Source: Bacilli bacterium (lineage in GTDB: Bacteria > Bacillota_I > Bacilli_A > RF39 > UBA660). From it: a stretch of 45,109 nt of DNA. The DNA lies in assembly GCA_016283075.1 (NCBI GenBank), contig JAEEMF010000085.1, positions 1-45,109 on the forward strand, read 5' to 3'. The notes under the pieces are model-generated. The model saw only the letters and a list, made by a program, of their open reading frames with translations, made no database searches and was not told where the DNA came from. Made by a program: the position numbers and the translations under genes. Positions 1-45,109 of this stretch are shown here, one piece after another. Numbering within the stretch: the first letter of the stretch is position 1; each line of letters begins with the position of its first letter.

Positions 1-98
1 ATTACATCGAATATTATAACAATTATAGATACCAATGGAATTTAAAAAAGATGACTCCTGTACAATACAGAAATCATCTATTTTCATCCATTGTCTGA
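1..98 (+). CDS. IS3-family transposase (OrfB), C-terminal end only
   Basis: Reading in frame from base 3 gives YIEYYNNYRYQWNLKKMTPV and then QYRNHLF up to a TGA at 96-98. The YNxxR...W.LKKMTPVQYR pattern is the characteristic C-terminus of DDE integrase-type transposases of the IS3 family (IS150 subgroup), after the catalytic Glu. Only this tail lies in the window, so it cannot be said whether the element is intact. The ORF track missed it because it runs off the edge. It is followed by a probable insertion-sequence end at about 110-140. Confidence 0.8.
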   Translation, partial: YIEYYNNYRYQWNLKKMTPVQYRNHLFSSIV

Positions 99-109
99 AC
101 TCTCTCTTT

Positions 110-141
110 TTTATTTAGTCCTTGACATTGGGTACATTTTA
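110..141 (+). mobile_element. Probable right end (terminal repeat) of the IS3-family element
   Basis: After the transposase stop there is a short T-rich stretch and then GTCCTTGACATTGGGTACA, the kind of sequence found at the terminal inverted repeat of IS150-like elements. The left end is outside the window, so the repeat cannot be matched and the exact boundary is approximate. The stop codon of the next gene (142-144, minus strand) directly adjoins it. Confidence 0.5.
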
Positions 142-1107
142 TTATTGCTTTATATCTCCTTTTTTTATTAAATATTTTATTTCACTTAAATCATCAGATA
201 AGCTTTTATATTCATCAGCACTTATTGCTAGTCCAAGTTTTAATCTAGAATCAAGTGAATAATTTTCAGTTGTCATTTTAAGCATCTTAGTTTTATTTTC
301 ATCATAGCATTTAAAATTTTTTAAAACTGAAAGATCTAAACCAGTATGTTTCGATACATTTTCAAAAAATTTTAATGTCGGTGATAAAGAACTACTATAT
401 CCATATAATAATGCTTTTTGCAAATTTAAATATTGAATTGCAATAAGTTCTGGAGTTTGTTCTTGGCCCAAAGCTCCAAGTAAAGTGTCATTAGCATGCA
501 TTTCGGCAAGATTTTCAAGTGGATCAACTGAATATAATCTATTATATTTGGCATCCATAACTTTAAATCTAGAATTAAGTATTTCATATATTTCATCTAA
601 TGACTTGCAATCAAAAATTGGATCAAAATGCATTCCGCCTCTATGTAAGTCAATGATAATTTTTTCTAAAACGTTCTGATTATTAAACTTATCATCACTA
701 AAATTAAAATAATCAGGATTTGAATATCTTAAAATATGTATATCTGATGCAACAAGCGAATATTGTCTTATGTGTTCAAGTTCATGAAGAATAGTTTTGC
801 ATAAATAAATATTATAAAAAAGTGTTCTATCTAAACTAGTACTAAGTAAATGTGAGTATTGTTGCAACTCACTTGTAATATGTGCATACAAAACTGGTAC
901 ATTTAATATAATCTTCTGGTTTATTATATTTAATCTTCCTAAAATATTTGGGGTTCTTTTATCACTCGATAGTTCAAATACTGGAAGAGGAATTATTATA
1001 TCATGAGATTCATAAAATATTTTTGCTACTTCATCTGCAAACTTTAAATCAACATACTCTCCTCTTTTAGAATAATCTATTAAGAGATCTAATAATTTTT
1101 CATTCAT
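142..1107 (-). CDS. Unknown protein with HELEH zinc-metallopeptidase-like motif
   Basis: This 321-residue soluble protein belongs to no family I recognise. Residues about 108-112 read HELEH, an HExxH zinc-binding motif in a predicted helix (ILHELEHIRQ). A later NLAEMHAND segment around residue 202 could supply a third ligand. That suggests a metallopeptidase fold but not a substrate. No signal peptide or membrane segment is visible. The track starts at GTG 1116, but that GTG lies inside the GGTGA Shine-Dalgarno sequence; ATG 1107 is correctly spaced. The gene ends directly against the end of an IS3-family element, so its C-terminus may have been altered by insertion. Confidence 0.6.
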   Translation of the reverse strand: MNEKLLDLLIDYSKRGEYVDLKFADEVAKIFYESHDIIIPLPVFELSSDKRTPNILGRLNIINQKIILNVPVLYAHITSELQQYSHLLSTSLDRTLFYNIYLCKTILHELEHIRQYSLVASDIHILRYSNPDYFNFSDDKFNNQNVLEKIIIDLHRGGMHFDPIFDCKSLDEIYEILNSRFKVMDAKYNRLYSVDPLENLAEMHANDTLLGALGQEQTPELIAIQYLNLQKALLYGYSSSLSPTLKFFENVSKHTGLDLSVLKNFKCYDENKTKMLKMTTENYSLDSRLKLGLAISADEYKSLSDDLSEIKYLIKKGDIKQ

Positions 1108-1160
1108 ATATATCACCAGTTTCTATATTCATATAATATTTCAAATAATCTTTTCTCCAT

Positions 1161-1188
1161 AATAAAACCCCGTTTATAGGGGTTATTA
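1161..1188 (-). terminator. Intrinsic terminator of tRNA-Arg(CCT)
   Basis: Minus-strand AACCCC/GGGGTT stem with a 7-nt loop, followed by TTTTATT. It sits 33 bases downstream of the tRNA. A TGTTATAAT element overlaps its upstream side (1185-1193) and could serve as the promoter of the HELEH gene. Confidence 0.7.
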
Positions 1189-1220
1189 TAACATATATAT
1201 AATATAGTGCAAATTAATAG

Positions 1221-1297
1221 TGGCGTCCCCGATTGGAGTCGAACCAACGATCTTTCGCTTAGGAGGCGACTGCTCTATCCTACTGAGCTACGAGGAC
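1221..1297 (-). tRNA. tRNA-Arg, anticodon CCT (reads AGG)
   Basis: A 77-nt minus-strand cloverleaf: acceptor GTCCTCG/CGGGGAC, D-arm GCTC/GAGC, anticodon loop CTCCTAA (CCT), T-arm GTTGG-TTCGACT-CCAAT, and an encoded CCA. The anticodon stem has a mismatch at 27-43. Its gene follows the P-loop ORF and has a -10 (TATAAT) placed just before the mature 5' end. Confidence 0.95.
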
Positions 1298-1305
1298 ACA
1301 AGTTA

Positions 1306-1334
1306 ATTATAAAACAAAAGGAGAAGTTAAGCAA
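1306..1334 (-). promoter_or_regulatory. Probable promoter of tRNA-Arg(CCT)
   Basis: Minus-strand TTGCTT, a 17-nt spacer, then TATAAT, ending 8 nt before the tRNA 5' end. It overlaps the terminator of the upstream gene. Confidence 0.45.
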
Positions 1335-1349
1335 CTTTAACTTCTCCTT
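1311..1349 (-). terminator. Intrinsic terminator of the P-loop protein gene
   Basis: 13-bp perfect stem AAGGAGAAGTTAA/TTAACTTCTCCTT with a short loop, followed on the minus strand by TTGTTTT. The stop codon of the gene lies within the hairpin. Confidence 0.8.
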
Positions 1350-1926
1350 GTTTTTTCTTTTCAACTACATTAATTATTTCATCAGTTAGTTCTTCTTCTG
1401 TTTTACCTAAAGTATAGATAATATCAGTAGCAAGATTAACATTACAAGAACTACTAACTAAATGCCAGTTTAGTTTTGATAAATCTGAATCAGCTGGAAT
1501 CTTAGATATTTTATTGATTAGTTGCCATGATTCTAACATATCAACATCTGGAAGTAATAAAATAATGTTTTTAAATTTCTTAATCATTTTAAATACATTA
1601 TCAAATAATGTTTGATCTTCATAAACAGTTTGTGATGGTTCAAATGCAACTATGGCAGACTTATCTAAATTATCTAAAGATTTTTCAACATGATATGCTT
1701 CAAAAGGTTTAGTATATTTATATTTAGCAAGTTCTCCTGCTTCTCTTTTTAATTTAGAAGCATAATTTTTATCATAGTTTAGTGCACGGTAATGTTCTTC
1801 ACGTTTATCAGATAAAGAAACAAGTGGCAATTTAGTTTTATCACTAAGTAGATAACTAATTCTACTTTTACCTACATGAGGTGGACCAATTAGTAAGATG
1901 CTTTCTTCATGTACTGTGTCACCCAT
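1327..1926 (-). CDS. P-loop NTPase / kinase-like protein of unknown function
   Basis: The 199-residue protein opens with ESILLIGPPHVGKSRISYLL, a Walker A (GxxxxGKS) loop like those of shikimate kinase and adenylate-kinase-type P-loop proteins. A hydrophobic strand, NIILLLPDVD, is a candidate Walker B. No membrane segment is present. The track start (1980) adds 18 residues without a ribosome site; ATG 1926 follows AGGAG with 8-nt spacing and is preferred. It is a single-gene unit with its own extended -10 promoter and terminator. The substrate cannot be inferred. Confidence 0.65.
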   Translation of the reverse strand: MGDTVHEESILLIGPPHVGKSRISYLLSDKTKLPLVSLSDKREEHYRALNYDKNYASKLKREAGELAKYKYTKPFEAYHVEKSLDNLDKSAIVAFEPSQTVYEDQTLFDNVFKMIKKFKNIILLLPDVDMLESWQLINKISKIPADSDLSKLNWHLVSSSCNVNLATDIIYTLGKTEEELTDEIINVVEKKKQGEVKVA

Positions 1927-1951
1927 GTTCATCACTCCTATCGTTAAATAA

Positions 1952-1960
1952 ATTATAACA
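1952..1960 (-). promoter_or_regulatory. Extended -10 promoter (TGTTATAAT) of the P-loop gene
   Basis: Exact TGTTATAAT on the minus strand, 26 nt before the ATG at 1926. No convincing -35. Confidence 0.6.
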
Positions 1961-1982
1961 CGAATATTTAAGAAGTGCATAG

Positions 1983-2014
1983 AAAAAAGAGAAAATTTTT
2001 AAAATTTTCTCTTT
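1983..2014 (-). terminator. Terminator of the uppS-to-ABC permease operon
   Basis: 14-bp stem AAAGAGAAAATTTT/AAAATTTTCTCTTT followed by TTTTCT on the minus strand. The permease stop codon (2013-2015) is part of the stem. Confidence 0.75.
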
Positions 2015-3338
2015 ATTTAGTTTTTAAAGCTTTACCAATTTTCTTCCATAAATTAGAAGATGAATAGTTAAGAATACCTGCTTTATATATTCTTAAACCA
2101 TATTTAATTAATACAAATATTGTACCTACTGAGACAAGTATTGCAATTAATATATCAATTACTCCTATATCTCCTATTACAAGAAGTGATGGAGCAAGTA
2201 TTGCTGATATAAATGGAATATAAGATAAAATCTTAATTAAAAGTGATCCATTAAATGTACCAGCTAGTACTGCTAAGTAGTATCCTACAAAAAGTACCAT
2301 CATAATTGGAGTTTGTATTTGCTGGAAGTCTTCATTATTAGTAGTCATACTAGCAAGTACACCAGCAAGTACTGAATACATAACAAATGTTAAGACCATT
2401 AATACAATTGTAAGCGGAATTATATAAACAAACTTAGTCATTAATTCAGTATGTTTCATTGAATCAATCATTTCTGACATATATGACATTACACCACCTG
2501 TAATATCATTTCCACCTATCATAGATCTTATTTTAAATCCAACAAGTCCATATACAAAAAGTAGTGCAGCTTGTACTATAACAAATAAATTACCAGCTAT
2601 TATTTTAGAGAATAAATGTGTATTAGGACTAACACTAGATATAATTATTTCCATACCTTTAGTAGTCTTTTCATCATTTATTTCTGCTCCTACCATCTGT
2701 ACTAAATAAATTACAAGTATAAAGAATGGTAAGATAATTATTGGGAATACTGTAGTCATAATCATATTTTCATTTTCTGAAGTAGATGATTTATTCTCAT
2801 CATATATGATTCTTTCTATTTTAGCTTTTTCATATATCTTATTTAATTTATCCATATCTACATCAGAAGACTGTATAGCAAGTCCTACTTTAGTATTATA
2901 AATAGCATTTTGAATATATGAATAATCCATAGTATTTATATAAGCTTGACTAATAACTTTTATATCTAAAGTATTTTCTTCACTTGGATTAAATACTATA
3001 AATATATCATCTTTAGTATCTTTATTTTCTAAATACTTTTCAATAGTATCTTCACTTTCTTCATAAAGCTTAATATCATATGAAAAATCTTCATCTTCTT
3101 TAGTATTAGTTGCATTAAGCATTTGACCTTTAAATACTTCATAACTAACATTTGTATTATCAATTACATTAATAACTTGTTTTTTATTAAAGTCCCCACC
3201 AAACATACTGATAATACTATCAATATTAGCGACGGCAACTAAAACAATAAATAGTAAAATATTAATTATTTTAAACCATTTACTTCCCATTTTTCTTTTT
3301 AAACTCATTCCAATAAGATAGTTTAGTTTACTTTTCAT
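2013..3338 (-). CDS. ABC-2 type transporter permease (NatB-like)
   Basis: 441-residue membrane partner of the ATPase encoded just upstream. One N-terminal membrane helix (about 20-38) is followed by a roughly 160-residue extracytoplasmic domain. A cluster of five or so helices follows from about residue 195 on, with the sequence VGAEINDEKTTKGMEIIISS typical of ABC-2 (ABC2_membrane_3) exporters. The track start at 3347 is a GTG inside the Shine-Dalgarno sequence; ATG 3338 with AGGTGA upstream is better. The gene overlaps the ATPase gene by 11 nt, so the two are probably translationally coupled. The NatAB similarity suggests export, but ions, lipids or peptides cannot be told apart. Confidence 0.85.
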   Translation of the reverse strand: MKSKLNYLIGMSLKRKMGSKWFKIINILLFIVLVAVANIDSIISMFGGDFNKKQVINVIDNTNVSYEVFKGQMLNATNTKEDEDFSYDIKLYEESEDTIEKYLENKDTKDDIFIVFNPSEENTLDIKVISQAYINTMDYSYIQNAIYNTKVGLAIQSSDVDMDKLNKIYEKAKIERIIYDENKSSTSENENMIMTTVFPIIILPFFILVIYLVQMVGAEINDEKTTKGMEIIISSVSPNTHLFSKIIAGNLFVIVQAALLFVYGLVGFKIRSMIGGNDITGGVMSYMSEMIDSMKHTELMTKFVYIIPLTIVLMVLTFVMYSVLAGVLASMTTNNEDFQQIQTPIMMVLFVGYYLAVLAGTFNGSLLIKILSYIPFISAILAPSLLVIGDIGVIDILIAILVSVGTIFVLIKYGLRIYKAGILNYSSSNLWKKIGKALKTK

Positions 3339-4248
3339 AACTTTCACCTACCTTTGTAATAAATATTTCGTTTAAAGATGGTTCTTCTATTTGATACTTA
3401 GAAATATTTTTACCTTTAGATACTACTTTAAAGACATCATCACTAACATCTTTATTATCTATTTTAATTTCATATTCAGTACCTAGTTTAGTTACTGATA
3501 CTACTCCTTTAATCTTTTTAACAGCATCTATATCAATATCACCTGAAACAATAATATTTTTCTTACGATATTTTTCTTTTATTTCTTTTAAGTTTCCTTC
3601 TAGTACTGATTTACCTTTAACAAGAACTACTAATTTTTTACAGAATAGTTCAACATGATCCATTCTATGAGAAGAGAAAATAATAATACTTCCATTATTA
3701 GCCATTCTAGTTATTTCATCTTTAAATAGTTCAATATTAAATGGATCTAGTCCAGAAAAAGGTTCATCTAATATAAGTAACTTTGGTTCATTAATAAGTG
3801 CAGTTATTAACTGTACTTTTTGTTGATTACCTTTAGATAATTCTTTTATCTTTTTGTTTTTAAATTTTTCTAAATCAAATCCATCTTCTTTAGCATAAAG
3901 TCTATTTAAAAGTTCATCTAATCTTTTAAGTATTTCTTTATCATCTAAACCTTTTAAATTTCCATAAAAAAGTACTTGTTCTTTAACAGTCATCTTAAGA
4001 AGTAAACTTCTTTCTTCTGTTAGGAAACCAATAGAATCTGTTACGGAATAATCTATCTTTTTACCATTTAAAGTAATATTACCACTAGTAGGATCAAGAA
4101 GCCCCATAATCATTCTAAAAGTTGTTGTTTTACCGGCACCATTAACACCAAGTAAACCAAATATTTCTCCTTCTTTAACTTCAAATGATAAGTTATCTAC
4201 AGCGCAAAACTTATCATAGAATTTAGTTACATTCTCTACTTTTAACAC
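3328..4248 (-). CDS. ABC transporter ATP-binding protein (NatA-like)
   Basis: 306-residue nucleotide-binding subunit. It has Walker A GVNGAGKTT (about 34-42), signature LSKGNQQKV in place of LSGGQ, Walker B LLILDEP, and the switch His in SSHRMDHV. A C-terminal DUF4162-like domain (about 225-300) is typical of NatA/ABC-2 export ATPases. It starts at GTG 4248, supported by AGAGGTG five bases upstream; no ATG lies nearby in frame. It is followed, with overlap, by its permease, and preceded by rseP after 13 nt in the same operon as cdsA and uppS. Confidence 0.9.
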   Translation of the reverse strand: MLKVENVTKFYDKFCAVDNLSFEVKEGEIFGLLGVNGAGKTTTFRMIMGLLDPTSGNITLNGKKIDYSVTDSIGFLTEERSLLLKMTVKEQVLFYGNLKGLDDKEILKRLDELLNRLYAKEDGFDLEKFKNKKIKELSKGNQQKVQLITALINEPKLLILDEPFSGLDPFNIELFKDEITRMANNGSIIIFSSHRMDHVELFCKKLVVLVKGKSVLEGNLKEIKEKYRKKNIIVSGDIDIDAVKKIKGVVSVTKLGTEYEIKIDNKDVSDDVFKVVSKGKNISKYQIEEPSLNEIFITKVGESYEK

Positions 4249-4261
4249 TTAAACACCTCTT

Positions 4262-5305
4262 CTATTTTATAAATAGTCTAATTATATCATTATAAGTAAT
4301 TACAACCATAAGAAGCATTAGTAAGAAGAATCCTATAGCATGTACAGTATTCTCAAACTTAATACTTACTTTACTTCCTTTAATTTTTTCAACTACTAAG
4401 AAAAGTAATCTTCCACCATCAAATGCTGGTATAGGAAGTAAATTCATAAATCCTACATTTAAACTAATATATCCAAGTAAATATACTAAGTTAAGAAGTC
4501 CTGTTTTAGCAGTTTCATTTACAACTGAATATATTCCAACTGGTCCTGATACATTAGATAAAGATAATTTACCAAAGCATAAGTAACCTATTACATAGCA
4601 CATCTGCTTAATAAGTGAGAAGAATTTTCTAAAGGCATATTTTACTGCTGGAATAATTCCTTTTTCTGTTTTAGCAGTAAGATTAAATCCATATACATAT
4701 CTTACTTCACCTTTATCACTCACTTCTTTTTTAGGAATAATAACTACATTATCATAACTTCCATCTTCATGAATAACAGTAAATCTAGTAGACTCTCCTT
4801 TAGTAGTAGATAGTTTAAGTTGAAACATATCTAAATCTACTTTTTTACCATCTACTTTAACTATTTTATCTCCTGCTACTATACCTGATTCATAAGCTGG
4901 ATATCCTTCTTCAGTACCAGATATATATGCTTCTGGAAGTACTGCTCCATTAATTAAACCAATAATAAAGAAGATAACTATTGCAAGTATAAAGTTATTC
5001 ATTATACCAGCAATAATAGTCATAAATCTTTGACCCCAAGTTTTACTTTGAAGTCTATTTTTTTCAGGTACGTCTGGATCTATTTCATTAGTTTCCCCAG
5101 CCATACTTACATATCCTCCTATTGGAAGTAATCTAATAGAATACTCAGTCTCATCATTTTTTCTTTTCCAAGATTTAATAATAGGTCCCATTCCAATAGA
5201 AAATTCATAACAATGAATACCTGCTCTTTTAGCAAATATAAAGTGTCCAAATTCATGAACAAAAACTGTAATTCCAAGTATTAGTATAAAATATATAATT
5301 GTCAT
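4262..5305 (-). CDS. rseP: RseP/RasP site-2 protease (M50 zinc membrane protease)
   Basis: Intramembrane protease of 347 residues that cleaves transmembrane segments of regulatory proteins such as anti-sigma factors and remnant peptides. The zinc motif HEFGH lies in the first helix (about 17-21). A PDZ domain follows (about 115-200), then NLLPIPAFDGGRL with the third-ligand Asp (the usual form is NLLPIPALDGG). Further helices are at both ends. It sits between cdsA and the ABC genes; the uppS-cdsA-rseP order is conserved in many bacteria. The ATG is preceded by GGTGA. Confidence 0.93.
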   Translation of the reverse strand: MTIIYFILILGITVFVHEFGHFIFAKRAGIHCYEFSIGMGPIIKSWKRKNDETEYSIRLLPIGGYVSMAGETNEIDPDVPEKNRLQSKTWGQRFMTIIAGIMNNFILAIVIFFIIGLINGAVLPEAYISGTEEGYPAYESGIVAGDKIVKVDGKKVDLDMFQLKLSTTKGESTRFTVIHEDGSYDNVVIIPKKEVSDKGEVRYVYGFNLTAKTEKGIIPAVKYAFRKFFSLIKQMCYVIGYLCFGKLSLSNVSGPVGIYSVVNETAKTGLLNLVYLLGYISLNVGFMNLLPIPAFDGGRLLFLVVEKIKGSKVSIKFENTVHAIGFFLLMLLMVVITYNDIIRLFIK

Positions 5306-5320
5306 AAAATCACCCTGTTT

Positions 5321-6121
5321 CTATAAAATTGTAATAAAGAACATCGCACCTAATACTACAAATATAATACTATCTAATCTATCTAAAATACCACCATGTC
5401 CTGGTATTAAATTAGAAAAATCTTTTGTACCATAATATCTCTTAATAGCAGAGAAGAATAAATCTCCAAATTGTCCTACTATAGATAAGAATAAACTAAT
5501 AAAAGATATTAAGAATATATTTATATTTGGATTAATAACAGTTACATAAAATACTGTACTAATAAATACTCCAAATAAAGTTCCTCCTATAGAACCTTCC
5601 CATGTTTTATTAGGAGATATAACTTCTATAAGTTTATTTTTACCAATAAGTCTACCTGTTATATAGGCAAATGTATCAGTAATTATAGTTATTAAAAGTA
5701 AATATATAAATAGATTAATACTCTTACCTCTCATATAAGAAAGTAAACTAAATGAAAGTGATAAAAAGAAGATACCACCTACTAAATAAAATGCATCATT
5801 TATACTATATTTTTTATCATCATGATATAAAATAGTAGGTACTAAAAATGTTAAAAATAAGCCACTAATAATGCAGTAATCCATTTTTAAAGCATAATCC
5901 TTATTAGTAACATTAACTATTATCATTAAAAGAAAGAATACATAAGAAATAATCTTTATAAAAAGTGGTAATTCTTTTTTATTTTCTTTTACCTTTAAGA
6001 ATTCATATAACCCCATAAGTGATATAAGAATTAGTCCTATATTAAAGAATGTTCCTCCTATAATTAGTAGCGGAACAAATATTAAAAGCATAACTATTGC
6101 ACTAACTACTCTTTTTTTCAT
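5321..6121 (-). CDS. cdsA: Phosphatidate cytidylyltransferase CdsA
   Basis: Polytopic membrane enzyme of 266 residues that converts phosphatidic acid and CTP to CDP-diacylglycerol, the precursor of acidic phospholipids. About eight hydrophobic helices are visible. The family signature is present as SPNKTWEGSIGG and GHGGILDRLDS (S-x(n)-GG-x-x-DR-x-D). The track start at 6136 is replaced by ATG 6121, which has GGAGGT six bases upstream. The gene overlaps the end of uppS by 20 nt and precedes rseP by 15 nt, so one transcript is likely. Confidence 0.93.
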   Translation of the reverse strand: MKKRVVSAIVMLLIFVPLLIIGGTFFNIGLILISLMGLYEFLKVKENKKELPLFIKIISYVFFLLMIIVNVTNKDYALKMDYCIISGLFLTFLVPTILYHDDKKYSINDAFYLVGGIFFLSLSFSLLSYMRGKSINLFIYLLLITIITDTFAYITGRLIGKNKLIEVISPNKTWEGSIGGTLFGVFISTVFYVTVINPNINIFLISFISLFLSIVGQFGDLFFSAIKRYYGTKDFSNLIPGHGGILDRLDSIIFVVLGAMFFITIL

Positions 6122-6821
6122 ATTTGATACCTCCAAATCTTCTATCTCTCATATTATATTTTTCTATTGCAAGATCAAAGTCCTTCTTTCCAAAAGCTGG
6201 AAAATAAGTTTTTGGAAAATAAAACTCTGCATAAGCACTTTGCCATAACATAAAATTAGATAATCTTTCTTCACCACTAGTTCTAATTACTAGATCAAGT
6301 GGTGGCAGTTCATTATACATATATTTATTAAATGTTTCGATATCTAGTTTATCTATATCTATTTTAGACTTAGCTATTTTCTTAACAGCATCTATTATTT
6401 CATACTGAGAGCCATAATTTAAACAAAAATTTATAACACCTTTAGTATTATTCTTTGTTTCTTTCTCAATACTTTTCATTGTATCAATAACATCTTTATT
6501 TAAATTATCCTTTCTTCCTGAAAAGATGACTTTAATATTTTCTTTATTGTATTTTTTAGAAGATGATTTAAATTTATTAACAAATAAATCCATTAAATAA
6601 TCTACTTCTTCTTTACTTCTTTTAAAGTTTTCAGTGGAAAACACATATAAACTTAAATATTTTATTCCTAAGTTAATAGCATATATACTAATCTTCTCAA
6701 GATTACTTGCACCTTTAGCATGACCAGCACTTCTAGATAAGCCTCTTTCACTAGCCCATCTTCCATTACCATCAACTATTATTCCAACGTGATTAGGAAT
6801 TTTCAAGCTTTTCTTTATCAT
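6102..6821 (-). CDS. uppS: Isoprenyl (undecaprenyl) diphosphate synthase UppS
   Basis: Cytosolic cis-prenyltransferase of 239 residues that makes the C55 lipid carrier for cell-wall precursors. The catalytic N-terminal motif VGIIVDGNGRWASERG carries the metal-binding Asp. The C-terminal RTSGEERLSNFMLWQSAYAE is the conserved pyrophosphate-binding and membrane-proximal segment. The track adds 15 residues; ATG 6821, following GAGGAT, gives MIKKSLKIPNHVG, which matches usual family lengths. It is the first gene of uppS-cdsA-rseP-ABC and follows the terminator of the rpsP-khpA unit. Confidence 0.95.
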   Translation of the reverse strand: MIKKSLKIPNHVGIIVDGNGRWASERGLSRSAGHAKGASNLEKISIYAINLGIKYLSLYVFSTENFKRSKEEVDYLMDLFVNKFKSSSKKYNKENIKVIFSGRKDNLNKDVIDTMKSIEKETKNNTKGVINFCLNYGSQYEIIDAVKKIAKSKIDIDKLDIETFNKYMYNELPPLDLVIRTSGEERLSNFMLWQSAYAEFYFPKTYFPAFGKKDFDLAIEKYNMRDRRFGGIKYEKKSS

Positions 6822-6865
6822 ATAATCCTCATTCCCATTATTAACATTATAATATAAAAAGCCCA

Positions 6866-6900
6866 AAAATAAAAGAGAAAAGTACCCTTATACCTTTCTC
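6866..6900 (-). terminator. Terminator of rpsP-khpA
   Basis: Minus-strand hairpin GAGAAAGGTA...TACTTTTCTC with one mismatch, followed by TTTTATTTTT, 22 nt past the khpA stop. Confidence 0.7.
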
Positions 6901-6921
6901 CTTACAAAAAAAATATAAATT

Positions 6922-7167
6922 CTAAAAAGAATCTATATCTATTCTAACACGCTTTTGATTTGTAGAATATGCAGATGCTTGAACTAAAGTTCTAATTGCT
7001 TTTGCAATATTACCTTTTCTTCCAATAACAGCACCCATATCTTCACTATCAACTAAAACTTGAATAACAGATTCACCGTTTTCATCTGCTAGTTGTTTAA
7101 CTGATACCATTTCTGGTTCTTTTACTAAATTCTTGATTAAGAATTCTGTTAATTCTACTATACTCAT
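6922..7167 (-). CDS. khpA: KH-domain RNA-binding protein KhpA
   Basis: 81-residue single KH domain with the RNA-binding loop GRKGN inside MGAVIGRKGNIAKAIRTL. In Firmicutes KhpA (YlqC) works with KhpB/Jag and affects cell elongation and small-RNA or mRNA levels. The gene starts 2 nt after the rpsP stop, the classical rpsP-ylqC arrangement, and shares its promoter and terminator. Confidence 0.93.
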   Translation of the reverse strand: MSIVELTEFLIKNLVKEPEMVSVKQLADENGESVIQVLVDSEDMGAVIGRKGNIAKAIRTLVQASAYSTNQKRVRIDIDSF

Positions 7168-7169
7168 AA

Positions 7170-7445
7170 TTATTTACTTTCTTTTTTTGAGTTATGGAAT
7201 TTTTCCATAATTCCTTGACTTCTAAATAAATCTCTAACTGTATCAGTTGGAATTGCTCCATCTGCAAGCCATTTCATAGCTTTTTCTTCGTCAATTTTAA
7301 CTTCTGCTGGTTCTGTAATAGGATTATAAGTTCCAACAGTTTCAATAAAACGTCCATCTCTTGGACTTCTTGAATCAGCTGCTACAACACGATAAAAAGG
7401 TCTTTTCTTTGAACCCATTCTTTTAAGTCTTAATTTTACTGCCAT
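7170..7445 (-). CDS. rpsP: 30S ribosomal protein S16
   Basis: 91 residues beginning [20 protein letters not shown], diagnostic for bS16. The following segment [20 protein letters not shown] is also typical. The ATG is preceded by GGAGGGA. A strong promoter (TTGACA-17-TAAAAT) lies 26-55 nt upstream, as expected for a ribosomal-protein operon; khpA follows after 2 nt. Confidence 0.98.
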
Positions 7446-7471
7446 CTAGTTCCCTCCATTCACTGTATTTA

Positions 7472-7500
7472 ATTTTAACATAGCTGGTTTAGGGTGTCAA
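7472..7500 (-). promoter_or_regulatory. Strong promoter of rpsP-khpA
   Basis: TTGACA, 17-nt spacer, TAAAAT on the minus strand, about 26 nt before the rpsP ATG. The -35 is one arm of an inverted repeat TGTCAAC-8 nt-GTTGACA (7495-7516). Confidence 0.85.
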
Positions 7501-7516
7501 CCTTTTTTTGTTGACA
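7495..7516. repeat. Inverted repeat over the rpsP -35 element
   Basis: TGTCAAC and GTTGACA, 7-bp perfect arms separated by 8 nt (mostly T). One arm coincides with the -35 hexamer, so it could be an operator or a duplicated -35 element; no partner protein is known. Confidence 0.4.
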
Positions 7517-7589
7517 ACTTAAATTTTTCCTAATTCAGCTCACGAGACAATATATTACACTCTTACTCTTTAAAAGACAAGATAAATTG

Positions 7590-8099
7590 TTAATTTATTT
7601 GATAAATTTTGATTACCCCTCTATAAGAGATTCTACCGGATACTGTACCACTTGCTTTTTTTATGTAATAAACGAAAGAATGAGCACCAGCAAGTCTTCC
7701 GGATAGATATTCAGTCGTGCCAAAATTTAATAGTTCAACTGCCCCATCAGGGACTGTTATTGTCGAGTCACTTTCATTATTATAAATACTATATATTGAT
7801 GATAAGATTACTAGTACATCTTTCGTATCAGTTTCAAACGTATAAGAAAAGTTAGCTGGACTTCCAGGAGAATAACTATAAATTTCTTTATAATTCATTT
7901 TATTAATTCTTTGATACAAATTATCTAAAGCAGATGAAACATTATCTATATTATTTAGTTCTACATCCTGCCATGAATTATCAGTAGGAGTAAACCCTAC
8001 TTCTTGTGCTAAATAAGAGTATGCCAAAACAGTACCTACAGTTGAAATAAGTACTCCTAGTAGTAAGAAAAACAATCTAGATTTAAAGATTTTTTTCAT
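7590..8099 (-). CDS. Exported/membrane-anchored protein with VGFTP-ALDxLY N-terminal module
   Basis: 169 residues. The N-terminus KSRLFFLLLGVLISTVGTVL is a signal anchor or signal peptide. It is followed by AQEVGFTPTDNSWQ and VSSALDNLYQRI, a module like the v.y.p...v.nvqdALDeLy segment seen in phage tail fibres and many surface proteins of gut Firmicutes. The rest is a small beta-rich domain of no family I recognise. The N-terminus and its ribosome site (GGGAGTATGCA) are shared with the paralogue at 9274-10068, which has a different C-terminal domain. Cell-surface location is inferred. Confidence 0.7.
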   Translation of the reverse strand: MKKIFKSRLFFLLLGVLISTVGTVLAYSYLAQEVGFTPTDNSWQDVELNNIDNVSSALDNLYQRINKMNYKEIYSYSPGSPANFSYTFETDTKDVLVILSSIYSIYNNESDSTITVPDGAVELLNFGTTEYLSGRLAGAHSFVYYIKKASGTVSGRISYRGVIKIYQIN

Positions 8100-8125
8100 A
8101 TTGCATACTCCCTACTTTATAATTA

Positions 8126-8134
8126 ATTATAACA
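8126..8134 (-). promoter_or_regulatory. Extended -10 promoter (TGTTATAAT) of the 169-residue surface protein
   Basis: Exact TGTTATAAT on the minus strand, about 27 nt before the ATG. It is divergent from the gmk promoter, which lies 37 nt away. Confidence 0.6.
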
Positions 8135-8167
8135 TATTAATAAATATATATAAATTATTATTTATTA

Positions 8168-8176
8168 TGCTATAAT
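8168..8176 (+). promoter_or_regulatory. Extended -10 promoter (TGCTATAAT) of gmk
   Basis: TGCTATAAT on the plus strand, 18 nt before the gmk ATG at 8195, with no clear -35. The 5' leader would be only about 12 nt. Confidence 0.6.
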
Positions 8177-8194
8177 ATCTTAAAGGTGATGAAT

Positions 8195-8860
8195 ATGGGT
8201 ATAATTAAAACAAAATCTAAAGGACTACTAATTGTTATTTCAGGTCCTACTGCAGCAGGAAAAGGAACAATATGTAAAAAGTTAGTTGAAAGAAATACTA
8301 ACTTATGGGTATCAACATCAATGACTACTAGAGAACCACGTGGAACGGAACAAAATGGTGTTGAATACTTCTTTGTTACTACTGAAGAATTTGAAAAGAA
8401 AATAGAGGAAGATGGATTCTTAGAATATGCTAAAGTACACTACGGAAGATACTATGGTACTCCAAAAGATATTATCTTTGATAAACTAGATGAAGGTATT
8501 GATGTAATACTTGAAATAGATATTCAAGGAGCTTTAAAAGTTCAAGAAAAAGTACCAGAAGCACTATTTATATTTATAGTACCTCCTACTATGGAAATAC
8601 TTAAAGAACGTTTAAGAAATAGAGGTACTGAAAACGAAGAACAAATGCTTGAAAGATTTAAAACAGCATATAAAGAAATCAATGAAGTTACTAAATATAA
8701 CTATGTGGTAGTAAATGACTTTGTTGAAACAGCAACAGCTAAAGTAGAAGCAATTATTACTGCTGAAAAATGCCGTGTAGATCGTATTGAAGAAGTAGAT
8801 TTAGATAGTAAAGAAGAAACTATCCATGAATCACTTGTTGATTTAAATCAGGAGAAATAA
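8195..8860 (+). CDS. gmk: Guanylate kinase
   Basis: 221 residues. It phosphorylates GMP to GDP with ATP and is essential for GTP and dGTP supply. The P-loop is SGPTAAGKGT (usually SGPSGVGKGT), and STSMTTREPRGTEQNGVEYF is the GMP-binding signature. ILEIDIQGALKVQEK and IFIVPPTMEILKERLRNRGTE are also family hallmarks. The track begins at GTG 8186, inside the AAGGTGA Shine-Dalgarno site; ATG 8195 is properly spaced. The C-terminal 20 residues are an acidic extension. The next gene starts 1 nt after the stop. Confidence 0.96.
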   Translation: MGIIKTKSKGLLIVISGPTAAGKGTICKKLVERNTNLWVSTSMTTREPRGTEQNGVEYFFVTTEEFEKKIEEDGFLEYAKVHYGRYYGTPKDIIFDKLDEGIDVILEIDIQGALKVQEKVPEALFIFIVPPTMEILKERLRNRGTENEEQMLERFKTAYKEINEVTKYNYVVVNDFVETATAKVEAIITAEKCRVDRIEEVDLDSKEETIHESLVDLNQEK

Positions 8861-8861
8861 T

Positions 8862-9245
8862 ATGGATATATTGGAAACATTTAATAATCAAACTGGTTTT
8901 ATTAATCATAATGGAATAAAGATAACTAATGTTGGAAGTAATGTTACTGCCGAAGTAAATTTATCTGATATATCAAATAATCCTTATGGTATAACACATG
9001 GCGGACTAATATATTCCCTAGCTGATACAGCATGCGGAATACATGTATTTAGTAAAACAAACAAAAAAGCTGTAACACTTAATTCACAAATACATTATTT
9101 AAAACCAGGTACTGGTTCTAAACTAATAGCTAAAACTGAAGATATTAAAATAGGTAAAACTGTATCAGTAGTAAGATGTAATATTTATAATGATAAAGAA
9201 GAATTAATATCAACATGTGATTGTACATATTATTATGCAAACTAA
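8862..9245 (+). CDS. PaaI-type hotdog-fold thioesterase
   Basis: 127-residue single hotdog domain with THGGLIYSLADTACG, the HGGxxxxLADTA signature of PaaI and other 4HBT-superfamily acyl-CoA thioesterases. The Asp is the candidate catalytic residue. The substrate is not evident. GGAGAAAT precedes the ATG. It follows gmk by 1 nt, so the two are cotranscribed despite unrelated functions. The stop codon is built into a bidirectional terminator. Confidence 0.88.
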   Translation: MDILETFNNQTGFINHNGIKITNVGSNVTAEVNLSDISNNPYGITHGGLIYSLADTACGIHVFSKTNKKAVTLNSQIHYLKPGTGSKLIAKTEDIKIGKTVSVVRCNIYNDKEELISTCDCTYYYAN

Positions 9246-9275
9246 AAGAAGTATTTAATTAATACTTCTTTTTTT
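9244..9275. terminator. Bidirectional terminator between convergent genes
   Basis: 12-bp stem AAAAGAAGTATT/AATACTTCTTTT with loop TAATT and T-runs on both strands. It overlaps the thioesterase stop codon and touches the stop of the opposing surface-protein gene. Confidence 0.9.
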
Positions 9276-10068
9276 AAACTCCGTAAAACTTTAGTTCATT
9301 TATTTCAATATAACTATTATTGTGTGCATCTATTACAAATATTCTCCAGTAACGGTGTGCATCATTTGTTAAAGTGTTTACTATTACCGCATCAAGTGGA
9401 CTATTAGGAAAAGTGGATACAGTAGAAGCATCACTCCAAGTAGTTTTATCATCACTATACTGAAGTTTAACATTTTTAGGAACATAGTTTGTTTGAGGAT
9501 ATCCATTCATAAATGTAATAGCTATTACAAAAACATTGGTACCAAAATCATAACCTACATACTGGTTTTTAACACTACCATTTGAGGTACACCAACCAGA
9601 ATTAGTTGATGATATAAATATTTTATCAGCAGACCACGTAGAAGCATTATACTGAGTACTATAAAATACACTATTTGTATCTACAGTTTTTACAAGAGAT
9701 ATATCTAAATAACCTAAATTAGTTTTAGTAGCTTGCCCTCTAAATGCATCTGTTTTAATTAATTTTAAAACAGCAGTTTTATTAGATGATATTCTTCTTA
9801 AAAAATATTCATTAATAATATCTCCTAAATCAACAGGAACATCTATGTAATAACTAAATGCTTTAAGTTCATCTGTTATAGGTGGATGATACTTATCATA
9901 TAAAGAATCAAGTGCATCTTTAGTATTATCTACATTCCAGTTTTCATAGTCAGCAGGAGTAAACCCAACATTCTGCGCAAAATAAGAGTATGCAAAAACA
10001 GCACTTATACTACATACAAGTACTCCAAGCATAAAGAAAAACAATCTAGACTTTAGAATCATTCTCAA
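9274..10068 (-). CDS. Exported protein with F5/8 type C-like (discoidin) carbohydrate-binding domain
   Basis: 264 residues. A signal anchor (KSRLFFFMLGVLVCSISAVF) leads into the VGFTPADYENW...TKDALDSLY module shared with the paralogue at 7590-8099. The C-terminal half (about 125-264) shows the F5/8 type C pattern: NVKLQYSDDKTTWSDAS, then RYWRIFVIDAHNNSYIEINE and LKFYG, as in CBM32-like sugar-binding domains. A surface adhesin or glycan-binding role is inferred. The start is TTG 10068: its ribosome site and first codons align with the ATG of the paralogue (GGGAGTATGCA then nnTG). ATG 10062 is the alternative. Confidence 0.78.
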   Translation of the reverse strand: MRMILKSRLFFFMLGVLVCSISAVFAYSYFAQNVGFTPADYENWNVDNTKDALDSLYDKYHPPITDELKAFSYYIDVPVDLGDIINEYFLRRISSNKTAVLKLIKTDAFRGQATKTNLGYLDISLVKTVDTNSVFYSTQYNASTWSADKIFISSTNSGWCTSNGSVKNQYVGYDFGTNVFVIAITFMNGYPQTNYVPKNVKLQYSDDKTTWSDASTVSTFPNSPLDAVIVNTLTNDAHRYWRIFVIDAHNNSYIEINELKFYGV

Positions 10069-10093
10069 ACTGCATACTCCCTATTCTATATAT

Positions 10094-10102
10094 AGTATAC
10101 CA
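10094..10102 (-). promoter_or_regulatory. Extended -10 promoter (TGGTATACT) of the discoidin-domain gene
   Basis: TGGTATACT on the minus strand 26 nt before the TTG start, in the same position as TGTTATAAT in the paralogue. Confidence 0.5.
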
Positions 10103-10123
10103 TTAATAGACGATTTATATAAA

Positions 10124-10149
10124 CAAAAAAACGAACCATTTGGTTCGCT
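10124..10149 (-). terminator. Terminator of tRNA-Arg(TCT)
   Basis: CGAACC/GGTTCG stem with 4-nt loop followed by TTTTTTTG on the minus strand, 13 nt past the tRNA. Confidence 0.85.
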
Positions 10150-10161
10150 TAAAATCAGAAA

Positions 10162-10238
<77 letters not shown>

Positions 10239-10302
10239 AGTTCTTGCTTGAACAAGTCCAATTATACTACTTTATTTTTATATAATCAAGTATTTTTTGA
10301 GT

Positions 10303-10329
10303 AAAAAAGTAGCATTTTTATGCTACTTT
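10303..10329 (-). terminator. Terminator of the priA-ruvAB operon
   Basis: AAAGTAGCA/TGCTACTTT stem with an A-rich loop and TTTTTT on the minus strand. The stop codon of the last gene lies in the hairpin. Confidence 0.85.
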
Positions 10330-10983
10330 ATGATGTATTTCACTAGTTTTATTCTTTATTATAAATTTATCAACTAATTCTAAACTATTTTTTATGATAG
10401 ATTTATACTCATCATTATTCATATTACTTGCTACTCTATAGTCACATAAATCAAGTATATCTCTAAGTATATCTCTTCTTATATTCATATCATTAGTTTT
10501 ATTAGTTACTTCTTTAAGTAAACTATTATTACAAATAATAGGCATATATAAGTCATACTGATCTAATATAGAACTATCAAGTTCGCTAGAAGGAATGCTT
10601 GTAAATAAAGTTCCTACTAAGTATAACTCTTCATCTGATAAACTACCAGCAAGTACTGGATTTTTAGAAAATAATACTGCTATAGATAAAATAGTTTCTA
10701 TTTTTCTACCATTATCAAGATCTAAACTATCAATATGTAAGTATTCTTTAGTAAATCTTCTTTGAGATAATTCATCTAAAGTTGATAAGTTTTCCACATA
10801 TTCAAGTTTAGTAATATTCATTTCATATTCACGGTATACCTGATCTATTTTATCTTCTTCATATCCATCTTTATAAGCATTTTTTATATAAAATAAATCA
10901 TGTGCTTTTTGTTTATCAAGGACATCTTTAAAAGCATCATAGAAAGTCATACCCTTTTTTAGAGTATCATAGATTTTTTCCAT
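10318..10983 (-). CDS. Unknown helical protein, last gene of the priA-ruvAB operon
   Basis: 221 residues, predicted almost all helical and rich in charged residues, with no membrane segment and no motif I recognise. AGGAGGT precedes the ATG. It begins 9 nt after the ruvB stop and ends in the operon terminator, so it is expressed with ruvA and ruvB and, if the upstream LexA-like box is real, is DNA-damage induced. That context suggests, but does not show, a link to recombination or repair. Confidence 0.6.
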   Translation of the reverse strand: MEKIYDTLKKGMTFYDAFKDVLDKQKAHDLFYIKNAYKDGYEEDKIDQVYREYEMNITKLEYVENLSTLDELSQRRFTKEYLHIDSLDLDNGRKIETILSIAVLFSKNPVLAGSLSDEELYLVGTLFTSIPSSELDSSILDQYDLYMPIICNNSLLKEVTNKTNDMNIRRDILRDILDLCDYRVASNMNNDEYKSIIKNSLELVDKFIIKNKTSEIHHKVA

Positions 10984-10992
10984 AAATACCTC

Positions 10993-11994
10993 CTAAAACA
11001 TTGATTCTTGTTTATTTATTTTTAAATGTTTATATGCTTTATCAGTAACTATTCTACCACGATTTGTTCTTTTTAAGAAACCATTTTGTAATAAATATGG
11101 TTCATATACATCTTCAATGGTTGTTTGTTCCTCTCCTATAGAAGATGCTATTGCTTCTATTCCTACTGGACCTCCATTAAACTTTTCAATAATAGCTTTA
11201 AGTAAGTTGTAATCTGTTTCATCAAGTCCTTCAGAATCTACTTTTAATTTATCTAAAGATACTTTAGTAATATCTTCATCTATAAATCCGCTTCCTTTTA
11301 CTAAAGCGAAATCTCTAACTCTTTTAAATAATCTGTTTGCTATACGAGGAGTACCTCTACTTCTTTTAGCAAGTTCTACTGCGGCTTTTTCATTTATTTC
11401 ACAGTCTAGTACTCTACTAGTTCTCTTAACTATACTAGTTAACTCTTCAGTTGTGTAATAGTTTAATTTAGCAATAATACCAAATCTATCACGAAGAGGA
11501 CCTGTTAAATCACCTGCTCTAGTAGTTGCTCCTACTAAAGTAAATGGTGGTAAATCTATTTTGATACTTCTACTTGAAGAATCTGAACCTACTACTATAT
11601 CAATAGAAAAATCTTCCATTGCAGAATAAAGCATTTCTTCAATAAAACGAGGAATACGATGTATTTCATCTATAAAAAGTACATCTCCTGGTTCTAATGT
11701 TGAAAGAATTGCTGCTAAGTCTCCTGCTTTTTCAATAGCTGGACCACTAGTAGTTCTAATATTACTACCTAGTTCGTTTGCAATAATATAAGCAAGTGTA
11801 GTTTTACCAAGTCCTGGAGGACCATAAAGTAAAACATGATCAAGTGGTTCATCACGAAGTTTTGCAGCTTCTATAAATATTCCAAGATTTTCTTTTACTT
11901 CGGACTGACCTACATACTCACTAAGTGTACTTGGTCTTATACCTAAATCTTGTAAATCTTCTGATAATTTTTCTTCTGTTATAATTCTAGGCAT
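10993..11994 (-). CDS. ruvB: Holliday junction branch migration ATPase RuvB
   Basis: 333-residue AAA+ motor that, with RuvA, drives branch migration of Holliday junctions. Walker [10 protein letters not shown] is at 58-66, Walker B LFIDEIHR, sensor 1 GATTRAG, arginine-finger region GPLRDRFG, and a C-terminal winged helix includes [10 protein letters not shown] and [16 protein letters not shown]. The length is normal. GGAGGT precedes the ATG. It lies 11 nt after ruvA in the operon read from the priA promoter. Confidence 0.98.
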
Positions 11995-12005
11995 AGATTA
12001 CCTCC

Positions 12006-12557
12006 TTATTTTAATAATAGTCTAAGAGCATCTTTAATTTGATCTTGCATCTCCTTAGTATTATCTATACTTGGAAGTACTTTTTTAATATCAGGGGCTT
12101 TATATCCAAGTTCTTTTAATACTTCAACTAGTTCATTATTTGTTTCTACTACTGCGCTAGTTGTAACACATAGTTTTCCTTTTAAATCAAGTATTATTTG
12201 TCTTGCTACTTTATCTCCTATTTTAGGAAATTTCTTTAAATATAAAATATTTTCTCTTTCAATAGCATCAGTAATACCACCAATATTATCTCCTGCTATC
12301 ATAGGAAGAGCCATCTTACATCCAAGACCCTTAACACTTATTAGTTTTAAAAATAATTCTTTTTCTTCTAATGTTTTAAATCCATATAAACTTTCTTCAT
12401 CTTCTTTTACAAGTTGATAAATATATACTTTATATTCTTTACCAATTTCAAATTTATATGGATTACCTGTATATATTAAGTACCCTACTTTATTTACCTC
12501 TAGTGTTATGTAATTACTTTCTATTTCTGTAACTGTACCAATTAAATATGAATACAT
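12006..12557 (-). CDS. ruvA: Holliday junction-binding protein RuvA
   Basis: 183 residues (slightly short). It has an N-terminal OB-fold (MYSYLIGTVTEIESNYITLE), two helix-hairpin-helix motifs (LISVKGLGCKMALPMIAG and LKKFPKIGDKVARQIILDL), and a C-terminal RuvB-contacting domain ending about KEALRLLL. It targets RuvB to four-way junctions. Its ATG overlaps the stop of the preceding orf (TAATG), so translation is probably coupled; its own ribosome site is weak. Confidence 0.96.
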   Translation of the reverse strand: MYSYLIGTVTEIESNYITLEVNKVGYLIYTGNPYKFEIGKEYKVYIYQLVKEDEESLYGFKTLEEKELFLKLISVKGLGCKMALPMIAGDNIGGITDAIERENILYLKKFPKIGDKVARQIILDLKGKLCVTTSAVVETNNELVEVLKELGYKAPDIKKVLPSIDNTKEMQDQIKDALRLLLK

Positions 12558-12874
12558 TATTTTCTCTTTCTAAAGAAGGTTCTTATAGTGTATCCTAAGA
12601 ATACACACACAATAATTACATAAGCCCAAAAGCATAATTTATAAGGCAAACTTTTAACAGGTAAATATTTTTGAAATACTGAAGGAATACTACTAGGTAT
12701 ATAATTTAAGAATTTATATATTTGTAAATTAATACTTTTTACTATTCCTTCATTAATTACTTCAACTAATCTAAAAAATATATCTGCTATAGCAATAAAG
12801 TAAACACAGTTACTAAATCTTCTAAAGAATATTATTACCATAACAAGTAATGCTATTAATATAATTGCTTCCAT
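12557..12874 (-). CDS. Small membrane protein (105 aa) upstream of ruvA
   Basis: Two clear hydrophobic segments, at the N-terminus (MEAIILIALLVMVIIFF) and near the C-terminus (FWAYVIIVCVFLGYTI), with a middle amphipathic or hydrophobic part. A basic tail (FRKRK) suggests a cytoplasmic C-terminus. No family recognised. AGGG precedes the ATG. It is coupled to ruvA by a TAATG overlap and follows another membrane-protein gene by 11 nt. Confidence 0.6.
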   Translation of the reverse strand: MEAIILIALLVMVIIFFRRFSNCVYFIAIADIFFRLVEVINEGIVKSINLQIYKFLNYIPSSIPSVFQKYLPVKSLPYKLCFWAYVIIVCVFLGYTIRTFFRKRK

Positions 12875-12885
12875 TTTTCCCTCTT

Positions 12886-13587
12886 CTATTCATAATAATA
12901 TGATATTTTAATAAGCGATTTTACTATTTTATTATCATACATACTTAAATATTCATTTAAATCTAGTTCAGCACTTATAACATGATTATCAAGTAACTTA
13001 AACTCTAAGTTTACTACTTTATCATCAATATTATCTAACTTAGTATTAGACACTTTATTTCCTTCAAATGTAGAAATAAAGTTTAATAGTGGTATTTCAT
13101 AACCAATTCTTGTTTCTCCAGATGTATATTTTTTTATATATGATGTATCATCACTACTAAATAATGATAAACTTACTAAGTATTTAGGTTTTAATAACCA
13201 AAAATCTAAATCAAACTTAGGTATAGCACTTGTATCATCAAGTAAGTTAACAAGTTTATTATCTACTATTTCATATGTAGTATCTTCTATTTTAAGAAGT
13301 TCTTTATTTACTATTGTATAAGTATATTCTTTTCCATCTATTATATAAGTTGCTTTATAACTTTCGGCATTCTTAAAGTTTTCAAGTATTTCACTATTAG
13401 AAAGAGTTTTACTAGTATTATTATTATTAGTAATATCTTTAATATTTTCATTTTCACTTAAACCTTTTCTACCAATCATTACTGCAACAATAATAATAAT
13501 TAGATAAATAGCAAGTTTAACAAGTGATTGATATTTAGGATTATTCCATATTTCTTTTAACTTATCTTCTAATTTGTCAAATTCCAT
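12886..13587 (-). CDS. Single-pass membrane protein with extracytoplasmic domain, unknown
   Basis: 233 residues. A short cytoplasmic N-terminus is followed by one helix (about 22-41, LVKLAIYLIIIIVAVMIG) and a beta-rich outside domain of roughly 190 residues with no recognised family. GAGGTAA precedes the ATG. It starts 4 nt after fmt and sits between fmt and ruvA in the priA operon. Function unknown. Confidence 0.6.
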   Translation of the reverse strand: MEFDKLEDKLKEIWNNPKYQSLVKLAIYLIIIIVAVMIGRKGLSENENIKDITNNNNTSKTLSNSEILENFKNAESYKATYIIDGKEYTYTIVNKELLKIEDTTYEIVDNKLVNLLDDTSAIPKFDLDFWLLKPKYLVSLSLFSSDDTSYIKKYTSGETRIGYEIPLLNFISTFEGNKVSNTKLDNIDDKVVNLEFKLLDNHVISAELDLNEYLSMYDNKIVKSLIKISYYYE

Positions 13588-13591
13588 ATTA

Positions 13592-14584
13592 TTACCTCAA
13601 CATCTTTCCAACTAAATCTTTATTTCCATTAACGAAGTCTCTTCCTGACATTCTCTTTTTACCTTCAGGTTGTACTTCGGTAAGTATTATTTCTCCGTTA
13701 GAAGTTTTTACCCCAAATCCATCTGGATAAATATTAGTTATTTGTCCATCAAACAGATTTGGATATGTAGTTAAACTTTCTCTAGATTTCCATACTTTTA
13801 AGATTTTTCCATCTATAGTAGTGTATGCTCCTGGCCAAGAATATAATCCTCTAACTTTATTATATATTTCTCTAGTTGTACGAGAAAAATCTATTAATTC
13901 ATCTTCCCTTTTAATGTTATAACCAAATGTTACTTGTGATTCATCTTGAGGTGTTCTAGTATTAGTTCCATCTATAATACTTGGAAGAGTTTCTAGAAGT
14001 AAATCTCTTCCTAAAATAGATAATTTATCATGAAGAGATTCAGCTGTATCTTCATAATCAATATCTATTTCTCTTTGAGTTATGATATCTCCAGCATCCA
14101 TTTTACTAGACATATACATAATTGTTATTCCAGTCTTAGAGTGTCCCTCTAAAATACATCTATGAATAGGTGCTCCACCTCTTAATTTAGGAAGAAGTGA
14201 TGCATGTACATTTATACATCCTAGTCTTGGTGCATTAAGTAATTCATCAGGAATTATTTGACCATATGCACATGTAATAATTAAGTCTGGTTCAAACTCT
14301 AGTATACTTTGATAATCAGTTCTTATTTTTTCAGGTTGTAATGTAAGTATAGTATGATTATTTGCTACTTCTTTAACAGGAGTAGGTCTTACTTCACCAT
14401 TTCTACCTACTGGTCTATCTGGTTGACTTACTACAACTCTAACTTTATATTTAGTTAGTAATCCTTCTAGTACAGTTGCACTAAAATCAGGAGTACCCAT
14501 ATATACTATTGTAAGTTCTTTCTTAACATTAACATTATCTAGATTTATATCTTCATCTTCTAAATATACTTCTTCTAAATCCAT
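13592..14584 (-). CDS. fmt: Methionyl-tRNA formyltransferase with N-terminal extension
   Basis: Formylates initiator Met-tRNA using 10-formyl-THF. The catalytic domain begins at about residue 30 (IVYMGTPDFSATVLEGL). The formyl-THF loop is INVHASLLPKLRGGAPIH, with the catalytic Asn/His context; the C-terminal domain includes YNKVRGLYSWPGAYT. Normal Fmt begins directly at the strand before MGTPDF. Here about 26 acidic residues (MDLEEVYLEDEDINLDNVNV) precede it, starting at ATG 14584 with AGGTGAT upstream. No internal start codon fits a standard N-terminus. It follows priA, the common priA-fmt neighbourhood. Confidence 0.93.
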   Translation of the reverse strand: MDLEEVYLEDEDINLDNVNVKKELTIVYMGTPDFSATVLEGLLTKYKVRVVVSQPDRPVGRNGEVRPTPVKEVANNHTILTLQPEKIRTDYQSILEFEPDLIITCAYGQIIPDELLNAPRLGCINVHASLLPKLRGGAPIHRCILEGHSKTGITIMYMSSKMDAGDIITQREIDIDYEDTAESLHDKLSILGRDLLLETLPSIIDGTNTRTPQDESQVTFGYNIKREDELIDFSRTTREIYNKVRGLYSWPGAYTTIDGKILKVWKSRESLTTYPNLFDGQITNIYPDGFGVKTSNGEIILTEVQPEGKKRMSGRDFVNGNKDLVGKMLR

Positions 14585-14616
14585 AATTATCACCTATTTA
14601 ATTTTATCATATTTTT

Positions 14617-16782
14617 CTACATTCTTAAAGGATTTATATCAATTTGAAAAGTTAATTTACTATCACTTTTATAGTGATTTACTAAATAATCTATTTCTTT
14701 ATAAATATCTTTAATTGTCTTATATTTTATAATAATTTGCATATTATAAACATTATTTAATTTAGGAATACTTGCTAGTGCGGGACCTAGTACTACATTA
14801 CTAGGAAGTTTACTTTGTAAGAAATGCGCTATCTTCTTTCCTTCACTATCTAAGTAGTTAAAATTCTTAGAACTAATCTTAACAAAACATAGATTACAAA
14901 ATGGAGGATACTTAAGTATTTTTCTTACCTTTAGTTCTTCTTCATAGAACTTATTGTAATCATGTTTAGCAGCAAGTGTAATACTATAGTGATCTATATT
15001 AAATCCCTGTATAATAACTTCTCCTGGTTTAGATGCTCTACCAGCTCTTCCTGCTACCTGATTAAGTAGCTGGAACGTTCTTTCGCTATTTCTAAAATCA
15101 GGAATATTTAAAGACGCATCACCATTTATTACACCAACTAGTGTTACATTAGCAAAATCAAGTCCTTTAGAAATCATTTGAGTTCCTATTAACATGTCAT
15201 ACTTATAATCAGCAAAATCATTTATAATTTTTTCATGACTACCTTTAGTACTTGTAGTATCTACATCCATACGGACTGTTCTTATTCCTTCAAAAGTATT
15301 TCTTATTTCTTGTTCTAGTTTTTCTGTTCCCATTCCAAAAGAATCTATATTCTTACTTTTACAATTAGGACAAGTATCTAACTTACTAAACTCAATATCA
15401 CAGTAATGACATTTCATTTTATCAATGCCTTTATGATAAGTAAGTGGAATATCACAGTTAGGACACTTATAAGTAAATACACAGTCATGACAAGTAATTA
15501 CTGTTGAATATCCTCTTCTATTTAAAAGTAAAATTATTTGTTCTTTTTTATTTAATCTATCCTCTATACATTTATATAATACGCTACTAAGTACCCTATT
15601 TCCTTTTTTAAATTCATCTCTCATGTTAATTATTTCAACTTTTGGTAAATTTTTATTAACTCTTTCACTTAAAACAAGTAATTTATAAATACCAGCTTTA
15701 GCACGAGAATAACTTTCTATAGAAGGAGTAGCAGATCCTAGTACTAATGGACAGTTATGTCTTTTAGCTCTCCATATTGCTATATCAATAGCATTATATC
15801 TAGGAAGATTTTCTTGCTTATATGTAGTAGAATGCTCTTCATCTATAATAATTACTCCTAGATTATCAAATGGAGCAAATATAGCACTTCTTGCCCCTAT
15901 AGCAATAGATACTTCTTTTCTTTCAATTTTTCTCCATTCATCATATTTTTCACCATTTGACAAACGACTATGAAGTATTGCTATATCTTTACCAAATCTA
16001 TTTTTAAAAACTCTTACCATTTGAGGAGTTAAACTTATTTCTGGAACAAGTACTATAGCTTCTTTTTTAAGTTTTAAGACTTCTTCTATAATATGCATAT
16101 ATACTTCAGTTTTACCTGATCCAGTAACACCATGAAGTAAGTATGATACATAATTATTTAAATTTCTTTTAACTTCATTAAAAGCATAACTTTGTTCTTC
16201 ATTTAGTTTTATCTTACACTCTTCTTTAGAAGAATCTTCATCTATTCTATATATTTCTTTTTTAATTTCTTTTAATACATTATGTTTTATTAAAGTATTT
16301 ACTGAACTAATAGAAATACTAGTAGCATCTTTTTTTAGTATTTCATCTTTTTCATCAAATAATTCTAATATCTTTTTAGAACTATCATTTTTACCTACAT
16401 AATTTCTATCTATAATAGTTAAATAAGTTTCATATTTAGCATTTACCACTAAACCATTTTTAGCTTTTAAAGCACTAGGTAGCATTGTTTGATAAGCACA
16501 TATTAAATTAGTAAAAGTATTCTTACTAATAAATTTACCAAGTTCTAACATTTCTTCATTTATAACTGGTTCTTTATCTATAACATCAATTATATCTTTA
16601 AGTTCATAATCACTTTTAAAGTCTCCGACTTCTAAAACAAATCCTTCTAGAGTTTGTCTTCCAAAAGGAACTTTTACTCTTATACCTACTTTAACATCAT
16701 TTATTATATTAGAAGGTATACTATAGTAAAATGTTTTATCTATATTTTGTGCTTTAATTTCAACTAAAACTTTTGCTAGCAT
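14617..16782 (-). CDS. priA: Primosomal protein N' (replication restart helicase PriA)
   Basis: 721 residues. Restarts stalled replication forks. It has an N-terminal DNA-binding domain, Walker A GVTGSGKTEVY, DEEH box (IIIDEEHSTTYKQ), the zinc-binding insertion CHDCVFTYKCPNCD...CHYCDIEF...CPNCKSKN with eight Cys, and helicase motif QVAGRAGRA. The track start adds MMVGGF; ATG 16782 with AGGTGG upstream is better. It heads the operon priA-fmt-orf-orf-ruvA-ruvB-orf, and its promoter carries a LexA-like box between -35 and -10. Confidence 0.97.
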   Translation of the reverse strand: MLAKVLVEIKAQNIDKTFYYSIPSNIINDVKVGIRVKVPFGRQTLEGFVLEVGDFKSDYELKDIIDVIDKEPVINEEMLELGKFISKNTFTNLICAYQTMLPSALKAKNGLVVNAKYETYLTIIDRNYVGKNDSSKKILELFDEKDEILKKDATSISISSVNTLIKHNVLKEIKKEIYRIDEDSSKEECKIKLNEEQSYAFNEVKRNLNNYVSYLLHGVTGSGKTEVYMHIIEEVLKLKKEAIVLVPEISLTPQMVRVFKNRFGKDIAILHSRLSNGEKYDEWRKIERKEVSIAIGARSAIFAPFDNLGVIIIDEEHSTTYKQENLPRYNAIDIAIWRAKRHNCPLVLGSATPSIESYSRAKAGIYKLLVLSERVNKNLPKVEIINMRDEFKKGNRVLSSVLYKCIEDRLNKKEQIILLLNRRGYSTVITCHDCVFTYKCPNCDIPLTYHKGIDKMKCHYCDIEFSKLDTCPNCKSKNIDSFGMGTEKLEQEIRNTFEGIRTVRMDVDTTSTKGSHEKIINDFADYKYDMLIGTQMISKGLDFANVTLVGVINGDASLNIPDFRNSERTFQLLNQVAGRAGRASKPGEVIIQGFNIDHYSITLAAKHDYNKFYEEELKVRKILKYPPFCNLCFVKISSKNFNYLDSEGKKIAHFLQSKLPSNVVLGPALASIPKLNNVYNMQIIIKYKTIKDIYKEIDYLVNHYKSDSKLTFQIDINPLRM

Positions 16783-16808
16783 GAAACCACCTACCATCAT
16801 TAATATTT

Positions 16809-16837
16809 AGTTTATCACAAACATTTGTTCTTGTAAA
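16809..16837 (-). promoter_or_regulatory. Promoter of the priA-ruvAB operon
   Basis: TTTACA, 17-nt spacer, TAAACT on the minus strand, 27 nt before the priA ATG. The spacer contains the LexA-like box at 16818-16831. Confidence 0.55.
16818..16831 (-). promoter_or_regulatory. LexA-like (SOS) operator in the priA promoter
   Basis: AGAACAAATGTTTG on the minus strand matches the Gram-positive LexA consensus CGAACRNRYGTTYG at all fixed positions except the first. It fills the -35/-10 spacer, where a repressor would block polymerase, and precedes an operon with ruvAB, a classical SOS target. Confidence 0.6.
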
Positions 16838-16856
16838 TAAACTACTAGTATTTTAC

Positions 16857-16885
16857 TTGTTTTTATAAATCTTAAAAGGTATAAT
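16857..16885 (+). promoter_or_regulatory. Promoter of the VanY-like gene pair
   Basis: TTGTTT, 17-nt spacer, TATAAT on the plus strand, 18 nt before the ATG at 16904. It is divergent from priA. Confidence 0.55.
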
Positions 16886-16903
16886 TATATTAGGTGATAG
16901 TAG

Positions 16904-18166
16904 ATGAAAAAGAAGAAAAAAGATGAAATAGAAATAACTAATTATATAGATGATTTTGACTATGACGACGATGAAAAAGAAGAAAAAGAAGATGCTACAC
17001 TTGAAATAGAAGAAGAAAAAGAAGACGAAATAGAAGAAGAAAATATCGAGAAAAGTATTAGCGAAGATGAAGATAGTGATATCGATCTTGAAGATACTAA
17101 AGAATTTGTTCTTCCAGAAGAAGATGAATATGATGACCCTTTTTCTGATACCGGAGTAGTAAGTTTTGAACCAGAAGATAATATTCCACCTAAGAAAGAA
17201 GAACCTAAAAAAGAAAAAATTAAAAAACCTCGTAAAAGATATAGACTTAAAAAAAGTGCATATATCTTACTAGGAATACTAGTTCTTATAATATTAGTTA
17301 CTACCCTATCTATTAAAGCTTATATAAAACATAAAAACTGGATTAATAGTAATGAATATAAATTACTAGAAAAAGGTTATACCGATAGTGAAGTTAAAGA
17401 AATACTTTCTAGTGAAGACTTAACAAAAATGATGTTAGAAAGAGAATATAATAAAGAAATATTAACATTTATAAAAGAAAAATATTATTTAAATAAAAAC
17501 TTAGATAAATATTTAACATATTATGAAAAGAATCAAAGTAAAACACCTAGTGAAATAGTTACAACTATAAATACTGGTACAGATAAAGACTGGTATTATA
17601 AAACAGTAGAAGCTGATACTACTAAAGGTAATTTAATACTTGTAAATAAATACTTCTATTTAAATGAAGACTTTGTACCAGAAGATTTAACAGCAATTGG
17701 TGTAAAATATGCATATGCTGATAAAAAAGTTACTCCAGAAACAAAAGAAGCTTATGAAAAGTTAGCATCTACTGCTTTAGGAAGTGGTTATAAATTTGTT
17801 GCTGATCAAGGATACCGTTCATATGCTGCCCAAGCAAAAACATATAATAATATTAAGAGTTCTAAAGGACTTGCCGCTGCTGATAAGCAAGCATCAAGAG
17901 CTGGACACTCTGATTATCAAACAGGTCTATCATTAAATGTTAGAATTAACTCAGAAGAAGATAAAGAGAATGCAGTTCAGTGGCTTAGTGAAAATGCTCA
18001 TACTTTTGGATTTATAATTAGATTCCCAAAAGATAAAGAAAACATTACTGGTTTTTCAGCAGATTCAACACACCTTAGATATGTTGGTATAGAAGCTGCA
18101 ACTACTATCTATAATGAAAACTTAACTCTTGAAGAATACTACGCATATTATGTAGATGGAAAATAA
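16904..18166 (+). CDS. Membrane-anchored VanY-like (M15) protein, probably catalytically inactive
   Basis: 420 residues: a very acidic cytoplasmic tail (1-105), a basic stop, one membrane helix (about 119-138), a helical stalk (about 148-210), and a C-terminal VanY/LdcB-type D,D-/L,D-carboxypeptidase domain (about 245-405). The family order is clear: DQGYRSYAAQ, HSDYQTGLSLNV, WLSENAHTFGFIIRFP, FSADSTHLRYVG. The metal ligands of SxHxxGxAxD are changed, however: His is Tyr338, Asp is Asn345, and the catalytic Glu of EPWH is Asp387. Only His390 remains. Peptidoglycan binding without cleavage is the likely reading. The start follows GGTGAT. It overlaps the next gene by 11 nt. Confidence 0.85.
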   Translation: MKKKKKDEIEITNYIDDFDYDDDEKEEKEDATLEIEEEKEDEIEEENIEKSISEDEDSDIDLEDTKEFVLPEEDEYDDPFSDTGVVSFEPEDNIPPKKEEPKKEKIKKPRKRYRLKKSAYILLGILVLIILVTTLSIKAYIKHKNWINSNEYKLLEKGYTDSEVKEILSSEDLTKMMLEREYNKEILTFIKEKYYLNKNLDKYLTYYEKNQSKTPSEIVTTINTGTDKDWYYKTVEADTTKGNLILVNKYFYLNEDFVPEDLTAIGVKYAYADKKVTPETKEAYEKLASTALGSGYKFVADQGYRSYAAQAKTYNNIKSSKGLAAADKQASRAGHSDYQTGLSLNVRINSEEDKENAVQWLSENAHTFGFIIRFPKDKENITGFSADSTHLRYVGIEAATTIYNENLTLEEYYAYYVDGK

Positions 18167-18506
18167 AAGAAAACCAAGACAAATGATTAAAGCCCCTATT
18201 ATCTTTATAGTAATATTAGTAATTTTTATAGTACTAGGATACTTACTTCAAGATAATAGATATCTTAAAATCATTAATAATAATAAATTAAAAAATAAAG
18301 GCTATTCTAATGAAGAAATAATTCTTATAAATAATTATCCTAATTCATTAGAATATGCCTTAAATAATGAGTATAATAAAGATTTAATTACTATTATAAA
18401 AGATGGTAATTATATTGATAGTAATATATACTTATACATAGATTATATAAATACTAATAAGGGCGTAGGTATAAGTACATCAATAGAAATTGTAAACGAA
18501 AAATAG
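18156..18506 (+). CDS. Small membrane protein homologous to the stalk of the preceding VanY-like protein
   Basis: 116 residues with one N-terminal helix (about 12-28) and an outside segment LKNKGYSNEEIILI...EYNKDLITIIKDGNYI...LYIDYINTN. It matches the stalk of the upstream gene (LLEKGYTDSEVKEIL...EYNKEILTFIKEKYYL...LTYYEKN). It lacks the VanY domain. The overlap of 11 nt and the lack of a clear ribosome site suggest coupled translation. It is a candidate partner that pairs with the larger protein through the stalk, or a remnant of duplication. Confidence 0.7.
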   Translation: MENKRKPRQMIKAPIIFIVILVIFIVLGYLLQDNRYLKIINNNKLKNKGYSNEEIILINNYPNSLEYALNNEYNKDLITIIKDGNYIDSNIYLYIDYINTNKGVGISTSIEIVNEK

Positions 18507-18528
18507 GTATTATTAATACCTATTTTTC
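18502..18528. terminator. Bidirectional terminator between VanY-like pair and dpnB
   Basis: AATAGGTAT/ATACCTATT stem with short loop and T-runs on both strands. The stop codon of the plus-strand gene is inside the stem, and the minus-strand endonuclease gene ends at 18530. Confidence 0.85.
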
Positions 18529-18529
18529 T

Positions 18530-19387
18530 TTATTGTAATTTTTCTAATACACCATGTTCTAGATCGTCAATGCTATATAAAGTATCTAATACATTAAATG
18601 TTTCTTCAAGATTTCTTCTGGCATTATTCCATCCGATTCCGTCAGTGAACCATATAAATGTAACACCGTCTACTCTATTTGCTTCTTCGGCAAGCATTTT
18701 ATAACTCCTAGCAGTTTCATTCAATTTAGAACCATTTGATGCGTAGAAGTTTGTTTCAATTACATATATTTGATTATCTGTTTTTATAACAAAATCAAAT
18801 CTTTTTGTTGAAGTATTATCGCCAGACATTGCTGATAAATCAACATTCCATTTTTCTTCAATATCAGTTAAATACATTTCTTTAAAGTAATTAACATCTT
18901 TTTCATATCCAGCAGAAACAATAAAGTCCTCTACTAAATTTTCCATTAAATGTCCACCGCGATTTTTTCTACCATTTGAATCTAATCCTACTTCAACACC
19001 TAGTAAATAATCATATAAATTATTAATAATATGATGCTGCAACAATTCAAATAATCCAGTATTTCTCATAAATACAACATAATCTTCTATATCATATGTT
19101 AATCTATCAAAATTAAATAAGAACTCACCATCTTGATTCTTAACAAATATTTCATTTGATCTAACAGCAAGAAGTAAAGGAATTACTTCAAGAGTATCTG
19201 GATACTTTGCAACAATCCTTTTAAATTCTTCTTCAATGTTTTGAATACCAATTAAAGAATTTAAAATGTTAATTTCAACTCTATATTTATTAGCTTTTTC
19301 ATATATCTTTTCAAAATCAACATAATAATCATAAGTTGAAATACTTGATTTAAATTTACTTAACCATTCATCAAAATTTCTTTTCAT
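18530..19387 (-). CDS. dpnB: Type II restriction endonuclease, DpnII/MboI family (GATC)
   Basis: 285 residues, close to the 288 of R.DpnII. The N-terminal part is helical. The C-terminal PD-(D/E)XK-like core includes KRFDFVIKTDNQIYVIETNF, followed by SKLNETARSYKMLAEEAN and VTFIWFTDGIGWNNARRNLE, conserved in this family. It cuts unmethylated GATC. The ATG overlaps the stop of the second methylase gene (ATGA), giving coupled expression last in the order dpnM-dpnA-dpnB, so methylation precedes cutting. The symbol follows the DpnII system by similarity. Confidence 0.92.
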   Translation of the reverse strand: MKRNFDEWLSKFKSSISTYDYYVDFEKIYEKANKYRVEINILNSLIGIQNIEEEFKRIVAKYPDTLEVIPLLLAVRSNEIFVKNQDGEFLFNFDRLTYDIEDYVVFMRNTGLFELLQHHIINNLYDYLLGVEVGLDSNGRKNRGGHLMENLVEDFIVSAGYEKDVNYFKEMYLTDIEEKWNVDLSAMSGDNTSTKRFDFVIKTDNQIYVIETNFYASNGSKLNETARSYKMLAEEANRVDGVTFIWFTDGIGWNNARRNLEETFNVLDTLYSIDDLEHGVLEKLQ

Positions 19388-20142
19388 TTTTGTTCCTTTC
19401 TTCGAATTGTAATATCTAGATATTTTTTTTCTAATTCGATACCAATGTATTTTCTATTAAGCTTATTCGCTACAATCCCAGTTGTACCACTACCATTAAA
19501 AGGATCAAGTATTAAGTCTCCTTCATTGGTAGATGCAAGAATAAGTTTTTCAAGAATAACACTTGGTTTTTGTGTAGGGTGTTTACCATATTTTTTTTCG
19601 CTAGGTTTTGTTAGTGATGATTCCCATACATCCTTGGCTTGTTTTCCACCATTTTGAGTTTTCATTAAATCATAGTTAAATGTATGTCTAGCATACTTAA
19701 TATCTTTTTTTGCCCATAGGATTGTTTCTGTTGAGTGAACAAAATATCTGCAGCTTATATTAGGAGGAGGATTTAATTTTTTCCAAGTAATATTATTAAT
19801 TATCTTGAATCCTTCTTGTTCAAGAGCCATACCTATTGAATAAATATTATGTAATGTACCACTAATCCAAATAGTTCCATTATCTTTTAATACCTTATAA
19901 CAAAGTCTAATCCATTTACGATTAAACTTATGTTTTTCTTCAATAGATATTTTTTTATCCCAATCTCCTTTATTAACTGATACCATTTTACCGCCACTAC
20001 ATGATATTCCATCACCAGATAAAAAATATGGTGGGTCTGCAAATATCATATCAACACTCTTGGGTTCAATCTTTTTTAATTCTTTAAAAGAATCACCATG
20101 AATCAACTTAAAGTCATCACTACCATAATAAAATGTTCCCAT
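19384..20142 (-). CDS. dpnA: Second adenine methyltransferase of the DpnII system (DpnA-like)
   Basis: 252 residues, beta-group order of motifs. The catalytic DPPYF (in VDMIFADPPYFLSGDG) is near the N-terminus and the SAM-binding LILDPFNGSGTTGIVA near the C-terminus. KKYGKHPTQKPSVILEKLI is typical of this group. In DpnII-type systems this enzyme also modifies single-stranded GATC, useful for incoming DNA. GGGGGT precedes the ATG. It overlaps the endonuclease gene by 4 nt and follows dam by 27 nt. Confidence 0.92.
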   Translation of the reverse strand: MGTFYYGSDDFKLIHGDSFKELKKIEPKSVDMIFADPPYFLSGDGISCSGGKMVSVNKGDWDKKISIEEKHKFNRKWIRLCYKVLKDNGTIWISGTLHNIYSIGMALEQEGFKIINNITWKKLNPPPNISCRYFVHSTETILWAKKDIKYARHTFNYDLMKTQNGGKQAKDVWESSLTKPSEKKYGKHPTQKPSVILEKLILASTNEGDLILDPFNGSGTTGIVANKLNRKYIGIELEKKYLDITIRRKEQK

Positions 20143-20169
20143 TAATAACCCCCTACATTAATATATATA

Positions 20170-21030
20170 CTACATTTGTTCTTGAAAATCCTTTTTGTTT
20201 TTGTAATTAGTTATAATAACTTCTTCAACTAAACCTCTATTTTTAGCTTTAGCACCAATATTTCTCTGAGCAGATACATAATTAAAATTATAATCTTTAT
20301 ATAATTCTTTTATTAAAGATGTATTGTAATTTGAAAGCATTACATAACATCCTCTTTTATCTAATTCTTTAAATAATTCAGCAAGTCTTTTTTGTTCATC
20401 CTTACCAAATCCATTTTCAGTATAACTATTAAATGTAGAAGTATCTGAATCATAAGGAGGATCTAAATAAATGAAATCTCCTTTTTTTGCATTTTTAACA
20501 GATTCAGCAAAATCTGTTGATAATAGTTTTATATCATTAAAGTTTAGTAAACAATGAATAATACCTAAATTAGGCCCATCATAAGTATTAACTTTTGATT
20601 TTTTACCAGATGGTACGTTAAATTCATTTTTACTATTAACTCTATATAACCCATTAAAACATGCTTTATTTAAATAGATTGTTCTTGCTGCTCTCTTGTA
20701 ATCAGCTAGTTTACTGAATTTCTTTTTATTTCTATCTAAATCTCTAATTTCATAGTAATAATCTTCTGAATGATTTGTTTCATGTTTATTTAATTCTGCA
20801 CACATATTAGAAAATTTATTTTCATCTTTAATACATTCATATACATTCATTAATTCAGTATTGTAATCATTGATTACAGCTTTCTTAGGTTGTAACTCAT
20901 ATAATAGAGCTCCACCACCGACAAATGGTTCGTAATATGTTTTATAATCTTCTGGAACTAAGTCAACAAGTTTATCAATAATTGATCTCTTGCCACCAGC
21001 CCATTTTACAAATGGTTTTGCTTTTAGCAT
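20170..21030 (-). CDS. dpnM: DNA adenine methyltransferase (Dam/DpnM type, GATC)
   Basis: 286 residues. Alpha-group N6-adenine methylase: the SAM motif FVKWAGGKRSIIDKL and YEPFVGGGALLYEL at the N-terminus, catalytic FIYLDPPYDSD at about 190, and the target-recognition region between. It protects GATC from the downstream endonuclease. The track start GTG 21039 lies within the GAGGTG Shine-Dalgarno site; ATG 21030 is preferred. First gene of the dpnM-dpnA-dpnB operon with its own extended -10. Confidence 0.94.
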   Translation of the reverse strand: MLKAKPFVKWAGGKRSIIDKLVDLVPEDYKTYYEPFVGGGALLYELQPKKAVINDYNTELMNVYECIKDENKFSNMCAELNKHETNHSEDYYYEIRDLDRNKKKFSKLADYKRAARTIYLNKACFNGLYRVNSKNEFNVPSGKKSKVNTYDGPNLGIIHCLLNFNDIKLLSTDFAESVKNAKKGDFIYLDPPYDSDTSTFNSYTENGFGKDEQKRLAELFKELDKRGCYVMLSNYNTSLIKELYKDYNFNYVSAQRNIGAKAKNRGLVEEVIITNYKNKKDFQEQM

Positions 21031-21052
21031 GCTATGCACCTCACTATAAAAT

Positions 21053-21061
21053 ATTATATCA
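21053..21061 (-). promoter_or_regulatory. Extended -10 promoter (TGATATAAT) of the DpnII operon
   Basis: TGATATAAT on the minus strand, 22 nt before ATG 21030. Confidence 0.55.
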
Positions 21062-21104
21062 TAATAAAACCCTACTCTTTTATATAAATGTTTTATTTTT
21101 AAAC

Positions 21105-21140
21105 AAAAAATCCCTACATTTTTCTTGTTTGCAGGGATTT
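21105..21140 (-). terminator. Terminator of dacA
   Basis: AAATCCCTGCA/TGTAGGGATTT stem (one G-T pair) and TTTTTTG on the minus strand. It overlaps the dacA stop codon. Confidence 0.85.
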
Positions 21141-22347
21141 ATTCTTTATTTTTTTTCTTTTTAATTGCTACAATTGTAATAGCAAAAAATCCTATTACTA
21201 TAGCACCAAATGTTATATATCCTTTATTTTCATGAATAAATCTAAGTATAGAAAAATCTAACTTTTCTTCAAGTACTATATCAATAGTATCCATTACTTT
21301 ATCATCTAGGATTACACTTATAGTACCAAGTTTAGTACCCTTTTCCATATTAGTTAATATTAGATTAGTACCTTCATACTTAAGTTTAACTTTTTCTTTA
21401 CTAAATGTATTTTCTAAATATGCTTTAACATCTTCTTTAGCTTTAAATTCTACATATAAAACTTTAGCATATTTAGTAGGTATTTTAATAAGTAAATCAC
21501 CTTTATCTACTAAGTTATGATATTTATAGTTAGTAAAATAATAATTATAAATATCATGAGCATCTTTTAAATGATTATACTTAGTATCTGTAGATGCATT
21601 AGTAGTTATAAGTAAATAACTAATATCATTTTCTTCATCATATGCGGTAGATGCAAGGCATCTTCCAGCATTAATAGTATAACCGGTTTTACCTCCAGTA
21701 ACACCTTTTAAATCAACTTTATAATAATCAGCAGTTTCTCTCATAGATGAAGATACTTTATGCTTACCATTTGATGATGTATAACTTGTAGCTTCAAATA
21801 TTTCTTTAAACTTTTCATTTTTTAAAGCATATTTTAAAAGTATTGCCATATCAGTAAGTGTTGATTTTTGTCCTGATTCATCAAGCCCAGTTACATTAGT
21901 AAAATGAGTATTTGTCATACCAAGTTCAGTAGCTTTCTTATTCATTAGATCAACAAAGATATTTAATGAATTAGTTGTATTGAAAGCAAGTATCTGCGCT
22001 GCATCTGCAGCACTTGGTAAAAAAGTTATATATAGTAAATCATTAATAGTTAATTTTTCATAAATAGAAATACCTGCAGTAGCAGCACCAGTACCTACTA
22101 AATTACTTATCATCATATTAGAAATACTAGCCTGCTTATTATAATCTTCATTTTCTTCAAGAGCTACTAATACTGTCATAATTTTAGTTAAGCTTGCTAT
22201 TGAAGTATTAGCATCTTTATTCTTTTCAAAGATAAGTGTATCTTCATTCATATTATATAAAACAGCATTTTTACTATTAATATCTAGTGCATAGCAGTTA
22301 CTAATAGATACTAAAAATAAACATACTACTAATAATACCTTTTTCAT
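21139..22347 (-). CDS. dacA: D-alanyl-D-alanine carboxypeptidase (PBP5/DacA type, S11)
   Basis: 402 residues. Exported serine enzyme that removes the terminal D-Ala of peptidoglycan stems. Signal peptide MKKVLLVVCLFLVSISNCYA, catalytic SLTK (52-55), and KTGYT are clear. The second motif reads LPSAADAA, where the usual SxN has Ala in place of Asn. A beta-rich C-terminal domain and a final membrane helix (about 375-397) with a KKKK tail anchor it, as expected. The promoter is TGTTATAAT and the gene forms its own unit. Confidence 0.92.
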   Translation of the reverse strand: MKKVLLVVCLFLVSISNCYALDINSKNAVLYNMNEDTLIFEKNKDANTSIASLTKIMTVLVALEENEDYNKQASISNMMISNLVGTGAATAGISIYEKLTINDLLYITFLPSAADAAQILAFNTTNSLNIFVDLMNKKATELGMTNTHFTNVTGLDESGQKSTLTDMAILLKYALKNEKFKEIFEATSYTSSNGKHKVSSSMRETADYYKVDLKGVTGGKTGYTINAGRCLASTAYDEENDISYLLITTNASTDTKYNHLKDAHDIYNYYFTNYKYHNLVDKGDLLIKIPTKYAKVLYVEFKAKEDVKAYLENTFSKEKVKLKYEGTNLILTNMEKGTKLGTISVILDDKVMDTIDIVLEEKLDFSILRFIHENKGYITFGAIVIGFFAITIVAIKKKKNKE

Positions 22348-22362
22348 ATTATCACCTATTTA

Positions 22363-22371
22363 ATTATAACA
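22363..22371 (-). promoter_or_regulatory. Extended -10 promoter (TGTTATAAT) of dacA
   Basis: Exact TGTTATAAT directly after the T-run of the upstream terminator, 16 nt before the ATG. Confidence 0.6.
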
Positions 22372-22404
22372 AAAAAAGAGTAATTATTAAATAAATAATT
22401 ACTC
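22370..22404 (-). terminator. Terminator of the two-gene unit 24140-22419
   Basis: GAGTAATTATT/AATAATTACTC 11-bp stem and TTTTTTT on the minus strand, 14 nt past the stop. Confidence 0.85.
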
Positions 22405-22418
22405 CTTATATGTAAAGA

Positions 22419-23183
22419 TTAACCATAATATCTTTTAATATCAATCCAAGGTTTTTTAATAATTAAATGGGAATCAATATCTTTATAGTTACCAGGTAAT
22501 TTATATTCTTTGCTAAATACTTTACTTACTTCTTCTGCAACTTTATATTTCTCATTTATATAGTTTTCAAATTCAATATAAGAATTATTAATTTTATTTT
22601 CTAAACCTTCAATTATTCTTTCATTTTTTCTTTTCTTTAGATTTAAGAAACCATTACTAGCACACTGTGCTATTTCAAGTTCTCTATTTAATCTTTCAAT
22701 ATAATCCAAACTATGTCTATATGGAATATCACTATCATTTTCAAAAGCCTTACAAATAGTAATTACTGGTTTTTTAACAGTTTCTTCATCGAATGATTGT
22801 TTACCAAGTCTTGCTGAATAAATAGAAAATCTTCTTGGTTCTATTAAAGTATCATCATCATAAGTACATCTAAACGAAAAAATATCTCCATTTATAGTAA
22901 AGATTAATCTATCAGAATCAATATTTGATTTATCAAATAATTTTTCAGCTCTCCATATAATATTATGTTTTGCTACTTCATATAAATTAGTATCTTTAAA
23001 TAAATCATCTAAATCTTCTCTATCAAATACTGATACATCTAAATCTATTAAGCTTTTTAAGAAATCATCTTGATCTTTTGTAATACTATTTCTAAATTCT
23101 TTTAATGCTTCTATAGCTTTATTTTTTGTATTATTTCTAATTTCTTCTATGGAAGACTTATCATTTAAAATTTGTATTTCCAT
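22419..23183 (-). CDS. Unknown soluble protein with coiled-coil C-terminus
   Basis: 254 residues, no membrane segment. A middle beta segment (LIFTINGDIFSFRCTYDDDT) is followed by a long charged helix (about 165-230) likely to form a coiled coil. No family recognised. GGAAGTGA precedes the ATG. It begins 12 nt after the membrane-protein gene at 23196-24140 and shares its terminator, so the two probably act together, perhaps the soluble protein at the membrane surface. Confidence 0.55.
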   Translation of the reverse strand: MEIQILNDKSSIEEIRNNTKNKAIEALKEFRNSITKDQDDFLKSLIDLDVSVFDREDLDDLFKDTNLYEVAKHNIIWRAEKLFDKSNIDSDRLIFTINGDIFSFRCTYDDDTLIEPRRFSIYSARLGKQSFDEETVKKPVITICKAFENDSDIPYRHSLDYIERLNRELEIAQCASNGFLNLKKRKNERIIEGLENKINNSYIEFENYINEKYKVAEEVSKVFSKEYKLPGNYKDIDSHLIIKKPWIDIKRYYG

Positions 23184-23195
23184 AAAATCACTTCC

Positions 23196-24140
23196 TTATT
23201 TTAAGTATTCTCCTTTTATTCTTTTTTTAATATCTAAACCATATAGTAATATATAGTCTTCTTTATTATATTTTTTCTTATTTTGTAAATCATCTTTTAC
23301 TTTATCTAAATATTTTATAATAGAAGCTTGCTTCTTATTTAAATAGATAAAATTACTTCTTACTAAATATATACATGTATATAAATATAATGGATATAAA
23401 AAGGAAAAAATACCTAGAATGACATGTAATATTAAGTAATCGTTATTAGCACTCTTAATCCATAAATTATATGAAATAATAGAAAGTGCCAAAGACGCTA
23501 CTATTATAATAAGATATCTTTTAAAGTCAATCCTTTTTATATATATATTTAAAATATTTGTAACAAGTACTGTTATTACAATAAGTAATAAAGATAAAAG
23601 AATACTTGCTATAATAGGAATATCAATTTTAAGTACTGAGAATACTTGAATACCATAAATAATTGTAGTAAGTGAGGCTGGTATAAAAGAAGCATATTTA
23701 TAAACTCGTCCGTATTTATGAGTAACTTCTTTTTTTAGTTCTAAATAAAACTTATTTAAAACTTTACCATAAGCGTAACTAGTTGAAAAATAATTATCTA
23801 GTTCTTCTAGTGACTTACCCTCATCTATTAACTCTTTAAGTGAGTTATAACATAACTTTTCATAATCACATAGTTTATCTATATTAGTATTATTTACTTT
23901 TATATAAGATAAACTATCTTCTTTTTTTATAGTAAAGTATTTTTTATTTATTAAATCCATACATGTTACTTTAAAAAGTTTATATGGAGATACTTTACCA
24001 TAGGTATAAAGCATTACTGCAGCTTTTTCTTCTATATCTTCATATTTACTTTTTTTCATAATAGTTAAGTAAAAATTAAGTATTATTATAAATAAAATAT
24101 AAATAAATATTAATATTATTGCATAAATATTATTAATCAT
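23196..24140 (-). CDS. Multi-pass membrane protein resembling the DUF2207 C-terminal region
   Basis: 314 residues. An N-terminal helix (about 4-26) is followed by a roughly 120-residue cytoplasmic segment of winged-helix-like character (SPYKLFKVTCMDLINKKYFT, then YEKLCYNSLKELI), then four or so helices between about 150 and 265. This layout resembles the C-terminal part of DUF2207 (YciQ-like) membrane proteins, without the usual N-terminal outside domain. Function unknown. AAGGAGAA precedes the ATG. Cotranscribed with the 254-residue gene. Confidence 0.55.
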   Translation of the reverse strand: MINNIYAIILIFIYILFIIILNFYLTIMKKSKYEDIEEKAAVMLYTYGKVSPYKLFKVTCMDLINKKYFTIKKEDSLSYIKVNNTNIDKLCDYEKLCYNSLKELIDEGKSLEELDNYFSTSYAYGKVLNKFYLELKKEVTHKYGRVYKYASFIPASLTTIIYGIQVFSVLKIDIPIIASILLSLLLIVITVLVTNILNIYIKRIDFKRYLIIIVASLALSIISYNLWIKSANNDYLILHVILGIFSFLYPLYLYTCIYLVRSNFIYLNKKQASIIKYLDKVKDDLQNKKKYNKEDYILLYGLDIKKRIKGEYLK

Positions 24141-24171
24141 TTTAATTCTCCTTAGTAATTTTTATAAAATT

Positions 24172-24180
24172 ATTATATCA
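24172..24180 (-). promoter_or_regulatory. Extended -10 promoter (TGATATAAT) of the DUF2207-like gene
   Basis: TGATATAAT follows the T-run of the rhuM-fic terminator; 31 nt before the ATG. Confidence 0.55.
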
Positions 24181-24183
24181 TAT

Positions 24184-24210
24184 AAAAAAGAAAGAATAAC
24201 TTTCTTTTTT
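24184..24210 (-). terminator. Terminator of the RhuM-Fic gene
   Basis: AAAAAAGAAAG/CTTTCTTTTTT stem; A/T-rich but 11 bp long, overlapping the stop codon. Confidence 0.6.
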
Positions 24211-25165
24211 AGCTTACTAAGAAATTCATAACTAAATCTATTAGAATATTTTTTTCTTGTGGATTAGACTGGGCAATTAATAAAGTTAATGCAACTAAAG
24301 TATTATTATCTATTATTTGTTTTCCATCTTTATACAAAATATTATAAAAATCTAAAAAGTAGATAAATAAAGTTGCCGCTATTCTTTTGTTTCCATCAAT
24401 AAAGGTATGATTCTTTGTTATTAAGTATAAAAAATTAGCTGCTTTTTCTTCTACTAGTGGATATAAATCTTTACCATCAAAAGATTGATAAAGGTTTCCT
24501 ATTATAGCTTCTAGGCCTCTATTTCTTTCAAGAGCAAACAGATTACTATCGCTATTAAATCTTAATTTGTTTATTATTTCTATACACGATTCATAGGTTA
24601 TTTTATCATTTGATGTTGTACCTTTAGGCCTTACTACAGCTTTATGATCATAATTATCAAGTAGATTTAATGCATTTGAATAATTATTTATTACTTTTAT
24701 TATTCCTTGCGCCTCATCACCATCTAATTTATGATCTATTCTTCCTGCTATATCAATTAATTTAACAGTCTTTTCTAAATACTCTAGTCTTTTTTGGTTA
24801 ACAGCGTATCCTTTTAACATATAATCTTTTAAAACTTTATTAGCCCATCTTCTAAAGTCTATACCTTTTTGACTTTTTACTCTATAGCCAACACTTATTA
24901 TTACATCTAAATTGTAATAATCTAGCTCTCTAGTCTGAGTTTTATCAGACATATATCCATGTTTAGTGGTATGTGCAAATTTTGCACATACATCCTTTTT
25001 ATTCAATTCTTTATCTTTAAAAATGTTATTAATGTGCTTAGTAATAACGGTTCTGTCTCTATCAAATAACTTAGACATTTGATCTAGTGATAACCACACA
25101 GTTTCATCTTTCATATTTACTTCTAATTTTACATCTTGATTATTAAATATTATTATTTCATTCAT
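24209..25165 (-). CDS. RhuM-family / Fic-Doc fusion protein
   Basis: 318 residues, two parts. Residues 1-130 match the RhuM (virulence protein RhuM) family: ETVWLSLDQMSKLFDRDRTV, SVGYRVKSQKGIDFRRWANK, YMLKGYAVNQKRLE. The C-terminal 120 residues are a Fic/Doc domain with HTFIDGNKR (253-261), the Doc-like HxFxDGNKR form. Doc phosphorylates EF-Tu and true Fic enzymes AMPylate targets; which applies here is open. No Phd-like antitoxin gene is adjacent. GGAGAT precedes the ATG. Upstream lies a LexA-like promoter and a structured RNA ended by a terminator. Confidence 0.85.
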   Translation of the reverse strand: MNEIIIFNNQDVKLEVNMKDETVWLSLDQMSKLFDRDRTVITKHINNIFKDKELNKKDVCAKFAHTTKHGYMSDKTQTRELDYYNLDVIISVGYRVKSQKGIDFRRWANKVLKDYMLKGYAVNQKRLEYLEKTVKLIDIAGRIDHKLDGDEAQGIIKVINNYSNALNLLDNYDHKAVVRPKGTTSNDKITYESCIEIINKLRFNSDSNLFALERNRGLEAIIGNLYQSFDGKDLYPLVEEKAANFLYLITKNHTFIDGNKRIAATLFIYFLDFYNILYKDGKQIIDNNTLVALTLLIAQSNPQEKNILIDLVMNFLVS

Positions 25166-25250
25166 TTATTTATCTCCTTTCCTTCTAAAAATAAATTGAT
25201 TTAATAACATACATCATTATTTAAAAAACTTATTACCTCCTTTCTTTAAA

Positions 25251-25298
25251 CAAAAAAGGAGCATACCTCCTCCTCTTTCGAAAAGAAAGTATACTCCC
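25251..25298 (-). terminator. Terminator/attenuator between the leader RNA and rhuM-fic
   Basis: GGAGTATAC/GTATGCTCC 9-bp outer stem (one G-T pair) with an inner CTTT/AAAG stem, then TTTTTTG on the minus strand, 86 nt before the rhuM-fic ATG. Confidence 0.8.
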
Positions 25299-25382
25299 GC
25301 ATCATGTATGTTCCACTTTGCCTTTAGAACACACGCTATCGTCTAAATTGTCATAACAAATGTCAGGCAAACTATTTGTTAC
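25252..25382 (-). ncRNA. Structured leader RNA with two hairpins and complementary loops
   Basis: A transcript of about 130 nt predicted from the promoter at 25389-25417 to the T-run at 25252. Hairpin A is TAACAAAT/ATTTGTTA with loop AGTTTGCCTGAC. Hairpin B is GTGTGTTC/GAACATAC with loop TAAAGGCAAAGTG. The loops carry TTTGCC and GGCAAA, so a six-base kissing interaction is possible. A terminator hairpin follows. I match it to no known riboswitch, T-box or SRP RNA. It may be a small RNA, an attenuator, or an RNA antitoxin. Confidence 0.5.
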
Positions 25383-25388
25383 ATCTAT

Positions 25389-25417
25389 ATTATAGCAAAC
25401 ATTTGTTTGTATAACAA
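25389..25417 (-). promoter_or_regulatory. Promoter of the leader RNA and rhuM-fic
   Basis: TTGTTA, 17-nt spacer, TATAAT on the minus strand; the spacer holds a LexA-like palindrome. Confidence 0.65.
25396..25409 (-). promoter_or_regulatory. LexA-like operator in the rhuM-fic promoter
   Basis: CAAACAAATGTTTG, a near-perfect palindrome differing from CGAACRNRYGTTYG at one position, 1 nt from the -10. Confidence 0.5.
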
Positions 25418-25430
25418 TACTTATATAATT

Positions 25431-25456
25431 AAAAAACTAGATAATCTAGTTTTTTT
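25431..25456 (-). terminator. Terminator of ffh
   Basis: AAAAAACTAG/CTAGTTTTTT with loop ATAAT and T-rich flanks on both strands, just past the ffh stop. Confidence 0.8.
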
Positions 25457-25463
25457 GTATTAT

Positions 25464-26771
25464 TTAAAATGGCATTTTGAAGTTGCCGCTTTTAAATTGT
25501 TTCATCATAACTTTCATTTGTTCAAATTGTTTTAAAAGTCTATTAACTTCTTCAACACTTCTTGCTGATCCCTTAGCAATTCTTTGTTTTCTAGTTGCTT
25601 TAAGTACTTCTGGATGTCTTCTTTCATATGGAGTCATAGAAAGAATAATTGCTTCAATATGAGCCATATCTTTAGGATCTACTTTAACATTATTAAGTCC
25701 CATTTTCTTTGCGCCTGGAATTAATTTAATTAAGTTTTCAAGAGGTCCTAACTTTTTAATTTGTTTTAACTGTACAAGGAAATCTTCTAAATCAAATTTA
25801 CCAGCTTGCATCTTTTTTGCTGCTTCCATAGTTTCTTTTTCATCAATTACAGATTCAGCTTTTTCAATCATACTCATGATATCTCCCATACCAAGAATAC
25901 GAGTTGCCATTCTTTCTGGATAGAATTCTTCAAGTCCATCCATCTTTTCAGATACACCTACAAATTTAATAGGAATATTTGTCAAATGTCTAATAGATAA
26001 AGCTGCACCACCACGAGTATCACCATCTAACTTAGTAAGGATTGCTCCTGTAAGTGGTAACTTATCATTAAATCCTGTAATAACATTAATAGCATCTTGA
26101 CCTACCATAGAGTCTACTACTAAAAGGATTTCATTAGGTTTAACTTCATTATTAATATTTTGAAGTTCTTCCATTAAACTTTCATCAATATGAAGTCTAC
26201 CAGCAGTATCTATTATTACATAATTAAATTTATTTTCTTTAGCATAATTTAAAGCATTTTTAGCTATCTCTACCGGATTACCTTTACCTTCTTCATATAC
26301 TTCTATATTAAGTTGTCTACCAAGTTCTTTTAACTGATCAATTGCCGCTGGACGATATACGTCACATGCTACCATTAATACTTTTTTATTATATTTTTTG
26401 CGAAGTAAATTAGCAAGCTTTCCAGCTGCAGTAGTTTTACCACTACCTTGTAAACCTGCAAGCATAAGTATGCTTGGATTACCACTAGTATATAGTTCTG
26501 CTTTTTCTCCTCCAAGAAGATCAACTAGTTCATCCTTTAATATTTTTACAAATACTTCACCTGGTTTTAAACTCTTAGCTACTTCTTCACCAAGTGCTTT
26601 TTCTTTTACTTTATTAATAAACTCTTTTACTACGACGTAGTTAACATCTGCTTCTAAAAGTGCAAGTCTAATTTCTCTTACTACATCACTAATATTTTCT
26701 TCAGTGATTTTTCCATATCCTTTTATTTTATCAACAGCAGATTGTAATCTTTCACCTAAATTTTCAAACAT
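25464..26771 (-). CDS. ffh: Signal recognition particle GTPase Ffh
   Basis: 435 residues. Binds signal sequences with SRP RNA and delivers ribosomes to FtsY at the membrane. The N-domain starts MFENLGERLQSAVDKI. The G-domain has GLQGSGKTTAAGKLA, DTAGRLHID and TKLDGD; the methionine-rich M-domain ends with the SRP-RNA motif RKQRIAKGSARSVEEVN and many Met. The track start adds five residues; ATG 26771 with GGTGA upstream gives the usual N-terminus. It is a single-gene unit here; the SRP RNA gene is not seen in the window. Confidence 0.98.
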   Translation of the reverse strand: MFENLGERLQSAVDKIKGYGKITEENISDVVREIRLALLEADVNYVVVKEFINKVKEKALGEEVAKSLKPGEVFVKILKDELVDLLGGEKAELYTSGNPSILMLAGLQGSGKTTAAGKLANLLRKKYNKKVLMVACDVYRPAAIDQLKELGRQLNIEVYEEGKGNPVEIAKNALNYAKENKFNYVIIDTAGRLHIDESLMEELQNINNEVKPNEILLVVDSMVGQDAINVITGFNDKLPLTGAILTKLDGDTRGGAALSIRHLTNIPIKFVGVSEKMDGLEEFYPERMATRILGMGDIMSMIEKAESVIDEKETMEAAKKMQAGKFDLEDFLVQLKQIKKLGPLENLIKLIPGAKKMGLNNVKVDPKDMAHIEAIILSMTPYERRHPEVLKATRKQRIAKGSARSVEEVNRLLKQFEQMKVMMKQFKSGNFKMPF

Positions 26772-26787
26772 TTCAATCACCATCATT

Positions 26788-26796
26788 ATTATATCA
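26788..26796 (-). promoter_or_regulatory. Extended -10 promoter (TGATATAAT) of ffh
   Basis: TGATATAAT on the minus strand 16 nt before ATG 26771; implies a very short leader of about 10 nt. Confidence 0.5.
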
Positions 26797-26802
26797 TATA
26801 CT

Positions 26803-26828
26803 AAAAAAAAGCACTATTAAGTGCTTTA
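26803..26828 (-). terminator. Terminator of the 347-residue membrane protein gene
   Basis: AAAGCACT/AGTGCTTT stem, loop TAAT, then TTTTTT on the minus strand; the stop codon is in the stem. Confidence 0.85.
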
Positions 26829-27869
26829 AGATTGTTTAAATTCTGGTGAAATATTTGAGTATTTAGCCTGATACATAACAAAAGGAACGTTTGCACCTGG
26901 GAAAAATACTAAATATACCTTTTCATCAGCTTTTAAATTATTATAATTATCTTTTTCAACATTAAATGCTCTTTTATAAGATTTAAATCTAAGTTTTAAA
27001 ATCTTACGATTTCTTTCACTACGAGTAACTCTTTCATCTATCGATTTAATAATATCGGTTTTTATAATAATATTACCATCTCTAATAGCATTTAACTTTC
27101 TACTAAACTTAAGTGCATCTCTAGAACTAAAGACAATTAATAAAAGAGATAATATTGGAATTATAAAATGAAGATCACTATTTTCTCCATAAAAAAGTGT
27201 TACAAATATATTAGTAAGAATAAAAACTACTAGAACGCAGAAATTAACTTTCATTAAGAAGTAGGAATTACTAATACAATCTTTTAAGGCTTCTTTATTA
27301 ATTTCTTTCTTTTCTCCAAATGTTTTTTCTACCTTTTTAAAATCTAAATATCTAGGTAACTCTTCTATATCAATTACTTTTAGATTTTCAGATAAACGAT
27401 ATTCATTCTTATTAAAAATCATAGATTGATAATTATTTAAAACAATATAATATTTATCATCTACTTTAGCCTTACGATAGTTTACTACATCAGTAACTAT
27501 TTTATCTCTATATAAATCATAAATATCTTTAAATACTAAATAATACATTATTTGGTCATTACCTTTAATAGAAGTTTCTACAGAAGTTTCAAATTCTTTT
27601 AGAGTATCTTCTACAATAACATATTCTCCATGTTTAAAACTATTTGTTTCATTAATCTTTTTAAATATTGATACAATTGGCATTGCTATTAAGAATAGTC
27701 CAATTGGAATAGAAAGTGCATGATTATATTTAATACTTATATATACAAGCATACATCCATTAGTTACAAGGACAATAAAAAACACAATTAAAAAGATACT
27801 AAGAGTAAAATTCATAGTAGCATTATGTTTAATAAAATTCTTGGTAATTAACTTCTTTCTAACTTTCAT
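26826..27869 (-). CDS. Four-helix membrane protein of unknown function
   Basis: 347 residues. Two helices near the N-terminus (about 20-42 and 47-65) and two in the middle (about 203-245) frame two cytoplasmic-looking domains: one around YVIVEDTLKEFETSVE and one C-terminal. This resembles membrane proteins with duplicated two-helix plus domain units, but no family is recognised. GGAGGA precedes the ATG. Single gene between ffh and the small-peptide locus. Confidence 0.55.
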   Translation of the reverse strand: MKVRKKLITKNFIKHNATMNFTLSIFLIVFFIVLVTNGCMLVYISIKYNHALSIPIGLFLIAMPIVSIFKKINETNSFKHGEYVIVEDTLKEFETSVETSIKGNDQIMYYLVFKDIYDLYRDKIVTDVVNYRKAKVDDKYYIVLNNYQSMIFNKNEYRLSENLKVIDIEELPRYLDFKKVEKTFGEKKEINKEALKDCISNSYFLMKVNFCVLVVFILTNIFVTLFYGENSDLHFIIPILSLLLIVFSSRDALKFSRKLNAIRDGNIIIKTDIIKSIDERVTRSERNRKILKLRFKSYKRAFNVEKDNYNNLKADEKVYLVFFPGANVPFVMYQAKYSNISPEFKQS

Positions 27870-27956
27870 ATAAGTCCTCCAATTATCATCTAAAATTATT
27901 GTATCACAAGATATAAAAAAATAAAACTATGAAAAGAAAATTAAAAATTTTAAGTA

Positions 27957-27981
27957 TAAAAAAAGGATTTAATAAATCCTT
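27957..27981 (-). terminator. Minus-strand terminator downstream of the antisense RNA
   Basis: AAGGATTT/AAATCCTT stem with 3-nt loop followed by TTTTTTT. No minus-strand protein gene ends here, so it marks the end of an RNA read from the promoter at 28204-28231. Confidence 0.7.
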
Positions 27982-28045
27982 GCCGTATCATATTAATGTA
28001 GGGATATCTAAATGTTAGGTATTATCTTCGAAAGGAGGTGATACT

Positions 28046-28129
28046 ATGACTAAAAAAGATTTTTTAATTTATTCTTTAGTAATAATCATTTTCCTATTAT
28101 TAACTATATTACTTATAGAAATAATATAA
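28046..28129 (+). CDS. 27-residue hydrophobic peptide, candidate type I toxin
   Basis: MTKKDFLIYSLVIIIFLLLT and seven more residues: a basic N-terminus, one membrane helix and a Glu near the end, preceded by a near-perfect Shine-Dalgarno sequence (AAAGGAGGTG). This is the profile of type I toxins (Fst/TxpA-like) and of small membrane peptides generally. A divergent-strand promoter downstream would make an antisense RNA ending in a hairpin over its 3' region, and the flanking sequence forms a 5'-3' stem. Too short for the ORF track. No named family recognised; toxicity is inference. Confidence 0.65.
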   Translation: MTKKDFLIYSLVIIIFLLLTILLIEII

Positions 28130-28130
28130 G

Positions 28131-28197
28131 AAAAAACCTAACTAGTTAGTTAGGGCGTTACAAGGTAACACCTAACTTACGAATATTAGATGTTCCT
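28131..28197 (-). ncRNA. Candidate antisense RNA (antitoxin-like), about 65 nt
   Basis: From the promoter at 28204-28231 the minus strand reads through a GUUAC/GUAAC hairpin and then CCTAACT-AACT-AGTTAGG followed by TTTTTT, an intrinsic terminator at 28131-28153. Read-through would extend to the second terminator at 27957. It overlaps the 3' region of the peptide transcript. Confidence 0.5.
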
Positions 28198-28203
28198 ATA
28201 CTT

Positions 28204-28231
28204 ATATTATCATATTTGATACATAAGTCAA
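28204..28231 (-). promoter_or_regulatory. Promoter of the antisense RNA
   Basis: TTGACT, 16-nt spacer, TAATAT with an extended TG (TGATAATAT) on the minus strand. No minus-strand ORF follows it before 27957. Confidence 0.65.
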
Positions 28232-28237
28232 TGCCAT

Positions 28238-28266
28238 AAAAAAAGGAAACTAACTATTTAGTTTCC
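28238..28266 (-). terminator. Terminator of ddl
   Basis: GGAAACTAA/TTTAGTTTCC stem, then TTTTTTT on the minus strand, overlapping the ddl stop codon. Confidence 0.85.
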
Positions 28267-29455
28267 CTTTTACTGCGCCTTTAACTCCTTTAGCACCTTT
28301 TAATCCTCCAAAGTTTGAAAGGATATTTGTATCAAATGAAGTAGTTTTTTTACTCTTAATTTTATAATCTTTTATAGCTAAAGTAATAACTTCATCTAAA
28401 AGTTCTGGATATGGTTTTCCACTTGGATCCCATAAGTAGAATGAAAGTGATCCAGGAATAGTATTTGGTTCATTGATATAGAATTTATTTGCTTTCTTAT
28501 CAATTAAAAAATCGATACGGCATATTCCACTTAAACCAAGTACTTTAAATATTTTCTTAGATGTTTCTTGAATATCTTTTGTTAAATCTTTAGATAATCT
28601 AGCTGGAATAACTCTATCTGTTGAAGCCATTCCTTTAGATCCACCTGTTTTAGTTTTACTTCCACCTAAGTATTTATCTTTATATGTTAAGAATTCATCT
28701 GTACTCATTACTTCTTCAAGTACTGAAGCTTCTTGATAATCATAGTTACCTACTACTGAGCAGTTAACTTCTACTAAATTATCTACTAGTTTTTCTACTA
28801 CTATTTTAGAATCATAGCTGATTGCATCTTCAATAGCTTCCTCTATTTTCTTTTCATCTTTTACTACTGTAATACCAACACTACTACCAAGTGTTGCTGG
28901 TTTAACAATTACTGGATATCCTATCTTTTTAATATTCTTTAGAATATCTTTAGGATCATTTAAATATTCAGTATCATAGAACCAAGTATAATCAACAATT
29001 GGTAATTTTTCTGAGGCAAATACTTGTTTCATTACTACTTTATCTTGCCCTAGTGCTGCGCCAAGTACATGTGGTCCTACAAAAGGAATACCTACTGTTT
29101 CTAAATATCCAGCAAGTGAACCATCTTCAACACCTGCACCATGTACTATAGGGAATACTACATCTAGTTCTTCTACTACACTTTTAAATAATCCTAGTTT
29201 TTGAAGTACAAAGCTATTATCTTTCTTATATAACACTACTTTAGTAGCATATCTTTTTAAATCTTCAAAATCCTTATAAATATCAATATCCATAAGCATT
29301 TTACCAGTATACCAAGTTCTATCTTTTCCTATATAGATTGGTACTATATCATATTTATTTTGATCAATTGATTGCATAGCTTGAACTGCCGAAATAATAC
29401 TAATTTCATGTTCAACACTAGTTCCACCAAAAATAACACCTAATTTTATTTTCAT
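28250..29455 (-). CDS. ddl: D-alanine--D-alanine ligase
   Basis: 401-residue ATP-grasp ligase joining two D-Ala for the peptidoglycan stem. N-terminal VIFGGTSVEHEISIISA, the ATP-grasp lid region VIVKPATLGSSVGITVV, and the metal-site segment FYINEPNTIPGSLSFYLW are present. It carries a longer serine/glycine loop (LGGSKTKTGGSKGMAS) and about 25 extra C-terminal residues rich in Gly and Lys (GGLKGAKGVKGAVKG). GGAGATG precedes the ATG. It lies 12 nt after murF, so the dipeptide maker and the dipeptide-adding ligase are cotranscribed. Confidence 0.95.
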   Translation of the reverse strand: MKIKLGVIFGGTSVEHEISIISAVQAMQSIDQNKYDIVPIYIGKDRTWYTGKMLMDIDIYKDFEDLKRYATKVVLYKKDNSFVLQKLGLFKSVVEELDVVFPIVHGAGVEDGSLAGYLETVGIPFVGPHVLGAALGQDKVVMKQVFASEKLPIVDYTWFYDTEYLNDPKDILKNIKKIGYPVIVKPATLGSSVGITVVKDEKKIEEAIEDAISYDSKIVVEKLVDNLVEVNCSVVGNYDYQEASVLEEVMSTDEFLTYKDKYLGGSKTKTGGSKGMASTDRVIPARLSKDLTKDIQETSKKIFKVLGLSGICRIDFLIDKKANKFYINEPNTIPGSLSFYLWDPSGKPYPELLDEVITLAIKDYKIKSKKTTSFDTNILSNFGGLKGAKGVKGAVKGKLNS

Positions 29456-29467
29456 AAATACATCTCC

Positions 29468-31066
29468 TTATTTTTCATTAAATATATCTGGTAAATCATT
29501 TTCAAGTAATACATAAGTTTCACCATCTTCTAAATCTTTCATTAATTTAAAAGCTAGTTTAACATCATTTATTACATAGATATATTTTTCATCAAATTTC
29601 TTTTCTACTAGTCCATCATAAATAGGTTTTGTTTGCTCTTTACCTACTAAGATAACTTCATCACATACATCAGCTATTTGTTTTCCAAATGTATTATTAT
29701 ATTCATATTGTTTATCACCTAGTTCAATCATACCAGGAGTAACAATAATCTTTTTACCAGGCATAAGTCCTAGTACATCTACAGCCATTTTAGAACCAAC
29801 TGGATTAGAATTATAAGCATCATCTATGATATTAATAGAACCAAACTTTTTAAGTTCAAGTCTATGTTCTACAGCTTTAACTCTTTTTACACCCATTTGT
29901 AACTGACTTACTGATATTCCTAAATACTTACCAAGAGCAAGTCCTGCAAGTATATTATAAATATTATTTTTACCAAGAAGTTTTGTTTCAAAGTTATATT
30001 TAGTTTTATCTCCTTTAAATACAACATCGAAAGTCATTCCTTGATAAGTCATTTTTATATTAGATGCTTTTACATCAACATCTTCACTATCTATTCCTAC
30101 CCAAAGTATTTTACAGTTATTTTTAAGTTTATAACTTACTTGTAACTCATCATCAGCATTTAGTACTCCTACACCATCACTAGGTAAACTTTCAATAAGT
30201 TCAAATTTACCTTTTTGAATATTTTCTTGAGAACCAAAGCTTTCTAAATGAGCAGTTCCTATTTTTGTAATAATACCATATTTAGGATGAACGAAATCGC
30301 ATAACTCTTTTATTTCACCTTGTTTAAACGCTCCCATTTCTGCTATAAATAATTTAGTAAATTTATCTAAATAATTATTTATAGTAATCATAAGCCCATT
30401 TGGAGTATTAAAGTTCTTTGGAGTCGGAAGAACATCATATTTAATACTTAATATATCATTTAAAATATTTTTACTACTAGTTTTACCATATGATCCAGTA
30501 ATACCTATAACATCTAAAGTATTTAAAGATGCTAGTTTATTTTTAGCTTTATTAAAGTAATAATAATATACTAATTTTTCTACTGGTTTATTTATTAGAT
30601 TAACAATAAATATTACTATGTAATCTAAGTAAATAAATAATCCTAGTATTAAATATAATTTATAAAAGTTTTCTTCACTTATTAAAATAGTAAGTACTGT
30701 AATAAGTGCTATAAATAATAGTATTTCTGTAAAGATAAGTCTTTTTACTCTACTAGTATAAGCAAGTGGTTTTTTAACCTGCTCTTTTTTTCTTTTCTTA
30801 ACAAAGATAAGTGCACATACTCCGTAGAATATAATAAATAAGAAAATAATAAATTTCTCTGGTAAGTATTTACCTATAAAGAATATAACAAATAGTATAT
30901 CTATATTTATAAATACTTTACCTAAATTATCTTTAATCCATTTTAAATATCTAAATCCATCGTTATACCAGTTTTGTTGTAAGATATGAAGTGCTTTATC
31001 ACTTTTAACAAGATAGTAAATAAAAGCACACATTACTGATATAACAAAAAGTAATTTATGTTCCAT
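29468..31066 (-). CDS. murF: MurF-type ligase with N-terminal membrane domain
   Basis: 532 residues. The C-terminal 345 form a Mur ligase: P-loop GITGSYGKTSSKN at about 190, the GAFKQGEIKELCDFVHPKYG segment, and IDDAYNSNPVGSKMAVDVL, which is typical of MurF. It adds D-Ala-D-Ala to UDP-MurNAc-tripeptide. Instead of the usual soluble N-terminal substrate domain it has about 170 residues with four or so membrane helices and the motif LQQNWYNDGFRYLKWI. The start overlaps the hydrolase stop (TAATG) and ddl follows. The membrane form is found in some Firmicutes relatives, as far as I know; it is most likely MurF but a MurT-like ligase is not excluded. Confidence 0.85.
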   Translation of the reverse strand: MEHKLLFVISVMCAFIYYLVKSDKALHILQQNWYNDGFRYLKWIKDNLGKVFINIDILFVIFFIGKYLPEKFIIFLFIIFYGVCALIFVKKRKKEQVKKPLAYTSRVKRLIFTEILLFIALITVLTILISEENFYKLYLILGLFIYLDYIVIFIVNLINKPVEKLVYYYYFNKAKNKLASLNTLDVIGITGSYGKTSSKNILNDILSIKYDVLPTPKNFNTPNGLMITINNYLDKFTKLFIAEMGAFKQGEIKELCDFVHPKYGIITKIGTAHLESFGSQENIQKGKFELIESLPSDGVGVLNADDELQVSYKLKNNCKILWVGIDSEDVDVKASNIKMTYQGMTFDVVFKGDKTKYNFETKLLGKNNIYNILAGLALGKYLGISVSQLQMGVKRVKAVEHRLELKKFGSINIIDDAYNSNPVGSKMAVDVLGLMPGKKIIVTPGMIELGDKQYEYNNTFGKQIADVCDEVILVGKEQTKPIYDGLVEKKFDEKYIYVINDVKLAFKLMKDLEDGETYVLLENDLPDIFNEK

Positions 31067-31797
31067 TATTTACCTCCTACTAAACTTCTTATAATATTAA
31101 CTGTTTGCCCTGCTCTTTCATAATAAGCATAGTGAGAACATCCTTCATAAGGAACTAAAGCAGAGCCAGGGATTAAACCTTCTAAATCAATACCATGTTC
31201 AAATGGTACTACATCATCATGTGTTCCCCAAATAATAATAGTTTCTGCTTTTATTTTCTTTGCCTCTTCTTCTAAATTAGCAGTAACAGAATTAACTAGT
31301 ATTTTTCTCATAGTTTCAGATGCGCTTCTATATTCAGCACTACCAATATGTTTTTTAGCCCATCCTTCTAATTTATTAATACCAGGAATTTTTTTAGCAA
31401 ATTTTAGTAGATATGTTTTTAAGTTAATCTTTTTAATCGGTTTAAAAGGACTATCAAGAAGTACTAATTTATCTACATCATATAAACTAGCATATAGTAT
31501 TGAAAGTTCTCCTCCAAAAGAGTGACCAACAAGTGTTGGATTTTTAACTTTTAAACTATCTAATAATGCTTTAATAGCATTTACAAAGTCTAGGTGATTC
31601 CATGGATATGTAGGTTCACTGCTACTTCCATGTCCAGGTAAATCAATAACAATAGTATGGTACTCTCTAGATAAAGGATCACTTAATATTTTCATCATTT
31701 CAATATTTTGTCCCCATCCATGTAAGAACACTATTGTCTTACCTTTTTTATTACCATAGTCAATGTAATTTATTTCAACATCATTAACTTTATACAT
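31066..31797 (-). CDS. Alpha/beta hydrolase
   Basis: 243 residues. Oxyanion-hole region VFLHGWGQN, nucleophile elbow LVGHSFGGE with Ser, an acid likely in IIWGTHDDVVPF, and a catalytic His in EGCSHYAYYERAG, followed by the end. Substrate not predictable. The track start GTG 31806 is within AAGGTGA; ATG 31797 is better. First gene of hydrolase-murF-ddl with a 1-nt overlap to murF, so an envelope-related role is possible but unproven. Confidence 0.85.
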   Translation of the reverse strand: MYKVNDVEINYIDYGNKKGKTIVFLHGWGQNIEMMKILSDPLSREYHTIVIDLPGHGSSSEPTYPWNHLDFVNAIKALLDSLKVKNPTLVGHSFGGELSILYASLYDVDKLVLLDSPFKPIKKINLKTYLLKFAKKIPGINKLEGWAKKHIGSAEYRSASETMRKILVNSVTANLEEEAKKIKAETIIIWGTHDDVVPFEHGIDLEGLIPGSALVPYEGCSHYAYYERAGQTVNIIRSLVGGK

Positions 31798-31841
31798 CTT
31801 AATCACCTTAATTAATTATACAATATTTTTATATATAAAAC

Positions 31842-31868
31842 AATAAAAGCACCATATTATTGGTGCTA
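31842..31868 (-). terminator. Terminator of pgeF
   Basis: AGCACCA/TGGTGCT stem with 6-nt loop, then TTTATTG on the minus strand, just past the pgeF stop. Confidence 0.8.
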
Positions 31869-31872
31869 ACTT

Positions 31873-32610
31873 TTATTTTTTGAGTGCTATTAACGCTACA
31901 TTTCTGCAAGGAGTATGATCTCCTCTATATGAATTAAAAACACTATTATTATGCATAGTACATATATTAGATAAGTTGATATTATTTTCAGTTAATCCTA
32001 ACTTAATCATTTCTCTTTTATTAATAGTAACTGTATCAATAAAGTATTTTTGTTTACCATCTTTAATATCTCCTAGAGATATTAAATCATCTATATTATC
32101 AAATACTTTTTTGAAGTTATCTACTAAATCTTCATCTACTTCAAAACAACATTTTAGTATACTAGGGCATATAAATGCTTTTATATTTTTAGGATTACAT
32201 CCATATTCAGTAATCATTATATTAATAGCATTATCTATTATTTTATTTAAAGTACCTTTCCATCCAGAATGGATATTACCTATTACTTTACTTACAGGAT
32301 CATATAAAAGAATACTTTGACAATCCGCCGATTTAGTAAGTAGTGCTACTCCTCTTACATTAGTAATAAATCCATCAACATCATTAAGAAGTGTTTCACT
32401 TTCTTTATCAACACACTCTATATTAGTACTATGAGTTTGATTAGATATATATAATTTATCAAACTTATAACCAGCCATTTCTTCTAGCTTTTTAAATTCA
32501 CCTTCTAAATTAGACATATCTAAATTAAAAGGTTTCTTAGTATATAAATGAATTACATCATCATATTTACTAAGTTCCTCAAAGTATACGTATTTATCAG
32601 TATCTTTCAT
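31873..32610 (-). CDS. pgeF: PgeF (YfiH/laccase-domain) peptidoglycan editing factor
   Basis: 245 residues of the YfiH family, a zinc-dependent fold. In Escherichia coli it is reported to correct muropeptides with the wrong first residue; related members act as purine nucleoside phosphorylases. TKSADCQSILLYDP supplies the conserved Cys, NIHSGWKGTLNKIIDNAI the metal His region, and CPSILKCCFEVDEDLV and NSYRGDHTPCRNVALIAL complete the signature. GGAGTAA precedes the ATG. It starts 8 nt after the unknown 434-residue gene. Confidence 0.92.
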   Translation of the reverse strand: MKDTDKYVYFEELSKYDDVIHLYTKKPFNLDMSNLEGEFKKLEEMAGYKFDKLYISNQTHSTNIECVDKESETLLNDVDGFITNVRGVALLTKSADCQSILLYDPVSKVIGNIHSGWKGTLNKIIDNAINIMITEYGCNPKNIKAFICPSILKCCFEVDEDLVDNFKKVFDNIDDLISLGDIKDGKQKYFIDTVTINKREMIKLGLTENNINLSNICTMHNNSVFNSYRGDHTPCRNVALIALKK

Positions 32611-32618
32611 AATTACTC

Positions 32619-33923
32619 CTATAAAAATGCTTTAGCATTATCAGAGTTATCAAATCTTGTCTCTTCTTCTTCAAGTTGTGCTAAAACTTTAGGATAATCT
32701 TTTTCTCCAACAAGTTCTCTTAAACCCTTACGATACTTTTGCTTATTAAGTTCTTTTTCAAGTCGCCCAAATATTGGTTTTAAAGATTGATCTAAATCAG
32801 CAGACTTTTTATATCTAGCATAGAAATCTGTTGACATGATTTTTTCCGCTGCGGCAACATAATCAGAAGGATCTTCAACAACTACACATTTGTCGTTCAT
32901 ATCCTTTTCATAATAATAGATTGTTTTCATATCATTAATTGATATTAGTAGACATGAATCATCAGTTAAATCAATTTCTTCAACATCTCTTGGCACTTCT
33001 TTTCCTAAAACATAAGTACCCTTTTTAATACGTTCTGGATAAAGTTCATTATAATGATTATCTTCTTTTACACTAACTCCTAATTCATCCTTTTGTGGTT
33101 TTTTTACAGGAAGTCCAAGTTCATCAAGTTCAACTTTACTTCTTACTGGGAATCCAAAACCTTCATTTTCTTTTACATCATAATTAGTCTTTTCGACAGA
33201 TAAGCGAATATCATCTAAATTAGGTTTTATTTTTGATACTTGATTAACAATATCACTAACATCATAGAATTCTCTTGTATCTTTGTTTTGTGTATTCATA
33301 GATGGTGAATTATCTGTCATCTTTCTTATGTCATCAGTACTATAAAATCTATCTGAATTACTTTCTTCTTTTTTCTTTACATTAAAATTAACCATTTTTT
33401 TGGCGCTATCAACAAATTTATCAAAAGAGTATTCAATTGTACTTGAGCAAATATTTCTATATGCTTTTTCAACGCTTTGTTTAACCTCAATATATAATTC
33501 ATCTTCATTTATTTTACTACCGTCCATACTTGCTGCACCAATTATCTTTTTAACAATACTATTTTGTAATTCAACTAGCAAAGCGTCTTCAACAGCATTT
33601 TCTGAATCCTTTTTAAGTTTTTTATAATCACATTCATTTACAGCATTTTGAAGTTCAGTAATAACAGCATGTAATTCACAAGTTCTTTTAAGCATATATG
33701 CAAATCCATATATTTGCTTATCTAAGCCCTTATTTACATCATTAACAGCATCATTTAATAATTGTTCTTCTACTCTTTCTATAACCCTAGGAGAAACATG
33801 TATTGTATAATCCTCTGCTTTCTTTTCTAAATCATAAAAGATACTTCTTATATGTGTTCTGTTTTCTACTTTAGAATCCGCTATAAATTCTTCTATTAAT
33901 TTATAAAATTCCTCTTTATCCAT
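32619..33923 (-). CDS. Unknown 434-residue soluble protein
   Basis: No family recognised. The N-terminal half (1-190) is predicted helical with Glu, Lys and Asp abundant. A low-complexity linker (about 190-300) contains near-repeats VELDELGLPVKKPQ and KDELGVSVKED. A C-terminal part includes a strand-rich piece (DDSCLLISINDMKTIYYYEK) and a helical tail. No signal or membrane segment. GGTGAT precedes the ATG and TGTTATAAT lies upstream. It is the first gene of a two-gene unit with pgeF. Function unknown. Confidence 0.55.
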   Translation of the reverse strand: MDKEEFYKLIEEFIADSKVENRTHIRSIFYDLEKKAEDYTIHVSPRVIERVEEQLLNDAVNDVNKGLDKQIYGFAYMLKRTCELHAVITELQNAVNECDYKKLKKDSENAVEDALLVELQNSIVKKIIGAASMDGSKINEDELYIEVKQSVEKAYRNICSSTIEYSFDKFVDSAKKMVNFNVKKKEESNSDRFYSTDDIRKMTDNSPSMNTQNKDTREFYDVSDIVNQVSKIKPNLDDIRLSVEKTNYDVKENEGFGFPVRSKVELDELGLPVKKPQKDELGVSVKEDNHYNELYPERIKKGTYVLGKEVPRDVEEIDLTDDSCLLISINDMKTIYYYEKDMNDKCVVVEDPSDYVAAAEKIMSTDFYARYKKSADLDQSLKPIFGRLEKELNKQKYRKGLRELVGEKDYPKVLAQLEEEETRFDNSDNAKAFL

Positions 33924-33938
33924 ATTATCACCTACTTA

Positions 33939-33947
33939 ATTATAACA
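33939..33947 (-). promoter_or_regulatory. Extended -10 promoter (TGTTATAAT) of the orf434-pgeF unit
   Basis: Exact TGTTATAAT on the minus strand, 16 nt before the ATG. Confidence 0.6.
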
Positions 33948-33952
33948 TAATA

Positions 33953-34939
33953 TTATTTATTTTTTATAACGTAGTTATAGCTATCTTTGCACATTTCTTC
34001 TAGTCCTTTAGTAGCTTTCCATCCAAGTTCTTTAAAAGCAAGACTAGAATCTGCATAGCAAGCATCTATATCTCCAGGTCTTCTATCAGTAATCTTATAG
34101 TTTACTTTTACATTATTTACTTTAGAGAAAGTATTAACAATATCAAGTACACTATATCCGTTTCCTGTTCCAAGGTTATAGTAATGTAATCCTCCAATAT
34201 GTTCTAAGGCTTTTATATGACCTTTAGCTAAATCTACTACATGGATATAATCCCTTACTCCTGTACCATCATGTGTATCATAATCATTTCCAAATACACT
34301 TAAACATTCTAACTCTCCAGTTGCAACTTTAACTATATAAGGCATTAAGTTATTTGGAATATCATTAGGGTTTTCTCCTAGTAATCCACTTTCATGTGCC
34401 CCAATAGGGTTAAAGTATCTTAGTATTGTTATATTTAATTTATCCGCATTATAAACGTCTTTTAATATTCCTTCTATCATTAATTTAGTTGTCCCATAAG
34501 GATTAGTTGTTGATAAAGGAAAATCTTCTTTTATAGGTAATTTATCTGGTTTACCATATACCGTTGCACTACTAGAGAATATAAAGTTTTTACATCCATA
34601 TTCTTTCATTTTTTCTAGTAAGTATAATGTACTATCTAAGTTATTTTCATAGTATTTTAAAGGTTCTCTTACTGATTCTCCAACTGCTTTAAAACCAGCA
34701 AAATGAATTACCGCATAAATCTTATTTTCTTTAAATATTTTATCAAGTAATGATTTATCTTGAACATTACCTTCATAGAAAGTTACATCCTTACCAGTAA
34801 TTCTCTTAATATTATCTATTACTTCTTTCTTACTATTAGATAAATTATCTATTATTACTACTTCATAATTATTATTAAGTAGTTCTACTACTGTATGAGA
34901 TCCTATATATCCGCATCCTCCAGTAACAAGTATTTTCAT
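33953..34939 (-). CDS. galE: UDP-glucose 4-epimerase
   Basis: 328 residues, extended short-chain dehydrogenase. NAD-binding GGCGYIGSH at the N-terminus, the catalytic SSSATVYG and YGTTKLM (Ser and YxxxK), and NPIGAHESGLLGENP plus RRPGDIDACYAD typical of GalE. It interconverts UDP-glucose and UDP-galactose, for surface glycans or galactose use. AGGAGATG precedes the ATG. A single-gene unit just after the dut terminator. Confidence 0.96.
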   Translation of the reverse strand: MKILVTGGCGYIGSHTVVELLNNNYEVVIIDNLSNSKKEVIDNIKRITGKDVTFYEGNVQDKSLLDKIFKENKIYAVIHFAGFKAVGESVREPLKYYENNLDSTLYLLEKMKEYGCKNFIFSSSATVYGKPDKLPIKEDFPLSTTNPYGTTKLMIEGILKDVYNADKLNITILRYFNPIGAHESGLLGENPNDIPNNLMPYIVKVATGELECLSVFGNDYDTHDGTGVRDYIHVVDLAKGHIKALEHIGGLHYYNLGTGNGYSVLDIVNTFSKVNNVKVNYKITDRRPGDIDACYADSSLAFKELGWKATKGLEEMCKDSYNYVIKNK

Positions 34940-34958
34940 ATGATCATCTCCTACTTTG

Positions 34959-34967
34959 ATTATAACA
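34959..34967 (-). promoter_or_regulatory. Extended -10 promoter (TGTTATAAT) of galE
   Basis: Exact TGTTATAAT beginning within the T-run of the dut terminator, 20 nt before the galE ATG. Confidence 0.6.
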
Positions 34968-34992
34968 AAAATAGAGACTAATGTCTCTATTT
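34966..34992 (-). terminator. Terminator of nrdD-nrdG-dut
   Basis: AAATAGAGAC/GTCTCTATTT 10-bp stem with loop ATTA, then TTG. The dut stop codon is in the stem. Confidence 0.85.
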
Positions 34993-35436
34993 ACTTGTTG
35001 AACCAAATCCGCCAGTTCTTTCACCTTCAGCATTATCATCATCAGTGATTAAGAACTTAGCAAATACTCCTTGTCCTATTACTTCTCCTTTTTTAATAGT
35101 AATATCTTCATCTTTTACATTATAATAAGCAAACATAATATTACCATCATTATCAGGATTTCCATAATAGTCAGCATCAATAACCCCTACAGAGTTAGCT
35201 AAAACTAAACCTTTTTTCTTAGGATTTGAGCTTCTATTATATAAGTATAAAACTTCATCATCTTGCATATAAGCTTTGATACCTGTTGGAATAAGTGTAG
35301 GAACTTTTTCACCTGCTTTAACTGTTACATCTTCAGCAGCTTCAAAGTCATATCCAGCACTTTTCTTAGTTTTTCTAACAGGAAGATTTATTTCTTTATC
35401 TTCAAAACCTTTTGCAACTTCAAAACCTCTTGTCAT
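34987..35436 (-). CDS. dut: dUTP diphosphatase (trimeric dUTPase)
   Basis: 149 residues. Hydrolyses dUTP to dUMP. The five-motif pattern is visible: SAGYDFEAAED, YNRSSNPKKKGLVLAN (Ser-containing motif 2), VGVIDADYYGN with the catalytic Asp, and the C-terminal GGFGSTSK lid. GGAGA precedes the ATG. It follows nrdG by 8 nt, linking dNTP making with exclusion of uracil from DNA. Confidence 0.95.
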   Translation of the reverse strand: MTRGFEVAKGFEDKEINLPVRKTKKSAGYDFEAAEDVTVKAGEKVPTLIPTGIKAYMQDDEVLYLYNRSSNPKKKGLVLANSVGVIDADYYGNPDNDGNIMFAYYNVKDEDITIKKGEVIGQGVFAKFLITDDDNAEGERTGGFGSTSK

Positions 35437-35444
35437 AATTTCTC

Positions 35445-35936
35445 CTAATCTTCATATAAAACTATTTCGTTTTTCTCTCTTGTTTTTTTAATATCAATAA
35501 CTCTTTGATTGCTTGAACCTTTCCATTTTAAATTAGGATTTCTAAGTTCATCTACAAATTGTCCATCTACTAATACATCTATATAATTAAATACTTCTTT
35601 ATCTTTAATTTGTTCATATGTAAATCCAGTCCAAGACCAAAGAGTCTTATTTGGAAATTTTTCTTTAAACATACGTGCTAGCTTAGTAGTTCCTTCAATA
35701 TTTTTTGGATGCATAGGCTCTCCACCCAATATAGAAAGTCCAGCAATATGTGACATTTCACATAATTTTAATACTTCATCAATTGTCTCATCATCAAATG
35801 GATTTCCATCATTAAAGTCCCATGTTTCTGGGTTAAAGCAATTTTTACAGTGGAAAGGACATCCTTGCATAAAAATTGCAACTCTAACCCCAGGACCATT
35901 TGAGATATCCATCTTACGTATTCTATTAAAGCGCAT
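35445..35936 (-). CDS. nrdG: Anaerobic ribonucleotide reductase-activating protein NrdG
   Basis: 163-residue radical SAM enzyme that generates the glycyl radical on NrdD. The [4Fe-4S] motif CPFHCKNC (Cx3Cx2C) follows GPGVRVAIFMQG; LSILGGEPMHPKNIE binds SAM. GAGG of the nrdD end serves as its ribosome site and it starts 1 nt after the nrdD stop. Confidence 0.96.
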   Translation of the reverse strand: MRFNRIRKMDISNGPGVRVAIFMQGCPFHCKNCFNPETWDFNDGNPFDDETIDEVLKLCEMSHIAGLSILGGEPMHPKNIEGTTKLARMFKEKFPNKTLWSWTGFTYEQIKDKEVFNYIDVLVDGQFVDELRNPNLKWKGSSNQRVIDIKKTREKNEIVLYED

Positions 35937-35937
35937 C

Positions 35938-38127
35938 TTATGCCTCTTTATTATCTAAGTGAACTACTCTCTCTTTAATTTCTTGTGTTCTTCCTTTATT
36001 CCAGAAGTTTGTTCCGATATATCCACAAGTTCTTCTAGCAACATTTAACTTGTCATGATCTCTATTACCACAGTTTGGACAGTACCATTCAAGTTTATCA
36101 TCAATTAAGATTTCTCCTGTATAACCACATTCATGACAGTAATCAAATTTACTATTCATTTCAGCATACATAATATTATCATAAATGAATTTAATTACTT
36201 CAAGTACAGCTGGAATATTGTTAGCTAAGTTAGCAGTTTCAATATAACTGATAGCTCCACCTGGACTTAATTTTTGGAATTCAGATTCAAGCGATAATTT
36301 AGTAAATGCATCAATTTCTTCAAATACAGGAACATGATATGAGTTAGTAATATAATCTCTATCGGTAATTCCTTTAATTACACCAAATCTGTCTCTTAAA
36401 CATTTAGCAAATTTATAAGTAGTTGATTCAATTGGAGTACCATATACTGAATAATCAATATCTTCGTCTTCTTTCCATTCTTTACATTTATCATTTAATT
36501 TTTGCATAACTTCAAGAGCAAATTCTTTACCTTTACCATTATCAGTATGTGAGTGTCCAGTCATATATTTAACACATTCATATAGACCTGCATATCCAAG
36601 TGAAATAGTTGAATATCCATGATGTAATAATTCATGAATAGATTCACCTTTTTCAAGTCTAGCAAGTGCTCCGTGTTGCCATAAGATTGGTGCAACATCA
36701 CTTGTTACTTTAGATAATCTCTTATGTCTAATTTTTAATGCTCTATGACATAACTCTAATCTTTCTTCAAGTATAGACCAGAAAGTATCCATATCTTTAT
36801 CAGAAGAAAGCGCTACATCTGGAAGGTTAATTGTAACAACACCTTGGTTAAATCTACCATAATATTTACCTTTACCTTCAACATAATTCTTAGCTTTAGA
36901 AATATTTCCTAAACTAATACTTCTATCTGGTGTTAAGAATGATCTACATCCCATACATGGATAACAATCTCCCTCACCATTTTCATTTTTCTTAAGTTCA
37001 AGCATTACTTTTTCAGATATATAATCTGGTACCATACGTTTAGCAGTACATTCTGCTGCAAGTTTAGTTAAATAGTAATACTTACTATCTTCTTTAATAT
37101 TATCTTCTTCAAGAACATATAATAGTTTTGGGAATGCTGGTGTAACATAAACACCATTTTCATTCTTCATACCTTGAATACGTTGTTTTAAGAACTCTTC
37201 AATTAACATAGCAAGTTCTTCTTTATATTCATCAGTTTCTCCTAAATACATACAAACACTTAAGAATGGAGCTTGTCCGTTAGTAGTTGTCATTGAATTA
37301 ATTTGATATTGGAAAGTTTGAACACCATCAGTGATTTCTTTCTTCATATCTTCATCAGCAAACTTTTTAACTTGTGCTTTTGTTAATTTTCTAGCTTCAT
37401 ATTTTTTAATATAAGCTTCTTTTGATTTTCTAATAAATGGTGCTAAATGAGTAAGTGTAATTGTAGCTCCACCATATTGACTTGATGATACGGCAGTAAT
37501 TAACTGTGTAGCAATAGTCATAGCTGTAAGGAATCTATGTGGAGTTTCAATCATAACTCCATTAACATTTGTACCATTTTGAAGCATATCTTCAAGATTA
37601 ATTAAATCGCAGTTATGAAGGGCATTTTGAGCAAAGTAATCAGCATCATGGAAATGAATAATTCCATCATCATGAGCTTGTACAATATCTTCAGGAAGTA
37701 AGAATCTTCTTGTAATATCAGTACTTGTAATACCTGCTAAATAGTCTCTTTGAGTAGTAACAACTTTAGCATTCTTATTAGAGTTTTCAGTATTCCAGTA
37801 TTCTGATTCTCCATCAATTAACTCTTTAATTGATTGGTCAGTAGTATTACTTCTTCTAACAAGTTCTCTTGTATAACGATAAGTAATATAACGTTTAGCA
37901 AGTTCATACTTACCAATACTCATAAGTTTCATTTCGATAATATCTTGAATATCTTCAACTAAAATTCTTTTTTTGCCTAATTTTTCAATATATTTAATAA
38001 TATTCTTAATTTGAACAGGAGAAGCTTGTAATTCTTCTTCTACTTCAGCATTTGCTTTCATTATGGCATTTTCTATTTTTTCAGGACAGTAGTCAACCAT
38101 ATGTCCGTCTCTTTTAATAACTTTCAT
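35938..38127 (-). CDS. nrdD: Anaerobic (class III) ribonucleoside-triphosphate reductase NrdD
   Basis: 729 residues. Reduces NTPs to dNTPs with a glycyl radical, so it works only without oxygen. An N-terminal ATP-cone (VIKRDGHMVDYCPEKIENAI) gives allosteric control. The C-terminal zinc site CHEC...CPNC and the glycyl-radical motif RRTCGYIGTNFW are intact. First gene of nrdD-nrdG-dut. The 121-nt divergent gap to a Crp/Fnr regulator contains a palindrome. Confidence 0.98.
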   Translation of the reverse strand: MKVIKRDGHMVDYCPEKIENAIMKANAEVEEELQASPVQIKNIIKYIEKLGKKRILVEDIQDIIEMKLMSIGKYELAKRYITYRYTRELVRRSNTTDQSIKELIDGESEYWNTENSNKNAKVVTTQRDYLAGITSTDITRRFLLPEDIVQAHDDGIIHFHDADYFAQNALHNCDLINLEDMLQNGTNVNGVMIETPHRFLTAMTIATQLITAVSSSQYGGATITLTHLAPFIRKSKEAYIKKYEARKLTKAQVKKFADEDMKKEITDGVQTFQYQINSMTTTNGQAPFLSVCMYLGETDEYKEELAMLIEEFLKQRIQGMKNENGVYVTPAFPKLLYVLEEDNIKEDSKYYYLTKLAAECTAKRMVPDYISEKVMLELKKNENGEGDCYPCMGCRSFLTPDRSISLGNISKAKNYVEGKGKYYGRFNQGVVTINLPDVALSSDKDMDTFWSILEERLELCHRALKIRHKRLSKVTSDVAPILWQHGALARLEKGESIHELLHHGYSTISLGYAGLYECVKYMTGHSHTDNGKGKEFALEVMQKLNDKCKEWKEDEDIDYSVYGTPIESTTYKFAKCLRDRFGVIKGITDRDYITNSYHVPVFEEIDAFTKLSLESEFQKLSPGGAISYIETANLANNIPAVLEVIKFIYDNIMYAEMNSKFDYCHECGYTGEILIDDKLEWYCPNCGNRDHDKLNVARRTCGYIGTNFWNKGRTQEIKERVVHLDNKEA

Positions 38128-38192
38128 GTCGTATCCTCTTTTCTACTTTTTCTATTACATCTACATTTTACAACTTTTACTTTAAATATAGT

Positions 38193-38208
38193 TGTTGCAT
38201 TTGCAACA
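38193..38208. promoter_or_regulatory. Palindrome TGTTGCA-TT-TGCAACA between nrdD and the Crp/Fnr gene
   Basis: 7-bp arms with a 2-nt centre, covering the -35 of the regulator promoter and 66 nt upstream of nrdD. A likely operator, perhaps for the adjacent regulator. Confidence 0.5.
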
Positions 38209-38229
38209 CTTTACAAAAAATGATATATT
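38201..38229 (+). promoter_or_regulatory. Promoter of the Crp/Fnr regulator
   Basis: TTGCAA, 17-nt spacer, TATATT with an extended TG, 20 nt before the ATG at 38249. The -35 is inside the palindrome. Confidence 0.6.
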
Positions 38230-38248
38230 TATTTTAGAAGGTGTAAAT

Positions 38249-38887
38249 ATGACTAAATTATTTGATAATATATCTCCTAAAAACAAGGAAATATTACTAA
38301 AAAAACTAGAAGCAAGTACTCTATCTTATAGTAAAGGTGTTAAAGTTTTATCTAATATGTCTAATCGTTCTAAAGAAAACTTTATCGCTGTTATTGAATC
38401 CGGTTCAGCACATAATATAAAGACTGATTATAATGGTATGAGTACTATCCTAGAAGAATATAATGAAGGAGATATTTTTGGCTCTATTATTTCTTCTATT
38501 AACTCAGAAGAAAATAATGTTATTACCAAAGAACCATCAAGAATAACTTATATTGATTATAATAAAATTACTAATAGTGAAATTAGTAATGAAAAATACT
38601 ATATTATCTTTTATAAGAACCTACTTGAAATTATCTCCGAAATAGTTGCCGCTAAAAATGAAAGAATTAATATTCTTACTAAGAGAAGTACTCGTGATAA
38701 ACTACTAGAATTTTTTAATACTTTATCAGTTCAAAAAAGTAGTAGAGTTTTTACAATACCATATTCTTTTACAGACCTTGCCAGTTACTTATGTGTAGAT
38801 AGAAGTGCTATGACTAGAGAAATTAAAAACCTTAAAGAAGAAGGTTTCATTAAAGTAACTGGGAAGCGTATTACTTTAAATTATTAA
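38249..38887 (+). CDS. Crp/Fnr-family transcriptional regulator
   Basis: 212 residues. An N-terminal cupin-like sensor domain (about 15-120) leads to a helix and a C-terminal winged helix: FTDLASYLCVDRSAMTREIK, then NLKEEGFIKVTGKRI. The FNR cysteine cluster is absent (one Cys only), so an Fe-S oxygen sensor of the FNR type is unlikely. The track start (38192) adds 19 residues upstream of the promoter; ATG 38249 with AAGGTG is right. Divergent from nrdDG, it may control that operon and itself through the palindrome at 38193. Confidence 0.88.
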   Translation: MTKLFDNISPKNKEILLKKLEASTLSYSKGVKVLSNMSNRSKENFIAVIESGSAHNIKTDYNGMSTILEEYNEGDIFGSIISSINSEENNVITKEPSRITYIDYNKITNSEISNEKYYIIFYKNLLEIISEIVAAKNERINILTKRSTRDKLLEFFNTLSVQKSSRVFTIPYSFTDLASYLCVDRSAMTREIKNLKEEGFIKVTGKRITLNY

Positions 38888-39225
38888 CTTGCTATCTCAT
38901 TTAATTTCCAAATAATGTCATCTTTACTTATATTTTTGTTATAACAATCATTTATAACTTCATCAATAGCTATTAAAGATTCAAAATGCTTTAATAGTTT
39001 TTTATTGCCTAACTCTTCAAGATGTTTTCTAAGTCTTTTACAGATTTTACTATCTGTATTTAAAATTAAATCAATTACTTTGATATCATCAATATATTCA
39101 TCTTGATCAAATCTAGTAACGCTATTTAAAGCTTTAAGAACCTCGTTCTTATCATAAAATTTTTCGTCTGTATAATCTAAGTGGATATTTTCTTTTAAAA
39201 AAATTTCATTTATTTCCTCTCTCAT
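38884..39225 (-). CDS. Unknown 113-residue protein with LexA-like promoter
   Basis: Highly charged, helical, no membrane segment and no family recognised (sequence includes VTRFDQDEYIDDIKVIDLIL). AGGTGATA precedes the ATG. It is a single gene whose stop codon overlaps the convergent Crp/Fnr gene by 4 nt. The promoter carries a box like the ones before priA and rhuM-fic, so it is a candidate damage-induced protein. It lacks the membrane helix of the known Gram-positive SOS division inhibitors (YneA type). Confidence 0.6.
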   Translation of the reverse strand: MREEINEIFLKENIHLDYTDEKFYDKNEVLKALNSVTRFDQDEYIDDIKVIDLILNTDSKICKRLRKHLEELGNKKLLKHFESLIAIDEVINDCYNKNISKDDIIWKLNEIAS

Positions 39226-39243
39226 ATCTTATCACCTGTACAT

Positions 39244-39272
39244 ATTGTATCGTACATTTGTTCGGTAATCAA
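39244..39272 (-). promoter_or_regulatory. Promoter of the 113-residue protein gene
   Basis: TTGATT, 17-nt spacer, TACAAT on the minus strand, 18 nt before the ATG. Confidence 0.65.
39251..39264 (-). promoter_or_regulatory. LexA-like operator before the 113-residue protein gene
   Basis: CGAACAAATGTACG matches CGAACRNRYGTTYG at every position except one T. It fills the promoter spacer, 1 nt from the -10. Confidence 0.6.
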
Positions 39273-39291
39273 GTACTATTTTAAAATTTTT

Positions 39292-39329
39292 TAAAAAATA
39301 AAAAGTGTTTACATTTTTTGTAAACACTA
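39292..39329 (-). terminator. Terminator of the transglutaminase-like/GNAT pair
   Basis: AGTGTTTACA/TGTAAACACT 10-bp stem, loop of five bases, then TTTTATTTTTT. It overlaps the GNAT stop codon. Confidence 0.85.
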
Positions 39330-39989
39330 CTTATTATTTCTATTTAAGAATAGCTTTTTATTTCCATGGAATTTAGTACATTCTAGTATCTTATCATTCT
39401 CATCAAAGTATGTTGACATGTATGTACCATACTCTTCAAAACCTAAATTATGCATAAGACCACATGACCCTTTATTATCGGTTGCAGCACTCGTATAGAT
39501 ATCAGATATTTCTACTTCATTAAACATAAAATCTACTACTTTAGTACTAGCTTCTTTACCATATCCTTTGTTTTGATAATCTGGATCTATATACCATCCA
39601 ATATCTCTTATTTCTGGAGTAGTTTTATATTCACTATTTGGCTGGCAAGTAATTTGTCCTATTACTGTATCAGTATCCTTTAAGAATATACTCCATGTAA
39701 AGATATCTGAGTTTTCTTTATTTTTAATTCTTTCTATTTTTCTACTATAAAATTCTTCTTGGATATTCCAGTTATTAAATCTATCCATAAATAATTTTCT
39801 TGCTTTTTTTAAATCTTCTATTTTATCTTTTCTAAGACTATTCTTATCAAAAATAAAATTTGGAGTAGGAAAATACCATTTATTAACATTTTCATCTTTT
39901 AATATTTCCCATAATCTATATTGTTCCTTCATAGTAGGAATTAGTAAATCTAACCTTTCAGTATGAAGATCTTTAGACTCTAGTTTCAT
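39327..39989 (-). CDS. GNAT-family N-acetyltransferase (RimJ/RimL-like)
   Basis: 220 residues. Starts with LHTERLDLLIPTM, typical of the RimJ/RimL group. The acetyl-CoA pocket is GWYIDPDYQNKGYGKEAST, followed by IYTSAATDNKGSCGLMHNLG. Likely acetylates a small amine or an N-terminus; target unknown. The track start TTG 39998 is replaced by ATG 39989 after AGGTG. It overlaps the preceding gene by 17 nt. Confidence 0.87.
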   Translation of the reverse strand: MKLESKDLHTERLDLLIPTMKEQYRLWEILKDENVNKWYFPTPNFIFDKNSLRKDKIEDLKKARKLFMDRFNNWNIQEEFYSRKIERIKNKENSDIFTWSIFLKDTDTVIGQITCQPNSEYKTTPEIRDIGWYIDPDYQNKGYGKEASTKVVDFMFNEVEISDIYTSAATDNKGSCGLMHNLGFEEYGTYMSTYFDENDKILECTKFHGNKKLFLNRNNK

Positions 39990-40908
39990 ATAATGCAAGC
40001 ACCTTCTCTTTCATCTTGTTTATTTCTTCTAAATCACTTTCTATAGACCCCTTTATTTCTTTCATAAGCATCTTAGATTTTCTGTATTCATTTATTCCTT
40101 CATTATAACTACTAATTATCTCATTTTTATCTATATTATGTTCATTAGTATATAAAGCATCACAAACATCCATAACATCATTAAAGTTATATCCAATAGT
40201 AGTTGTTAAAGTAGTAGGTACTAAAATCATATTCCCTATTCCGTTTATTAAATTAGCCTTATATCCAATTATTTTATAAATAGCACAGTTAGTTACATCA
40301 TACCCTATTAAACTATCTTTATATGGAACAACTATTATCATGTGATTGCTTAACTGTTTAAAATAGTCTATATATGGTAAGAATATAGAACTTTTTTTAT
40401 TTTCTACTCTTTCATGGTAATGAATGCAATTACTTTCAAAAAAGTTTTTAAATACTGGAGATACTGCTCCGCTTATGGGAACAGCTTTAATATTTAATTC
40501 TTTTAATAAATCATAAAGAAATACCGCTTCATTACGACAGCATCCTTTACCGTATAAAATATTTAACCCCATCTTTGTTTCTAATTCATTTTCTGGATTA
40601 ATACTATATTCATAAAAACCGCCATAAGAAAACACTCCTGAATAAAGCATTTCACCTAGTAAAGTTAATAAAGTAACTTTATCTAAATTTTTATTTAAAT
40701 ATTTACTTATCTTTTCAAGAACCTTTTTATATAGCAATATTATTTCTTTATTATGTTTGATATCTACACATTCAAACTCATGAAATAATGTTGCTTCTAA
40801 ATTAATTTTTTGAATAAGAAATTTAGCCCTAGATGAATCAATCTCTTCCATATCAGGATACCTTGGTAAATCTATATATCCTTTTGGTTTATAATTAAGA
40901 TTTTTCAT
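39973..40908 (-). CDS. Transglutaminase-like (Cys-His-Asp) protein
   Basis: 311 residues. NILYGKGCCRNEAVFLYDLL, with Cys at the start of a helix, then SNHMIIVVPYKDS and LIGYDVTNCAI give Cys, His and Asp in the order of the transglutaminase/cysteine-protease fold. This group includes proteases and cross-linking enzymes as well as peptide N-glycanase relatives. No signal peptide seen. The track start (40959) overlaps the upstream terminator; ATG 40908 after AGGAGAT is preferred. Paired with the GNAT gene. Confidence 0.65.
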   Translation of the reverse strand: MKNLNYKPKGYIDLPRYPDMEEIDSSRAKFLIQKINLEATLFHEFECVDIKHNKEIILLYKKVLEKISKYLNKNLDKVTLLTLLGEMLYSGVFSYGGFYEYSINPENELETKMGLNILYGKGCCRNEAVFLYDLLKELNIKAVPISGAVSPVFKNFFESNCIHYHERVENKKSSIFLPYIDYFKQLSNHMIIVVPYKDSLIGYDVTNCAIYKIIGYKANLINGIGNMILVPTTLTTTIGYNFNDVMDVCDALYTNEHNIDKNEIISSYNEGINEYRKSKMLMKEIKGSIESDLEEINKMKEKVLALYETRV

Positions 40909-40933
40909 AGTATATCTCCTAATTTCATAATAA

Positions 40934-40963
40934 CAAAAAATAAAAGTGGTGTAAACCACTTTT
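40934..40963 (-). terminator. Terminator of the purine permease gene
   Basis: AAAAGTGG/CCACTTTT stem, then TTTTTTG on the minus strand; overlaps the stop codon. Confidence 0.85.
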
Positions 40964-42314
40964 ATAATGCTTGAAATATAAAACTTATTATAAATAATAA
41001 ACTAAATATATATATTATAGGTGATATTTTCTTGGCATTGCCAGTAAAGATATTAACTATAACATAACTTATAAAACCAAACTGAATACCAGTAGTAATT
41101 GAATAACTAAAAGGCATCATTATAATTATAAAGAATGCTGGTACACTACATGCTACATCTTTCCAGTTAATAGAACCTACATTTTCTATCATAGATACAC
41201 CTATTACAATAAGTACTGGTGCAACTGCTGCCATAGGAACGCAGCCTATTACCGGAGATAGTAGTAGTGATAAACCAAAGAATAATGCTATAAAGACACT
41301 TGTTAAACCAGTTCTTCCTCCTGCTTCTATACCTGCTGAGCTTTCAGCATATGTAGTAACATTACTAGAACCTAGTAGTGATCCTGCAAGTGATCCTACT
41401 GCATCAGCAAATAAAGCTTTTTCTAAATTAGGAGGCATATTGCCTTCACTATCGAGTTTAAAGATACCTGCTTTTTTACCAGTACCAATAAATACCCCTA
41501 TCGTATCAAATAAATCGGATATTGCTAAAGTAAAAATAGTCATTACTGCTATAAGTATTCCAGCTTTAGCAGTAAATAATCCCGCAAAATCTAGTTTTAA
41601 GAAAGTACTTGATATACTAGGAAGTACTGTATAATTAGAAAAATCAGGAATTTTTGTTACTCCCATAGGAATACCTATTAATGTAGTAAGAATAATTGTT
41701 ATAAGATATGCTCCTTTAACTTTTTTAGTAAGAAGAATAATTACTATAACAAGTCCTATTAAAGCAAGTATTGTACTTGCACTATTAAAATTAGCTAGTT
41801 GTGGTACTACTCCTATAGCAAATCCATTTTCTAACTTATCTGCGCTAAATGAAATAATACCTGCATTTATTAAACCTATATAAGTTATAAATAAACCTAT
41901 TCCTACTGTTATAGCTTCTTGTAAAAATACTGGTATTGCTTTTATAATCTTTTTTCTTAAACTTGTAACAGTAATTAGTACATTTATAAAAGCACAAATA
42001 AACACCATTGCAAGAGCCTCTTGCCAAGTAAAACCTAGAGAACCACATATTGTATAGCTAAATAAACTTGCTATACCAATACCAGCACTTTGAGCATATG
42101 GTACATTAGCAAATATACCTAAAAATAAAGTACCTATTATACTTGTAAGTATAGTTGCACCATATACTGCTTCATATGGCATTCCTGTTAAAGATAGTAC
42201 TTGTGGATTTACAAAGATAATGTATGACATAGTCATAAATGTAGTAAGTCCTGCTATAAACTCTGTTGATACTTTAGTACCATTTTCTTTTAATTTAAAA
42301 AATTTGTTTAACAT
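40962..42314 (-). CDS. NCS2/AzgA-type purine (adenine/guanine/hypoxanthine) permease
   Basis: 450 residues with about 12-14 membrane segments. The N-terminus FFKLKENGTKVSTEFIAGLT plus TFMTMSYIIFVNPQVLS is diagnostic of the AzgA-like branch. Further motifs are ISDLFDTIGVFIGTG and TTYAESSAGIEAGGRTG, near the substrate site. It imports purine bases by proton symport. AGGTGATT precedes the ATG. It follows a 37-residue membrane-peptide ORF by 12 nt. No purine riboswitch was seen upstream. Confidence 0.92.
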   Translation of the reverse strand: MLNKFFKLKENGTKVSTEFIAGLTTFMTMSYIIFVNPQVLSLTGMPYEAVYGATILTSIIGTLFLGIFANVPYAQSAGIGIASLFSYTICGSLGFTWQEALAMVFICAFINVLITVTSLRKKIIKAIPVFLQEAITVGIGLFITYIGLINAGIISFSADKLENGFAIGVVPQLANFNSASTILALIGLVIVIILLTKKVKGAYLITIILTTLIGIPMGVTKIPDFSNYTVLPSISSTFLKLDFAGLFTAKAGILIAVMTIFTLAISDLFDTIGVFIGTGKKAGIFKLDSEGNMPPNLEKALFADAVGSLAGSLLGSSNVTTYAESSAGIEAGGRTGLTSVFIALFFGLSLLLSPVIGCVPMAAVAPVLIVIGVSMIENVGSINWKDVACSVPAFFIIIMMPFSYSITTGIQFGFISYVIVNIFTGNAKKISPIIYIFSLLFIISFIFQAL

Positions 42315-42326
42315 ATAATCACCTAG

Positions 42327-42440
42327 TTAAAATATAATTGTAAGAATTGTTATAAGTGCAATATTTACTAGTATAGAAATAATTGCAATTATATTAAATA
42401 TATTAAAATTATCTTTTTCTTCTACCTTTTTTTCTTCCAT
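42327..42440 (-). CDS. 37-residue single-helix membrane peptide
   Basis: MEEKKVEEKDNFNIFNIIAI followed by a hydrophobic helix (to TILTIIF). An acidic-basic cytoplasmic head and a membrane tail are predicted. AGGTG precedes the ATG. It lies between the propeller-like gene (7 nt) and the AzgA permease (12 nt), fitting an operon. Too short for the ORF track. It could be an accessory subunit of the permease, as with other small transporter partners, but this is inference. Confidence 0.6.
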   Translation of the reverse strand: MEEKKVEEKDNFNIFNIIAIISILVNIALITILTIIF

Positions 42441-42447
42441 AATACAC

Positions 42448-43428
42448 CTACTTAGTTTTATATTTTAAAATACTAAATCCTTTCCCTGTAAGAACTATAT
42501 TATTATCGAATAAATCAATATTTTTATAAATACCACTAAATATATTTTTTACAGAGTATTTTCCTTTAGTATCAAAAACAATTAAAATACTTCTTTTTTT
42601 ATCATTAGCAAGTACATATAAATATTTACCATCACTTTCAATATCCGTAAATAAATAACTACTTAGTTCCATATCACTAGTAAAGTCTTTCTTTAAAGAT
42701 ACTTTACCTTCTAAAGAAGTAGATATTAGTTGTGGAGGGTCTATTTCATTTATTAAATATAATTTATTATTTAAATATGTCATCTTAGTATATTTATAAT
42801 TATATGAATCTATATCACTATAAATATATATTTCATTATATTTATCATCAAATGAAGTAATACCAAGTCCATCACTTGTTAAAGCTCCATCATAATGTAT
42901 GTTATTTTCTAAATTAAGATAAATTTTATTATCAATATTTATAAAGTCATATATCATATTACCACTAAATGGATATGTTTCTATAACTTCTAAATCTTTA
43001 TCATACTTAGTAATATTATTACTACTAATTAAATAGATATAGTTTTTATATTTAAGTAGTTTTCCATCTAAATCTATTTCTTTACTAATAAGTAGTTTTC
43101 CATTTAAATCATATTTATTTAAATAATACTGTTTATCATTTAAAACAGTAAATATATAACTATCACTTTCTTTTATAGCATCAGTAATAATCATATTATA
43201 GAAAGTGTTTTTTAATAAAGCACTACCTTCTTTATCATATTCTTCTATAAAACTATCTTTATCATTTTTACTTATAAAAATATAGTTATCTTCTTCGAAT
43301 ACTTTTATATATTCATTATCACTTTTAATATTATTAACAACTTCTGTTTTAACATTTATTCCTTTAAAGATATAGATAAATACTCCTAAAAGAATAATTA
43401 GTATTAATAAGGTTATTTTATTTTTCAT
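42448..43428 (-). CDS. Membrane-anchored protein with beta-propeller-like repeats
   Basis: 326 residues. One N-terminal helix (about 5-22), then an outside domain of repeating short strands rich in Tyr, Asn and Asp with D-x-x-G turns (such as NKYDLNGKLLISKEIDLDGK and NIDNKIYLNLENN), which suggests a beta-propeller. No specific family or ligand is evident. The track start is replaced by ATG 43428, after AGGATTG. It carries an extended -10 promoter and heads the unit with the 37-residue peptide and AzgA. Confidence 0.65.
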   Translation of the reverse strand: MKNKITLLILIILLGVFIYIFKGINVKTEVVNNIKSDNEYIKVFEEDNYIFISKNDKDSFIEEYDKEGSALLKNTFYNMIITDAIKESDSYIFTVLNDKQYYLNKYDLNGKLLISKEIDLDGKLLKYKNYIYLISSNNITKYDKDLEVIETYPFSGNMIYDFINIDNKIYLNLENNIHYDGALTSDGLGITSFDDKYNEIYIYSDIDSYNYKYTKMTYLNNKLYLINEIDPPQLISTSLEGKVSLKKDFTSDMELSSYLFTDIESDGKYLYVLANDKKRSILIVFDTKGKYSVKNIFSGIYKNIDLFDNNIVLTGKGFSILKYKTK

Positions 43429-43450
43429 AACAATCCTACTCTCTAAACTT

Positions 43451-43459
43451 ATTATAACA
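43451..43459 (-). promoter_or_regulatory. Extended -10 promoter (TGTTATAAT) of the propeller-peptide-AzgA unit
   Basis: Exact TGTTATAAT, 23 nt before ATG 43428, directly after the ttcA terminator T-run. Confidence 0.6.
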
Positions 43460-43462
43460 TAC

Positions 43463-43489
43463 AAAAAAGGAAATATTACTATTTCCTTT
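43463..43489 (-). terminator. Terminator of ttcA
   Basis: AAAGGAAAT/ATTTCCTTT stem, short loop, then TTTG; contains the stop codon. Confidence 0.85.
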
Positions 43490-44309
43490 CATCATATTCA
43501 TCTAAAAATGAATGTTCTACTCCATCCTTATGCCATCCTAGTATACAGTTCATATTAACATTGGTAAGTGCTGTAAATATATGATGGTCTACATCTGGAT
43601 TAGTTTTACGTAAGTTTTCTATTAAAGTTTTCATTTCTTTTCTTTTACTTAAAGATTCATCATGACTACTTTTCTCAGTAAAACGACACGCACAGTTTAT
43701 AAAAGTTAAATTATTATATTTTCTCCAAGAAATAATATCTTTTTCTTTAACAAGAATTAATGGTCTAATTAAATCAATTCCTTCAAAGTTATCTGAGTGT
43801 AATTTTGGCATCATTGTTTTAACTTCTGCGCCGTAGAACATAGATAGAAGTGTTGTTTCAATAACATCATCAAAATGATGACCAAGTGCTATTTTATTAC
43901 ATCCTAGTTCTTTAGCTTTAGCATATAAATGACCCCTACGCATTCTAGCACATAAATAACAAGGACTCTTAGATTCATCAAGTGATACTACTTCAAATAT
44001 ATTACTTTCAAATATCTCTATAGGAATATTAAGTATTTTAGCATTTTCTTCAATCATTTTTCTATTTAAAGAGTTATATCCAGGATCCATTACTACATAA
44101 TGTGCTTTAAATTTAAACTTACCATGTTTAATAAGTTCTTCTATACACTTAGCAAGTAAAAATGAATCTTTACCACCGGAAATACATACCATAACATTAT
44201 CATTTTCTTTAATAAGTTCATAATCACTTACAGCTTTAACAAATCTAGACCATATATCTTTACGATATTTAGTTATGATACTTCTTTCTATTTCCTTGTA
44301 TCTTTCCAT
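43479..44309 (-). CDS. ttcA: TtcA-like tRNA thiolation PP-loop ATPase
   Basis: 276 residues. Adenylating PP-loop CISGGKDSFLLAK (about 44-56). A Cys pair, SPCYLCARMRRGHLYAKA, and a later NCACRF Cys fit a TtcA-type enzyme that holds an Fe-S cluster and makes 2-thiocytidine at tRNA position 32. GHHFDDVIETTLLSMFYG is conserved in TtcA/TilS/Ncs6 relatives. GAGGTGAT precedes the ATG. It is most like TtcA, though a Ncs6-like sulfurtransferase cannot be wholly excluded. Confidence 0.85.
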   Translation of the reverse strand: MERYKEIERSIITKYRKDIWSRFVKAVSDYELIKENDNVMVCISGGKDSFLLAKCIEELIKHGKFKFKAHYVVMDPGYNSLNRKMIEENAKILNIPIEIFESNIFEVVSLDESKSPCYLCARMRRGHLYAKAKELGCNKIALGHHFDDVIETTLLSMFYGAEVKTMMPKLHSDNFEGIDLIRPLILVKEKDIISWRKYNNLTFINCACRFTEKSSHDESLSKRKEMKTLIENLRKTNPDVDHHIFTALTNVNMNCILGWHKDGVEHSFLDEYDERK

Positions 44310-44351
44310 AGTATCACCTCACTAACCGAAAGTATTTTATCATATATAAAA

Positions 44352-44378
44352 GGAAAAATCTAACAAAAGTTAGATTTT
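44352..44378 (-). terminator. Terminator of the 131-residue membrane protein gene
   Basis: AAAATCTAAC/GTTAGATTTT 10-bp stem with a short loop and T-rich tail; overlaps the stop codon. Confidence 0.75.
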
Positions 44379-44765
44379 ATTTATCTTCATCGAAATAGCA
44401 CCAGATGCTAAATTTCCAATAATAATTATTGGAAGAGATACTGCGTTATATGCAAGAAGTACTGGCAATACAAATTTATTATTTATTTCAAGTATTGCTA
44501 AATCAATAAACCATACCATCATTAATACTATAAAGTATAAAAATAAGGAGTCTAGCATAGCAAATACATATTGATAATATTTTTTAAACTTAAAGAATAT
44601 ATCTATAATAAGGATAAATAATATATAAAGTGCTACAACTATAATAAATGGTATAGGAAGTTTATTACACTGATTTAAATAAACCATATAAAGCATAATA
44701 ATACTTGCTAAACCTTTTACTAAAGCACTAACTAAAATTTTACTATTTAACTCTATTTTTTTCAT
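44370..44765 (-). CDS. Four-helix small membrane protein, unknown
   Basis: 131 residues, about 13-27, 36-54, 66-90 and 97-117 hydrophobic. The ends are basic, so both termini are probably inside. No family recognised. AGGTAAT precedes the ATG; an extended -10 lies upstream. Single gene. Confidence 0.6.
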   Translation of the reverse strand: MKKIELNSKILVSALVKGLASIIMLYMVYLNQCNKLPIPFIIVVALYILFILIIDIFFKFKKYYQYVFAMLDSLFLYFIVLMMVWFIDLAILEINNKFVLPVLLAYNAVSLPIIIIGNLASGAISMKINKI

Positions 44766-44788
44766 ATCATTACCTCTAATCTAAAACA

Positions 44789-44797
44789 ATTATATCA
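44789..44797 (-). promoter_or_regulatory. Extended -10 promoter (TGATATAAT) of the 131-residue gene
   Basis: TGATATAAT on the minus strand, 23 nt before the ATG. Confidence 0.55.
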
Positions 44798-44810
44798 TAG
44801 AAAATTAAAA

Positions 44811-44838
44811 TTGACATTTATAAAGTTAATAGTATAAT
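44811..44838 (+). promoter_or_regulatory. Consensus promoter of the terminal plus-strand gene
   Basis: TTGACA, 16-nt spacer, TATAAT: both hexamers are perfect consensus, unlike the extended -10 type common here. Confidence 0.8.
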
Positions 44839-44859
44839 AAATCAAAACATGGGGGACTT

Positions 44860-45109
44860 ATGATGACAAAAAGTAAGAAATTAAAATTTTATAGTGGAAT
44901 AGCATTATTTATTGCAACACTTGGTATGGCTACTATTGCTAAAACAGGTTATGAAGTAATAAATGAAGATCCAGTAGTAACTAGTTTTGATGAATTAGAA
45001 TTTCCTAAAGAAGAAAGTTTATATAAAAATATGAAACCATCATGTAAGATGGTAGAGTTTAATAAACCAGTAACTACACATGAAAATACTTTCAATAAAG
45101 GAGATTATG
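44860..45109 (+). CDS. Exported or membrane-anchored protein, N-terminal part only
   Basis: Open from ATG 44860 (or ATG 44863) to the window end, 83 codons. The start, MMTKSKKLKFYSGIALFIAT, is a basic head with a hydrophobic helix, then LGMATIAKTGYEVI. The following region is polar and continues outside. GGGGGA precedes the ATG and a perfect-consensus promoter lies 22 nt upstream. Not recognised; too short for the ORF track because it is cut by the edge. Confidence 0.7.
   Translation, partial: MMTKSKKLKFYSGIALFIATLGMATIAKTGYEVINEDPVVTSFDELEFPKEESLYKNMKPSCKMVEFNKPVTTHENTFNKGDY

Follow-up and report, generated by a model that had tools for sequence, protein, structure and literature searches.

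Does the short region between ffh and ddl, around position 28,000 of the window, carry a membrane toxin gene together with the RNA that restrains it? The window is the whole stretch of 45,109 nucleotides that was analysed, a 45 kb contig from a 1.19-Mb genome that is 78% complete. An earlier note had proposed a convergent pair of a hydrophobic-peptide gene and an antisense RNA at this site. A conserved peptide, a conserved antisense promoter and terminator and a covarying 5′-3′ stem support that proposal. We judge it quite probable that a type I toxin-antitoxin module is present at the locus, induced by competence here and by DNA damage (through LexA) in many relatives, whose toxin would cause a membrane-depolarising growth pause. 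Additions to the earlier note are the family of copies in the genome, a promoter ahead of the peptide gene and the links to LexA and competence. The features of the locus are as follows.

27957..27981, minus strand: hairpin with T-run, visible in the sequence, particular to the window copy and overlapping the toxin promoter
27962..27996, plus strand: putative toxin promoter of sigma-H/competence type, AGGA (27964-27967), 17 nt, GTAT (27985-27988), then CATATTAAT
28000..28019, plus strand: 5′ arm of the long-distance mRNA stem (MFE fold and family-wide covariation)
28019..28044, plus strand: SD-sequestering hairpin over GGAGG (28034-28038), with a stem of 12 bp in both the MFE and the centroid fold
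28046..28129, plus strand: candidate toxin ORF, 27 aa (ORF, hydropathy and family dN/dS)
28131..28197, minus strand: predicted antisense RNA (antitoxin) of about 67 nt, placed from its promoter and terminator
28137..28154, minus strand: antisense RNA terminator, directly 3′ of the toxin stop codon (scan, family conservation and stem covariation)
28170..28197, plus strand: 3′ arm of the long-distance mRNA stem (fold and covariation); the T-run of most relatives is lost and the sequence reads CCTATACTTATATT
28204..28231, minus strand: antisense promoter TTGACT-16-TAATAT with TG before the -10 (scan; promoter conserved in the family)
28240..28271, both strands: bidirectional terminator, for ddl (minus) and probably for the toxin mRNA (plus); plus site by scan, minus T-run by eye

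The element and a 347-residue ORF (26826-27869, minus strand) sit between ffh/SRP54 (25464-26786, minus strand) and ddl (28250-29455, minus strand). In the congener G002, ffh follows ddl directly, with neither the element nor the 347-residue ORF between them; both are thus an insertion relative to G002. The element is missing from the two closest relatives, G001 and G002, and is therefore not essential. The 347-residue protein is probably a membrane protein and is without a confident family match. When the window was searched with Rfam, two tRNAs were the only matches and none fell at the element.

The 27-residue ORF with its GGAGG ribosome site and single membrane helix was located at 28046-28129 (plus strand), as the earlier note had it, and its product is MTKKDFLIYSLVIIIFLLLTILLIEII. 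A short charged N-terminus (TKKD) is followed by one membrane helix, with a mean Kyte-Doolittle value of 3.19 over the best 19 residues. Peptides of the family have 22-34 residues, with M-x-K-K-D-[FL]-L-I at the start and a single hydrophobic helix behind it. Pooled dN/dS was 0.205 over 60 distinct 27-codon ORFs and codon position 2 varied least; on this codon pattern, the peptide evolves under purifying selection. Homologous loci with a broken ORF and kept inverted repeats had been named as evidence that would speak against the proposal; the ORF was intact in all 29 family loci (L014-L042) that were found by DNA similarity without selection for an ORF. No significant match was obtained in Pfam for 25 diverse members or in NCBIfam for four, and PHROGs and PADLOC gave none for the members tried, in agreement with the lack of a known family noted before. 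The sole type I toxin match in the Pfam and NCBIfam searches was sub-threshold (HokA, E 0.12). The minus frames carry no strong coding signal. A minus-strand ORF across the element, of about 26 codons in tandem copies, was considered and rejected, as the matching frame in the window copy reaches a stop within six codons.

In this AT-rich DNA, the region holds no more promoter-like matches than chance would give (10 found, 12.3 expected from shuffles); its terminators are above chance (2 found, 0.3 expected). It is conservation, as seen in paralogues, relatives, dN/dS, antisense signals and covariation, that lifts the locus above chance. Comparison of the relatives establishes the conserved peptide, the predicted antisense promoter and terminator, the 5′-3′ stem, the LexA boxes and the shared promoter motif.

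The minus-strand promoter TTGACT-16-TAATAT with TG is present at 28231..28204 and its position is conserved in the family: a minus-strand promoter of sigma-A type is found about 110-120 nt past the stop codon, at 110-129 nt in 82 of 138 elements, and 93% of the elements reach a strong antisense promoter score (3 or less), as do 52% of shuffles. The hairpin and T-run at 28154..28137, likewise recognised earlier, have counterparts across the family: 128 of 138 elements carry a minus-strand terminator immediately past the toxin stop codon, against about 10 in shuffles. A plus-sense terminator occupies the same place in only four of the 138. The stem of the antisense terminator covaries, with six of its eight pairs changed on both sides. 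By its conserved terminator and promoter, from which the transcript is predicted, this putative antisense RNA over the mRNA 3′ UTR is better conserved than any other non-coding feature of the family. At 27957-27981 the minus strand does have a hairpin, as claimed; its proposed role as a second antisense terminator was not upheld, the hairpin being absent from the paralogues. It overlaps the -35 and the spacer of the toxin promoter, and the paralogues have a different spacer.

The plus strand from 27990 to 28215 folds better than shuffled sequences (z -5.3, 0 of 200), into a 5′-3′ stem and a 12-bp hairpin that hides the ribosome site. The SD hairpin is kept in the genome paralogues with G-U changes. 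The long stem joining the mRNA ends, which had been noticed from the window sequence, is thus found in the fold and is backed by covariation across the family. In an alignment of 31 diverse elements, 93% of the cells of the 20-bp leader/3′ arm stem were paired; 13 pairs were changed on both sides, and 41 double-change cells were counted against 10.9 in shuffles (0 of 500). Sliding the partner arm destroyed this signal. The native leader:3′ arm duplex was also more stable than duplexes with partners swapped between loci (-29.2 against -22.3 kcal/mol), being the better in 2256 of 2737 comparisons. Pairing of the leader with the 5′ arm of the antisense terminator was rejected as the main structure (91% paired, covariation weak) and is a possible secondary contact. 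A T-run follows the 3′ arm in 115 of 138 relatives, against 50 in shuffles, at a median of 82 nt past the stop codon, where it would end the mRNA in most relatives. This T-run is lost in the window copy, so the mRNA here probably extends to the ddl terminator at 28240-28271.

Five further full relatives are present in the same genome: two in tandem on contig C4, one on C34 and two diverged copies on C48. The C48 pair (L005 and L006, G000:C48:7351 and 8387) encodes identical peptides 1 kb apart, flanking a gene for a predicted secreted protein; a gene adjoining this region encodes a similar secreted protein. Strong matches (E <= 1e-10) were found in at least 109 of 386 genomes of the taxonomic family. 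Spread was counted at this threshold; matches with E of 1e-4 to 1e-5 in the congeners G001 and G002 (L011-L013) were inspected and judged to be chance, so that the looser tally of 274 of 386 overstates it. A DNA pattern search of the genome collection gave at least 117 stretches. The matches listed are all from metagenome assemblies, most of them of animal-gut origin, with labels such as Bacilli, Tenericutes or Erysipelotrichaceae; Candidatus Onthousia faecipullorum is an example. From the pattern matches and the family search 147 elements were extracted, about 145 of them distinct and 138 with full flanks; the genomes are metagenome assemblies and the comparative alignment is automatic. The homologue search that the earlier note had called for thus yielded about 145 distinct relatives in which the peptide is conserved and the antisense promoter stands at a fixed distance. 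Carriage on phages or plasmids was considered and set aside: tblastn gave no match in 50,697 phage or 72,556 plasmid records and IMG/VR contained no exact pattern match, both weak negatives with so short a query. Distant subfamilies (L148, L115, L147 and L057) retain the layout; their leader and 3′ arm differ widely in sequence, or in some the 3′ arm is changed, so that they would help to follow changes in the RNA parts. In this apparently unnamed family, every tiny gene for a membrane peptide would be opposed by a predicted antisense RNA.

Two kinds of switch are seen in the toxin promoters. A LexA box, AACNNNNGTTTG, occurs in 32 of 145 of them (about 35 of 147) against 0.5 expected, and in these 32 it always lies 72-84 nt before the ATG. 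This genome and five relatives have boxes of the same form ahead of lexA itself; the toxins of the box-carrying relatives are therefore probably under LexA control. This genome encodes LexA, and none of its six toxin copies has a LexA box. In about 14 family members (L054, L108, L110 and L041 among them) a GTTCGNTTGTTT-like sequence stands at the -35 in place of the LexA box, and is possibly a third operator.

The six copies in this genome share the promoter AAAGGATAT-N11-NNCGTAT-CATATTAAT, which the C48 pair matches more loosely. The genome contains ten exact matches to the pattern and none to the reversed one. A match inside priA (15572-15606 in the window) lies within the coding region and was taken as chance. 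The motif also precedes comEA-comEC, a DUF1016-like nuclease gene, a DinD-like gene, an ORF6N/KilA-N-like gene, a C39-peptidase ABC exporter gene and a gene for a secreted protein, where names without Pfam or NCBIfam calls are readings of the translated sequences. Other genera have it too: in G136 (genus g135) it stands ahead of comEA, a clpC-like gene and a C39 exporter, and in G110 it stands ahead of a C39 exporter. In this genome, which is 78% complete, a single motif copy is linked with a textbook competence operon, and a PilB/ComGA-like gene (C28) has no such promoter directly upstream. As a separate observation, AAAGGAWAT-N11-NNCGTAT-NATATWA occurs in this genome (G000) at C33:2606, C64:6110, C54:47341, C53:1355, C52:3391, C66:15749 and C39:39776, and the same recurrent motif is found at L190-L196 in G136 and G110. 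At one of these sites (L193, G136:C10:37547) the motif has no close ORF and a short hairpin stands behind it (GAGGGTAAGTACCCTC), perhaps a competence-controlled small RNA.

Which sigma factor would read this motif? Besides RpoD, one sigma-70-type factor was found in the genome, a SigH-like protein whose gene lies between rlmB and nusG, the neighbourhood in which B. subtilis keeps sigH. The motif with a slightly different -10 region also precedes dnaG, and the B. subtilis dnaG-sigA operon has a sigma-H promoter as well. Sigma-H activates com operons in Lactobacillus sakei (PMC3364868). The reported SigH promoter is AGGA/GAAT with a 17-18 nt spacer (PMC12456013); the window promoter, AGGA-17-GTAT, comes near to it and, as in sigma-H/ComX regulons, its motif precedes comEA, but the -10 differs, being GTAT and not GAAT. 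The recurrent motif is thus a candidate competence (sigma-H/ComX) regulon in uncultured Bacilli, and the window toxin promoter may depend on sigma-H. The simplest reading of these sequences is that a competence-type regulon has captured the toxin genes here. Whether a type I toxin is indeed wired into the competence regulon, with sister loci switched by LexA or by a competence sigma factor, we hold to be about evenly balanced. In the papers searched, no type I toxin was found in a sigma-H/ComX competence regulon.

Taken together, we infer the transcripts, the RNA pairing with RNase III, the toxicity, the sigma-H dependence and the physiological role as follows. A short mRNA would start at the sigma-H-like promoter (27964-27988) and encode the 27-residue single-helix membrane peptide. 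Two locks, the ribosome-site hairpin and the 5′-3′ stem, would keep this mRNA untranslated. The antisense RNA of about 67 nt, made from a constitutive sigma-A promoter, would pair with the 3′ UTR, leading to cleavage of the mRNA by RNase III, to a locked closed form, or to both. During competence here, or upon loss of LexA repression in many relatives, the toxin mRNA would exceed the antisense RNA; the putatively toxic peptide would then enter the membrane, with depolarisation and a growth pause. In this lineage the toxin is thus probably made during competence and restrained by the constitutive antisense RNA. Points against this scheme are the GTAT of the -10, the single textbook competence operon with the motif, the bare upstream region of the PilB/ComGA-like gene, the lost T-run of the window copy and the absence of the element from G001 and G002.

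Other explanations of the peptide were weighed. It could be a non-toxic small membrane regulator, like KdpF and other helper peptides, with the antisense RNA tuning its amount. Conservation of the hydrophobicity and of the KKDFLI start, more than of the detail, would suit such a role, but multi-copy, tandem and patchy occurrence with an empty site in a congener, a dedicated predicted antisense RNA and a double translation lock are all typical of type I toxins and speak against it, and no fixed neighbour gene or constant partner gene stands beside the family copies. We regard a regulator as unlikely.

Even less probable is a competence-induced, bacteriocin-like or fratricide peptide that hits neighbour cells, its expression controlled by the antisense RNA. 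The same promoter does stand ahead of C39-peptidase ABC exporters, the type that processes double-glycine bacteriocins; the peptide, however, has neither a double-glycine leader nor a cleavable signal, no immunity gene adjoins, and most family members have other promoters, without an exporter link. Inverted ends, several copies per genome and tandem copies could suggest a non-coding mobile repeat, a MITE-like inverted-repeat element with an incidental ORF. This is contradicted by the dN/dS of 0.2 in the plus frame and by the intact ORFs of the DNA-found copies, and the promoters are directional and differ between lineages while the coding unit stays; we give it hardly any weight.

If the type I module is wired to competence as proposed, DNA uptake in these bacteria would routinely involve a membrane-depolarising growth pause, much as TisB belongs to the SOS response of E. 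coli, and the LexA and competence switches would be interchangeable. The natural variation of the promoters would offer a direct test of the role of a chromosomal type I toxin, as a pause on DNA damage or on DNA uptake. The locus would add a type I toxin-antitoxin family that is apparently unnamed and is common within one large taxonomic family of uncultured gut Bacilli; the papers searched describe no type I systems there. A candidate competence regulon also becomes readable in bacteria not known to be transformable.

How does the locus compare with known systems? In Hok/Sok and AapA/IsoA the full-length toxin mRNA is closed by 5′-3′ pairing, and such closure is predicted here as well. Unlike in those systems, the antisense RNA lies at the 3′ end and not over the leader, no mok-like leader ORF was seen, and there is no significant sequence match. 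Fst RNAs share a bidirectional terminator and pair via the direct repeats DRa and DRb (PMC8167048). The present locus resembles Fst (pAD1 par RNA I-RNA II, Fst/Ldr superfamily) in its predicted convergent short RNAs and membrane peptide of about 30 residues; membership was rejected, since the repeats are inverted and not direct, the terminators are separate and there is no Pfam or NCBIfam match, and the peptide is without a long charged C-terminal tail. TisB of E. coli is a LexA-controlled 29-residue hydrophobic toxin, whose RNA antitoxin IstR-1 is not damage-induced (PMC4147584). Many relatives have a LexA box, as with TisB, and the window copy is without one. IstR-1, which is divergent, acts by blocking a standby site of the 5′ UTR, whereas the antisense RNA predicted here is convergent and lies over the 3′ UTR. 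In TxpA/RatA and BsrG/SR4 the toxin mRNA and the antisense RNA are convergent and share an overlap of their 3′ ends, the TxpA and BsrG peptides are hydrophobic, and the BsrG ribosome site is held in a stem; pairing at the 3′ UTR recruits RNase III in TxpA/RatA and tightens the ribosome-site stem in BsrG/SR4 (PMC4147584). The locus differs from these in its 27-aa peptide, an extra covarying 5′-3′ stem and a toxin promoter of LexA or competence type, and Pfam and NCBIfam searches with family members gave no match to them. The assignment to the Fst/TxpA kind made earlier is thus not supported as membership, since the database searches gave no sequence match and the repeats are inverted, unlike those of Fst, but it holds for the layout: with predicted 3′-overlapping convergent RNAs and a hydrophobic peptide, the locus comes closest to TxpA/RatA and BsrG/SR4.
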